DNA of 64,000 nt, taken from Apostichopus japonicus. Taxonomy: Eukaryota > Echinodermata > Holothuroidea > Aspidochirotida > Stichopodidae. Under the pieces are notes generated by a model. The model was not told the origin of the DNA and did no database searches. It saw only the letters and a program-made list of their open reading frames with translations. Position numbers and translations under genes: made by a program. Positions 1-64,000 of the stretch are shown in pieces. Every line of letters begins with the position of its first letter. The stretch's first letter is position 1. Location: positions 1,585,714 through 1,649,713 of the forward strand of contig NC_092567.1 of assembly GCF_037975245.1 (NCBI RefSeq), in the 5' to 3' direction.

Positions 1-280
1 ATATCTGGACCACAGGTTTAGTATTCTTTACTGTTAGAGCCAATAGTCTCGTGCGGACAACATAAGTCAAAGTTTTAAAACATTTTAATACTGTAACTTC
101 AAAAGATCAAGAACCCTGTTGTTTCCTTTGACGGTCAAAGTGCGGCCTTGTCAACAGAAAGCATGAAAGCATTGCAAACATCTCCACATGAGTGCAAGAC
201 CATCGCTGGCCATGTGAATTCAGAAATGGTCAAAACCTAAAATCGTGTCTATAGTGTTACATTAAGATGTATTCAAACAT
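1..280. other. left flank of the large transposon, no gene seen
   Basis: No open reading frame, RNA gene or repeat could be recognised here. The stretch ends in a (TA)n microsatellite at about 281-302 that directly abuts the transposon terminus. Confidence 0.5.
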
Positions 281-302
281 GTTTGAATATATATATATAT
301 AT

Positions 303-338
303 ACTCTCTTAAATTCTTAGACTGAAATTTCAGTCTAA
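303..338. repeat. left terminal inverted repeat
   Basis: Thirty-six bases identical to the reverse complement of 16422-16457. It consists of a 14-bp outer block and a 22-bp perfect palindrome built on GACTGAAATTTCAGTC. A second copy of the palindrome follows immediately at about 340-359. Confidence 0.9.
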
Positions 339-620
339 TAGACTGAAATTTCAGTCTAAGAGCGGACGAACTGAGGGACCAGTTCCTTCAGACTGAAATT
401 CAGTCTAAGGAAGGACTGAAAATTTTCAGTCTGTAAAACGACTGATTTTTAGTCCAGCTAGACTGAATAATTTCAGTGTAACAGGACTGAAAGTTACTCT
501 TTCTTACACTGAAATTAAGCCAAATTAGATTAGAATCCAGCCTATAAGGTTTGAATAATTTTATTCAATTAGACTTTAAAGAAAAGTGGCTAGACTGAAT
601 ATCGTCATTTTATACTTTTA
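339..620. repeat. left subterminal ACTGAAAT repeat array
   Basis: Repeated direct and inverted copies of (A)GACTGAAAT / ATTTCAGTC(T), complete and degraded, for example around 390-410, 414-432, 448-477 and 484-515. By analogy with CACTA elements these are the likely binding sites for an element-encoded protein. Binding is inference. Confidence 0.7.
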
Positions 621-1372
621 ATTCAGGGATTAATAATCCAATAGGCAAGTCAAAAGACTACCCAAAAACACTAAATTGGGACGATTTCAGTTCATCATCT
701 TAGACTCCGCTCTCCAGGCAGATTAAAGGAATATTCCTGTAGAATTGTAAATATTCATATATGGAGTATAATTTTAGACACAAACTGGTTAAAAAGGCAG
801 GGTGATACCTCTTTTGGTTCAATAGTTACATATTTTTAACTTATATTTTGCTTTAACTATGAAAATAAGAAAACAAAACACCTGTTAAAAGTTTAAAAAC
901 TGTATTACAACTTTATTTATTTTCTTGGATACATTTAAGAAAATTTATAAACAAATAAAAAAAAAGTGCAAAAGGTAAGTTTGTTTGCTTGGGTTTTATT
1001 TATGATATCTTAGGTTATTAATAATTAGGTTACTAATAAGGGTTATTCAAATTTTAAGTCCAAACATTAAAGTTGCAATTCCGGTGCCGACCATTTGACA
1101 CGCAAACTCTTTAAATGTGGTCAAGTTTACCAGAAATGTATAATTTGACCATAACTTTTTTATTTAGTGTCCTAAAACTCTAAGGCTTGAAACATTCATT
1201 GTTATGTTTTAATTTAGATTCATTCTTTTAAGTGAAACCAATATGTAGCAGTTGTTGCAAATATAATAACAACCCGAACCAATTATGACAGGGCAAGTTC
1301 CCCAATTATACAGATATTGGTACAACGAAATTTAAAATATAAAACCCTAATTGTATTTAAAGAACAAATTAT

Positions 1373-1535
1373 GGCAAAGGCCACTTGGAAAGTGACCAAC
1401 AATGAACGGATGCTGGCATAGGCCACTTGGAAAGTGACCGGCAATAGATGAATACTGGCAAACGCCACTTGGAAAGTGACTGGCAATGGACAAATACTGG
1501 AAAAGGCCATTTGGCAAAGTGACTGACAATGAATG
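1373..1535. repeat. short minisatellite, about 4 copies
   Basis: Four imperfect copies of a 45-50-bp unit centred on GCCACTTGGAAAGTGAC, which is itself a near-palindrome. The small reading frames over it on the minus strand are periodic by-products of the repeat. Confidence 0.7.
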
Positions 1536-1654
1536 GATTACAATTGACAGCTTACATATTACAACCAACTTACGTACAGAGAATGCAATTTTCGAAATAA
1601 AAAGTTAAGTATAAAAACAACTGAAATATTTCTCATACATGTTATACTGTAAGG

Positions 1655-2048
1655 CAGGGTTGTCCAACCTTTTGCAGAGGAGGGCCACATGGAATGATTA
1701 TGAAGAAGGAGGGGGCCGCACAAACCCTACGCTCGATATTTTGCCCGAAGCCCAAGGCAGCAAACTGTGAGCACTGCGCGCGGATCGCACTGATTTATTT
1801 TCCTTCCTGATAAAACAGATGAATAAAGTCCAGCCCCCCCCCCCCTCCGTTGAGAGAGTGTCACACAAACTGACATGTATGCAGTTTTTTGGACCCAGAA
1901 GGTTCGAATGACTGATTAAATAGCTTCAAATTGTTATCAATAAATTTGCTCACTAAAATTTCGCATCGTAGAGCATCTCTGACGGGCCGGACGCAACCCT
2001 GCGGCGGGCCCGACTGTGGCCCGCGGGCCGTTATAAGGTTATACCCTG
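1655..2048. mobile_element. hAT-like MITE (394 bp)
   Basis: Begins CAGGGTTGTCCAACCTT and ends AAGGTTATACCCTG, giving imperfect inverted termini with the CAGGG start common in hAT elements. The flanking octamers CTGTAAGG and TTATAAGG match at six of eight positions, consistent with an old 8-bp target duplication. The interior is GC-rich with no coding capacity. It lies inside the large transposon, downstream of the SAM gene's last exon. Confidence 0.7.
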
Positions 2049-2447
2049 TTATAAGGTAAATGCATGCATCGCAAGAAGGTAAGAGTTGGAAAGACGTTGA
2101 AGCTTAATGTTGGTCCTTTCCACACCACCCTTCTTCCAAACTCCAACCTCTTGCCAACCCCCACATTTTTTAAACTCCCAACCTTTCCACCTACCCTTCA
2201 GGGTTTTCATTTCTGCTGCTTATTCCCAACCCCATCTCTTCCCAACCCACACCATTCTGACACCCATTTCTCGTAATTGAACCATTTTTGGAAACTGTCC
2301 GACTGGATTACAATTCAGAATTGTACCAAACTAAGTTATAATACTGATAGTACTGGTGCTTACATAAACAAAATAATTGTTTACATGACCCAAAATCAAA
2401 ATAAAATACAGCATACAAATAAACACTTGCAACACCACTCTAAAAAG

Positions 2448-5400
2448 CTACTTAGGAGAAATTAGTTTAATGTTAGATGCCAAGCTACGCAATGGTGCCT
2501 TTACTGACGTAGCAGGAATCACTCCATATAAAAAGGCAGCTAAAAATTCCCAAAATTGAAGAAGTGCCAAAGCATAATGCACATTAAAAGCATAATGTGC
2601 TTTAAATAACCTATCCACAGCCTGTATGAGATTGGTTCCTGCAGGAATTGGAATTCTATCCACCACAATGAAGAACTGCGACGGATTTAGGGCAGGACCG
2701 AGTGAAAGTATGTACGGTTGTACATACTTTTCATCTTTTCCGGCAGTAGTAGCATCAATACTCGTGCCAAGCTAGGAAGAAATGACAAAAAAAATATGTA
2801 TATTTCACTCCATACTATTAAATTCACATCTGAACATTAAGCAAACTGCCAATCAGATTTTTCCATGACACTTCCAGTTTATTCATACTAGAAGAAAATT
2901 TCACACATACTAAACTTCTTACATGATCTCCCTAGAATGTCACTAAAAATTCACAAACCCTGGACAGACAACTTTACAAAATTGGTTATAACAGCCCTGG
3001 ACAGACTGACAGAGTCTACCTTCAGTATCAATAACTGTATATCTCAAACACCTGAAGGGTTCATAAGTCAACCGTTTTCCATCTCTATCTTTGTTATTCC
3101 TTACTAATAATGGCATAAATAATATTGGTTGGCTTTACATTTAAAACCATTTACACCAGACAAACTTTTTCCATCTTGTTTAGCCCAGTAAATTTTGTAA
3201 AACCATAACTTTTCCATTAAATGCAGGGGTGTTTATATGGCTTTGAGCATTTATAAGGGAATATGCAGTATATTGTCATAAAATACTCACAGGTTTGTTC
3301 TGAAGGAAGTACAACAGTGCCCCTGCTCTGCTAGTGGACTGCTGCTTCTGTTTTAACATTGTCACTGACCTGTGCAGTATATATATCAATGTATATAAAG
3401 CACACATATCCTCTGAAAAGAAAATTGAGTTTGAAGTTTTAAACATAACCTCGAAGGCATAGTCTGTGGTTAATTAAATGCAATAAATCATAGTACAAGT
3501 TAATTTGAACAAATGGCACAATTCCATAAATAACCCTTTTAAATAAAATCCAGATAAGTTATACATCCAAATAAATATAAAATTCTGTATTACACAAACT
3601 ACAAAGTAATTGATATATTGATTTTTTAAAGTTATGGTTCATTGCATAATTTGCCCAAATTGAGAATAAGAATAAAATTGAGAACTTTACAGCCTCTTAC
3701 CAAGGGGAAATGCCCAAAACACTTTATATGTGATCACTATTTGATTGGTTAGCTAGAAAAAGGCATACAAAGAAAACTTTGAAATATGATAGCTATACTA
3801 ATTTAACTTACTACTATCAGTTTCCTCAAAAGCATCAATCATATTCGCAATAGCTGGTGAGGTTTTCTTTCCTACTTCTATGACGCGGTCTCTGTATCCA
3901 GCCCACTTTGTAATGAAGTTATCGCTGGATTCCGCAAACATTAATCGAAACTCCTCGTTAATCTGGAAGAAATGTAAACATTTAATTACTGCAAATCAGA
4001 ATGCTAGGAGATTTTTCTAGTATCACAATTATGAAACTTACCACATCAAATCTGAATATTGCTTCTCCAGTTATCTATTGATTGCAGTGGCGTAGGAAGG
4101 TACTTTTGAGTGGGGGGGGGGGGCTGAAGACTGATGGCCGACCTGGGGGAGGGGTCTAAGGGGAGGGGGCTCCCCCTCCCCTTTGGATTTTTTTAGCATT
4201 TCCAGGTGGCCTCAGATGCAATTTGGTGCAATATAGCACACTTCAACACCCACTCCATTTTTACAAAAATTTTGCATTTTCACCTGGCCTTAGATGCAAT
4301 TTGGTGCTCCAAATGAGATTTTTTTTCTCATTTGGAAATGAAAAAGGGGTATTCTGACTTGCGAAGCGGGGGGGCGGAATGATACTTCCGCCCCCCCCCC
4401 ATATTTTTCACTGGGGGGGCTGGCGCCCCCCAGCCCCCCGGTTCCTATGCCCTTGATTGATTGTATAGAAGATTATAATTATTAGAAATGCTTGATATAG
4501 CGCAATATACCAAAACCGGTCTCAATGAGCTTTACAATTAAAATTTAATACCAGTATAGTCAGGCGATACAGTCAGGAACCTGGGGGCGCACAACAACAA
4601 CCTTAACCAGGGGACGGACGAGAAAGATGGGGAAATGAATGAAAACTGCCTTTTCACACTTCTCTTCGCGAATAGTGTTCACTGAAAAAATAAACTAGTC
4701 AATATTGCCACGGACTAACGTTAAATTAGTCTTTAACGTTAGTCAATGCACCAGGACTAGCAAAAATCTTCGTTTCATCGCTGCTTCTTAGTTAGTTTAC
4801 ACTGACTAAGGAAAATATAATCGCAGCTTAGTCGGTGGCGACGGACTAAGGTATTTTAACCCATGGACTAAGAACGATACGGACACCCGATTTACGCCAT
4901 AATCGTAGCTTAGTCGGTGTCTACGGACTAATGTATTTTAACCCAATTCGATTCACTTCAATTTGGAAACCGTGAGGCAACGGCAGCTTGCTGGGCTTGG
5001 CATAGTTTCATACGATCACTCTAAGCAACTTTCAACCGTAAATCACCCAAGAAGGTCTTTAGAAGAATGGAGGTATTAACTGCATCATCGGTCTACCTGT
5101 TATTCCTTTATAACTAGAAGGTAAAATTAAAGTTAATTGTTAGGCCACTGGCACTAGTACTGTATTATGGTTAGTGTAACGCTACCGTTGTCACGTTGGC
5201 GTTTCGCAATACACAAGTGCAATGACAATGAGTAGCCTATAGGCTTCTACTGGGTACTGCAGTGCATTCTCAACACTAAAGTGTGCATTCTAAACACCAA
5301 TTAACAATGTGTTATGTGTGTATTGGGCTAGATTGAACAGTGGCACATAATCTTCTAATTTATTCCCAAACAAATGCTGGAACTATAAGGCTCAATAGTT

Positions 5401-8400
5401 TATTTGAAGTCTACACTCATTTGGTAAAGATTTCCTGTAATTTCCCATGTGAATCTAAATGGGTAGGCTTTGTGATATTGAATAAGCAAGGCTAGACCTT
5501 CAAACGTACAGTCACAGTCGGCTGAACACATGTTGCGACATTCCTTCACGGTCGACTTGCTTACTGTAAGAAGTATTAACCGTTTTTTTTTCTCAGGAAA
5601 GCTTGATAGTCTGAAGTTATTATAACATGTGCTTTTAGTATACTGCCAAAAGAGTAAGTTGCTGTATTTGTATTGATATTTTATGTAGAAGTAACGGAAA
5701 ATTTAGTACGTTTAGTTTGGTCTAATTGCACGTTTTTTTACTGTCCAATGTAGTGCAGGGTTCACTTGCGCGAATTCAAATTATTCTGTTTATGTGTATG
5801 TATATGCATCGATTCTTAGATTTCTTAGATAATTATGCCCATCAGTTGTATCTGAAGCCCTAACCAACATTTTCCAGTAGGTTTCAAGTGGTTACCTCAT
5901 GAGCTGACCTAGGTCAGCCTTGAGGGGTCAAATATAGATCACTGGCAGGGGTACCCCACCACCAATAATTACTGGCAATGGCCATTTGTTGCTCTTGGGG
6001 CCATACCTGACATATTGTACTTACTTTGATGTGTTACCATGACAACTGATCTAGGTTAGCTATCAGGTGACTTTAAAATTGCTCTCCCAGCCACACCCAC
6101 CACAGTCGGTTTGCCAGTCGTCTGGTTTCATATACAGGAATGCACTGTGAACATTGTGATGTACAAGGCAATTGGTTACCTTCCCAGCTAACCAAACCCT
6201 CTGGGATCCCGGTCTATTGGGATCATTATTATCATGATTAACATAATTATTAAGTTTTGAGAAATAACTTGGTGTTATGCTGTGCAAAGCTAATAATAAT
6301 TTGGTAAAGCTGCTATTCCTGGCTTATAATTTGAGGGACCTAGATTTAAATGTATACCTCCCAATATGTTATAAAATTTTAAGGTAAATGTATGTTTATG
6401 ATAATGTGAGTTATCATGTGCTATATCTGTATCTCTGCTTACACGTATATCATATTTTCTGTTCACAGGTCAATAATGGTGCAGATTTTGGCTTCCTGAA
6501 GACAAGTGGGAGGCCATTTGTAGTTAAGAGAAACACTCTTTGTTCGTGAAGACTTAACTGGTGTCGATTTGGGGTACCACTTTAAAAGGAAAGTCATGAG
6601 GAACCCTTGCCCAAGATCCAACTTTGCATTATTGTGCAGTGCTATACTTTTGCAATTCATGTTTGATCCATTAACTTGTCTTAACTTTGTTGGAAAAAAA
6701 CTCAGATTTTCAGATTTTATTTACAGTGATTTCTTCTCTATCTGTCGAAAGTCAGCCTTTTGTAGACATCAGAAGTTTTATCAGAAATAAATACTGCCAA
6801 CGTACACATTATTTGTGTTTCTTCTTCTCTCTTTTCTTTCAGTGATGCTAGTCAGTGAAACTAGTCGGGTTTAATTCTTTCAGTGAATCTAGTCGGTGCA
6901 ACTAGTCAGTCGATACGGACTAAGAAAGGTTAGTCGGGAGAGGCACCATCCTGACTAATGTAAAACCTGCTATAAACTAGTCGGTGGCTCATATAAATTA
7001 GTCGGTAAAGACCGACTAATGTCACCAACTAATGTAACTGACTAATATACATTTACCGCCTAAGAAATTGTTGATCGACTAAGCTGACGGACTAAGATGA
7101 CCGACTAAGAAATCCAACTGACTAAGGAATAAATTAGTCGGTATAGCAACTGACCAAGGCTATGTTAGTCGGGAGAGGCACCAGATGGACTAACGTTATG
7201 TTAGTCGGTGAACCAATTTAAGTTTTCAGTGTTCAGAGAACCAGACATGGGTGACTCCCATGCAGGCAGCCAGGTACATCATGTCATGTAACACTTGCTT
7301 TTCCTGTCAATTGTGAAAAATGGACAATGGTTCGTAGGGCTGGCATTTTTGACAAGACATCTAAAAACTGAAACTTACCAAATTAGGCATATCCTGAAAT
7401 CTGGGAAACTTCTGTAAAATTTCCGTAATTGTCTTACTGCCTGATTCCATCCACTGCCTTCTGTAGTGGTGAGTGTCCTTAAAGAAGTTGAGATGCTTAG
7501 ATGGATTCTCACTAGGAACTGAGTATTTCATCCAATTAACCTAAACAATCAAATATAATTATAAAATCAGGTTACAATTTGTTACACCAGTGGTTGCCCT
7601 ACTGCAACATCAATCACAGTTGGGCTTCACTACTACATCAATTATGAAGAGTCAATAGTACCACTGCCTCATCAACGGATCAATAAGAATTGCTCTCACT
7701 GCTCCATCAATCAGACTTGGTCTTACTGCTCCATCAAGCACAGTTGGTCTCATGGAAAACATTTAACAAGGGGGCTTTAATATAAACTCAGAACCTGCAT
7801 TATCATGAAAAATTTATAAATTTACTTCGTTCCCCACTTACCTGTCTCCCCACAACCTATGCACCGCATTCTACCGTGTCTAGAATGCCCTGGTAATCTT
7901 TTAACACTGTACACCCTCACTGGCCCTAATGGCCTCTCTTCATTTTTCTACCCACAAAGTGTCTCACTGTGTTTTTCGGAGTTAGAAAAATTTATAATTA
8001 TAATTTTTCATTTTGTCCATAAATATTGGCATTCTTTGGTGCTTATAATTTACTTTTCTCTAATTTACTCCAATTTTCCTAATTTCCTAAACTTACCTAT
8101 TGGCACCTTTCCATTCGGACTATCGTGGTGCCGTTAAACTTTGCCGTTAAACTCCGAACAAACAAACATAATTTAAAGGAATTTGAAATTTGTCTCAGTA
8201 ATGCCTCGAATTTTTCTTTGTTTCTGCCTTAATGTTAAGTGCTGCCAAACCAATAGATATACCAGTAACTTTATTCATACCAATTTTTTTAATACTGATA
8301 AACCTAAAACATCAAAAATTCTTTACATGATAAACAATTTGATAAAATATCTACCTTATCCATGATTTCATCCGTCTCTTCAGCAAGAGAATGACCAGGC

Positions 8401-11400
8401 CCATCTGGATTAGATGCAGATACAAGACCTTTTCGTTGCCGCATATGGTCAGCTTGCGGTTTAGTTGAGCGGATATTTTTGAGTCTATACTCGAGGAATC
8501 CCTGCCCATTGCTGTAATAATGCTCCTGTAACAAAATATATTTATATTCTAATATTAGGGATGCACCAGAACCAGATTTTTAAGTTCCGGTCGGAACCAG
8601 AACTAGCGGAACTGGAACTTTTTACATTTGTTAGTTAGAGTGAAATATGTATGACTGATTTAACTGTAAAATATTGAGAAACATGTCTAAAACAATATCA
8701 GTCATGTCACTATGTGCATTGAAACATGATTTTCAAACCATTTTTCAATATAATTATCCTTAAGTTAGTGCATACAGTACACTTGATTAGACACTTTCAC
8801 TATTGACAGCAAGTTTGTCTCGACTGCAAAGAAGGAACAAATCATACATCACTCTGCGGCCGTTGTCGTAGGCGTCAACAAAAGGTTAACCTTGACTTTA
8901 ACCTTGGGTTAGCAAATATGCTAAAAAATAAATAAACAAGCAGCTTGTTATTATTTATACCGATGATGTTGCTAAGGCCTACCCTTTCATTTAATATTGT
9001 CGATGAGTGGGGACGTTTTAAGAGGAATGACGTCGTCTTAAAAGAGAATAATGTTACATAATATTCACATTAGTTAACTGAAATATTGCTATTTTTAACC
9101 TATTTATTACTTTCTTGGTTTTGGTGGTTCCGGCCAGAACCACAAAAAATTCCAGCCAGAGCCAGAAATTTAAAAAATGGCGAGTTCTACTGCATCCTAA
9201 TTTTAAGAAGCTTGATAAGCACCTTTCGGCACACTGACAAATTCATGCAGGGTATTTACACTAGTAACTTTGGTAAAAGATTTATCAGCCAAAACAGTAC
9301 ATAACCATGGCTTTACAAAAATATGCTACGATGCATTTTTGTAATTGCAGTAAAATGAACACACACAGAAAGTATATAAACTTTAATATTGAAAGGCTGT
9401 TTATAAATATGCATAACTAGAATTAAGAATTTCCTATTATGGGGTTAGAACAAACTGGATTACGGTCAAATAAAATGTTTATAGTACTTACATGCCCTTT
9501 CATTCCTGGTGTTGTGTCTTGCAGGGTGGGGAATACCGTCACAATCTCCATGGCAAGAGTGGTTTTTTGGTTAGTTGTTGGATACCTTTAAATGTGAAAT
9601 ATATTATTGTTGTATTAAACATTTAGTGATGGGAAAACAAATAGACAAAGGTAGTTCAGATTTCGTGTTTACAAGCTCTATAGCCAAAATCACGTTAAGC
9701 CCGCCCACTATGCATTTGAATGAGATTCAACATTTTTACACCATATTTCAATCAGATTGGTTATGTTAAACCAGTTATGTTAAACCCCGTCCCTTCATTA
9801 ATATGCATGACATCATGACCAGTTATGTTAAACCCCGCCCCTTCATTAATATGCATGACATCATTACCAAAAAACAATAGGGCACATTTTCAAATGGCCT
9901 CTCTCTGTATAACAACACATGAACCAGATCTAGAGATATCGTGTTTACAAGCTAGGCATAACATACTTACACATGAGGGATAGGTTTCTGATGGTGATAG
10001 CATCTGAACCAAAAAACTAAACATTTAATATACACAAATGAGATCAACATAAAGCAATGGACTACAACAAAATACGTACAAACCACATTTCTCGACTAGA
10101 CAACCCACTGCTATGCGCACAAGAATGCGTCGTTGACGGGTGGAAAGAACCTTGTTAGTTTCCAAAACCTGTGCTACCTCTTTGCCCTCAGAATGCTTGG
10201 TGATGGTCTCTTTGAAACCAAAGTTCTGAAAAAATTATGGTAAACAATTAGAAACTACTGGATCATACACTACTCAGTGTTTCTCCACTTGCGGCACATG
10301 CACCACTTGTGGCACATTGAGGATCCCAAAGTGGCGCAATGAACTTTGTCAAGCAAACAAATAATCGCTTCAGAATAAGAAGGAAAAAATGAAGAATAGA
10401 AAGTAAACCAGTTAAGTACAAATTTAAGAGCTCAATACACGTAATCTGATCACGTGCCACGCGACCGGTGCGACTACAGGACCAAAATGTTTTCTAGATG
10501 GGTAATTGCATAAGTATATAGAAGAGGGGTGCAGGGTAAAGTGACTCAACTACTGTAGAGCTGAGAATTAGGCTATTTTTCTGGCAAAAGTTGCTGCAGT
10601 TACCTGCTAATAAAATAATACATATCTAGCAGTACTTACTGTTATAGTAGCAGAGCTGTAACTGGCATTAAACTCTGAACACCCTTTTGACATATCACTT
10701 CTCTGCTTACATGGGGTTGATGATGAATTTGGAGAAAAGTCTTCTGGGGTCACAAGTGTGTCACTGTCTGATGCAGTAGAGGAACTCTGTTAACAAAATT
10801 GCAATGTTTGGTAAATATAATTTAAAAACAAAATAATATAAATTAAAATACATGTATGCCACAATGTAGAACTATACAACTAAATAGAGGTGATCAAACA
10901 GAATGATGAGAATTGTGAATTATGCATTTTCTAAACAACATTTGTTTTAAGTACCATTACAGTTTTAGTCTTGAACATACACAAATGAACTTACCAAAGA
11001 CGATTCAGTGTTATCATCAATACATAGTTGCCTGATGAGAATGTGCAGCTTTCTTCGCACCCCAAAGGAAGTTACTCCCACTTCACGTAGGTCTGCTTCG
11101 ACCATGGTCTTCAACACTTCTATGTCAACATCATTATCTAATAAAGTAAGAAAAAAATACTGAAATAAGGTAAAGAGAGGATAAAAGGAAGAGCTTAAAT
11201 TAGATTTTCAAGACCACAATTAAAAAGAATGCATAATATGGGGAGAGGGAAATTTCCTGAGAAGATGTTATTTATAGAATCACGAAAATGTAAAGCATTC
11301 TCTGTAGTCTGCATAAAGAGGACAGATAAGGAAATAATTGACCGACAACATGGAGCTACTGCACGTGCACACATATGAGGGTACCAAGAAGTACACCTTA

Positions 11401-14400
11401 CACGCTCTGACACTATTAAACATTTACTAAACTGTGTACATGGAATAAAAGAATCAAATCCTCTACCTGGCCAAATATCAATTACATTGTTTCCCATTTT
11501 TCAGAACTATTAAACCTTGATTCCCAACATTTTGTTATAAATGAATATACAAATAGACATTATTAATGTTTTTAAGTTTTAAGTTTGTTGAACAATTTAG
11601 AAAATGATAGTTCAGGTACTGTTGTTAGCGGACAATATCCAGTTCCGCGAAAAATTATTACTTTTATTTTACTTGAAGTGTGTACACGTTTAGTGAATTT
11701 ACTGTACTCACAGCTCTATTATACAGTACTGTGGGCATTATCTTACCTACAATGATTGAAGGTGTATCTGGGACACAAATATGATGGCGAAGTGTCTTCA
11801 TATGAAGTCAACTTCGTTAACGGATGAAAGTCTACAAGGTTCTTCAACGTCACAACAGAATATTCTGGATCAAGTGTTTTAATTTCATATGCATGAAAGT
11901 GTGAGGAAAAACCATGTGTACAGCACTTAGCAACAACAAAGAATACTGAATTGTGGGTAGGCTCCTGCACCAAGATATGGCTAATGCAACTGAATTGTGG
12001 GATTTCTTGTATCAGTCCTGTTGCTAGAAACAAGTTTGGTTTGTACTGGGTTCCGTACAGTGTCACTTGGCTTGCAACAAAAATCTCTTCATCTTCAGCC
12101 AGTTGCAAGGTTTCTGCAATTACACCACTGCCGTTTAATAATCCTATGGGAGTCATATTTCCACCCAAACATTCAAAGTCATGTCTGAGGCCATTTCCCG
12201 ACCATGCTGCACACTGCATAATTTGATGTTTATATGCAATCGATTTGCATATATTTTTAAAATTGCAGTTGATTGAGGCTACTTTTTTGCTAAAAGCATG
12301 TTTCATTTCGTATTTGAGACACTGTAGCGATGTCAAAGGCCCAGAAACTCTAATACATGTTGGATAATGGACCATATGATGGTGCTTATTGATCATATTT
12401 TGATCAGGAAATTTGAGCTTGAACTGACAGTGATGATCGTGAATAAGGTGCTTTAAGTAAACAGTCTGCTCGTTATACACTGACGGAGCAAAAATGACAT
12501 CCATACACCGTAGCAATAACAAAAGAAGCTCATAATGTTCGTTGTCATGTGGAATTTTATCACCAATTAGAAGAGGTAGCATCCTTGTGAAGCACCACAT
12601 CTGAACAGCTTTTTGACCTAATTTATGGTCAGAGAGATTTCTCAGTCGCTCAGGCAAAACTATGGATGGTTTATTTTTCCGGTCGTTAAATGAATAATGA
12701 AAGGAACTTAACCGCTGATTGAACTCGTGAACAGTTAAAAATCTGTTGATGCAAATGAACTGTCGAAGCAATAACTTGACTTCATACGGGCAAACACCTT
12801 CTAACATGTCGTGCATTATGTCAAAGTTAAAGTTAGTGGAACTATGAAAATTACGCAAAGAATCTAATGGGCAAGCTCGTTTGACACCAGTTGTGTTATC
12901 ACCATTTCTTGTTTGAGATGCTATTTCTACATCACTATCATGGGAATCCATTGTTCTTTGCTGAAAATCATCTTCATTAAAATGATGTTGAATACCTTCA
13001 CGAGTTGCATAGCACAACCTACACAGTTTATTTGCAGAAGGAGACAAAAACCCAAGAATATCATGTGCTGCCAGTGTGTCTGCACATAGAGAAACTAAAC
13101 TGCCATGAATAGTACGCATCCTATCACCGATTAAAAGCTGAACACCATCATCACTTTTAAAAGAATTCATTTCCTTAACAAATGGCCTCAAGATTGGTTC
13201 AAAACCATATCGTTTAACGTCTGTGCTATAAGCTGCTGCAAGTAAATAAATACTGTTCATTGTGCAATTCATACGTTTTGGTAAATTTTGAATTGAATAA
13301 TAGAACATTCCAAGTTTATGGACACCAGCTTTACTACCTATTGGATTGGTCACTTCTACGTCATCATAGAATATTTGGAAGCGAAGAGCATTCGGGTAAT
13401 CTCTAAATAATCCATGCTGTTTATATTGTGAGCCATCTTGATAGCCCCTCAATAAACCATTGATAGAGTGCTCTTCATTTTCAATGAGATTCATTACTGG
13501 TCTTTTGAGAATTAACTTTAGAACTTCAGTGACAGGTATGTACTGGAAAGTATCTGTTACTATTTGCTGCCTTACATCACCAGTTTTTCGATCGATAACT
13601 TGATCAAAACGTGTTCCCAATGCGTATTGAGCTGGCTCCACCAACATTAAATGTTCAATCATATAATTTGATTGTTGCTTAATTGTTTCTATCTCAGTGA
13701 ATGGATTTTGACATGAGGTGAATTTGGTGAAAAGATCAACCACATCAGCAGCATTGGTATCAATTCCATGGTTTTCCATAACCTTACACACATCACGTTT
13801 CAAGGACGAAATTGCATATTGAACATATCATTGGTTCCACTTATTACATTTTGTATTGATGTATATGGCAAGGAGGTTGAAGCTCTCAATTTGATAATCA
13901 TAGAAACAGCAAGTTGTTTCAGTGAATTGGGATCATATACAGGTTCTTGTTCAGCAACATCTGGTTCCAGTATATCAACATCCATATCATAATTTTCTTG
14001 ACCCTCTTCATACTGCATATCATTTTGATCTACAAGAAGCTCATCATTCAAAACGTGTTGTTCATGATCTTCAGCATGAGGTGCATGTGTCATTCTAATG
14101 TGTCGCAAAAAAGAATTCATTAAGGTAAATGTCTTCAAACAGCCATCTTGGCCACATATAAGGATTTGCCCAGAGCCTCCAACTGGATGCAATGCATGCA
14201 AATGATATGCCAGCTCTCTAGTACCCCCCAAAATATGTTCTTGGCATAAAACACAAGTATATCCCATTCTCGCAGTTGCAGTGAACTTCTTTTACAGTAA
14301 TTTAGTTAAGTGTTAATAGTCACTAAACACTACGCTGAAAGATACTGAAGTATTTGCTATTAAAATCCGAAGAATTCATGTATTTTCTGTACTTGAATGT

Positions 14401-16104
14401 TATTTGCTGTGTTGTGCATTCCTTAGAATTGTGATGCCATGGTGTGTTCTGAAAAGAGAGTGTAACATAAATAAAAGAATTCTCATATTCTTGCATTTTG
14501 TTTAGCAATCTGTATTGTTAGCATTGCTAGTGTGATAATCACCTATAATAAAGTCTTGATTACTGTACATTAAATTTCTGCAAGTACAGAACTGGATAAA
14601 TATGAATATAACATTACTGTATGCACTGCACAGTACCATCTAGCAAAGAGTATGTGCCAACTTCAATGTTGACTAGACTATGTTTTGAAATTTTGTACGC
14701 ACATGTACAGTATATCAAAGAGAAAAACAGGAACATAAAAATTTACAGTACAATACTGTAGAATTATAATATGTATGCACCTAGAGATAGCGTAATTTGG
14801 TAGTTGAAATTCTATTACTTTCTTACTGTTAGTTCATAAAATATACATCTATTTAAGATGGGTATGGAAATGTGTTATTATTTTTGTTTGCTACTAATTT
14901 GATGTGTTAGGCATTTATTTGAAACATATTCAAAGAAAAAGTTTTTTCCAGTACTTTTCTTTTAAATCACAATAAAAGAAGTGAAAAATCTAGTATTTCT
15001 CCTTTAACTCTTATGTTAAGTGACCTAACCAAGTGACCAAGTAGAAACCGTACTGAGCCCTATAGCACCAGTGCCTAACGGCCTGGTAAATAGCCACTAC
15101 CTTTTCACTTAGGCTAAGTAAACTTGTATGCAGCCAGCAGGGTAGGAATAAATTTTCTTTAAAAAAAATCATTTATTTAGGCTTAACGTTAGGGGCCTAA
15201 TATTAGGCTAAGCCTATTTTCGTTTTAACCAGCACCCATTAATTTAAAAAAAAAATTTTTGTTTAACCTAAAGTTGGCACTCTCTGACTAGGCTAGCCTA
15301 ACTTAGTAAAATTTAGTAAAATTTTACTAGGACTACACTACTCGTAACCAGTGCCACAATAGACGTAGTATGGTCACTTCGAAGTTCGGACACCTAAGCC
15401 TTGAAACACCCCAAAACTAAATCTTCTCGTATAAATCACATGAAAATATACTGGACATGGTGGGAGAAATATGTTATAGTAAGATACACGGCCTAACTTT
15501 CTTTCCTGCAAACTGTTTTTACTTTGTATTCCAAGAAGATTCTTCGTTATTGTGGAACTGGTATTTCTTTGCTAGAGTATTGTGAAGTTCGGACACCCAA
15601 CCTACAGTGTTGCGCTGGTGATAAAATTGGTGGCGCAGTTGCTCTTTCAGTAATTATAACAGACTTCATAGATCTCCGTCATTTTATTGACAAATATGTA
15701 AGTACTTTCTTGCACACGGGTCATTTTGGAGAGAAAATAACTGTAGCTTTATAGTGTTTGGTGAAATTTGGCTCTTCCTGTAGGATTTCATGGTGAAATC
15801 GTGTATTTCTTAGGGTGTCCGAACTTGGCAATACTGACTATACATGTACGACAGTCTGACAGTAGTGTAGCCTAGGCCCCAAACTTGGCCATAGTATTTC
15901 TATACTAGGCTATAGCCTACTGTACTACAACTGTACTAGGCATAGCCTAGTATAATATTTGTTAATAGACACTCTCTCTATGACTGAGTATAACTATGAG
16001 TATGAATCGATTAAAAACTGCTTTTTAATATTACCTTCGAGCAATGATATAACTTCTTCCGCAAATCCTTTACTTGCCAAACACGTTCTCAATGTTTCTG
16101 CCAT
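2448..16104 (-). CDS. SAM-domain accessory protein of the transposon (509 aa, 10 coding exons)
   Basis: Hand-joined exons, 5' to 3' on the minus strand: 16104-16035, 11137-10995, 10786-10640, 10225-10080, 9585-9492, 8525-8355, 7540-7379, 3962-3812, 3412-3291, 2771-2448. All introns are GT-AG, all phases agree, and the total is 1530 nt with one terminal stop. Residues 1-70 form a SAM domain: the start MAETLRTCLASKGFAEEV is followed in exon 2 by ADLREVGVTSFGVRRKLHIL. Residues 72-120 are a Ser/Thr-rich linker. The remainder carries blocks I recall from SAMD3-like proteins, including GLYPTT, FPTLQDTTPGMKGHEHYY, GFLEYRLKNI, ILQKFPRF and QPYILSLGPALNPSQFF. Function is not established. Intron 1 contains the transposase, so by position it parallels maize TnpA, which binds element ends. 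The start ATG lies 318 bp inside the right inverted repeat. Confidence 0.85.
4085..4455. mobile_element. hAT-like MITE (371 bp) with perfect 8-bp target duplication
   Basis: Flanked by ATTGATTG at 4077-4084 and 4456-4463. Ends are CAGTGGCGTAGGAAGG and GGTTCCTATGCCCTTG, about 12 of 16 bases inverted. The interior is G- and C-run-rich, with no ORF. It is inserted in the large transposon, in the intron between exons 7540-7379 and 3962-3812 of the SAM gene. Confidence 0.85.
4680..7231. mobile_element. nested non-autonomous CACTA-like element (2552 bp)
   Basis: Ends are CACTGAAAA... and ...TTTTCAGTG, flanked by TT on both sides (4678-4679, 7232-7233). The outer about 250 bp on the left and 390 bp on the right are packed with direct and inverted copies of TTAGTCGG / GACTAA. 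This subterminal array differs in sequence from that of the host element. No transposase is present. The interior holds a possible two-exon plus-strand transcript with little coding capacity. It lies in an intron of the SAM gene. Confidence 0.8.
6468..6790 (+). other. possible terminal exon inside the nested element
   Basis: A pyrimidine-rich acceptor (TTTCTGTTCACAG) precedes VNNGADFGFLKTSGRPFVVK and a stop, and AATAAA lies at about 6785. A possible donor near 5119 (AGAAG|GTAAAA) could mark an upstream exon with an ATG at about 5087, but no long joined frame results. It may be a captured gene fragment or chance. Confidence 0.25.
8557..9198. mobile_element. probable MITE with AGGGATGCA termini
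   Basis: Starts AGGGATGCACCAG and ends CTGCATCCT, short imperfect inverted termini. Both ends hold related blocks, GGAACCAGAAC near the left and GGCCAGAACCAC near the right. No clear target duplication was found. It lies in the intron between exons 9585-9492 and 8525-8355 of the SAM gene. Confidence 0.4.
9770..9870. repeat. tandem duplication, about 49-bp unit
   Basis: Two nearly identical copies of a unit containing CCAGTTATGTTAAACCCCG followed by TTCATTAATATGCATGACA, intronic in the SAM gene. Confidence 0.75.
10995..11137 (-). CDS. SAM-domain gene, exon 2 (core of the SAM domain)
   Basis: Acceptor TTTATTAG before 11137 and donor GTAAGTT after 10995. The exon completes a split codon from exon 1 (GAA G + AT) and encodes DVDIEVLKTMVEADLREVGV onward. 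It has the L-x-x-L-G-V-x-x-x-G-x-R-x-K-L pattern of SAM helices 3-5. It is also the first downstream acceptor available to the transposase transcript. Confidence 0.85.
11743..13803 (-). CDS. CACTA/EnSpm-like transposase core (ORF2, about 686 codons)
   Basis: Long uninterrupted frame with the block order of CACTA transposases. FYDDVEVTNPIGS lies near residues 145-157 and holds the first acidic pair (D147, D148). LCADTLAAHDILGF lies near 239-252 with D242, followed by the CRLC Cys pair at 261-264. NFNFDIMHDMLEGV lies near 324-337 (D328, D332, E335) and corresponds to the D-x-MH block of TNP2-type proteins. I infer a DDE catalytic core; the exact catalytic triad needs alignment. The first codon of the frame is TTG, not ATG, so this is not an independent start. 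It is the continuation of the zinc-finger ORF, displaced by one frame at about 13800. The frame ends at AGG TAA, where the GTAAGA of a consensus splice donor overlaps the stop. It lies inside intron 1 of the SAM gene. Confidence 0.85.
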   Translation of the reverse strand: MKRDVCKVMENHGIDTNAADVVDLFTKFTSCQNPFTEIETIKQQSNYMIEHLMLVEPAQYALGTRFDQVIDRKTGDVRQQIVTDTFQYIPVTEVLKLILKRPVMNLIENEEHSINGLLRGYQDGSQYKQHGLFRDYPNALRFQIFYDDVEVTNPIGSKAGVHKLGMFYYSIQNLPKRMNCTMNSIYLLAAAYSTDVKRYGFEPILRPFVKEMNSFKSDDGVQLLIGDRMRTIHGSLVSLCADTLAAHDILGFLSPSANKLCRLCYATREGIQHHFNEDDFQQRTMDSHDSDVEIASQTRNGDNTTGVKRACPLDSLRNFHSSTNFNFDIMHDMLEGVCPYEVKLLLRQFICINRFLTVHEFNQRLSSFHYSFNDRKNKPSIVLPERLRNLSDHKLGQKAVQMWCFTRMLPLLIGDKIPHDNEHYELLLLLLRCMDVIFAPSVYNEQTVYLKHLIHDHHCQFKLKFPDQNMINKHHHMVHYPTCIRVSGPLTSLQCLKYEMKHAFSKKVASINCNFKNICKSIAYKHQIMQCAAWSGNGLRHDFECLGGNMTPIGLLNGSGVIAETLQLAEDEEIFVASQVTLYGTQYKPNLFLATGLIQEIPQFSCISHILVQEPTHNSVFFVVAKCCTHGFSSHFHAYEIKTLDPEYSVVTLKNLVDFHPLTKLTSYEDTSPSYLCPRYTFNHCR
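13800..14267 (-). CDS. transposase N-terminal zinc-finger part (ORF1, 155 codons)
   Basis: Starts at an ATG (MGYTCVLCQEH). There are two C2H2-type fingers: C5-x2-C8 with H22/H24 and H27, then C38-x4-C43-x12-H56-x4-H61. An acidic linker (about residues 66-115) follows, then a helix (LKQLAVSMIIKLRAST). This order, fingers then acidic linker then core, matches animal CACTA-like transposases. It stops at TGA just where ORF2 opens in the -1 frame. No slippery heptamer is visible. A GT-AG intron of 65 nt could bridge the two (donor at AAT|GTAATAAG, acceptor at GTAAG|GTTATG), but it would remove codons that look like genuine family sequence. A 1-nt deletion in this copy is the simpler reading. Confidence 0.75.
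   Translation of the reverse strand: MGYTCVLCQEHILGGTRELAYHLHALHPVGGSGQILICGQDGCLKTFTLMNSFLRHIRMTHAPHAEDHEQHVLNDELLVDQNDMQYEEGQENYDMDVDILEPDVAEQEPVYDPNSLKQLAVSMIIKLRASTSLPYTSIQNVISGTNDMFNMQFRP
16035..16104 (-). CDS. SAM-domain gene, exon 1
   Basis: ATG at 16104-16102, 23 codons plus one base, then donor CTCGAAG|GTAATA. It encodes the first SAM helices and is separated from exon 2 by a 4.9-kb intron containing the whole transposase. The promoter is expected between here and the right terminal repeat. Confidence 0.8.
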
Positions 16105-16239
16105 TATATTCTCGTGGAAACTTAAAAGCGGCTAGTTTTTAAGAAGCGTATATTCCCTCGGTTGTTCGTCTAAGATGGACTTTCGATTCAACGTACGCGG
16201 GCAAATGTAGATTAGGAACACGTCATTGATTTGGACAGA

Positions 16240-16421
16240 CCGGATTGGTTAAACCGTTCAGTCTTTGCATGGACTGAAATAAAATTGAGCACGTGACAAA
16301 ATACAATGATGTTATTGGGTATTGCATTCAGTCTATTGCAGGCTGAATTTCGTTCGGAACCAATTCCAGTCTTAACGTCTGGAAATCGGTCTTATGGACT
16401 GAAATAAATTTCAGTCAAACC
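16240..16421. repeat. right subterminal ACTGAAAT repeat array
   Basis: Several direct and inverted copies of GACTGAAAT, TTCAGTC and relatives between the SAM gene start and the right terminal repeat. The array therefore overlaps the expected promoter of both element genes, so a protein binding it could affect both transposition and transcription. That effect is inference. Confidence 0.7.
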
Positions 16422-16455
16422 TTAGACTGAAATTTCAGTCTAAGAATTTAAGAGA

Positions 16456-16457
<2 letters not shown>
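16422..16457. repeat. right terminal inverted repeat
   Basis: Perfect reverse complement of 303-338, ending GAATTTAAGAGAGT and followed directly by (TA)n to about 16486. Confidence 0.9.
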
Positions 16458-16486
<29 letters not shown>

Positions 16487-16490
<4 letters not shown>

Positions 16491-18227
16491 TCAATATCTT
16501 ATTTTTCATTCCTTCCTTTCTTTAATTACTTCCATTTTAGAGATATGTCATATCTAAAGAACAAATGAATAGTGCAGGTTTTTAAGAACTATATTTCAGA
16601 TATACTAAGAAAGTTAAAGTAACTACAGATGTTAGTTACCCATAATATATGGGTGGAGGCACGTGAGTAAAGTTAACTATTAGTAGTTTGTAGTTTACAT
16701 TTTGTACAATTTTGTTGACGTTTTTATTCTGTATGAATATGTACTACTTTCGGCTCTTCATTTGACGCCATTTGTGAACAGTCTAAAACGTTTGTAAAGA
16801 TAAGCGTGAATGACAAATGTGATTCCGGGCGGGAGAACTACAGGTCGGAATGTAAAGTTGCACCAATGAACTGAAAACTGAGTCATCAAAGAGCTTGGCG
16901 AAGTTTCAACGAATGGAGTTGGGCGTATTGTGCACGGTTAAAACAGGTTTAAATCGCTTGATTTTAAATGTTATTGAAATATGATCAATGTATCTATGTA
17001 ATGAGATTTGCTGTAAACAAAGCAGTCTCTTAGTATTTTACCACAATAATGTGTTTTATTCCTCGATAAAGTCGTTACGTTTACACAGGCGGTGTATATT
17101 TAACGCGTATGATCATAAACACTTACTTATTGCTTGTATCCAAAATTATAGTTTACATATAACAATTTAAACTGAACGTGAAGTTACCATCATGTGGCTA
17201 AGGTAAATTGCACCATTTTATAAAGGAGGATATGTTTCATATCTGAACGTTCTTCTTATACGACACGGCTTTAACGTGCTACGTACAGTAAATCAATAAA
17301 TCAACGGATTTCGTGTTTCAAAGAGAATTAGTTAATGGCTGCTTCCTCTTCACCAATGCTTCTTACATGTTGCCTGTTCTAATTTACGTTAATAGATGCA
17401 AAGAGTGCATCATTTACTGTGTGAATTTTTTTGGTTGCTTTTTATTTTCATCAATACAATTATAAAACCTATCATCAATGGTACAAGATTCATCAGACCA
17501 AACATTGATGTCTGAAAAATATCATAAAGCAGGTTTCACAAGACAACCACATTAACATCACTACTTGAAAAAAATAAATAACTGGACAATTTGTCATTAT
17601 TCCTTCGCTACCTTTCCTTGGCGGAAAAGAACGATATCACAAAGCACGACTCAATTAATAGTCTGTTTGCAGAAACGCTTCGGGTTTGCGTGATTAATCA
17701 TATTAGTACCTAAATCGAATGTAGGCATTGCATGGTAACAATGTGTTTGGTGAATTTGCTGCAGAAAAACTCGCGCCGGTTTCCCTGCAGCAAAAAAGTA
17801 ACGATGGAATCGTTAAGGTCTCAATAGCAACCAATAATCCATACTTCATATAAGCAGTACACAAGTATTTGGCTGCATTTGCAAATAATTAGTAAATTTG
17901 TCCATTTTCTTTGATGAAAAAATGATTGTAACTACCAAAATTAAAATGATTGTAACTTAAAAAAACATTGTAAACTATGGGTACTTGTCAAGATAGTCTC
18001 TTCGTAGTGTTCGATTCTGACACTATATACCAGGCGCACACCATCTATAGATATTTCAGTCAGTACCGGACACAACTAAGGGGAACATGTTGTTTCGATT
18101 TGCAGTTAGTTTCTAAGACTATAAAGGAAACACTAATCCCACACGAATCGTCTCATGATATAACGAAAATTAGAACGAAGCTCTGGCGAAATTCTTCTCA
18201 TTAAATGACAATTCCGAATTTATTCAA
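16487..18227. other. intergenic, nothing recognised
   Basis: Short frames in this stretch show no recognisable domain, and no structural RNA was seen. Confidence 0.4.
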
Positions 18228-18660
18228 TACAATTTCTGTAACACAATTCGATTCGTTTTAAGTGTAAAGACCTCAACATCAGAAATGGCCATTGCAAAGA
18301 CCCTGGCTGTTCTTAATAATCGAGATTCTCTCTCTATTCTATACTCTCTGTACTTGCTGCCAGTCAAGTATACAATCCTGTTAAGATAACTTCATTAGTT
18401 CACTATTGTTTTTTCGGAACGCCCCCGTTCACCTGAGTAATTGTATTGTTCGCCATGCCCCTACCCGATTACTACGCTCTGACGTTTACAACTTGCTTCG
18501 TATCCCTAGGTTTAAAACTGAAATTGGTAAAATACGCTTTGAATATTGCGGCCCCTACTCGCTTCTCTTAAACACTCGTGGTATCACAGATCTAGCTAAC
18601 TTAAAATCTAGCCTATTTCTATCTAGCCTGTTCATATTTAGCTATAACTGTTTTTCTTAA
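18228..18660 (+). mobile_element. decayed non-LTR retrotransposon, reverse-transcriptase C-terminal remnant
   Basis: Several frames together resemble the end of LINE RT proteins. An upstream frame reads RDSLSILYSLYLLPVKYTI, like the L-x-W-LPVKYRI block. After a frame change, the segment to 18660 gives CIVRHAPTRLLRSDV, then IPRFKTEIGKIRFEYCGPYS and FKSSLF-like sequence. This matches the family order TR...R-x-P-R-x-x-T-x-x-G...Y-x-GP...LK. It is frameshifted and lacks a promoter or start, so it is a dead fragment. Confidence 0.6.
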
Positions 18661-19810
18661 CTTATCAGAAAATATCTTCACGGATTTTGTCAAGACCAAT
18701 TCACCCTTAGATCCCAATTGCTCAGTCATTACCTGTATCGCTTTGATTTGCCCTGTGTCAAGCAAAGGGGACACTTGATTGAAGTTAGATTACTTGTATA
18801 ATCCACTCCTGCTTCTCTGGTTTCATCGTAGACTATATATCCCTATAGTGAACCCATTGGTCATTTAATTCATTACTTTATACACAGTACGCACTGTATT
18901 GATTGTGTATAAAGAAGCTCCAAAAAGATATCTTTCGCTACTGATATTTCGGGCGATGCGCGCCTGCCACTGTGTCATGGCGTAGTCCAGGTTTCCTAAC
19001 TATTGATCTGTGGTATAGAGGAGGTGAAAGATTTACTGAGATATAGTTGGGTTGGTGGTTGATCGAATTATCAATCAATTCTCAACGGGGTAACACATGC
19101 AAGTTATTGATCACTGTGTTGTAATTTCATCGGCGTGTGCTCTCCACCTATATTTGAATCAAAATGTTCATCTCTTACATAAATGAACACAGTGACCTAC
19201 CATGCATGGAAGCACGGGGCATCCTCTCCACACTGGTGGTGGTGGTGTGTGTGAGGGGTGGGGGGTTCTCTGCTCTGTCGACTGGAGCGACATTAAATGA
19301 ATGATGTTGTAGGACGAAATTTGGTAGAGGCTGGAGGTGTGGATGGATGGGGAGGGGGGGGGGGATGAGAAAGAGGATAGAGCAAACCCCTCTCGGGGTT
19401 ATCAAATGCATTGCGACGTGCTATAAAGACGGAGAGGACTTTGGAATGTCCCAGTGAAGATGTTATATTTGATGAGATAGACGAGATGAGAGAGTTATCG
19501 TTCGAAGTAGACATGTGAAGGTCAACAAGGAGAACTATAAAGGAAAATTGATTCGATCCTCAAATCCATTCGCTCGCCTGATAACTTCCCAAAACACCAG
19601 TTAGGCCCGTATAGAACCAATTCAGACCCCCGGGCGAATTTTTTTCCCAAACAGGTTTGCAATTACGGAATTTTCAGCTAATCAGATTGCTCGTGACGTC
19701 AGCATAAATAATAACCATCGCTTGGAAGTTCGAAGACATATACTGAGTTACACACTGACACTTGATTGAGTCTAGTTAAGGGGTTTCCCTTCAAACGCCC
19801 TAACTTTACT
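18661..19810. other. intergenic, low-complexity patches only
   Basis: A purine-rich, GT-rich and G-rich stretch lies at about 19225-19380. The minus-strand proline-rich frames over it are a by-product. Nothing else was recognised. Confidence 0.4.
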
Positions 19811-20298
19811 TTTAATGCTTGGATTACATGTTGACCTCACTTATGATACATACGCTACATTCTATTTGGTTCGTGTTTACGTTATCCACGATTCGTAAGC
19901 CGTTCTATTGAAATCAGAATTCATTTCGGTGATTGGGTAGGCCTACACTAAAAGCAACTTCACGACGCGAGTTCACGAGTCTTGAGTGAATATAGTACGC
20001 AAGACAGTATAGTGTATAGTGTGATATATTTCCGTCACTGTACTGTGTACAGAGTTTAATGCTTGGATTACATGTTGACCTCACTTATGATACATACGCT
20101 ACATTCTATTCGGTTCGTGTTTACGTTATCCACGTTTCGTGAACAGTTCTATTGAAATCAGAATTCGTTTCGTGGATTGGGTAGGCCTACACTAAAAGCA
20201 ATTTCACTACGCGAGTTCACGAGTCTTGTGTGAGTATACGCAAAACAATATAGTGTATAGTATGATATATTTCCGTCACTGCATTGTGTACAGAGTTA
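19811..20298. repeat. tandem duplication, 244-bp unit, two copies
   Basis: Copies begin TTTAATGCTTGGATTACATG at 19811 and 20055 and stay highly similar through TTTCCGTCACTG...TGTGTACAGAG. Differences are scattered single bases and one small deletion. It is a recent local duplication. Confidence 0.85.
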
Positions 20299-21826
20299 TA
20301 ATACATATAGGCCCACAGCGCATGTGAGATGTACCCTGTACGAAACTTTCACTGTGCGATGTTATCGATTAATGCCTTCACAGAAAACTTCCATCAAAGT
20401 AGATCATACGATACTAGTGTGCTAAATATGTCTTAACCAATTCCAAACATATCTAAATATATGTACGAAAAGCTACGGGTAATTTTGAACGGATATATCT
20501 TCGTTGCAACAAATGGATGCAGAACCTTGAAGTGAAGGTTTCTATGGTGATGACGTAACTGTTCCGACCAATCATGGACGACTATTAACGCACACTTGCA
20601 AACCTGTTGGGAAAAAAATGCGCCCCACGGGGCGATTATGTCAAATGATCTCATTTATGACTTTATCAGTCCCTTGGCTGTATCGCCCTGACCCGCTCTG
20701 ACACGTACATTCACACACAGACACACACTCTCTCCGCCAGCATGACTGCATAGGTTACGATTATCATCGAAACCAAAAGTGGTTTGGTAGGCATTCGTGC
20801 GTTGCTGAATTTATCTATATTTATGGAGACAAAGTTTTTTACATAAACCTTATGAGACAGAGAATACAGGTTGGGGTACTTTATTAGAAAAGTCACCCAG
20901 GAAAGAACCTGGGCACGAAAACCAAACTACTGAACGACAGATCCGCTCTCAACCCTATTCCCCTTGCATTGGGACTGTGACTGTGTGATCATCGTCGGGT
21001 ACGGTGTGTATCACCATTCCCCTCGAAAGGGAACAGATACTACACAGGTTGAGGTATCGACTCATACACTGATGAAGAACTGGTACACGAATGATATGAA
21101 AATACTCATTGTGGTACTTGTCATATTTAAGCTTAAGCTATGAAATTTTATTACCCTCAATGTTACCTTCTATGTTATATAACAGATTTAACCTTGACGT
21201 TATCCACTCACACTGCTAAGCATTCTACTAAAACTATAGCATTCAAAAAGTCGGTCGTGACACTTTTAAGGGTTTCAAAAACTATATATTGGAGAGTCGC
21301 CACAACATTCTAAACATATATCCGAATAGATATTCGTGGGCGAAATGCAATATAATCTTAAACTTAAAAAGTGTCAAAACTTAATCTTAGTCTGCAACTC
21401 AGCAGGCTTATTCGTAGAATAAAATTATTCGTAGAATAACTCTCCAATATCGGGTAACCAAGGTAATATAGGTGAAAATGTGGGAGGGCTGAGGGGGTGT
21501 GGGGAGGAGGAGAAAACCAATATCGTAAAATATCAGAACTATGCTTCAAACACGGTCTTCTGCAAGTTATTTATAAAAGTTCAATAATTACAAATATTCT
21601 GATAACTTTGTGTGAGTTTTACTCTGAATGGACGCTATTCTACTGAATGTTGACATTTTCATGGTACGAAGTCGATCTAACTATAGTATCTGAGTACATG
21701 TAATGCAACTCTGGAACAACAAACAAGAATCCATCCCATAAAACCATTGTACGTTCCTTTGCATGATTCATGTGCTTTATTCTCCTTTTCCACTCTCATT
21801 CTCTGACCTAAGAGACTTCATTTCCA
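20299..21826. other. intergenic / 3' flank of the receptor gene
   Basis: No coding signal seen. This is the expected 3'-UTR side of the minus-strand receptor; the minus-strand polyadenylation site was not determined. Confidence 0.35.
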
Positions 21827-21955
21827 CTATTTGTTGTTCTCCATATCTGACATTGGTATAGTCCGACTATTACGTGTCGTCGTCGTTGTGGAGCGAACAG
21901 TCCAGTCACTCTTGACCGACTGAGGACGTACTTTGGCTCGAAGTCGATGACGAAC
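21827..21955 (-). CDS. receptor last exon: cytoplasmic tail
   Basis: Forty-two codons and a TAG, starting VRHRLRAKVRPQ. A basic juxtamembrane stretch is followed by a Ser/Thr-rich tail that includes five consecutive Thr. It joins in phase to the TM7 exon (GNQE|VRHR), as expected for helix 8 of adhesion receptors. Confidence 0.8.
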   Translation of the reverse strand, partial: VRHRLRAKVRPQSVKSDWTVRSTTTTTRNSRTIPMSDMENNK

Positions 21956-24900
21956 CTATAAAATGACCAGATATGTAAACAAATATATATAAAAGTACCT
22001 TTGTGGCACATACGCTATTTTCTGAAGCAGAAGCTTCTGTCGGAAGTGTTAAAACGACCAATCAGTGAGAAGTCTGCAGCAAAATACAAATACGACTTCT
22101 TACAGGTTTGCGCTGTTAACAAGGGAATATTATATGTTATATTACACACCTCGGTTTTGCTGTCGACATTTTATTCTGGGTAGCAACTTAAAACGAACGT
22201 ATCGATAACAACGTGACTTTGACGATTGCAAAATCTAAAACGAAATCGAACTAGCTATTATTCAAGGTAAGGAAATGGATCTAATAAATTAGCTTAATAT
22301 AAATGTGAAAGTTTAATTGATGATAGTTATGCAAAATAATGGTTACTATTAATGCAATCAATAATTTATCACCACACTTGTAACCCAAACCGGTAAAATA
22401 ATCAGCACGATAAAACATCGTATAACTTGCTGGCTCATTTCCGTATAGAACAGTAGGAATGTTTGGCCTACCTCTTGGTTACCCACGATGTGTATGAGAA
22501 AAATCCACAGCCCCTGCGGAAGCAGTATGAATGAAATAAAGACTTACTATCGTGAATAATAAAAAATGAACTTTGAAATAAATTATAAACTCTTCTCTTT
22601 CAATTAGCAAGTTAGTCAATGGGTGTCATGGAGCAAATTTGGGCATCATAAAGGCAGGGTTGAATGTAGTACGGTGCATACAGGAAAGGTAATATATGCT
22701 GTGCCAGTTTAACTAAGACATGACTATGTAACAAACAAAACGACTGATCTAGTTAGTTTACACTTTTCTCATTTATCAATGCGAATGAACTGCCATACAT
22801 TCCATGTAATATTAATGTAGCCGGATGAGTAGATCCAACTGTGCAATGAATATGCATGTAGACGAGTAAGAGAACTAAAAGGAGGTGAATTCCGTCCTTT
22901 TATATATATAGGTTTACACACATACTGTTCGTGCCATATTTCATCAATGTCTAAATATACATCGTCAGCTCCTTCCACTGGTTACGTTAACAACTGTAAT
23001 TAATACTGTGATTTTTGTAAGGAATATCGGAATCAGTTCGTTAATTGAAGAGTTAGATAGATGGAACAGATCGGCCGTTATTATGATTAGTTTGTTTACG
23101 ATGTATAGAATACATTTAACTCAGAACTTGAAACGTTATAGACAGAAAGTTATAAGAGCTTGATATTGGCATATAAAATATATAAATGTTTACCTAGATG
23201 ACGTACCTACTGAGAATTGTCAACTTTTTGTTAGGAGGGGGAGGGGGGGGGTACTCTTCGAATATATTAGCAAAAGCACACTTACATCGAACTTTATTTT
23301 GTGATACGTGTTCATAAAATTGTTCAAGATAACATACGAAAAGACTAAACACATATTGGTCTTCAAGAAACCTGCAGCTTAAATCATTTCTTCATATTGT
23401 GGCCATCATGGATGGTTAATATTCGTCTTGACTAAATAAGTTATAACCACTACGTCTTTTCCGTTTCTATATGAGCACGGTAATTTTACGATATGTACAG
23501 CACATGACCATCGTTACTCTGTAACAAAATAATGAAACGGTCACTAAAAGTAAAGATAAAGAACATACATTGACATTCTGGAAACCAAAGTTACCTGAAA
23601 ACCGTTAAAGATGTTGAACAAGTAATCAAACACAACCAGACTAGAATTGAGGGCGAAGAAAGCCAATAACCAAGGTAAACCTATCAGTGGTAACATGAGT
23701 AACAAAGTCTTCGCTGTAGTCCTGAAACCATGGTAAAAAGAGAGGGTAAATAAACATTAATAACAAGATAAGTCAAACACTTAAACACGTTGAGAATTCA
23801 CAACACTGAATCGGTACCAATTTAATGAAAGACGAAAAACATTTACTACATGTCAAGCACTAGCTTCGTATTACCTATGTATTTAATATCGTTCGGCTCC
23901 CCTTGGATAGTAAACATGATAAGATTGACCACAGTAGAGTGAGTTTACTCATTTGGTTACGAGCCTTACACTAACGTGAATAGAGTTAGTAAAACTGTTG
24001 TAAAGCCTACACCTATATTTCTTGAAATGATATTATTCATAAATGTCTTCGTTTAGCTTCGGATACTTTCAACTTTTATTGGAAATATTTCTTATTTTAT
24101 CGAAACTTATTGTTTAATTACCTTTTTTTTCTTAGATTTGGTTTCAGTTTATATTTCCTTCATTGTTTATAAAATACGAACTATATTCTTGCTTCTGTGT
24201 CTGTGTCCGTTTTATATTTTAATTTCTCTAATTTAATGTCCCAATTTCTTCGGGTGTGGGTGGGGTCGGGTGGGTTGCTCTCATGGATTCATTTTACGCA
24301 CTTTATTGCTTTTGTCTCGGGACGGAATCAGTACTTTATATGTTACCTCGATCTGGATATCTTCACATCAGTAATATTTCTATCGATCAGTTTGTTGATT
24401 TCGTATAATACAGCAAGAAGTAGAACCAGATTTACCTGTAAATCATTAAAAAAAAAATACTACAACCATCTCGGATTGTTTAATGCTCTAATTATGACGT
24501 GTATGCTTTCTGAGTAATATGTTTTCCAATATCTTATACATGCACAAATCAAATGAGGAAATTTAATCAAGCTTATTGCCAAAGAGGAAGTGATTAACTA
24601 GTGTCTTCAGTTTACAATAACATAATATAAACAAATCAACAAGCAAGATAAATAAGCAGCTGTTTGGGGTTCAGCTAACAACGTATGGTTGAGTCACCTC
24701 AGAACATGAAATCAGGCTTGATAACTTACCCCGATAATGATTCCGGTTGGAATAATGAAGGCCAAGATTTTAGTTCCATCTACCGGTAGCCAACAGCTAA
24801 ATAAAAAACAAAATAGGAAACTACCTTTCACCATATAACTTATAAATAGAATGAATTAGGTTTGTAGGGGTACACACCAGCTATATCTAAACGCTTTCTG

Positions 24901-27900
24901 TAAAGCTGTGCTCAATGTATGATATTAAACCATGATTTGTAATGTTAACCCTGTCGAAAAGTTTGCCAGATTTCCATCCACAGATTATAAAACCTAACGC
25001 ATTGATGAAAGGTTACATGCATCGAAGATAGATGACTGGGGAGTAATATATATATATATATGAGTCAAAACATAACACATGGATATGTAGTCTGTGGTAT
25101 CCTATTTGTGTTTGAAGATTTCAGCCACATTGTTATTTTTGAATATGTGTGTACAGGCCAAAAGGTTTTATTGGTTATTTGATTTCTGACCTTTGACCCT
25201 ATGGGATCAGTTCCACAGGTGCTACAACCCATGCCCAGGCACATTACCTACCGAAGTTTTAGTCAAGGAATTGTTTTCAAAACGCATTTTCGTACAAATT
25301 TTATCAAGTTAAAAGACTTTAACAGCCTTTAATGACTTGGCTTTTGGCGTTTAATATTTCACAATGCGCTGCAGAGTTACAGAGTCTGGTATCCCACATA
25401 GGTTTGAGGGTGTCATTTCGTACACTTATAATGACCAAAATGTTGTTTTTGATGGTTTAATCTTTGACCTCTGAGCTTTACACTGTGACGTCATAAGCCA
25501 CGGACGCACTACGTCCCACCCTCACCAAGCTTGACGTCAATCTGCTTTAAGATTTAGGATGATTCCGTGACACACTTTTTCGTTCACACACACAGTACTT
25601 TTTTACCTTTTTGAGGCTACCCCCTCCCCCACCCCTACAGTAAAGTAAGCAGCAGGCCAAGTACCGAGTAAGAGTACAATATCTCATCCCGAATACATCA
25701 CCTATTTGAACGAGATAACTAGCAGCATCCATACTGAATGAAATATTCATGTAATTCAGTGTTGGACAGAAAGAAATATATCTACCAAGAAAAATATCTA
25801 CATCTCAATCCTATATTATATCGAGTTTAAACATGAAGTCGATCTATTCCATAGTACAACATTTCTTTGACTTGTTAGTATAATCCGCTTTTTGATCAAT
25901 GATTCTTACTATCTTTCGCTAGTCAATTGCTGAGAAGACGTTGCCACGGTGACGCCTACAATGAAAAGTGGTAAACCTGTAAAGGAAAAATACAACAGCA
26001 AACTAAAACCAAAAATCGATGTTTTCTTTTAGAATGATAAGTTTGTTTCCAGTATCATTTAAGACTAACTTTTGTCCTGACCGAAATCGATTAGAAATAC
26101 TGATGAATAAAAGGTATATCACTAAAAAGAGGGTTAACGGAAATAGTAATACTCTGTGAATGGATTAATTTTTACGCTCTGCAATTCATATTTGTGTTTA
26201 CATTTTATGCTCTTAAACTTCAGGTACGGAAGAAAACTTTCTTAATATTGGGATGGTTTGCCTATTAATTGCATAATTCGCTCGTGAAATTTGACTCATT
26301 TCAAATCACATCAGATTGACATTGAACGATATTTCTTGTGTTATGATTGATATTTACCCCATCCTAGAACCATATATTTCTTGTGTTATGATTGATAATT
26401 ACCCATCTTAGAGCCATATATTTCTTGTGTTATGACTGATATTTACCTCATCCTAGAGACATATATTTCTTGTGTTATGATTAATATTTACCCCATCCTA
26501 GTGCCATATATTTCTTGGCCTTGAATTCACTGCTGAATACTTGGACGATATTTACATAAAGATGGATGGCTTCCACTAACATCCAACAAAAGGCGCAGGA
26601 AAGGAAGTAAAATATGATAACAGATATTAGGGAGCAAATAACCTGTAGGTAAAAGAAGAAAAATCAAAAGAAAATTACAAGACGAGATCTTCAGTTCTGT
26701 TACACGATTAATTTTAGTATTGGATCAACTTAAAGAGTTGGTAATGTCTAACATTATTGTGTTCTGACCACGAGAATAACGAACATTAACACTGCTAATA
26801 TTTCGATGGTTTGATGTGGTATAATTCAATTAACAGTTAGCGTTAAGGATTAGGCTTAAGGGATTAGTTTTAAGGTTGGGGTTGGTACTCAGGTTGTCAC
26901 ATTGTGTTCTCTTGAGTAGTCTACATGTCGAAATGTTTGGAAACCTTTTTCTTTTCAAAGAGCTGGGCATAGATTTATCTTCTTAAATGTTTTCCGTCCG
27001 TCATGACAATGTAAAAGTTAATGGAACAAGTCGATGAGGAAGAAATTGTTTTAAAAATAACTTTTTGTTGTTACACGCATTGATCACATGTCCACCCATT
27101 AGCTGTATTTACAGTACGTAATGAATACATTCGTCCATGTTTTAACCTGTGTAAATATTCTTATCATTTAGGCATTTCCTGAATGACAAGGTTCCTTGAC
27201 CTTCCATATGTCGCTAATATATAATTCCTTTTCGTGAAACTTTTCGTGAAAGTGAAACTTTCATAAATTCAGTACATTAGGTTTATTTTATGTGAACCAC
27301 ATTGTTCAAATAGAAATCAGGAAATTGATGGAATGAGGCTGAAGAATACCTTGCTCTCTGTCTTATCAATTCCAATCAGAAAGACGAGTTGTCCAAGACC
27401 CACCGACGCTAACAGGTTACTGTGAATAATTCGTATATTCTGTAATATTCTGTCAGTGACAATGCAAAGTTAAAACGATTTAAATATAGTTAAAGAATCA
27501 CAAGGGGTGTAAGTGAGAAAGCGGTCTCAGTCACGGAGGAGGGGAGAGGGAGGAGGAATAAAGATTCGAAGGCTAGTGGGACATTCAATAAATCACCACG
27601 ATACGGCAAAATGGTCCATTTGTGCATAATGTAACACACTTATTTATTACTTTATGTTCTAGGGTCTCAACCATAAGTTTATTACTACAAACATAAACAT
27701 ATTTATATTCACCAGAAGTGGCCCTTCTTATTTATTAAAATTGACCCGTTGAGGTTTATGAATATAGTGTCGTCACGGTTACCCCCTCCCAGCTCCTAGA
27801 TTTACGCCACTCTAACCGCCTCCGGCCCCTAGAATGGCGCCACGTTTACCCTCTCCCAGCCCTTAGTCGATAACAAAATCGGTTCCAGTGTGCTTATGCT

Positions 27901-30900
27901 AGAACTATGATCATGAGATCATAATTTATGACGCATGTCAGTAAACAACACATACAATTTATTGCTATAATATTTTAGGATGTTATCCAAACAATTTTCA
28001 GGTCAAGCTTTAGATCTTTTCTGAAACAACACGCAAACATCATCACGTCACGAAGCACCTGTATAAATTAGAAACCATTTACACCTTCGTCGAGTCTTTG
28101 TTTTAGTCTGCTGTAAATGCATACGACATTCATAGTAAGTTGTACAGACCTAGAGACTGTGGTCTCACCGCCCAGGCCTCTCCCTTCCTGCCTCCTTCAT
28201 CTCAGTACCCTCCTGTCTCGACATCATCTCTATGACGGCGATTACCGAATATGCTGAACATTCCTATATATGTGTTGATACCGCTAATAATTCACAAGTA
28301 GAATCACGCTTGAAATATGTCTATAACTTCCTGTCACGGTATTGAATACAAAGTAAACAATTACTTTTAGCACTTTAAAGTACTACTGGGTTTAGCCACC
28401 GCAAATAATTTTAGATTGTAAACCGATTTTAGAATGTAAACCTTTTCACTCTCGCGGTCACAGCGCGTTTCGGCAACTTTGTCCTATGAATGAGTAGAAT
28501 TATTAAATGGGTTTGCAGTACCCGAGAAATAGGAAGATACCAATGGTGAGGACAGCTGATGTGATAGTTACGATACACCCAATCATAGAGAGCAGACTCA
28601 AAGCTTGGTAGTGTGAAGTCGGTAACTGGAAGTAAAGCAAATACAAATATGTAAAAGAAACAGGTTGGAGGGTAACAAATCGCAAACTGGTTAAGACACT
28701 GCGTCTAGTTATTTTCAAACATTCGAAGTATCTCGCACACATACCAGATCAAGTTATCTGACACATGACCGAGCCAAATATAAAGACAGGGAACTAAATT
28801 AACTATGCATAGCGATTTCATTCTAGTAACTTAAATCATATTAAATCAAACATAATTTGGATCGTCTAGAAAAGAACTATGGGATCATGTGGACAGTTCA
28901 GAAAGTACAGGTGTGACGTATGTGTAACAAATACGTCTTATGGACAATGATACGTAGATGTATGACGTATGTGTAACAAAAACGTCTATATGGACGAGAA
29001 TACGTAGAGGTATGACGTATTTGTAACATAAACATCTTATGGACGAGAATACAGAGAGGTATAACGTATGTGTAACAAATACGTCTTATGGACGGGATAA
29101 CTACGGGTGTGACATATGTGCAACAAATACGTCTTATAGACGGGGATACGTAGAGATATGAGGTTTGTGTAATAAAAACGTTTTATGGACGACGAAACAA
29201 AGAGGTATGACGTATGTGTAACATATACGTCTTATAGACGGGGTTTATATACAGGTGTGACGTATGTGTGAAAAATACGTCTTATGGACGAGGATACGCA
29301 GAGGCATGACGTATGTGTAACAAATACGTCTTATGGACGAGGATACATAAAGCAATTATTACCCTTGTTATCCATGAGGCTAACGGGTTTAAAAATGAAC
29401 CGTAATGTGGCAAACAAAATTGGTGGGATTTTATTATATTTGTCCGCTGTAATTTACGATTGGGATTGGTTAAATATAAGTTAAATATGGGAGCGCAAGA
29501 TGTTTATAGAAGGAAGTTGTGATTGTGAGTACTTAGCACTGAACTATTTCTACTGCTGGGACTATTAACCATTGAAAATACCGGTACTCTTGGTGATTGC
29601 ACTGCTTATGTTACTACCAATAATACTGTAATTATGCCACTGCTACAACGCTATTACTACTATCAATATCGACACCAAACCAGCACAATGCGGACACCAG
29701 AACTAACATCAAATTCTAAAACTGATACAAATACCAATTGTCAGACTAGCCTAAATAATCGTTGCCCAGTTATGTTACAGGAATACATGTCATGTCCTAG
29801 GGATCAATAATCGGTTAAAGGCTACGAAGCATATAAATCACACCGAGGCTGCAATGGAGAAGACGTCAAACGTAAAAGAGAGCTGGTGAGATGAAGGCTT
29901 ATGGAAGTTATAAAAGCAACAGACACGCCAAAACTTTGTATAGAATATTAAAACATCGGTGTTCCAACCCTACAAAGATTATCGTGCACTTTTATTCTTT
30001 GGAATACTTTTTGAGGTGATTTATCAAGAATATTTCTGACCTGTTTTTCAATCTTGCCTTTCGGCTTACCTCTAGTTCTCTGGGTCTCATTATCACGCTG
30101 AAACTTGTGAGATGATACGAGAGGCAAAGCACGGTATCTTCATCTTTGATGACTGTTTCCATGTCTTCAGTTTGCCAAACCAAGTTAGTCTCCGTACTGT
30201 ATAAGAAATAATTTCACTTTCTTACATTTAGATTTTGATAACATAAACGTTCACCTTAACGCGAGCAAAGTAGTTTTTTGCATAGGTAAAACATTGACAA
30301 CAGTAACTGCTGATACAAGATGGAGTGATTATTTAAGTTCAGGCTATGTGGTAAACAGAACAGTATGTCAGGAAAAATTCAGCATGCCATCTATGTTAAA
30401 TCCAATGTTACTTTTAAATAAAACCATGCCAGCAATACCTTAACATGATACAACTTAATATAAGCATGTCAAAAATATTATTTAATTTTTTCAACATGAG
30501 CAACGTTTGAATTTTGGTTTGAACCTACCATCGCTCATGGGTTTTTTGCAATTCGTAATACATAGATCATTTGCAGTTAACACTGTTTGCAATTGTGAAA
30601 AATTGTCGAAAAGGGCAACAACAAAAGTATTCAGAAATGGCAAAGTATCCTCGCTGTGCTGCTGCTTCGATTAACACTTGCATGATTGGCCTTGCTGACA
30701 TATATGTTTAACAGTTAATTGTATACTCAAACTTTGTAGTTTAACATGCATTTGTACTGATAATATTTCCTCTATTAAGTTGAGAAATTGTGTAACAAAT
30801 AATTCCACTAACTAAACTGTTTGTTGCTATGGTACGTACTACAACGCATGCGCAAGGTAGAAACGGCTGTCTTTATCATCTTAAATGTGTAAAGCCTATG

Positions 30901-33900
30901 TGTATACACGGTCTAGATAAGTTACAAACTTATTGGTTTAATTCTAATTCCAATTTATCACCTTTTTAGTTCGTCCAGCCAGCCACATGTCGGAACGAAG
31001 TCAGAAACCTCTGGCTGTAAAAAAATTGAAAAAATTATTTACTTTAGTCCCATCTAGGCACGAACATGGGAACTGGGGCATGAGGTGGGCATCTTAATCG
31101 CTCCGTTCTATGAAATGACCACGTTAAAGCCGTTGATGTAAAGAACTACATTACACCATTAAATTACGCCATCTTAACTTTCTTCCTTTTTCGAGTTTTC
31201 TCATACATTAAACGAGCAATTTGTAAATATAGAATATTAAAGTAGAAAACCGCAATTGGTAAAAAAAGTGTTACTGCAAGTGTGTACCGTCCTTTAATGA
31301 AACCAGGAATATTTTGAGTTAATACATACTCGCTATTTGTATTCGTTTTTTTTTTTCGTTTCCTTTTTCTATTTTAGCGATTATAAATACATGGATATAG
31401 TATATTCGTACAGGACTACATTTCTATAAAGTAACATATTTAAAAGTACTTACCAAACTACTCTGACGAGAAAATACTATCTCGATCGGTTCGTCAAAGA
31501 GACCTTTGGGAGGCGGGTAGAATGTTACCGTAGCAACAGGGAATGGCCGCGGAACAAGGACGCAGGAACCACTGCGTGTGAAAAGGATTCTCTTATAAAA
31601 GAATGAGTGTGCATCAATCTTATCGAGTGTAAAGTGTACATAACGAAGCACTTCTATAACTGCGTTCATATTTAAGGCTGTGAAGAGTGCGACTATAACT
31701 TAAACATATTTCTTCAAGCATTAACTTCTACCCTTTGATATGTAAGGCTCTACATTTAAACTGTTTCCCCTCACAAACACTTCAAATACCTCGAAGTAAT
31801 ATGCCACGAGTGTAAACGTACATGCTGATCCTTTTATTTTTTAATTGCATGGCATTTCGAGGCAAATGAAGTGTTAATACGTATGTTAATTGAGCTATGT
31901 CCTGAAATGCGACGCCATCTCACGTGACTCACTGCCACACAATATCCTAAATATCATCAACGAGGCGACATTGGTTCTACGTTCTTTTTTTGCAACTAAT
32001 GTCAAATTTATATTAAATTTGTGAGCAAAGATATGATGTGGAGGCAATACCTAAGCTTGGTAAATTTTACAGGATTTCGCAAACAGCAGAGTTTTGTAGC
32101 ACACCTCCTAAAACTATATTTAAATACAACAATAATATTATTCTAATGATAATTGTTGTGACAATGAAAACGTCAATCGACAGTGACAAGACGCACACTG
32201 AAACTTTGATGTTGACTAAAGGTTTCGTGTTATTTTGAAAGAGATATTCTTCCTCTTCACCACCGCTCATTCCAAATCAAATTTTGGAAAAGTTTGATAT
32301 GCAGGCCAACAGCAAATGTAATGTTATCTTCTTTCTGATCTCATTTTTTAATAATACATGTTAGTATGTAATTTTAAGGTTCACTTACCTTTTTGTTTGA
32401 GAGCAGTAATTATCAAACGTTTTGTTTTTGGTTAAGCGGTCATCCATTTCAATAAGCAGAAGTCCTTTACAACAGTCGGCTGAAAGAGTTAATACTTTAG
32501 TTAAACGAGTAGCAGTGAATCATTTCAGACAGGATGCAGAAGGCAAAGAGTTTCAGAATAAATGGTCCTAAATTTATTAAAGACTTATATAGGTGTAATA
32601 ACATTTAGGCCTAAATGTATTTGGATCTTCAGTTGGGCCAAAACTTGGAAAATACATGCATTATATACTGATGGAGGTCGTCATAGATCAAAGTACATCT
32701 TAATTGTTGTTTCAACATTAATTGAAGTTTAAAGAAAAATAGCGTAATGAATTTAATTCAGACACTCATAACAATAACGAGAATGGAAAGCCTAACTCCT
32801 GTTCAATATCGTTGATGGTACTTCAATGGCAATGTTGGAGGTCAATTCTACTTTTAGGGCATCTTGTCCATCCTCTAGTAGTGTCAGTGGATTAAGTAAC
32901 AGCTTCAAATCTGTAACATACAAAGCAAACGCACAGTGAGTAGTAACTGAACGACTTTATTGTAGCTACACATTTTACTCTTCTGTTGACTTTTCGTCTT
33001 GACATAGTTCTGAATTACAATAAGGGTTCCGTATCATGGTGGTTTTGCAACATTAAATCTTACATTGTGTCATTTTCATTTCATTACCATCTGCAACCAG
33101 TACGGTACCAGTAGATAACATTTCATAAAACGCATGACATAATATTACAAATACGGTATAACATTTTATACCTGCGATACCTGGTTGATCTTTGACCTCA
33201 ATGATGATGTCATCTGTGGTTATCTGCAGTAGTTCGGATGTTAAGAATGTCGCCAAACCATCTACGGTAAGAGATTCGCCATTCACGGGATATGTACAGT
33301 TAATATCCATGTCAGAGTGCGAGTTATTAAAAGATGAAATATCAAGATTATTCTGTAAGGAGAAGATATAATATAGACTATTAGATACAAATACTTTTAC
33401 ACTTCACCAACTAACAAAGAAGTTATGCTTGTTTATAAACTATATGCAATTTTGTCTTTGTTTGTTTACCTCTATAATAAATCTTGCTTGGATGGAACGC
33501 TAGCAGGATCTATTAACTTATAAAACTCGACGGATATGAGTTACCGGTCGAAATAAATGCGATCAATATAATAGTCTTCATTACTTAGTTCCCGTAACAA
33601 TACAGCATACAATAAAAAAAATACAATCTACAATATTATGGTTATCTCACAAACTGTCTTCCTAAAATAAGTGAGGCCTATAAGGAACAGTAAATATAAC
33701 CTAAAGCTAAAGAAAAACACGAAGTTCTTACCGAGTCGCTGTTTGTAGATAAGCCCCACATGATGAAGTTAGAAGCAAATTTCGTAAGTTTATCTGAAGA
33801 TGAGTTAAACGCTGAAGAAAGTAGATGAAAAGTAAGTAAGCGACGTTCGTAATGTTTTCTGATTTATTGTAATATTAACAAAAACAAGGAACTTTGTTAC

Positions 33901-36900
33901 CCTGACATTTTTGCATGCTTTTATAATAATCTCCGTATTTTAAGCAAGAACATGATGTACAATTAATAGTAGGTTACTACATAGATCACTAACATCAGTA
34001 ATTGTTTTTATCAGGACTTGTTAGTCACAAAACTTTTCTAGATTATTCCCAATAATACACGTCGCCCACTCCCCTCCCTTCCCTCCGCTTAACCCCCCCC
34101 CCCCCCCCAACCAGTCCGAGCCTTCTTCAGTGATTTGATGCGCCCATCTACCTTTTACACACAAAAAATCAAGACTTCCTCAGGAGAGTTCATGTTTCAA
34201 TCACAAGCCTTGTGTTAGAACGAATTCAAGATATAGTTTAAATGACAGCTAAGTTCTCAACTAGCTTTCCAGTGGTACAATCCATACGTATACAAAGGTG
34301 AAGTCACATATTTACCTGAAACAAAAGTACAATTTTCCCAGAGATGTTTTTCTTCTTCATCAGTATCTTGGTATGTTGCTACTTCCTCAGAGGTCACCAC
34401 AGATATCTCTTTCCCGCCAATTGTAGTCTGCAAGAACCAACCGTTTTGATCTGTGGACGATTTGATTGACAAGTTTGAATAAATGCAATTAATTTTGTCA
34501 CAGATGTCACTTCATTACTTGAATTCACTTCTTCTAATGCTAACGTAGTGTACGTGAAGCAGGTGTCAACATGTCGCTCCATACCAAGTGGAAGTACTTT
34601 TTGTTTGGGGTGTGTTCTTTTTGTTGTTAAGTACGATACTCATATACAACCATCTGAGACGTAGGCCTATCTATAGAAGTTGTCTGGTTGTGAAGGATTT
34701 AACTTAGAAAGTAACAAGTAACATCAATATGTCCCGTAACGTTGGTATCATTAAGCCATAAAGGAGTATTTAAAGGTTTCATAACCCAGTCCGAACAATA
34801 TACATAAGTTAACGAATACCAAACTCTCCCGCAAAATCGGAGACATTGTAACATCAGGATATCCCCCACGACTTAAATGTATTATAACGCATTGACCGAA
34901 ATGGAAAGCTCTAACTTATGGATGTAATGAACCTTCTGTCTATAACTCTATTGATGACCGTATTCAGGAATATCGTATTGAAAAGACCTAAAGAATTATC
35001 AAATTACAGAATCATATTTCAAGATATTGCTTGACCTGTACGTACGAGTATCATCACTGGTTAATGCAATATCAGTATTGGAATCCAATTCTGTTTCGAG
35101 TGAGGTTAGAGGCCACATTTCGGTACCATCCGTTGTTGCTTCGCTATGAACTGTTGAATGGAATACGTCATCAGTATCCTGAGCGACGGTCGTTCTCGGC
35201 GGAAAGGTAGATGAAACTTGACGTGTGGAGGAAGGTCTCCCTTTCATGAAATATATATAGTTGTCATGAATTGATGAATCATAATGAGGCATAGTTAATA
35301 TGTCGTACACTTATATACTTTTTCATGTGGCTCTAGATACCCGCCACTACCCCTCTTCTATACAAGCAGTCCATGAGGAAGATCCAGAGTATACCTGAAA
35401 CCCTATTCCTTAATATGTGTAGCCAATAAAACAGTCGTGTGATATAGTCATACTTAGTTTCCTGCTTATCATATTCCAATTTGTGAAAATTAAATATCAG
35501 CTTACACATCTTAACAGATATTTCGTACCTTTAGACCATAGATCGCTTAGCCTACCATGTGTTGCTGATAAACATTACACTAATGTTACTGCTACAATTG
35601 TAACTGCACTGACGCGTTATAACAATTCACAGTGTGGTAATACCAAACTTTAACACGAAAATATTAATTGGAATGATACGAGAAGGATATTAATGATATG
35701 CAACTTGTGTTATAAAACCCAGTGACGCGGTCGTTTCCTTACGTGACTTGGCGCATCATTTAGCCTCTTTGATCTCTTATATAATTCAAAATATTTACTC
35801 ACTTCTAATATCCTCAGATAACGTAACGTAGTTTGCTACTGAACATAGTGGCGATGGAGAGTAGGGTCCCTGTAGCGTAAGAGGATCCATGCTACTGTTA
35901 TGTCCAAACTCACACGGTGCGCTGTTATTATTGGTGTCGTCACAATGGAGACCCACACTTATTAAGACTCCTCCATCTGAGCACAAAATTGAAAACCAAT
36001 ATTCTTTACATGGCAGGGCCTTTCTCAACAAACTAACTTTGGGCCTTTTCCCAACCGACTGTGTGCTTCTATAGGGGAGTAATTTCTCCTCCCCAGTTTT
36101 GTCCCTCAAAATAATGATATTTACTTTAATAAAATGAGTAATTCTGATTTACTAGCAAAACTAGATCAATTTGGACTTATCGTTTCATATTTTCACCCAA
36201 ATTTTGCTGTGTCTGTGTAAATCTTGAAATCAACTATTATCTTGAAATACATATGATTTCACCTAAAGTCAACTATTTGTGTCAAATTTTCGACCATTTC
36301 GTATCAAAAGTTCAACTATTCGAAACATGTTCTGTATTTCCTTTTACAGTTATTTTTCGACAATAAACGTCAAATTAGTAAGAACAAGTAAATATTTCGA
36401 CAACTCAATTCTACTAACTACTGTTTATAAAGGAAAATGTTTCTACAATATTTCTACAAAATACGACTTTTAATTTTTGTACATCCCAAATTATGGGGAC
36501 CAAACTTCATGGACCTTCCTTTGTATTGACTATTGTATAATTTATCACTTGAGGGAATGTCCCTTTTCTTCTGGAATAGAATCCGCCTCCCCCTCCCCCT
36601 CAAACCTCCCCCTACCCCTATCATCCCCCTACCCTCCCATCCCCTACCCCTCCCATCCCCCTCCCCCTCCCCTCCTCCTCCTCCCTCCGAAAATTATACT
36701 GCAGATTTCTGTCCTTTCGTATGGTGGTCTTTGTTGTTCGCTTTATGTTTAGTACCTTATAATGCAATGTAAGCAACGAGTGATTTCAGAAGGACCGGTG
36801 CTTGCACAATCCTAACGGGATCAAAACTTCCGAGTATGAGAGGAAGAAGTAGATTAAAAGAACGAATTAAACTACTAACCTGTGTGCTTCTATAGGGGAG

Positions 36901-39900
36901 TAATTTCCCCTCCCCAGTTTTGTCCCTCAAAATAATGATATTTACTTTAATAAAATGAGTAATTCTGATTTACTAGCAAAACTAGATCAAATTTGGACTT
37001 ATCGTTTCATATTTTCACCCAATTTTTCTGGAATAGAATCCACCTCCCCCTCCCCCTCCACCTACCCCTCCCCTCCCCCTACCCCACCCCTCCTCCTCCC
37101 TCCGAAAATTATACTGCAGATTTCTGTCCTTTCGTATGGTGGTCTTTGTTGTTCGCTTTATGTTTAGTACCTTATAATGCAATGTAAGCAACGAGTGATT
37201 TCAGAAGGACCGGTGTTTGCACAATCCTAACGGGATCAAGACTTCCGAGTATGAGAGGAAGAAGTAGATTAAAAGAACGAATTAAACTACTAACCTGTGC
37301 TAACTGAAATCCGAAAAGTGGAGAATTTTTCAATTCCGTCGACTTCAAGGTACGAACGTACAATTAAATCGTGTGACTTAGCCTTCAATGGTCCTTTTGA
37401 AGATGTCAAGTTCATCTCGTTTCCATTAACTGGAAAGTATTCCGTATAGTTTTTTATTGATCCGTTATGCAATTTCAGCAAGTATGCCGCGTAGTAAGTC
37501 CACTGACCAATGGTAGCAAACCAACTAAATGTCAAATCGTTTTTAGAATGAAATACTTCAATACACGTCACAGCAGATGGCGCTAAGAAACAGAATTATG
37601 AGAAAAAAATATTAGGAAGTTTATCTTCGTTAAGATGAAGGTAGATATTTGTAACAAATGTATACAGCAAGTTAACTGGATCTTTGTACGTCATAACAGA
37701 ATATGTGCATTAGACATTCCACATGGAAGAAATTCATGCAAATATTACCAATAACTAACACACTGTTAACTCCATGGTGTTCTGTTCTCAATAAGTACTT
37801 GTGTAGGCCTATGTGACTGTGAGATTAGGATGGGAAAATGGACACCCGAAAATAATGGTGCAATTAAGTGCTTACCCTTTGGTCATACACTACATTTGTT
37901 AGTCGCTCACATAGTCCTTGTTTCTATTTTTTAACAATTTAACAAAGGCCCTGTTTCCCTCCCTCACCCCCCCCCCACCCCTCCACCACCCCAACTAACC
38001 CGATTATCGTAAATCTAGAATATGAGCACACTTCATTATACCGATAGGTATAATGAAGTACTGTGCTAACTCCTGTTTTTAGTATGCTGACATCAGAATG
38101 GTTGCTATAAATACCTGTGAAGTCGATGAATGACGTTGGTAAACCTCTTACGTCACCATTAACTGTGGATATGTTAAACATGTATATGGTGCCTATGCAT
38201 AGACCTGATATTTCACCGTTGGTAGTATTTCTGTCGATGGAGATTTCTTCCACCCTTCCCAAGTCATCCACGGCAGTTAAAATGTAACTTTCAATATAAC
38301 CATTGGATGGCTGAATCCACGTGACGCTGATGTTACCTGACGTCACTTGATGTTGCACAGACGAGAGCTCTATATGTGGCGGGGCTGAAAGTAATGGAAA
38401 ATTATCAAACTTTTCGTTGACTTATTGGGTCCAGGTGACTCTGGTGTCATCTTATGTTACTTCCTACTTCTATATCGGTAATTAAGAGGACTGTGGCTAG
38501 AAAAAATATCATAATAGTTAAATACATGATTGTAGTAAGAAATAAAACAAATTAAAACTTTAACAATTTTCCCGACTGAACTAGATAGGGGTCTGAAAAT
38601 TTATTGGAGAACCAGAGGCAAATGACGGATTTTATAAAAGAGTGTGATACCTTCCAGGGTTAATTGAAGCTGATTGCCAAGTAGGAGGTCTAGGAATCCT
38701 CCTTCGAAAAAAAAACCCATTAAGACGTCAAATGTTGCATTCTGGAGCATAATTTACTATAAATTAGATCTCTATAAGTAGCCCAAAACGAAAGGATTTG
38801 CTTAAAATTTACTTTGTTTGCGATTGAAAAAATGGCAAGGGGGAGGACACACCCGCAGTAGTTGTCCAATTTTTGCATGGCAAAAATCCTCCGACTGAAT
38901 CAATTTCCACGACGGACGATTGGAGGTTGGGTCACCACCTCCCGCCCCCCCCCCCCCTTGCGCACTCAACTGAAAAACAGTTTGGTGCGTTTCTCTGACA
39001 TTTGGAAGTTACTCTCTCAAGACAGTAAACTGTATACTTGATGGAACCTACTTTCATAAATGACGTCTGCTTCACATACAAAGGAGAATGCTGATAAGCA
39101 AGACACCTTCACGATCTGCCAAGGAGTCAAAGAGCCTGGATGTAGAGCATAACAGTCTTCATCACATGGAGGATGGAGATCGATGAGGTAAGTTTCGTTT
39201 CCTGAAAGTCTTAAGATATAAACAATAATGTTTACGGGGAAATTCGTTACGGCACAATGGAAAACTAGAACCAAGCATCCAAATTCCCACTCCACCTACC
39301 ACGTCCTGATTTACATCCTATGCCCCCCCCCCCCATTCAACCTACCGCCCTACCAACTGAACTATCCAGCTCTAAGTTGGTAGCGGTCCCTGTATAGCAA
39401 TTACTGTACCCTCTATGAGTCCCTTATTAAACCTACCGCCCTACCAACTGAACTATCATCCAGCTTTTAGTTGATAGTGGTCCCTGTACTTTACTGATGC
39501 AAGTTTCCCTTCAATGGATATTTAGATGGCTGGAAGTGATGACTTGTGTGATATGACTTTTTTCTTCAAATTTTGTGTTTTATTGTGAATGCATCTGGTT
39601 ACAGCAGGGTTAGTGATGACATCACCGCAGTTGAACTGCACATGTCTTTTATCATGATTGTTAATATTACTATAATTATTATTATTCTGTATGATGTTTA
39701 GTGAATTTAACCATAGAGAAAACTAATGTTTCTACTTAAAAAATACATTTTAAATGAAATTATAGATACAAAGTACAATGACAGCTACGGAAACATTCCA
39801 CATGTATTAAATTATAAGGAAAATTCAACAAAAAGGATTATAAAATGATAGCACAGCTTTTGAAGAGCAGGTGTCGTGATGACGTCACCTAACACCAATT

Positions 39901-41144
39901 CCGATCAACTCCTGGAAGAATCGAATGTTTAGCCAGTCAAAATAGGTTTCATTCAATCAACTATATTTCGAGTTAGTGATATAGAGATGGGGTTTGTAAC
40001 TAGCAGTATAGAATATTTTTTGTCGTTGCATTATCTACTAAGGCTGAATGTAACTTCAAAGGTTGTGATCGACATTTCGTCACTCCCATTGTCACTGTCT
40101 CTTCCTGTAAGATGTTTCTCTCGTCAAAATGTATGCCTACCTACCTTAATAAGTGAGGTATCTCAGTCAAACTGTCTTCGTCTATGACTGCGAGCTTCCC
40201 AGTTGGTTCCATGACCGCACAAAATGCCGACGCCTCCGATGAAGAATGCTGGGCGTGGCTCGGAACATACCAGCATCTATCCCGATGCATCTCAGAGGGA
40301 CTTGCGCAGAACTTACCAAGTCTTTGCATAGAACAAATTGGTTCTGAAAGGAAGACTTCAAAAAACGATGTTCTTGGAAATGAGCGTTTTCATCGTACTT
40401 TCGAAACAAAGAAATCTTATATGTATTTGTATCGAACGGTTTTGGAATTGATTTTGCAAAATAAAATGTTCGCTTTCTTACCACGATTCATTTTCATTCC
40501 ATTGTGATACACACTCAGCAGTTAATTTTAACATTATATTGCCTTTTACATTAATTACATAATTCTTTACACATTATATTACAAAAAAAGTACGAAAAGT
40601 ATTCATACATTGGCAAAATTTATCATATCTATAATTACAAGGGTGAAAAATACCCCTTTTTTATTTTTACTTTTTGGTTCATATGGAGAAACGTAATGTT
40701 TAGTGTGATTTTTTGTTGTTGTATTATTGCATTTATTTATAATGACATTCTTAGCGTCTATTAATTTTCGATAAAGCTACATTATAAGCAATTTCGTAGG
40801 AATAGGGAAACCAAACATTTGTGAGCAAATAAACCCAGGAATATTCTGAAATAACTTATCAATGTTTTCTTTGCATGTTTCACCCGTAGTTGAAATTGTC
40901 AGAGTAGAAGTACAAACTTCTATGTGCCGTAAGTGCATAGCGTCTGTGTTACTTGAAGTTTTTTGCCATTTGCTAAATATGCAAACATTCTATCTAAGAA
41001 GAATACATTTTAACAGCTTATAAACGTACCATAATAGGACCTCTCTATAGAGATGACGTTAAAATAAATCATGAACTCACCCATTAATGAAAGACAAACA
41101 GAAAAGACGCCAGTTACATCCTGTATGGAAAAGCATATGAACAT
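21827..41144 (-). CDS. adhesion GPCR with C-type lectin, two FN3, GAIN/GPS and 7TM domains
   Basis: Hand-built minus-strand exons: 41144-41081, 40343-40145, [unfound], 39201-39052, 38384-38115, 37582-37295, 35976-35803, 35240-35046, 34450-34316, 33793-33732, 33352-33181, 32910-32797, 32479-32389, 31571-31454, 30189-30070, 28625-28522, [28020-27993 tentative], 27439-27350, 26642-26492, 25976-25910, 24796-24730, 24435-24347, 23721-23595, 22513-22472, 21955-21827. All are GT-AG and, apart from the unfound lectin exon, every junction keeps frame, giving about 990 codons. It is a cell-surface receptor. Family knowledge predicts autoproteolysis at the GPS within the GAIN domain, leaving the extracellular part tethered to the 7TM, and signalling through G proteins. 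The ligand is unknown. The lectin domain suggests glycan or glycoprotein binding, which is inference. Confidence 0.85.
22472..22513 (-). CDS. receptor mini-exon: end of TM7
   Basis: A 42-nt exon encoding GLWIFLIHIVGNQE, preceded by CCGCAG and followed by GTAGGC. This is the conserved F-Q-G-x-x-I-F junction of class B2 receptors, the Gln being supplied by the exon at 23721-23595. Confidence 0.8.
23595..23721 (-). CDS. receptor exon: TM6 and start of TM7
   Basis: Encodes TTAKTLLLMLPLIGLPWLLA, then VVFDYLFNIFNGFQ. These match the L-x-P-L-x-G-x-x-W TM6 and Y-x-F-x-I-x-N-x-x-Q-G TM7 signatures of adhesion GPCRs. Confidence 0.9.
24347..24435 (-). CDS. receptor exon: TM5 end and third intracellular loop
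   Basis: Encodes VNLVLLLAVLYEINKLID...SRS plus two bases. It restores frame between the TM4/5 and TM6 exons. The plus-strand reading frame over this region is a shadow. Confidence 0.8.
24730..24796 (-). CDS. receptor exon: extracellular loop 2 and TM5
   Basis: Encodes CWLPVDGTKILAFIIPTG and onward. The CWL motif is the conserved second-loop cysteine site that forms the TM3-ECL2 disulfide. Confidence 0.85.
25910..25976 (-). CDS. receptor exon: TM4
   Basis: Encodes LPLFIVGVTVATSSQQLTSE, matching the G-L-P-x-x-I-V-G-V-T TM4 block, and joins in phase to both neighbours. Confidence 0.85.
26329..26507. repeat. 45-bp tandem repeat, four units, duplicating an exon/donor boundary
   Basis: Units start at about 26329, 26374, 26418 and 26463 with ATATTTCTTGTGTTATGA. 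Each carries a copy of the last exon bases and the TTTACCCCATCCTAG donor region; the copy nearest the exon is the one in use. Confidence 0.85.
26492..26642 (-). CDS. receptor exon: TM3
   Basis: Encodes VICSLISVIIFYFLSCAFCW, then MLVEAIHLYVNIVQVF and KKYMALGWG. The W-M-L-V-E-A-x-H-L-Y block is diagnostic of adhesion GPCRs. The donor GATGGG|GTAAAT is copied three more times downstream by a 45-bp repeat. Confidence 0.9.
27350..27439 (-). CDS. receptor exon: TM2
   Basis: Encodes NIRIIHSNLLASVGLGQLVF, then LIGIDKTESK, matching the IH-x-N-L and Q-L-x-F-L-I-G-I-D signatures. Exactly 30 codons, phase 0 at both sides. Confidence 0.85.
27993..28020 (-). CDS. tentative 28-nt receptor exon linking TM1 and TM2
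   Basis: The TM1 exon ends in phase 2 and the TM2 exon starts in phase 0, so a linking exon is required. This 28-nt candidate (acceptor TTGTTTCAG, donor GTTTGG) would add KDLKLDLKI and fits the first-loop pattern. The donor is weak. Confidence 0.3.
28522..28625 (-). CDS. receptor exon: TM1
   Basis: Encodes LPTSHYQALSLLSMIGCIVT, then SAVLTIGIFLFL, matching the H-x-x-A-L-S-x-x-S-x-x-G-C TM1 entry of the family. Follows the GPS exon in phase 0. Confidence 0.85.
28911..29346. repeat. intronic minisatellite, about 48-bp unit, 9 copies
   Basis: Copies share GACGTATGTGTAACAAATAC followed by GTCTTATGGACGAGGATACG with point differences. It lies between the GPS exon and the TM1 exon. The plus-strand frame at its end is a by-product. 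Confidence 0.85.
30070..30189 (-). CDS. receptor exon: GPS motif with reduced cysteines
   Basis: Forty codons starting TNLVWQTEDM and containing VLCLSYHLTSFSVIM. HL|T is the expected autoproteolysis site. The usual C-x-C-x-H-L-T is here C-L-S-Y-H-L-T, and the upstream W-x-x-x-x-C cysteine is missing, so only one of four usual GPS cysteines remains. Confidence 0.85.
31454..31571 (-). CDS. receptor exon: GAIN subdomain B
   Basis: Thirty-nine codons, GSCVLVPRPFPVATVTFYPP followed by GLFDEPIEIVF, the beta-strand pattern just before the GPS. Acceptor CACGCAG at 31571 is chosen because it alone keeps frame with the exon at 32479-32389; upstream acceptor-like sites do not. Confidence 0.75.
32389..34450 (-). 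CDS. receptor exons: GAIN domain and preceding HRM-like segment (5 exons)
   Basis: Exons 34450-34316 (QNGWFLQTTIGGKEIS... ENCTFVS), 33793-33732 (KLTKFASNFIMWGL), 33352-33181 (NNLDISSFNN... TTDDIIIEVKDQP), 32910-32797 (LKLLLNPLTLLEDGQDALKV... EVPSTILNR) and 32479-32389 (DCCKGLLLIEMDDRLTKNKT). Phases 1, 0, 1, 1 and 2 connect exactly. The first exon could be a degenerate hormone-receptor motif (W...T..G); the others fit GAIN subdomains A and B. Confidence 0.75.
35046..35240 (-). CDS. receptor exon: Ser/Thr-rich stalk
   Basis: Sixty-five codons rich in S, T and D (RPSSTRQVSSTFPPR..., ALTSDDT), expected to be O-glycosylated. Donor C|GTACGT is chosen over the nearby CAG|GTCAAG because only the former is in phase with the next exon. 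Confidence 0.7.
35803..35976 (-). CDS. receptor exon: cysteine-containing extracellular segment
   Basis: Encodes DGGVLISVGLHCDD, APCEFGHNSSMD and CSVANYVTLSEDIR, with three cysteines. Domain family not recognised. It joins in phase with the second FN3 exon upstream and the stalk exon downstream. Confidence 0.7.
36059..37294. repeat. duplicated intron segment including a splice donor
   Basis: The segment from about 36059 recurs at about 36889 (TGTGCTTCTATAGGGGAGTA onward) with an internal deletion, and both copies end near TTAAACTACTAACCTGTG. The second copy's end is the real donor of the FN3 exon at 37295. The C-rich proline-coding plus-strand frames here are by-products. Confidence 0.8.
37295..37582 (-). 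CDS. receptor exon: second FN3-like domain
   Basis: About 95 codons, APSAVTCIEVFHSKNDLTFS through TFRISVST. Strand pattern and tryptophan spacing (FSWFATIGQWTYYAAYLLKL) suit a fibronectin type III or Ig-like fold, with several N-glycosylation sites (NGS, NYT, NLT). Confidence 0.75.
38115..38384 (-). CDS. receptor exon: first FN3 domain
   Basis: Ninety codons: PPHIELSSVQ..., ISVTWIQPSNGYIESYILTA, then ISGLCIGTIYMFNISTVNG. The W...Y-x-L and L-x-x-G-x-x-Y-x-x-x-I-x-x-x-N-G spacing is a clear fibronectin type III signature. One exon equals one domain, phase 1-1, favourable to exon shuffling. Confidence 0.85.
39052..39201 (-). CDS. receptor exon: C-terminal part of the C-type lectin domain
   Basis: Encodes NETYLIDLHPPCDEDCYALH, then PWQIVKVSCLSAFSFVCEAD. 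The C-x-x-L...W...C...F-x-C-E ending is the conserved half with the last cysteines. The central W-I-G / W-x-D-G part of the fold is not encoded here and its exon was not found in 39202-40144. Confidence 0.8.
39338..39487 (-). repeat. two copies of a tRNA-like fragment
   Basis: Segments near 39338-39393 and 39429-39487 repeat CCTACCGCCCTACCAACTGA, whose complement has a tRNA A-box-like TAGTTCAGTTGG. There is no B box or acceptor stem, so these look like SINE or tRNA-derived debris in an intron. Confidence 0.4.
40145..40343 (-). CDS. receptor exon: N-terminal part of the C-type lectin domain
   Basis: Encodes PICSMQRLGKFCAS, RCWYVPSHAQHSSSEASAFC, and TGKLAVIDEDSLTEIPHLL. The C...CW...S...EA-x-x-F-C...G-x-L-A-x-I order is the first half of a C-type lectin fold. 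Acceptor CTTTCAG at 40343 keeps frame with the signal-peptide exon. Confidence 0.8.
41081..41144 (-). CDS. receptor first coding exon: signal peptide
   Basis: ATG at 41144 gives MFICFSIQDVTGVFSVCLSL, then MG joined to EPICS. A hydrophobic stretch ending in small residues suits a signal peptide. This start is preferred over the ATG eight bases downstream because only it keeps phase with the lectin exon. Donor ATGG|GTGAGT. Confidence 0.6.
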
Positions 41145-41839
41145 GTGATTTCAGAGTAGGAATGCCTTACCACGTACAATCACATTATACAATGCTAAAT
41201 AAATAACACTACTGGTACCCGTTCCAACACCTTACATCTTGTATTTATCGAGCAATACAAAATGATCTGGTGTAGTATTTTAGATTTAAGATCACCGAGA
41301 AAACGTCCAAATAGAACATGCTTTCAAGCCTTGGTTAAATAGCAGCAGTGTTATACGTACTATGTACCGGCATATATAAGGGTACATTGTTCATATAACG
41401 TTGCAGCGAAGGCCTTTATCCAATTACTGGCTTTCTGTTAATTGTCGAGGAAGCAATATTTCCCTATATGCCGTACACATTACGTATATGTGAGTGTCTC
41501 CCAATGTAGAAGTGATTTGTGGTGTTCACATAGGCCTATCGCATCTTCACTGTGTAGCTTACAGATAGCTTAGAAGTCTAATAGTTTGTATGCTTAGATG
41601 TTTTCTCGCTATCATCTTCTTTCGTAAAGCTTAAGTTATCGAACATAATTATAAATGTATATTATTATTTCTCTATATATCCGCTGACATGACGTAATAG
41701 TACTCTAAACACTAATGCTCGTTTCTGTTCTTCGAAACATCCACTTATAACAAGTTAACAATGTTTCATTATTTATTATTTCAACATTTACATATGAGTT
41801 AATATACTTACCGTCATCATTGTGTGACAATAAATGTAA
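41145..41839. other. upstream flank of the receptor gene
   Basis: Expected promoter side of the minus-strand receptor. No motif could be assigned with confidence. Confidence 0.3.
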
Positions 41840-42160
41840 ACAATATTGTACTTAATATACTTATACACTGATATACTTATATGCTGATATACTTATATAC
41901 TTATATACTTGTAAACTTATATATTTATATACTTATATACTTTTTACTTATATACTTATATACTTTTTACTTATATACTTTTATACTTATATACTTTATA
42001 CTTATATACTTTTATACTTTTATACTTGTAAACTTATATATTTAAATACTTATATACTCTTTACTTATATACTTATATATTACTTATGTACTTATATATT
42101 ACTTATATACTTATGTATATACTTATATATTTAATATACTTAATATAATATACTTACCGT
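41840..42160. repeat. AT-rich microsatellite, TTATATAC-type
   Basis: Long run of TTATATACT, TTTATACT and related units with interruptions. Confidence 0.9.
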
Positions 42161-43640
42161 CATCATGATGGTTACTCCCTCAGATGTGTGAATGTTACAG
42201 CAAATGTAATCAAGTACTCCGGTAAACTTCCGAATAATAATTTTCTTATTATTTATTTTTCTGTAAACGTCTGTGATATATCGATTGCTTTGCTATCCGA
42301 TTAGATGCATTGTCTGCTGTTAATATTCTCAACAGTTTGATAATTCTCCATTCCGTTTATATTTGAAAATCATCTACTTTTTCCCTTCTGTTCTTATCCG
42401 AGGGTCCACTTTTACTAAAACCTGAATCCCTCTGTTTGACAAGAAGTCACAAAGTCCACATCAACTCTTGTATCACGCAATATAAATATAGCACCTTGAA
42501 AACTTTAATTTTGAGTGGCCTCGGTAGCAAATAGCAACAGGATATCGATATTGTGTCTCTTTCATTGAAATATTAATTTCGTTGTTTGTCGTCAGAACAT
42601 TTCATTATTCCGTTTATCTTTGTTGTCATAGAAACGGACAAGTGAAAGGAGTTTCTCATATTTTGCTCGTTGTTTTTCTCTATTTTCCCGTTTCTTCTCT
42701 ATCCACATCTCGCTCTCTTTCTTTCTCATTCTATCTGTCTGTCGCTTTCTAAAGATCAAAAAACGAACCATCTTGTTAGTTATTAGGGGTTCAAAATTCC
42801 TATGTGCTTGTCATAGTCTACCATTGTTTTTTACCTCACACTTATAAGACTTTCTCTTGGTCGACAAGCAATGAGGCAGACACTTAGTTTAAGTTTAAAC
42901 CTCAGATACTAGTTGTTGTTTTTGTTGTGCATTGTATTGCCATGACGTTTTGTCGTGCGTATCAGCACATTATAAATGTGTTATTACAGTAACTACTCAT
43001 TAAAATAAGATCTTCTGAATATTTGCCAAAGTTTTGCTCGTTTTGTAGTGTTTTTACCATTTTATAATTTTCTTTTTAGTAATTTGTCGTGAATATAAAG
43101 AAAAGGGAATATTGGCATTTTCAGCGTCCTTGAAACTGATGAGTTTACCAATTCAGCCACGCAGTATTAATCAATAATGACTTAATCAGGGAATGATGGT
43201 CAAGCCTCAATACACGAAAGGTCATGTTCCCAAAAAGACAATGGTCAGATGGTGTTATTTGGTCTTGTTTTATAGTACCGACCTTACAGGTCACAAAATC
43301 ACCTTCAAACTGTGTGCCTTGGAAGGTGCAGTTTATAGTGAATTCAAGCTTCATACAACGACTTTGGAAAGGTGCTTTAAGTGAATTCCAGCTGTATTTG
43401 TAGCTGGTTTTTAACTTACATCTTTCTGGTCAGTTCATATCTTTGAGAATAGTGGCACACCCATCAATCTACTGACGAGGTCTTTATAGTTTCCATGCTC
43501 CAGCGAGTTATAATATTACTAGTTTCATCTAATGGAGAAAATTATGTGTCCCACAAATGCATTTTTTTAAGTCTGTATCAAATAATAACGTAAAATCTTC
43601 CTTTATTTGAACATGCCTCTTCTATGGAGATAAAGTTACA
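42161..43640. other. intergenic, nothing recognised
   Basis: Overlapping frames on both strands at about 43145-43384 show no domain and are probably chance. No RNA gene seen. Confidence 0.35.
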
Positions 43641-43897
43641 TTTTCTGTTGGCAAGTATTATACAGTATTACATATAGTATTATACAGTATTATACACAGT
43701 ATTATACAGTATTATATAGTATTATATACAGTATTGTATAGTATTATATACAGTATATACAGTACTATCCAGTATTATATCGTATTATATACAGTATCAT
43801 ATAGTATTATATCGTATTATATACAGTATCATATAGTATTATATGCAGTATTACCCAGTATTATATAGTATTATATCCAGTATTACCCAGTATTATA
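43641..43897. repeat. microsatellite of TATTATACAGTAT-like units
   Basis: Irregular array of CAGTATTATATAGTATTAT-type units. It resumes at 44292-44430 beyond an inserted foldback element. Confidence 0.9.
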
Positions 43898-44291
43898 TTA
43901 TACAAATAATGAATGGTTATGAGTGCAATAGTGCAAATATTTCATGAGTTGAAAGATGGAATGTTCCATTCAACGAGGCGCAGCCGAGTTTATTGGAACA
44001 AATTACATCTTTCAACGAATGAAATATTTGCACTATTGCACGAATGGAAACCATTCATTATTTGTTTTATACAACACCTTCAAATTTGGATATAAAGTTG
44101 GATGTAAAATGCACTCATGCAACAGATTGTTTTGAACAGACAGGTTACTCTGCTCTCTTACCATTGAAAAAAGTGCTATCATAAAAGTATAACACATGGT
44201 TCTATTCATAGAGTGGAATAGAGCGGATTTTGCATGCAATCAATGAGCAATTGACCAACAAATGACCAGAAAACAATTAGGTGTTGTATAA
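43898..44291. mobile_element. foldback MITE inserted in the microsatellite (394 bp)
   Basis: Outer ends TTATACAA (43898-43905) and TTGTATAA (44284-44291). The left part is a large imperfect hairpin: AAATAATGAATGG at 43904 pairs with CCATTCATTATTT ending at 44062, and inner arms share GTGCAATAGTGCAAATATTT. The short frames over the hairpin are mirror images of each other. Confidence 0.75.
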
Positions 44292-44429
44292 AGTATTATA
44301 TACAGTATTATCCAGCGTTATATAGTATTATATCCAGTATTATAAAGTATTATATCCAGTATTATCCAGTTTTATATAGTATTATATACAGTATTGTACA
44401 GTAATGTATAGTATGATATACAGTATATA

Positions 44430-45267
44430 AAGTTTAGTCGATGAAATATGTAGGACCATCGAAGCATTACAAACGTCTGTGCTGGAACAGTTAATATCTC
44501 ACGTTCAATTAAGCCTGGGGTACGTTACATGACCATTAATACCATTAATGGTATATAAGAATAGATTGAGCGCCTTCCACCGTATTGTAAATTATGTATG
44601 GAAAGTACGTCAAAATTCAACTTCATATTGTGTCCAAGAAATTTTATGATGAGGTACCGATGGTCAGGATTTTATATATGTCATATCTTACATTGAAGGT
44701 GGATCATAGAGACATGTCATACCATAAATCACGTGACTTTGTAAGATGGGTTTCTTATCATTGATAAGACAGAGGTAATTTCAAATGTCACGGTGAAAAT
44801 AAACCTTAAATGTGACTTCTTTCCTCTGCTAATTCCAGCTGACATACAAGTCTCAAAAAACTCCTCATAAACAAAAAATCGACTGCACTAGTCAGCGAAT
44901 ATTACAAAATTGATCGAATTTCCAAATTTGTTGATAACATATTGACATTTTCTTCAATGTCATTTTATTTCATATGCGATTGAAGGTCAAAACTTATATC
45001 ACTCTTACAATTAAGGTCAAACGTTATGACATATTAGTTTCATAACAATTTATTAAGTTTCGATTATGTGTTCTCAATGACCTTAACCTTGAAATTTTAT
45101 TTATTTTCTTCAATATGGGCAGGGAATCATATAGTGTTTTAAGTTGCGACCTAATTTCGAGATTCATAGAGGTTGTGTGGCATGACATATTGAATGAACT
45201 ACGATTATTTTTACAAAACTGCTATAAATTGTTGCATACTGTAGCATCTTGAATCACCAGGACATTC
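44430..45267. other. intergenic, nothing recognised
   Basis: No coding frame, RNA gene or clear repeat was recognised. Confidence 0.35.
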
Positions 45268-45271
45268 TTAA

Positions 45272-45628
45272 AGGCATTGAAGACTCGCCCCAAACCGCGT
45301 GCCACCATCTGAAAAAGTTAACTTTCCTTTGCTTGCAAGTGAAGTTTTTTTCGTGTTGCTACAAAATGCAGACAGTATTGAAACGTGATACCTTGTTATC
45401 TTTAATCTTGACCTGAGATGTCCATCGCCTCTATGTACACTGTGCTGTGGGTATTGGTCGTAGCTGCATGTTTTGACTGTGCACTAGTGTCTAATTACCG
45501 ACGGTAACACGCTGTGTGTGTATTTTCTGGGATCGATGGTGGTGTCCTATACTTCTGTTACACCTCATTCGAAACTAGGTCAGATTACCGGCATGAGACG
45601 TTGATTTGCGCGCGAGTCTTCAATGCCT
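45272..45628. mobile_element. TTAA-flanked MITE (357 bp)
   Basis: TTAA at 45268-45271 and 45629-45632. The inverted ends AGGCATTGAAGACTCGC match perfectly. TTAA duplication points to piggyBac- or Kolobok-type mobilisation; the AG start does not settle which. No ORF. Confidence 0.85.
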
Positions 45629-45857
45629 TTAAGTACTAAGCTACTGGAGAAAATTCTCACTAGTCCTACTACATTCTTTACCATTGATTTCGAATTTCCC
45701 TTCTAAAATTAAATAGTATTAGCAAATGGCAACTAAGTGAAACACTCGACAAAGTCAGAAATGGTATAATAGGAATAGGCGGTAGGCCTACGTACTGTTA
45801 TAAACGTTATTGGATTTACATTAAAGCCCCATTATGTATTCCAGTATAAACACGAAC

Positions 45858-46110
45858 TAATGTATGTGTGTATGTATGTATGTATTTTAGATCCTCCTGC
45901 AAGCAGGAACTCGCGAAGAAGCCTCATTGGCTTATCAAAGCCGCAAGCTGACCGAGGTCAGTCTCTTAGATTCATATTTTACGTCCATGATTATGAATTG
46001 TCAATTTTCAACAACTCTGTAACTGGACGACAGACATTAATCTTGGAGTGACTCGAACCGGGGACCTTATGATTGGAAGGCACCGGCGTTAACCACTGAG
46101 CTAACACTCC
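45858..46110 (-). mobile_element. tRNA-derived SINE
   Basis: On the minus strand the 5' head has an A box TTAGCTCAGTGG (46104-46093) and a B-box-like GGTTCGAGTCA (46059-46049). An unrelated body and a simple tail of ATAC/ACAT repeats (about 45884-45858) follow. The tRNA stems are imperfect, so it is not an intact tRNA gene. Confidence 0.75.
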
Positions 46111-46215
46111 TTGATACCTAACACCCCTTGATACCTCCTTGATACCTAATCGATACCTCACTCTGCAATCGTGTTTGGTACTTGAGTGTTCGATTAGTGT
46201 TTAAGGTATTGAAAT

Positions 46216-49200
46216 ATATTATTCTTGTTTAGTTGTGTGCCATGTCTAAGTGGTGATTTTAAGGTTATTGTTCGGTAACAGCTTCCTGGTTCGTGTGACG
46301 TTCAAGAACTTCCCTTGTACTTCGTTAACTATGGCACGGTCATCAATGTGAGTAGTGCATACAGACTATTCTTGTTTAGTTGTGTGCCATGTCTAAGTGG
46401 TGAATTAAGGTAATAATATGTAACAGCTTCCTGGTTCGTGTGACGTTCAAGAACTTCTCTTGTACTTCGCTTCGTCACGGTCTTCAATATGGGTATTGCA
46501 TACAGACTATTCTTGTTTAGATGTGCGCCATGTCTAAGTGGTGAACTATGGTAATGCTCGGTAACAGCTTCCTGGTTCGTGTGACGTTCAAGAACTTCCC
46601 TTGTACTTCGTTAACTACGTCACGGTCATCAATGTGAGTAGTGCATACAGACTATTCTTGTTTAGTTGTGTGCCATGTCTAAGTGGTGAATTAAGGTAAT
46701 GCTATGTAACAGCTTCCTGGTTCGTGTGACGTTCAAGAACTTCTCTTGTTCTTCGCTTCGTCACGGTCTTCAATGTGGGTAGTGCATGAAGACTATTCTT
46801 GTTTAGATGTGTGCCATGTCTAAGTGGTGAATTAAGGTAATGTTATGTAACAGCTTCCTGGTTCGTGTGACGTTCAAGAACTTCCCTTGTACTTCGTTAA
46901 CTACGTCACGGTCATCAATGTGAGTAGTGCATACAGACTATTCTTGTTTAGTTGTGTGCCATGTCTAAGTGGTGAATTAAGGTAATGCTATGTAACAGCT
47001 TCCTGGTTCGTGTGACGTTCAAGAACTTCTCTTGTTCTTCGCTTCGTCACGGTCTTCAATGTGGGTAGTGCATGAAGACTATTCTTGTTTAGTTGTGTGC
47101 CATGTCTAAGTGGTGAATTAAGGTAATGTTATGTAACAGCTCCTTGGTCTCGTGTGATGTTCGAGGACTTCACTTGTAGTTCGTTAACTACGTCACGGTC
47201 TTCAATGTGGGTAGTGCATACATACTATTCTTGTTTAGTTGTGTGCCATGTCTAAGTGGTGAATAAAGATAATGTTATGTAACAGCTCCCTGGTTTCGTG
47301 TGATGTTCAAGAACTTCCCTTGTACTTCGTTAACTACGTCACGGTCTTCAATGTGAGTATTGCATACAGACTATTCTTGTTTAGTTGTTTGCCATGTCTA
47401 AGTGGTGAATTAAGGTAATGTTATGTAACAGCTCCCTGGTTTCGTGTGACGTTCAAGAACTTCCCTTGTACTTCGTTAACTATGACACGGTCTTCAATGT
47501 GAGTATTGCATACAGACTATTCTTGTTTAGTTGTTTGCCATGTCTAAGTGGTGAATTAAAGTTATTGTTCGGTAACAGCTTCCTGGTTCGTGTGACGTTC
47601 AATAAATTCCCTTGTACTTCGTAAAAAACGTCACGGTCTTCAATGTGCGTAGTGTATACAGACTATTCTTGTTTAGTTGTGTGCCATGTCTAAGTGGTGA
47701 ATTAAGGTAATGTTATGTAACAGCTCCCTGGTTCATGTGACGATTATGAACTTCCCTTGTACTTCGTTAACTACGTCACGGTCTTCAATGTGAGTATTGC
47801 ATACAGACTATTCTTGTTTAGTTGTTTGCCATGTCTAAGTGGTGAATTATGGTAATGTTATGTAACAGCTCCCTGGTTTCGTGTGATGTTCAAGAACTTC
47901 CCTTGTAGTTCGTTAACTACGTCACGGTCTTCAATGTGGGTAGTGCATACAGACTATTCTTGTTTAGTTGTTTGCCATGTCTAAGTGGTGAATTAAGGTA
48001 ATGTTATGTAACAGCTCCCTGGTTTCGTGTGACGTTCAAGAACTTCCCTTGTACTTCGTTAACTATGACACGGTCTTCAATGTGAGTATTGCATACAGAC
48101 TATTCTTGTTTAGTTGTTTGCCATGTCTAAGTGGTGAATTAAAGTTATTGTTCGGTAACAGCTTCCTGGTTCGTGTGACGTTCAATAAATTCCCTTGTAC
48201 TTCGTAAAAAACGTCACGGTCTTCAATGTGCGTAGTGTATACAGACTATTCTTGTTTAGTTGTGTGCCATGTCTAAGTGGTGAATTAAGGTAATGTTATG
48301 TAACAGCTCCCTGGTTCATGTGACGTTCATGAACTTCCCTTGTACTTCGTTAACTACGTCACGGTCTTCAATGTGAGTATTGCATACAGACTATTCTTGT
48401 TTAGTTGTGTGCCATGTCTAAGTGGTGAATTATGGTAATGTTATGTAACAGCTCCCTGGTTTCGTGTGATGTTCAAGAACTTCCCTTGTACTTCGTTAAC
48501 TACGTCACGGTCTTCAATGTGAGTATTGCATACAGACTATTCTTGTTTAGTTGTGTGCCATGTCTAAGTGGTGAATTAAGGTAATGTTATGTAACAGCTC
48601 CCTGGTTTCGTGTGACGTTCAAGAACTTCCCTTGTACTTCGTTAACTATGACACGGTCTTCAATGTGAGTATTGCATACAGACTATTCTTGTTTAGTTGT
48701 GTGCCATGTCTACGTGGTGAATTATGGTAATGTTATGTAACAGCTCCCTGGTTCGTGTGACGTTCATGAACTTCCCTTGTACTTCGTTAACTACGTCACG
48801 GTCTTCAATGTGAGTATTGCATACAGACTATTCTTGTTTAGTTGTGTGCCATGTCTAAGTGGTGAATTATGGTAATGTTATGTAACAGCTCCCTGGTTTC
48901 GTGTGATGTTCAAGAACTTCCCTTGTACTTCGTTAACTACGTCACGGTCTTCAATGTGAGTATTGCATACAGACTATTCTTGTTTAGTTGTGTGCCATGT
49001 CTAAGACGGAGTAATGTTATGTAACAGCTCCCTGGTTTCGTGTGACGTTCAAGAACTTCCCTTGTACTTCGTTAACTATGACACGGTCTTCAATGTGAGT
49101 ATTGCATACAGACTATTCTTGTTTAGTTGTGTGCCATGTCTACGTGGTGAATTATGGTAATGTTATGTAACAGCTCCCTGGTTCGTGTGATGTTCAATAA

Positions 49201-49378
49201 CTTCACTTGTACTTAGTTAGCTATGTCACGGTCTTCAATGTGGGTATTGCATACATAGTATTCTTGTTTAGTTGTGTGCCATGTCTAAGTGGTTAAGGTA
49301 ATGCTCGGTAAACGCTCCCTGGTTCGTGTGACGTTCAAGAACTTCCCTTGTACTTCGTTAACTACGTCACGGTCTTCA
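46216..49378. repeat. satellite array, about 145-bp unit, about 22 copies, with higher-order structure
   Basis: Each unit carries TATTCTTGTTTAGTTGTGTG, CCATGTCTAAGTGGTGAAT, GTAACAGCT, GTGTGACGTTCAAGAACTT and ACGTCACGGTCTTCAATGTG. Blocks of four units recur with a period of 583 bp (for example 47418 and 48001, identical over more than 200 bases). Short frames in it are repeat by-products. Confidence 0.95.
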
Positions 49379-50733
49379 TTTTGGAGTCATTCCGTTCGGT
49401 GTAGTAGTTGCGTTGTTAATGGCGGCGCTATTTACCTTGAATGTAACTTATTTTATTAACGTGGACATTTTAATTTATATTACATGCTATATATATCAAT
49501 TGGTGCTTTAGAGGATCATGTGCAGTTATTTACGACTGAATGGGCTATTGCTGTGATCACGAGGTCACATGCATTGGCATCCCAAGTTACTTTTTACGTG
49601 TGAGTCCTTGGGAGAGTTTGAATCACTATAGGGGCCTACATCAAACAATATTCGCTTGAACACTTTGCGACAAGAGGGACCAAATCGTAAACCACATACG
49701 TTTGGTGACAAACATATTTGATCAGTTTTATCATCAAGTAAAGAACGTAACTTCCTGTTTTTATTTAACTATAAAGCATTCTTTGAAATAGCAATTCTCT
49801 GTCAGTATTGCTTCGCACGCACGTGATTACTTCCTGTTAGTAGGCCATTGCCCTTTGAAAGGTTCCATGTAGATGTATGCAAACTGTTAATGGTTTCCTA
49901 TATGTTTGTGACAATATAAATGGGGAGTGACTGTTATATGGTCTATATACCTTTTTTTTTAAATTCAGTCGGTTTGAGAAGAAGAAGTGTTGCCTCGGTG
50001 ACTTCTCTCTTCAGTCGCTAATTCGAAGGATGACATTCAGCAAAGGGAAGTGTAATGATGAATAAACATGAAACAGTATTGAAATACTTTAAATTAGTTT
50101 AGTCATTTTACGTGTGCCATGGGTTAAAACAAGTGTCATCATAAAGGATATTTTGATATTAAAAGTCTTATTTCCATGAATGTCAGCATATTGAGATAAT
50201 TGACGGAGTTGGAGATTATAAATGAACGTGATGTTGTAAAAACTATCGAAAGTTTTACTCTTGTAAGAAAAAGAATTCAAGAAGAATTTCAAAATTTTCA
50301 AATGAAGTAGAATTTTAGGTATTGCTGGTAAGTTAGTAAAAGCTGAGGGAAATTTTCGAAAACAAAAATTCAAATCCCGAGAAAAGTCTTTCTCACTCTC
50401 ACCGTTGTTGGGTTTAGTAAATAATTTGGAACACAGTACTGACAATTTGTCTAATCTTTTATATCACAATAATATAACTTTATTATGTTAACGATACATC
50501 ATTGACATCTAGCCTATGCTCCACGTAAGCTTATATTTAAGAGTTGCTTGTATTCCCAACCGTGCTTACACCGAAAACAAAGTAACGGTTTTACATCGAC
50601 ATAAACTGCCGTAACAACAACTACGAAATACGCACTGAGGAGGTGAAAGCAGCTGGACAGTTAAAAACAGTCTAGCGCCATCTATTCTGCCGCACCTTAC
50701 ATTTACTTATAGCGAGTAAGTAGAGATCTAAAC
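49379..50733. other. intergenic, nothing recognised
   Basis: A minus-strand frame at 50089-50445 has no recognisable domain and no obvious splice partners. Confidence 0.35.
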
Positions 50734-50993
50734 TACTATCAAACCTATCAAACCTAACCCCTAAAACACTGATCCATCCTCAAGTTTCCATACTCGGTTC
50801 GTATCCCGTACCGTTAAAAATTCCCGAACGTTTCCTTACTAAAGTTATACAAAGTAAAGGACTTCAAGTTTCCTTAATATTCCTTAATATTCGAACGTTT
50901 ACTATCAAACCTAACCCCTAACACACTGATCCATCCTCAAGTTTCCTTAATATTCGGTTCTTATCCTGTAACGTTAACAATTCCCGAACGATG
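50734..50993. repeat. partial tandem duplication, about 167-bp period
   Basis: ACTATCAAACC...CTAACCCCTAA...ACACTGATCCATCCTCAAGTTTCC occurs near 50734 and again at 50901, each followed by TTCGGTTC.TATCC and AATTCCCGAACG. Confidence 0.75.
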
Positions 50994-51019
50994 CCTTTTG
51001 AAGTATCACATTTAATCAA

Positions 51020-51172
51020 GGTTGGGCGAAATGACCAGGTTGGTTGGGCGAAATGACCAGGCTGGTTGGGCGAAATGACCAGGCTGGTTGGGCGAAATGA
51101 CCAGGCTGGTTGGGCGAAATGGTAAGGTTGGGCGAAATGGCAGTTGGGCGAAATGGTTGTTGGGCGAAGTGT
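51020..51172. repeat. 22-bp minisatellite
   Basis: About seven copies built on GGTTGGGCGAAATG, the first five followed by ACCAGGYT, the last ones shortened. Confidence 0.9.
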
Positions 51173-51928
51173 CCTGTTCCCATCTAAACAGGACTAGTCA
51201 AGCGAATGAAATTCCTTGCTGTGGGTCTAATACCAATTATCATCGGAAAATGTCTGATAATTTTAACTCCCAAACAACTATGGCAGCTATTTTAGAAATG
51301 ACCATTCACCTACCCTTGACAAATGATCGTTTTACGTCTTACTCAGGTATACCATCAATAGGGGGAGGGACTAAGGGGGGGGGGGGGTTACATCCCTATT
51401 TCTCTTCCTCCGTTCTTCATAAACGCCCTCCCTGATCCTCACCTCACCTCAGGCTGAGACTACCACCTCCTCCATTACGCTAGCAAATAGAATATTACAC
51501 AAATGTGTATACAGTATAACACGAACATACATACATGCGGTATAACATATACCATCGAAATTTCTTCAACTTTGTTTCATTATAGAGTGGCAAATTCAGC
51601 AACATTTTGCATCTAATGCACCTTCTCTTCTTAAATTGTTAACATTTCTTAGACCCATGCCCTGGATGACATAATGTCATCTTATCCTCTCCCTTTACAA
51701 AAAGAAAAGAGGATAGTTGCGCCCCGGTTAGAGTCTATATCGTGACATGAAACTTCATCAATAAACCGGCGTTCAATGGGGACAACATTTTGGTTTTGCT
51801 CCCTCGTACGGCGATGGCTAGCGAGTCGCCCCAGAACTTCATTCGCGTTTTGTAAGAATCCAACACCGGGCCGGAATATTGAAGGATGCACCTATACCCG
51901 GTCGTTACAAAAAAAAAAAAAAAAAACA

Positions 51929-52229
51929 CAGGCGCGTAGCCAAGGGGGGGGGGGGTATGCTCAAGGGGGCAGCCGCCCCCCTTGAGAATATATTTTTAAT
52001 TTAATTTTTTTTTTTTTTTTATGATATCGCTAGTATTTTCAAAAGAGAAAACGCTAAGATGCAACTTACAAGGCCTGGGAAGTGCCATTTCCAGCGATCT
52101 GGGGGGCATTTTCAGCCAAAATTTTCTTGTTCGCTTCGCGCCCACCATGGAGGCGCTACGATTAGATAGTTTGCAATGCCGAATCTACAGTTTCGCCCCT
52201 CCCTTGGCAAATCCCTGGCTACGCGCCTG
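51929..52229. mobile_element. hAT-like MITE (301 bp)
   Basis: Termini CAGGCGCGTAGCCA and TGGCTACGCGCCTG are perfectly inverted. Flanking octamers AAAAAACA and AACAATCA match at six of eight positions. G-run-rich near the left end, no coding capacity. Confidence 0.8.
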
Positions 52230-52715
52230 AACAATCACCAGTGAATGGGCCACACTTTACCCACCTGAGATGAATGCAAAACACAGGAATAATTTCATTT
52301 CAACTTAGCCTTCAAGTTCAAGGCTTATCATTTTTATTGCTGACTATTGAATAGATAGGACCGTCCAAGTATTTCGATGGATGGGGTACTTCAACCGGGT
52401 CCCACCCAGCCCCTATTCCGAGTCCCCATCCACTTCATCGCATTCCTTATCCGCAGTGTATTGATGAGGTAACATCGTCTTATTTCCCAGACTATTTTGG
52501 AAAACTGTAACTTAGGCCTATGTGCAATTGTTTTGTTTTTCTTGAGCTTACATATGCTGATGTTACCATTGAATTCTCACTAAAGTACGTAACCCTTTAT
52601 ACTTCCCTGTTCAATGATTATGAGAAACAGATAAAGATGATCACATTGTAATGTTCTTCGTGTTGGCTACCGCAGACGGTAAAGTTTTAGACGGTAAAGT
52701 TGACATGGCTGAAAC

Positions 52716-52743
52716 CAGGGAGTTGTTATGGAGCAACTCCCTG
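52716..52743. repeat. perfect 10-bp stem hairpin
   Basis: CAGGGAGTTG, eight loop bases, then CAACTCCCTG. A closely related hairpin lies at 55964-55984 inside another element. Confidence 0.7.
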
Positions 52744-52949
52744 CTGAAACCTAGTCAGCGGAACTCACACGCACGTTTATGGTAACCCGCGGTTCAATAC
52801 TCGTCGTAAATGTGAACCTTAAATAAACGCTAGACAAGGAAAAGAAGGCGCTATAACATACACTTTACTAATATTTAACAATTTTGTTACAAAGTACGTT
52901 GACACAGCTTTCGCCTCGGATCATTGATTGAGTCATTACATAATAATAT

Positions 52950-53065
52950 TACGCTTGCGCAGTCTACTCATATCGCTTCGGAATCCAAAATGGCGGTTCG
53001 TTTTACTGAGTGAACTCCTTCACCGGCAGACATGTAAAGGATTAATTACAAGGAAATAAGATCAG
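52950..53065 (+). promoter_or_regulatory. probable promoter / 5' UTR
   Basis: A local CpG-containing stretch (CGCTTGCGCAG, CATATCGCTTCGG) and AAAATGGCGG, a YY1-like core, lie 60-110 bp before an initiator ATG with a downstream donor. No TATA box is evident. Assignment is inference. Confidence 0.4.
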
Positions 53066-53126
53066 ATGGAAACATCAAGATTAGCTGATTATTTTGTGGT
53101 GGTTGGATTCCATCAGGAGAAAGAAA
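53066..53126 (+). CDS. candidate first coding exon, SBF1/SBF2 (MTMR5/13)-like DENN protein
   Basis: ATG at 53066 encodes METSRLADYFVVVGFHQEKE plus one base, then donor GAAA|GTGAGTG. The R-L-A-D-Y-F-x-V-V-G start is the first strand of the u-DENN region in SBF/myotubularin-related pseudophosphatases, which act in Rab and endosomal trafficking. Other DENN proteins share ADYFV, so family membership is moderately supported. No second exon was found up to 64000, so intron 1 would exceed 10.8 kb. Confidence 0.5.
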
Positions 53127-55468
53127 GTGAGTGATTTAATTCATAATTCTCGTATTTGTATCTCCTTCAGTTGTTTGAGTGATATCTGCTCCCAGCCCAG
53201 TACATCTGATAATAGTAATACTAAAAGTTACATATCTGTGGACTGTGTATGCTATGTGAATGTGATAGTATAATAAGAATCGCTTCGTACGCACGTAGGT
53301 TGACAACATAAAAATCATAATGATAGAGCGTTAACTAATTGAGTTGAGTGGTAAATTGCAACTACAGGGATTTTCCTGAAGCAATTTCAAACTAATAAAA
53401 CTCTGATGCTTCAAGTACAATTTATAGAAGGATAAACATGAAAAACATCGTAACTACATAATGGGTGGTGACTTAGTGGAGGCATCCAACACTGTTTTCC
53501 ATACATATTGTATTGGTCTAAGCTGTAGCCTATTCTGTACAATATTATTGTGTGTAGTGGCAACTTTGTGACAGCTACTATCATAAGGTTGGCAGGTAAA
53601 CATTTTGTAAATGGTGAATCTGTTTCACAGCTGTCCTAAATTAACACACCAGAGTGACGCCTGCATAACATTAATCATGATCCTAACGCTACTCCTAATA
53701 TTTACATAATTTGTGCAAAAAACATCTTGAATAAATTACAAAATTGAGCGAAACAGATGAACATTATTCTCGTCAGCAAAATTTCTAATTATCAAATGAT
53801 AAACCATGCCTATACTATTCTCTCTACAACATATGGATTTCATGCATAAAGGTCATGTCGCGTTGCCTCAGAACTATGTAAAACATGTCAAATTTCTGGA
53901 TTACTGACCATCACATTTAAACTTGTATCATTGTGCATCGATATATTTGTACACAGTACAGTGTGCATATAATCCTATACGAAAATGAGCTTGCATATAT
54001 TGTGTTGAAAATCTCATTAGTTAACATCACTTACAGGCTTTCCAATTAGAACTTACACCTTATAAAATGTAATAAAATCTCAATATAGACAAAGAAATCA
54101 TGACTAAAACCATCTTGGTTTACAGAAAATTCAAGCTCATAGTCGGCAATGACTGACGATGCTAAGCTATAATGTGTTGTCAATCATGAATAAGACGTGA
54201 CAGAAAATTCTCACGCTGAAAAGCCAATTTGGATAACTTGAAAGTTTGAGAACACATACAGGGACATTTTGGGAACATTCCTTGGGTTACTGTATATCGA
54301 AGGCCTAGAATGCCTTAGTACTAGGTAAGCCTACAGTAGTCTATTATGTTTTATACGCCTCGCATTTGCCATGATTGATTCATTTCACAAGCATCTAATG
54401 CACCAACTAGCTTTACTCCTTAGTTATACACTATAGTTTGTGCTGCAGGCTGCAAATAATGTACAGTACCTATGTTTTGTCCATGTAAGGCTAGCTACGT
54501 AGCTCGTTCATGAACATTACCACAAGCTTTGGTACAGTAGGCGTACTGAATATTTGTATGCATCCATTAAGAGCTTATTTTCTTCTTTTTGGAGGTTTCG
54601 ATTGGAGTTTTATCGTAACTTACATGTAAAGGAATTTTGCTAACACACTCGGTTACATTTAGCAGTATAGGCCTACTGCCCTAGTACATCAACATGTTTA
54701 CTGTACATAAACAATGAAACAGGCAGTTTATTGTTTTCTGACATCACATGATGATAGAGATTGTACAGTAGTACATGTTCAGGGCATATTTTAAGATGGA
54801 CTGATCATTCTAGCAAGCAAGTTCAGTTACAGATGATCATGGGTCTCTTGCTTCCCACAGGTAAGTGGACGCCAAACATTCATACAAGGTTTTGGGTAAC
54901 TTCTAAAGCTTTGGAGTCGAGTAATCGTGGCCCTAGGAATCTGATGATTCTGATTAGAGTCGTGTCTCTTTTCTCAAATTGATCACTATGACGAGAAAAT
55001 AATTTAGAAGCAGGATTACTGTACAAACTGACAAAATGCCTAAAGACAAAAAGTGCTAAATTACATAAATGTATTAACAAGTTGGAACAAGTTGGAACTA
55101 ACAGTTAATTTGCAGTGTACCAAATCAAAGGACTTTTGAAAGCAATTTGCTGTCCTTTGATGTATGACTTTTGCCACAAAAGAAAAAAGCAGAATTGCAC
55201 TGGAAGAACAGGTTGCATATTGGCGACAATATCTTTGCCAAACTTAGAATTTGAATGTATAAGGAATCTTCTTTCTACACTCCTACAGAAGCAAGATCGT
55301 AGGAACCCTGGGGGTGAGGGTGGGGGGGGAAGGGCACCTTAGCCCCTCTCATTTCCTGTTCTTTGAGTTTGAAAGTAAGTACATGGGAGAACCTGAAAAA
55401 GCTGAGAAAAGCCGTATCAGAGATACTGTATGGTGCTTCCCCGTACAGAAACCACAGAAAACCATTTC
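53127..55468 (+). other. probable intron 1 of the DENN-like gene, first part
   Basis: No exon with a convincing acceptor, frame and domain was found. A donor-like AG|GTAAGT occurs at about 54861 behind a short frame (MGLLLPTG) but has no family match. Confidence 0.3.
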
Positions 55469-55472
55469 TTAA

Positions 55473-56270
55473 AGCAGCATTTTGCGTTGGGTCGCTTTTT
55501 TCCACCTTTTTAACATGTGCATCGATTTTTTTACATGTATCAATCATAAAACAGCAAACTAAGATACCATCCAAGTTTCACCCTGCCAAGAGCGTTAATT
55601 AGCGAGTAATTAACGATTTATATCGATAACGAGTAAAAGTGTCCTCGACAAAGTTTTCATATCTCCAAATCCACTAGTTTGAATTCCACCAATCAGTGAA
55701 TAGTATGTTTATTCATGAGCATTTTGCGTTTGGTCGCCGTTTTCTACTTTTTTGACATGTCCATCGAGTTTTTTACATAACAGCAAAACAGCAAATTAAG
55801 ATATTTGCCAAGTTTTTCCCTGCCAAAAACGTTAATTGGCGAGTATGCCACATACAAAATTAAATCGCATTCAGTTCCCAAACCCACTAGTTTGAATTCA
55901 ACCAATCAGAGATGCAGGTTTAGTTATGAGCCGTTGCTAAAAATAGATTCAAGACTTTGCGTTGGGAGTTGTTATGCAACTCCCTGGTACAACTGCCATA
56001 TAGACTGTACACAAATCAAGCGTGGTGTTATATTACGTATCTGTCAATGACGTTCGTAGTGTTTAAATATTCATATTATGGGCGAGGTTTATTGGGTTCC
56101 CAATGGAAAATATCTTGGAGAACAACAAAGTTGAAAGTTGCAATTTTTTCGACTTTTATGCCACCATTTGAAGTAAAATATAAATAGATAAGCTAGTTAT
56201 GTATGTCGTTATGGCATAGTGGAGTCAGTGAGGTTGAGAAATATCATAGTCGAGGACGCAAAATGCTGCT
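55473..56270. mobile_element. TTAA-flanked MITE (798 bp) with internal duplication
   Basis: TTAA at 55469-55472 and 56271-56274. Inverted ends AGCAGCATTTTGCGT are perfect. The region around 55480-55605 is repeated at about 55725-55845 (GCATTTTGCGTT...GGTCGC...ACAGCAAA.TAAGATA...CGTTAATT.GCGAG), so the left end was copied inward. A GGGAGTTG hairpin lies at 55964-55984. No ORF. Confidence 0.8.
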
Positions 56271-56274
56271 TTAA

Positions 56275-59200
56275 GAGACAAATTTCAGAGTAGCTACATA
56301 GGTTTTTTAACAACTGATGAATTATTCCCTGGAAAGTCATGTGGCTTTGTCTCCTTAACCTCTCTCCTTTCCCAGCCAATCAATTTATCCCTTCCCCCAC
56401 CCCCAACACACCACCACTCCTACCAATCTCACCCCCCATAAATATGTATACTGTAACTACTGTACCACCCAGGAACTACAGTATATACATTGATAATCAG
56501 TACAAAACATAGACTCATAATGTACGGTAGCTCTTGCAAGCCAGACTGGACATTTGTTTGTTTGCTGTGTGAACTCCAAAGATCTTTAAGAATTTAACAA
56601 TTTGGCCCTCTAGGTTCAAAAGGTTGGCCACCTTTACCAAAGTTTCTTTTCAAATGAATGTGATGAAGAGAGAACAAGTTGATGCACGTACTTTACAACC
56701 CACTGTTAAATGTTTGTCAAAAACGTGCACTGAAACAGTTCAAATGTGTTAATTATAGTTATTATGAAAGCAACCAGTTACTTTAGTTGGAATACTGTAG
56801 GACTCTATCGTATGACATTGATATTTCTTGAACTGTGAACCCTTAATGTGTTGCATATTTTGCCATGTCTAGAGATTCATCTTTCTAGTTCGAATGTCGT
56901 TTTCAGTTGTTGTCAATTGTCAAGCAAACATCTTGTTAGTATGTATCCTTAAGAGTACCTGTACTGTATGTATACAGTGTTGTTTTCATAGTAATAAATA
57001 CTCCACATTGTACGTATTGACAATATTACATATTGAGCAGTAGATGTCAATTTTCGTTATTAAATTGCAAGATCCACTTTGCATGCATGAAGCCTATGGG
57101 TACAGCTGGAAGTAACCAAATATTGCCAAATCAGATGATTGTGGCAGTGGGGGCCTGGTTGTATCCCGGTTGTCACTGGATAGCATGTTTGAAGCTATTC
57201 TGTGTATAGATGTTTTTGACAGCTACAGTTTACACTTGCACACCTTACATATGATCAGCATCTCAAAGCACTGTTAAAGACATGTTTCTTTCCACCATAA
57301 ATGATGGATTAAATATTTTAGCAAAAGATGATTGAAGAGTGAAAGATTTCAAAAGAATAAGAAATAGGATTACAGATTTATTTAGTACCACATAATAGTA
57401 AAAACTGTCTAGGTACTACAGGTATAAACTAAGTCTCATGTGGATTGCAGTCCACAACCCTACAGTATGATTTCAGTTGAAGGTCAAAGGTCATGTGAGG
57501 TCAATAGAGGCCAAAGTCTAAAAACTTTTGTTAATTCACATCACGCTTCAATTCTCTACCCTTGAAATGTTCCATGTATTTGAACATTGATCTATAGGAG
57601 ACATGTAGAAAGTTTTGTCATTGGTTAATTACCCAAACCAGTAGCTTTTGGGTTATTTAGTACAAAAACGTTATTCATTTCCATGAATGCCAAAGGGCAT
57701 GTGAGAGCAATAGTGTGGAAACATTGCAAACATGATTACTCTACACCAGAATTAAAGTTTGGATAAACTTCATACTTTGCATCCACCTACTGAAAGTGTG
57801 TGTAATAACCTTAGTTTTCTATGGAGGTTAAAGGTTATTGGATCATGTCAAAATCTTAAAACAAGACAAGTGCTGTAACACCAAAAGTGAAGCTTGGATG
57901 AACTTCATGTACTCAATGTGTGCAATATGGCAGTAAACTTATTAGTGTGTAGTGTGTCCTGTACATTATTGCCTGGAACAGTATTCGCATTAACTCAAAT
58001 TTGAACAGTTTCAGCTCTACTAGTCTGTTAGTACTGTAGCAAGACCAAAAGGTCAAATTCATGTTGTCAAGGATGTGAAAGCCAAATGAATGAAGATTTT
58101 ACTGACCTGTGAACTCCCATGCTATAATATGAACAATCAGACACAATACTAGTTAACCACTCTGCTTGTAAAGTGCACACTTTTAGTATCATGCAACAGC
58201 CCAATGTACAGTAACGCTGTATGTCAAGTTACTTTCTTTTTCCATTGCTTGACAATTAAAAACTAATTCTTTTGTGCAGGTTTTATAGCTCTAGACTTTC
58301 TATTATAGAATGTGATGGATCATGTGTACATAACCTGCTACAGTACAGTATGTAAACCTACTGTACTGTACATCTCTTCACTTGTTAAGCAATTGTGCAT
58401 TTAAAGGAAAGATACTGTAAGGTATATAGTAAGATGATCTGACCATTGTAGCCTACTTAAATGAACAGGAATATTATAGTCATTGTAGGTAATTATCAAC
58501 TCCCAAGGTATTGCAACTAAATATCAACATACTGACATAACAGTTTAATTGAAATTTCCTTTGTTAGATTGTAAAACAATTAATAATTCACTTACAAAGA
58601 GCAGCCAATTGTCTTTAACCACATAAGCCTCTAAGAGGAGAGTTATGGCAATATCAGAGTGATTAATGCTGCAAAGTTACAAACTGTGACATCCCATGAT
58701 GCAGGCTTAACACCAATCTGGTTGTGCATGGAATAATATTGTATCATGGAATGGTCTCATTGCTACACAAGTGCAGAGATAAATATTACTGTCTTCTTTA
58801 CACAGTAACCATGTAGTATGTTATTAGTTCTAACAATACTCAGAGACTTAAAACCTGATACATATTAATTTGAGCACTAAATTATGCTCTGGTGTGTATA
58901 CATATACAACTGTGAGGTACTGTAAAAGTACGATGGAAATTACAATGTTAAAAATCCACACTGCAATTATACGTACAGTAGGTACCATGCAAAGTGAAAA
59001 AGTTTAGACAAATATAGCAGGTAATAGAATGGCTTCAGAAAAATCTTCAGAAAGGCAGGTTCGGATGGATAAAGATGTGGAAGTGGGTCAGTGAGGGCTC
59101 ACTTTTACTTAGTTGTTGATATTCACCGGGCTAAGGGTACATGTGAACAGTGATACTTGACAGTACTGCATACAAGTGTACCCAGGATTTAAGTGTTCAT

Positions 59201-60220
59201 ATTTGGTTTTTAAATTAAAAGTTTATTTCAATGGTGCCCTCACCAGTTGTAACACTGTTTTAAAAATACAACTTGATAAATATTATGCTGTCTTAAAATA
59301 ACTTTTGGAAGGTGTCAAGAAGTTAGTGTACATCTACTGTACTGTAGCTTAGAACTGTAATGTTTACGTTCATACACAAAGTGCACACTGTGGCCTACTG
59401 TACTACAGTACACCAATTAATGACTCAAGAGATAGGATCTGTTAGTCAACAGTCAACACTTGGAATACAATAAAACTGCATACAGTAGTTCTTACTACAG
59501 TTACACCTTACTTTATGTGTCTACAGCACATGTGCTGTACGTAGCAGTGAACACATGGATACCTGTACATTAACGGTACTGTACTCATACTTGTGTGTTT
59601 TGATTATCTGCATTAAATTATTTATTGGGTGTCAGACACATTTAATAGAGACTTTACACTTGTGTAGAGCAGTTCTAGCCACCAGTAAGAAGGACTTGCT
59701 TTGTATCAAATTTGCATATACAGTATATATATGTGCTAAGCACTTCTCATCTTCGAGAAAGGGTCAAAATTTTGGAGAAAGTTCAGTATGCCCAAATCAT
59801 GTGATTTAAGATAAATAGTTAATTACCATACCTGACAGTGTGCTATCTGCTACAGCACAATGGTGTTATGCATGCTTACTATGCAGCACACGTTTAGTTA
59901 TATCGTTCCATAAATAAGGCGTCCAAGTTGAGACATTCTTGGTGTCATTGTAACACAAACAACCATGCAATGTTTGGTTTCATTCTAAGGGTTACCTGCT
60001 CTATATAATGAGTCTACAGGTAACCCAAATGAAATCTGTCATCGCTGATGAAAGGTGCTATACCGTAAGTAATTAGAAAATGTCTCACTGATTAACATTG
60101 TGATGGGGACTTGGATACCGAAACACCCAAAAGTTACACCCCTACTAACATATGGAATGGTCCATCTGGACTTAAAAGGATCTTGCAGAGTTCAGTTTGA
60201 TGAACTGTACACTGCTACTG
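56275..60220. other. probable intron, nothing recognised
   Basis: An AGGTCAAAGGTCA direct repeat lies near 57483, a DR1-type nuclear-receptor half-site pair that may be chance. Otherwise only short AT-rich frames. Confidence 0.3.
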
Positions 60221-60590
60221 TATGCTTGCATTACTTTCCACAACAAGATAGGGCCTGTAGACTGTAAATTATCAGGTTGACCAATCAAGGTTCCTTCTCA
60301 AACGAGGTGAAAGGACATATTTTTAATTAAAAAAATGCTACAGTCGGTGTTACTTTTCACATTTTTAATCCAAATATGATGACATTTGTTGGGGTATCAT
60401 AATGTATGCTTGCATCGCTTCCCACAACAAGATACTGTTAAGTTATCAGGTTGACCAATCAAGGTTCCTTTTCAAGCAAAGTGAAAGTCACATAATTTGT
60501 TTAATTAAAATAATGCTACAGTTGGTTTTAGTGTACACATTTTTAATCCAAATACGAAATTTGTTGGGGGTATCATAATTAATGTTATTG
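60221..60590. repeat. tandem duplication, 184-bp unit, two copies
   Basis: TATGCTTGCAT at 60221 and 60405, each followed by AGGTTGACCAATCAAGGTTC, AATGCTACAGT, TTTTTAATCCAAATA and TTGTTGGGG.TATCATAAT with several differences. Confidence 0.8.
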
Positions 60591-63060
60591 ATCTTATCAA
60601 ATATGTAGGTAACTTTCTTGCTTAAAATACCTTCATTTTCAGGGAATGCTTCATCCCAATATTGCATTCTAAACTGAAATGCAGAATGGGTGAATTGCTA
60701 TATTGCTACTGTACGTACTGTACATACCAGTGCTAAATTGTATAGCAGTTTTTGTACACAAGAAACATCTACTTATTATAAGAGACAAAGTGCAGAACCT
60801 TCAAATATGCTACGTACACAAATGTATGAACTGAATTATTTCCTTGAGTTGGTAACACAAATTTAAGAGGTTGTAATAGTTTGATCAATTGGAAGCTTAG
60901 TTTGAGTAAATACTCTGTTGATTTTAGGAAGCAACCGCCAACTGATTGCAAAAATAAGGCACTTAAAGTGCTGCTGTGCAGTCACTAGTATTATGAGAAC
61001 TACAGGTACAGTATAATGTAGACAGATCTTTGTTGAAACAACTGAGATATGAGGACCCTTCAATCATATAATGTACTGTATGGTTTGACAGTAAGTGTAC
61101 AGTATGCTGAAGCAATGTGTTTGTCTTTTGTAATAATCAGCTACTGTTGTTGTCACACTGTACCTGAAATGCTGACTGGCATACTGTAGCAGATTACAGT
61201 ATAAAGCCCTTGAGACTTGCTGTACCTGGAGTCCTGGACCATGCAGTTCATAAATAAGTTTCATTGCTACTGTAATATCAAATATAATGGTATCACAATC
61301 ATGTTATAATCAATTGCATTTTCTGTAAGTCACTTTCAGAACAACAAAAAGCACTGCAGTCTGTAATTTACATTTTATGATGGTTTGTTGAAATATAGTC
61401 CTCTACTAAAATGTATGAAAAATACTCAAACTTAATATGGGTTAAGATAGCTATAAATGTTTTAGTGGAACTCTAAGGCCTGCATTCTTCAAAATCTACT
61501 ATTTTAGTCATTGTACAGTAACTCTCAATACTGTATTATATATATACAGCATTGTTTGATATAGAGATGCCCTCCTACCATATGTGCAGCACTATCTGCT
61601 CTAGTTTATAGTTCCTAAGCTGTGAATTCACTGAGCCCTGCAATCCTTCATCACAAAACAGACTGGCTTGGCATTAAACTACAGACATGCATGGCTGGCC
61701 CATTGACAATGCTTTTATGATATTATATTAAATTAGGCAGGCTGTTTGGGATACACTGTTACCAGTGTTACACAGTGAAAGGATGGATGGATAGATCTGG
61801 CTTTAACATCATCTAGACTGGCAGAGTCTTGTGGCACAGTGTGAATCATGTTACTGTATCTTGGATAGTAAACAAATTCACTACGTGCTCGACAGTCGAC
61901 ATTTTATTGCAGGGAACAGTTTGAGCTTACGATGTAAAGTTTTGGAGGCATTTTGTTTTAATGGCATTCATAAAAATGTTGTGTTCATTTATTAATTTCT
62001 CAACCAGTTAAAAAAGTTGATTGAACATCGATATCACTACGACTTGGTTGTGTGCAGGCAAGCCCTATACTGTAGAGTATAGTAATAGCAGCCCTTGTAG
62101 ACTACTAACAATGAGCATGTGGACACCCCCATCTGAAGTTTAGATATAGCATCATTAAATTAAGTACCATAATAAACAGATTTAACAGTTGTAACCACTT
62201 TAAGTCGAGTTTCGCGATAGTAAAATTCATCAGTTAATGACAAAAGACCCCTTTAGATTTCATCTCAGAAAACAAATCCACAATCACACGATTATAGATC
62301 TGTCAATGTTCCATACACTAACAACGGTAGGATATAACTGTAATTGGTGAAAAGGAAAAATCCATTTTTATTGGGAATATTTATATTTGGTACGGAATGA
62401 CTTCAAATTTCTGGTATATCACCTACAGTTTTGTGAGAGTTTGGCTGTCAAGATTATTTGTACATATTTAGTTTGGAAGATAAGTGTGGAAATTGGGAAT
62501 AAAACCCCAAGCGGCTGATTAAATTGATGACATTTTCTTGAAAAGTCCTACTACATCACAGTCAAGTTCTAGTGTACAGTAGCACGTGGGCCATTTCTAT
62601 TGCTTTTGCTTGTTCTTTTAAGATGAACATCTGTTCTGTACATCCTGATTAAATGCATATACTTTACTGTCAACTGATAAGGTTACAGTTGTAGACATTT
62701 CCTCAATTTAACCCATTCACAGGAGACAGACATTTCAGTTCAAAGTACTATAAGACTCTGACCTTGTCAGTTAGTAGAGTACTGTACCTGTAGTACAGCA
62801 TGCATTGCTATCATTGTACAGGTACAACCAACCATCAAGGGTGTGCTAATTTTCACACTATAGATTGACTAACAATTGATTCTGCAGTAGTTTATTATAC
62901 TGTACTTAGGTATTCCTTGGTAAGTGTATATTGGCTGCAGGGGATCTACAAACAATTATTGACAGGCCTGAACATTGCAACAGGAAGATATAGTGTGTGA
63001 AAGTGTTCTTGACAAACACACTTTTATTACACACTGTAGTCAAACACATTTTTTGGCAGG
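60591..63060. other. probable intron, nothing recognised
   Basis: No exon, RNA gene or mobile element could be supported. Frequent TACTGTA / TACAGTA words are a feature of this AT-rich sequence from about 54000 on. Confidence 0.3.
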
Positions 63061-63215
63061 TAACAAACTTGTGTAAAAGTAAGTTGGCCTGACGTTTCGA
63101 TCCTAGCAGGATCTTCTTTGAACAGAGGCTAAATGACAAGTAACAGTAACAGAAGGGGCAAAAACATGTACAGAATACAGACAGGTTAATGAGCAGGTTA
63201 ATGAGGTAACAAACT
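63061..63215. repeat. dispersed-repeat-like segment with a palindrome
   Basis: Contains TGACGTTTCGATCCTAGCAG and a GATCCT...AGGATC palindrome, followed by duplicated GGTTAATGAGCA / GGTTAATGAGGTAACAAACTTGT, itself a copy of 63058-63073. I recall similar segments as dispersed repeats in marine invertebrates; family not identified. Confidence 0.4.
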
Positions 63216-64000
63216 TGTCAGACAGAATTTAGAAAGTACTACTGTACATATTTAAGCTAATTTTTGTACCAATCTAGTTTGTGAACAGCTCACCTGGGTT
63301 TTCTTCACCAAGCTGAGCAAGGAATCAATAAAGTGGAGTCTTTCCTCCATATTTATTGTCACAGATTATAGCTTTAATACTATCTAAAGGATTAATCATA
63401 TATGTACTGTATTGTACAGATCAACCTGTCAACTGTTACTTCCATCATATGAATACTGTATGAATGAAATATTGACTAGTCAAGCTTACAAACTACATTG
63501 CTGATCAATGAATTTTACAATGGAAATGCATAAGAAATATGTGTAAAATCCACCACACAAAACATCTGGCTTTAATAATTGGCTCTGTAACTGTACACTT
63601 GAAAACTGTATCATGCAGTATTAGGTCAGAATATATGCTATGGAACTACAGATACAGTAAATATGATTTATCATTTGGTGTGCCTCTTTCACAATCAATT
63701 GCTCCATATCGTGTAACCAACCGGCTCCATGCCTATGTGGATTACTGAATAGACTACACCTTATTCAGTGACAATATTGACATAAATTAGACTTGCCACT
63801 TCAAAGTGGAAGTTCACAGCCCCAGGTAAGTAGTAATTAGTACTTTCAAATCCTGTCAATTTTAATTATATTTGAAAGATTGCAAATTCTTGTTGTTACA
63901 TTGAATGGGTAAAGGCACAGAGATTTATTACATGTATGTTCTTTGATACTGTAGGTATTCAAGATCAGCATCTTATTTCACTTGCAGAAGTTTTTATGCC
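63216..64000. other. right edge, nothing recognised
   Basis: No supported exon before the window ends. A short plus-strand frame (63539-63748) has no domain. Confidence 0.3.

Follow-up and report, generated by a model that had tools for sequence, protein, structure and literature searches.

A textbook case of a transposase gene nested within a second element gene is the plant element En/Spm. In the maize element, ORF1 and ORF2 (tnpD) lie in the first intron of tnpA, and the subterminal regions carry repeated motifs. According to the available part of a report on animal elements, En/Spm is one transcription unit resolved by alternative splicing, and the TnpD message carries the TNPD and TNPA ORFs in tandem (PMC1636069). 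The same text describes SmTRC1 from Schistosoma (DeMarco et al. 2006), which likewise yields several proteins by alternative splicing and has a transcript with two tandem ORFs, and gives 2-bp direct repeats at the ends of animal TRC elements (PMC1636069). Plant CACTA elements are described, in the available part of PMC4158355, as combining a DDE transposase with an accessory ORF2, a 3-bp target duplication and CACTA ends.

Here, we describe a complete DNA transposon of 16,153 bp in a window of 64,000 nucleotides of the Apostichopus japonicus genome, the whole stretch of DNA that was analysed. Two genes belong to the element, for a zinc-finger transposase and a partner with a sterile alpha motif (SAM) domain; they share a strand and lie between the same ends. 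Like En/Spm, it has two element proteins, a same-strand transposase in intron 1 of the second gene (families A to C), repeated subterminal motifs, and a defective copy that lacks the transposase. Unlike En/Spm, it is flanked by a target duplication of 2 bp (TA) where En/Spm has 3 bp, its ends read CTCTCT (CACTC or CACTG in sister families), exon 1 is coding, the second protein contains a SAM domain, and the position of the transposase varies among families. Since the layout is not attributable to chance and the exact position is not universal, the En/Spm-like gene arrangement is best regarded as a real structural analogy.

Among animals, SmTRC1 is a comparable element. The element resembles SmTRC1 and the TRC elements, as far as the available text describes them, in being an animal CACTA relative with a 2-bp target duplication, but SmTRC1 is about 4.7 kb long and has CCC ends, and its second protein is described there as having no similarity to other elements, with no mention of a SAM domain (PMC1636069). 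The preliminary description of this locus knew of no animal case, which is not quite right in view of the alternative splicing and two-ORF transcript reported for SmTRC1; the idea of a shared unit is therefore not new for animals (PMC1636069). With the plant CACTA elements of PMC4158355, as presented in the text available, the locus shares the combination of a transposase and an accessory protein in one two-gene element, but it has TA and CTCTCT where those have a 3-bp duplication and CACTA ends. As neither CACTA ends nor a 3-bp duplication is found in the window element, we class it among the CACTA-like elements broadly defined, outside En/Spm proper though with a presumed En/Spm-like mode of working; its 2-bp target duplication (TA) agrees with the animal TRC and wider CMC definition. 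In the open PMC literature, Repbase reports and subscription papers being outside the scope, the terms sterile alpha motif, DNA transposon and transposase never occur together, and EnSpm, SAM domain and transposon coincide only in a paper on zebrafish Asz1, by its title on another subject. No SAM-domain partner, cross-family conservation or shifting transposase position was found in that literature; within this scope, the conservation of a SAM-domain partner, the nested arrangement and the variable position are new.

Element ends and gene structure

The window lies on contig C7 of a scanned genome of 671.6 Mb in 35 contigs. By far the longest inverted pair spanning the interval is a perfect match between 303–338 and 16422–16457, from which perfect 36-bp ends had been deduced. 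TA flanks both ends in all eight elements with two ends (A1, the window copy, A2, B1, B2, C1, D, E and F), and copy A2 (contig C22) interrupts a tandem repeat, the intact units of which read GCGGTACCG with a single TA. TA is therefore the target-site duplication, and as the first base of the 36-bp match belongs to it, the element extends from 304 to 16456 with terminal repeats of 35 bp (Table 1); the perfect inverted repeat and the completeness of the element hold, and the outermost base is reassigned. The window family starts with CTCTCTTAAA, D and F with CACTC, and E with CACTG. The window copy sits in an (AT)n tract (287–303 and 16458–16487); the other copies with flanks read mostly do not, and all are at TA.

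Table 1 Coordinates of the element, its two genes and associated sequence features in the window
Feature	Position	Strand	Basis or remark
TA target-site duplication, left	302..303		inside (AT)n tract
Left terminal inverted repeat, 35 bp, CTCTCTTAAATTCTTAGACTGAAATTTCAGTCTAA	304..338	+	perfect inverted match to 16422-16456
Subterminal repeats built on GACTGAAA / TTTCAGTC	320..492, also 16272-16440		motif positions
SAM gene exon 10 with stop; conserved C-terminal region	2448..2771	-	homologous exon in B, C, D, E, F; R weak
SAM gene exon 9	3291..3412	-	gene model, splice-aware alignment
SAM gene exon 8	3812..3962	-	gene model, splice-aware alignment
SAM gene exon 7	7379..7540	-	gene model, splice-aware alignment
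SAM gene exon 6	8355..8525	-	gene model, splice-aware alignment
SAM gene exon 5	9492..9585	-	gene model, splice-aware alignment
SAM gene exon 4	10080..10225	-	gene model, splice-aware alignment
SAM gene exon 3	10640..10786	-	gene model, splice-aware alignment
SAM gene exon 2, most of SAM domain	10995..11137	-	PF00536 E 8.4e-5 on ORF around exon
SAM gene intron 1, holds whole transposase	11138..16034	-	gene model, splice-aware alignment
AATAAA, possible poly(A) signal	11663..11668	-	77 nt after transposase core ORF end
Transposase core ORF, 694 aa open	11746..13827	-	ORF list; among 64 genome places listed, including itself
Zinc-finger N-terminal part of transposase, ATG 14267	13803..14291	-	frameshifted from core in window copy
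AG of predicted 3' splice site; first exon base 14448, 181 nt 5' of transposase ATG	14449..14450	-	scores 9.9, 8.7
SAM gene exon 1, 70 nt, ATG, phase-1 donor	16035..16104	-	same exon in B, C
Putative promoter/leader: CCAAT boxes, CACGTG (16290-16295), CpG observed/expected 1.34	16105..16421	-	alike in B, C
Right terminal inverted repeat, 35 bp	16422..16456	-	perfect inverted match to left end
TA target-site duplication, right	16457..16458		TA flanks both ends

The SAM gene is on the minus strand and comprises ten exons, nine GT-AG introns and 509 open codons (509 aa). A purpose-written splice-aware aligner, with the window's SAM protein as query, returns the same ten exons in the window copy and in A2, stop codon aside, ten blocks in C1, and eleven in B1, including one doubtful 21-nt piece; the translations in B2 and C2 contain one stop each. 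Gene model and alignment bear out the earlier claim of a ten-exon SAM-domain gene between the element ends, with the transposase on the same strand in intron 1. An eleventh exon of 33 nt was dropped, as it breaks the frame. The match of the exon 2 frame to SAM_1 (PF00536) is modest, and that of the whole protein (E 3.9e-4, 21.2 bits) is below the Pfam cut-off of 23. SAM_1 and SAM_2 are the only Pfam matches at E ≤ 5. The SAM domains of ANKS3 (best, from residue 18, E 6.2e-6), BICC1 and Caskin-1 (query residues 8–62, E 0.006) are matched in the PDB, and the matches to ANKS3 and Caskin-1 cross the join of exons 1 and 2. A structure prediction for the last exon was discarded (mean pLDDT 45.5), and a search of viral contigs for the SAM protein gave four pattern matches, none of them confirmed.

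Both transposase ORFs of the window copy lie wholly inside SAM intron 1. The separation into a zinc-finger ORF and a core ORF, given in the preliminary description, is a frameshift of the window copy: the transposase is a single 841-aa frame in A2, and one copy in each of families B to R has an uninterrupted frame of 824–867 aa, which rules out a transposase made of two ORFs. The N-terminus contains C2H2-like fingers, and D153, D248, CxxC 267–270 and DxxHDxLEG 334–342 are invariant in the alignment (nine rows, five of them partial). Transposase_21 (tnp2) is matched at E ≤ 1 by two of nine aligned members (best 3.1e-4), with no match at that threshold for the window's own core ORF, and DUF4218, the plant companion of Transposase_21, by two of nine (best E 0.11). 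The protein is a putative DDE-type transposase, whose catalytic D-D-E triad may lie among the invariant residues. A PDB profile search returned only C2H2 fingers below E 0.05 (FokI at about 0.7), a structure prediction of the core was discarded (mean pLDDT 31.3), and no relatives of the core were found in viral contigs.

The SAM gene and the transposase across families

The scan gave 377 candidate places for transposase relatives, 64 of which were scored. A listed SAM C-terminal match lies on the same strand within 20 kb at 23 of these 64 loci and on the opposite strand at none, against an expectation of 0.16. Among the matches listed, a SAM match accompanies 8/8 transposase loci of at least 61% identity and 15/24 at 35–38%; the 41 of 64 loci without one comprise all 31 at 30–34%, nine of 24 at 35–38%, and one short match at 42%. 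The SAM queries may be too divergent to reach the loci at 30–34% and the short match at 42%, and the listed matches omit at least one true pair, that of family G on contig C10, recovered by profile. Conversely, 61 of 84 SAM places have no transposase nearby among the matches listed. Many fish loci are annotated as SAMD3-like, and the element offers a candidate function and origin for multicopy animal SAM-domain genes, which are possibly transposon genes.

Twelve regions were read (A1–A3, B1, B2, C1, C2, D, E, F, G and R). Both ends were found in the eight named above; A3 and C2 have one end each, and G and R a candidate left end only. The earlier description would have been refuted by copies in which the SAM gene is never between the inverted repeats; instead, both genes lie between the same ends in 8/8 two-ended elements. 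In two further families, B and C, whose transposases are 67% and 61% identical to the window's, the 70-nt exon 1 is followed by the transposase and the remaining exons within matching ends, which shows that the layout is not due to chance. With the family A exon 1 peptide as sole query, B scores 65 and C scores 70, against shuffle maxima of 21 and 23 (200 shuffles each). A1, A2, A3, B1, B2 and C1 have exon 1 on the 5' side of the transposase; it was not detectable in C2, and D, E, F, G and R gave no match above shuffles. Between A and B, the SAM gene shows pS 0.80, pN 0.33 and 51% amino-acid identity, and the transposase pS 0.73, pN 0.21 and 65%; pN/pS ratios are left unquoted because synonymous sites are near saturation. 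The substitution pattern indicates that both proteins are constrained by selection over the same A–B divergence.

Although the layout is conserved, the transposase has no fixed place within it: it lies in intron 1, after exon 2, or behind the SAM gene. It is in SAM intron 1, on the same strand as in En/Spm, in A1–A3, B1, B2 and C1, so that the nesting claimed for the window copy holds in families A, B and C; it is not general, as E, F and G differ. In F and G, SAM exon 2 is on the 5' side of the transposase and the later exons on the 3' side. Against the A–C profile, exon 2 of F scores 28.4 (maximum of four nulls 19.8) and that of G 20.7 (maximum 20.1); as the latter is barely above the null, the call in G rests on its match to F (54.0, shuffle maxima 27.6 and 24.6, 40 shuffles each way). 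The first log-odds profile, built from three sequences, was too strict for distant families, and averaged BLOSUM scores were used instead. Pfam SAM_1 matches the F exon at E 0.013, under the cut-off, and Pfam gives no match for the G exon. D and R yielded just the later portion of the SAM gene, on the 3' side of the transposase; the match in R is weak (40.7, maximum of 20 shuffles 25.6). Candidate exon 2 matches in D, E and R scored 21.9, 16.5 and 18.6 (maxima of five shuffles 19.5, 18.9 and 16.8) and were rejected, given also that those in D and R lie where the transposase frame is.

In family E, the SAM gene lies 5' of the transposase, and the SAM stop and transposase start overlap as ATGA (L023 7776–7781 on contig C12, with copies L034 and L037; contigs C12, C5 and C7). 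Over the compared pieces, the two further copies with ATGA share 98.2% and 99.8% identity with E; all three belong to one family and therefore count as one observation; a fourth E copy, on contig C17, is degenerate. The first 123 residues of the E SAM gene were not found, and its aligned translation has one internal stop. The overlap is a possible animal instance of termination-reinitiation between two transposon genes. A transposase tree of eight sequences groups A, B and C, and F with G, with full support, and E, D and R are not firmly placed; the layouts thus follow clades.

Transcription of the two genes and alternative explanations

We lean, with modest confidence, towards a cut-and-paste, CACTA-like (CMC) animal transposon in which the SAM gene and the transposase form one unit resolved by alternative splicing and the SAM protein is the analogue of TNPA. 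Both genes would be transcribed as one unit, driven by the CpG-rich leader that separates SAM exon 1 from the terminal repeat. In one splice choice, the transposase would be skipped and the SAM protein made; in the other, a 3' splice site just 5' of the transposase ATG would be used to give the scarcer transposase, translated as a downstream cistron, and in family E by termination-reinitiation at ATGA. The SAM protein, self-associating via its SAM domain, would occupy the subterminal GACTGAAA motifs as putative binding sites, and its presence at these repeats would set excision and dosage. A conserved animal counterpart of En/Spm, with several families in one genome, makes it testable whether regulator and transposase are kept in one unit for dosage control.

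Shared transcription of the two genes, on which the earlier claim of the same logic as in En/Spm depends, is inferred from several sequence features, and that claim is supported only in part. The approximately 350 nt before exon 1 in families A to C have a CpG observed/expected ratio of 1.13–1.34, two or three CCAAT boxes and one CACGTG, and the 500 nt before the transposase are CpG-poor in the same families (0.33–0.49). A predicted 3' splice site scoring at least 8 lies within 250 nt 5' of the transposase ATG in six of eight families, against a background of 0.83 per kb, with window and score cut chosen after a first look at the data. In F, this site is SAM exon 2's own; the nearest in E is at −311, and R has none. 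Scores come from two matrices built from SAM-gene acceptors; the first put the F exon 2 acceptor just under a cut of 6, and a smoother matrix followed.

The foremost alternative, that of two genes with two promoters, in which the transposase has its own promoter and 5' exon in intron 1 and nesting is compact packing, is possible, and we regard it as somewhat doubtful. It would relieve a difficulty of a shared message, on which the SAM ATG of exon 1 precedes the transposase ATG: splicing of exon 1 onto the transposase would put ahead of it an upstream ORF of 30–33 codons that begins at the SAM start codon, so that simple sharing of exon 1 is not straightforward. The intron 5' of the transposase in A to C is also long (1.8–5.1 kb), with 1, 5 and 16 CCAAT boxes in A, B and C, respectively, and 0, 2 and 1 in its last 500 nt, and the whole of it is not CpG-poor in B (0.95). 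However, the low CpG of the 500 nt directly 5' of the transposase in A to C argues against a second promoter there. Furthermore, in F the transposase ATG follows the GTATGT donor of SAM exon 2, identified by eye, after only 52 nt, and in E the last SAM exon ends in a stop that overlaps the start codon of the transposase. An AATAAA 3' of the transposase makes an independent end of its message possible in A; none is found within 700 nt after the transposase in C, D, F and R.

That the SAM gene is host cargo with no part in transposition appears unlikely. SAM domains are frequent in animal proteins, as the host SAM proteins in the PDB search illustrate, and a defective copy without transposase retains SAM pieces, both of which would suit a passenger; but the SAM gene is present on the same strand in families A to G, with transposases down to 34–37% identical to the window's, and it is constrained over the same divergence in A to C, a spread that recent capture would not give. 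A transposon inserted in intron 1 of a host SAM gene, of which a transposase within an intron is the usual sign and which would make the nesting accidental, is scarcely credible and is ruled out by the position of the element ends, as the inverted repeats enclose the entire SAM gene, the two genes also occur together in copies on other contigs, and exact inverted pairs of more than 13 nt whose arms are at least 1 kb apart are absent from intron 1, which thus shows no sign of a separate nested element.

The one-unit reading can be widened, tentatively and with less confidence than for the window element itself, to an old animal CACTA-like clade in which the SAM protein is an obligate second transposition protein. 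The two genes would always form one transcription unit, within which the transposase would have moved (to intron 1, to intron 2, or to a place 3' of the gene with an ATGA overlap) under the same dosage control through splicing or reinitiation, and the likeness to En/Spm would be convergence on gene logic, not on protein.

Copies of family A and further features of the window

Identity to A1 is 99.3% for A2 over 15.6 kb and 99.2–99.3% for A3 over two pieces, which suggests recent movement and recent activity of the family A element. With copies 99.3% identical, one of them with an uninterrupted 841-aa transposase, an experimental system is plausible. The defective copy L035 (699–6389 in C12:11065000–11071999) has both terminal repeats, 5.7 kb apart; it lacks the transposase and SAM exons 2–7, the remainder of its SAM gene is damaged, and it is judged from its structure to be an internal-deletion derivative. 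It is one of 16 SAM places that are 73–77% identical over the last exon, and these details were read from L035 alone.

A second, nested element was noted in SAM intron 7 (4680–7231). Its ends read CACTGAAAA and are flanked on either side by TT, as judged by eye; TTAGTCGG repeats lie close to them, and no ORF is longer than 100 aa. Its end motifs are present in A1, A2 and A3, so that it probably predates the spread of the A copies. Three imperfect tandem repeats with 42-nt spacing (1367–1517) lie between the left end and SAM exon 10. Outside the element, an open frame of 160 aa on the minus strand (37939–38421) looks like a fibronectin type III domain.
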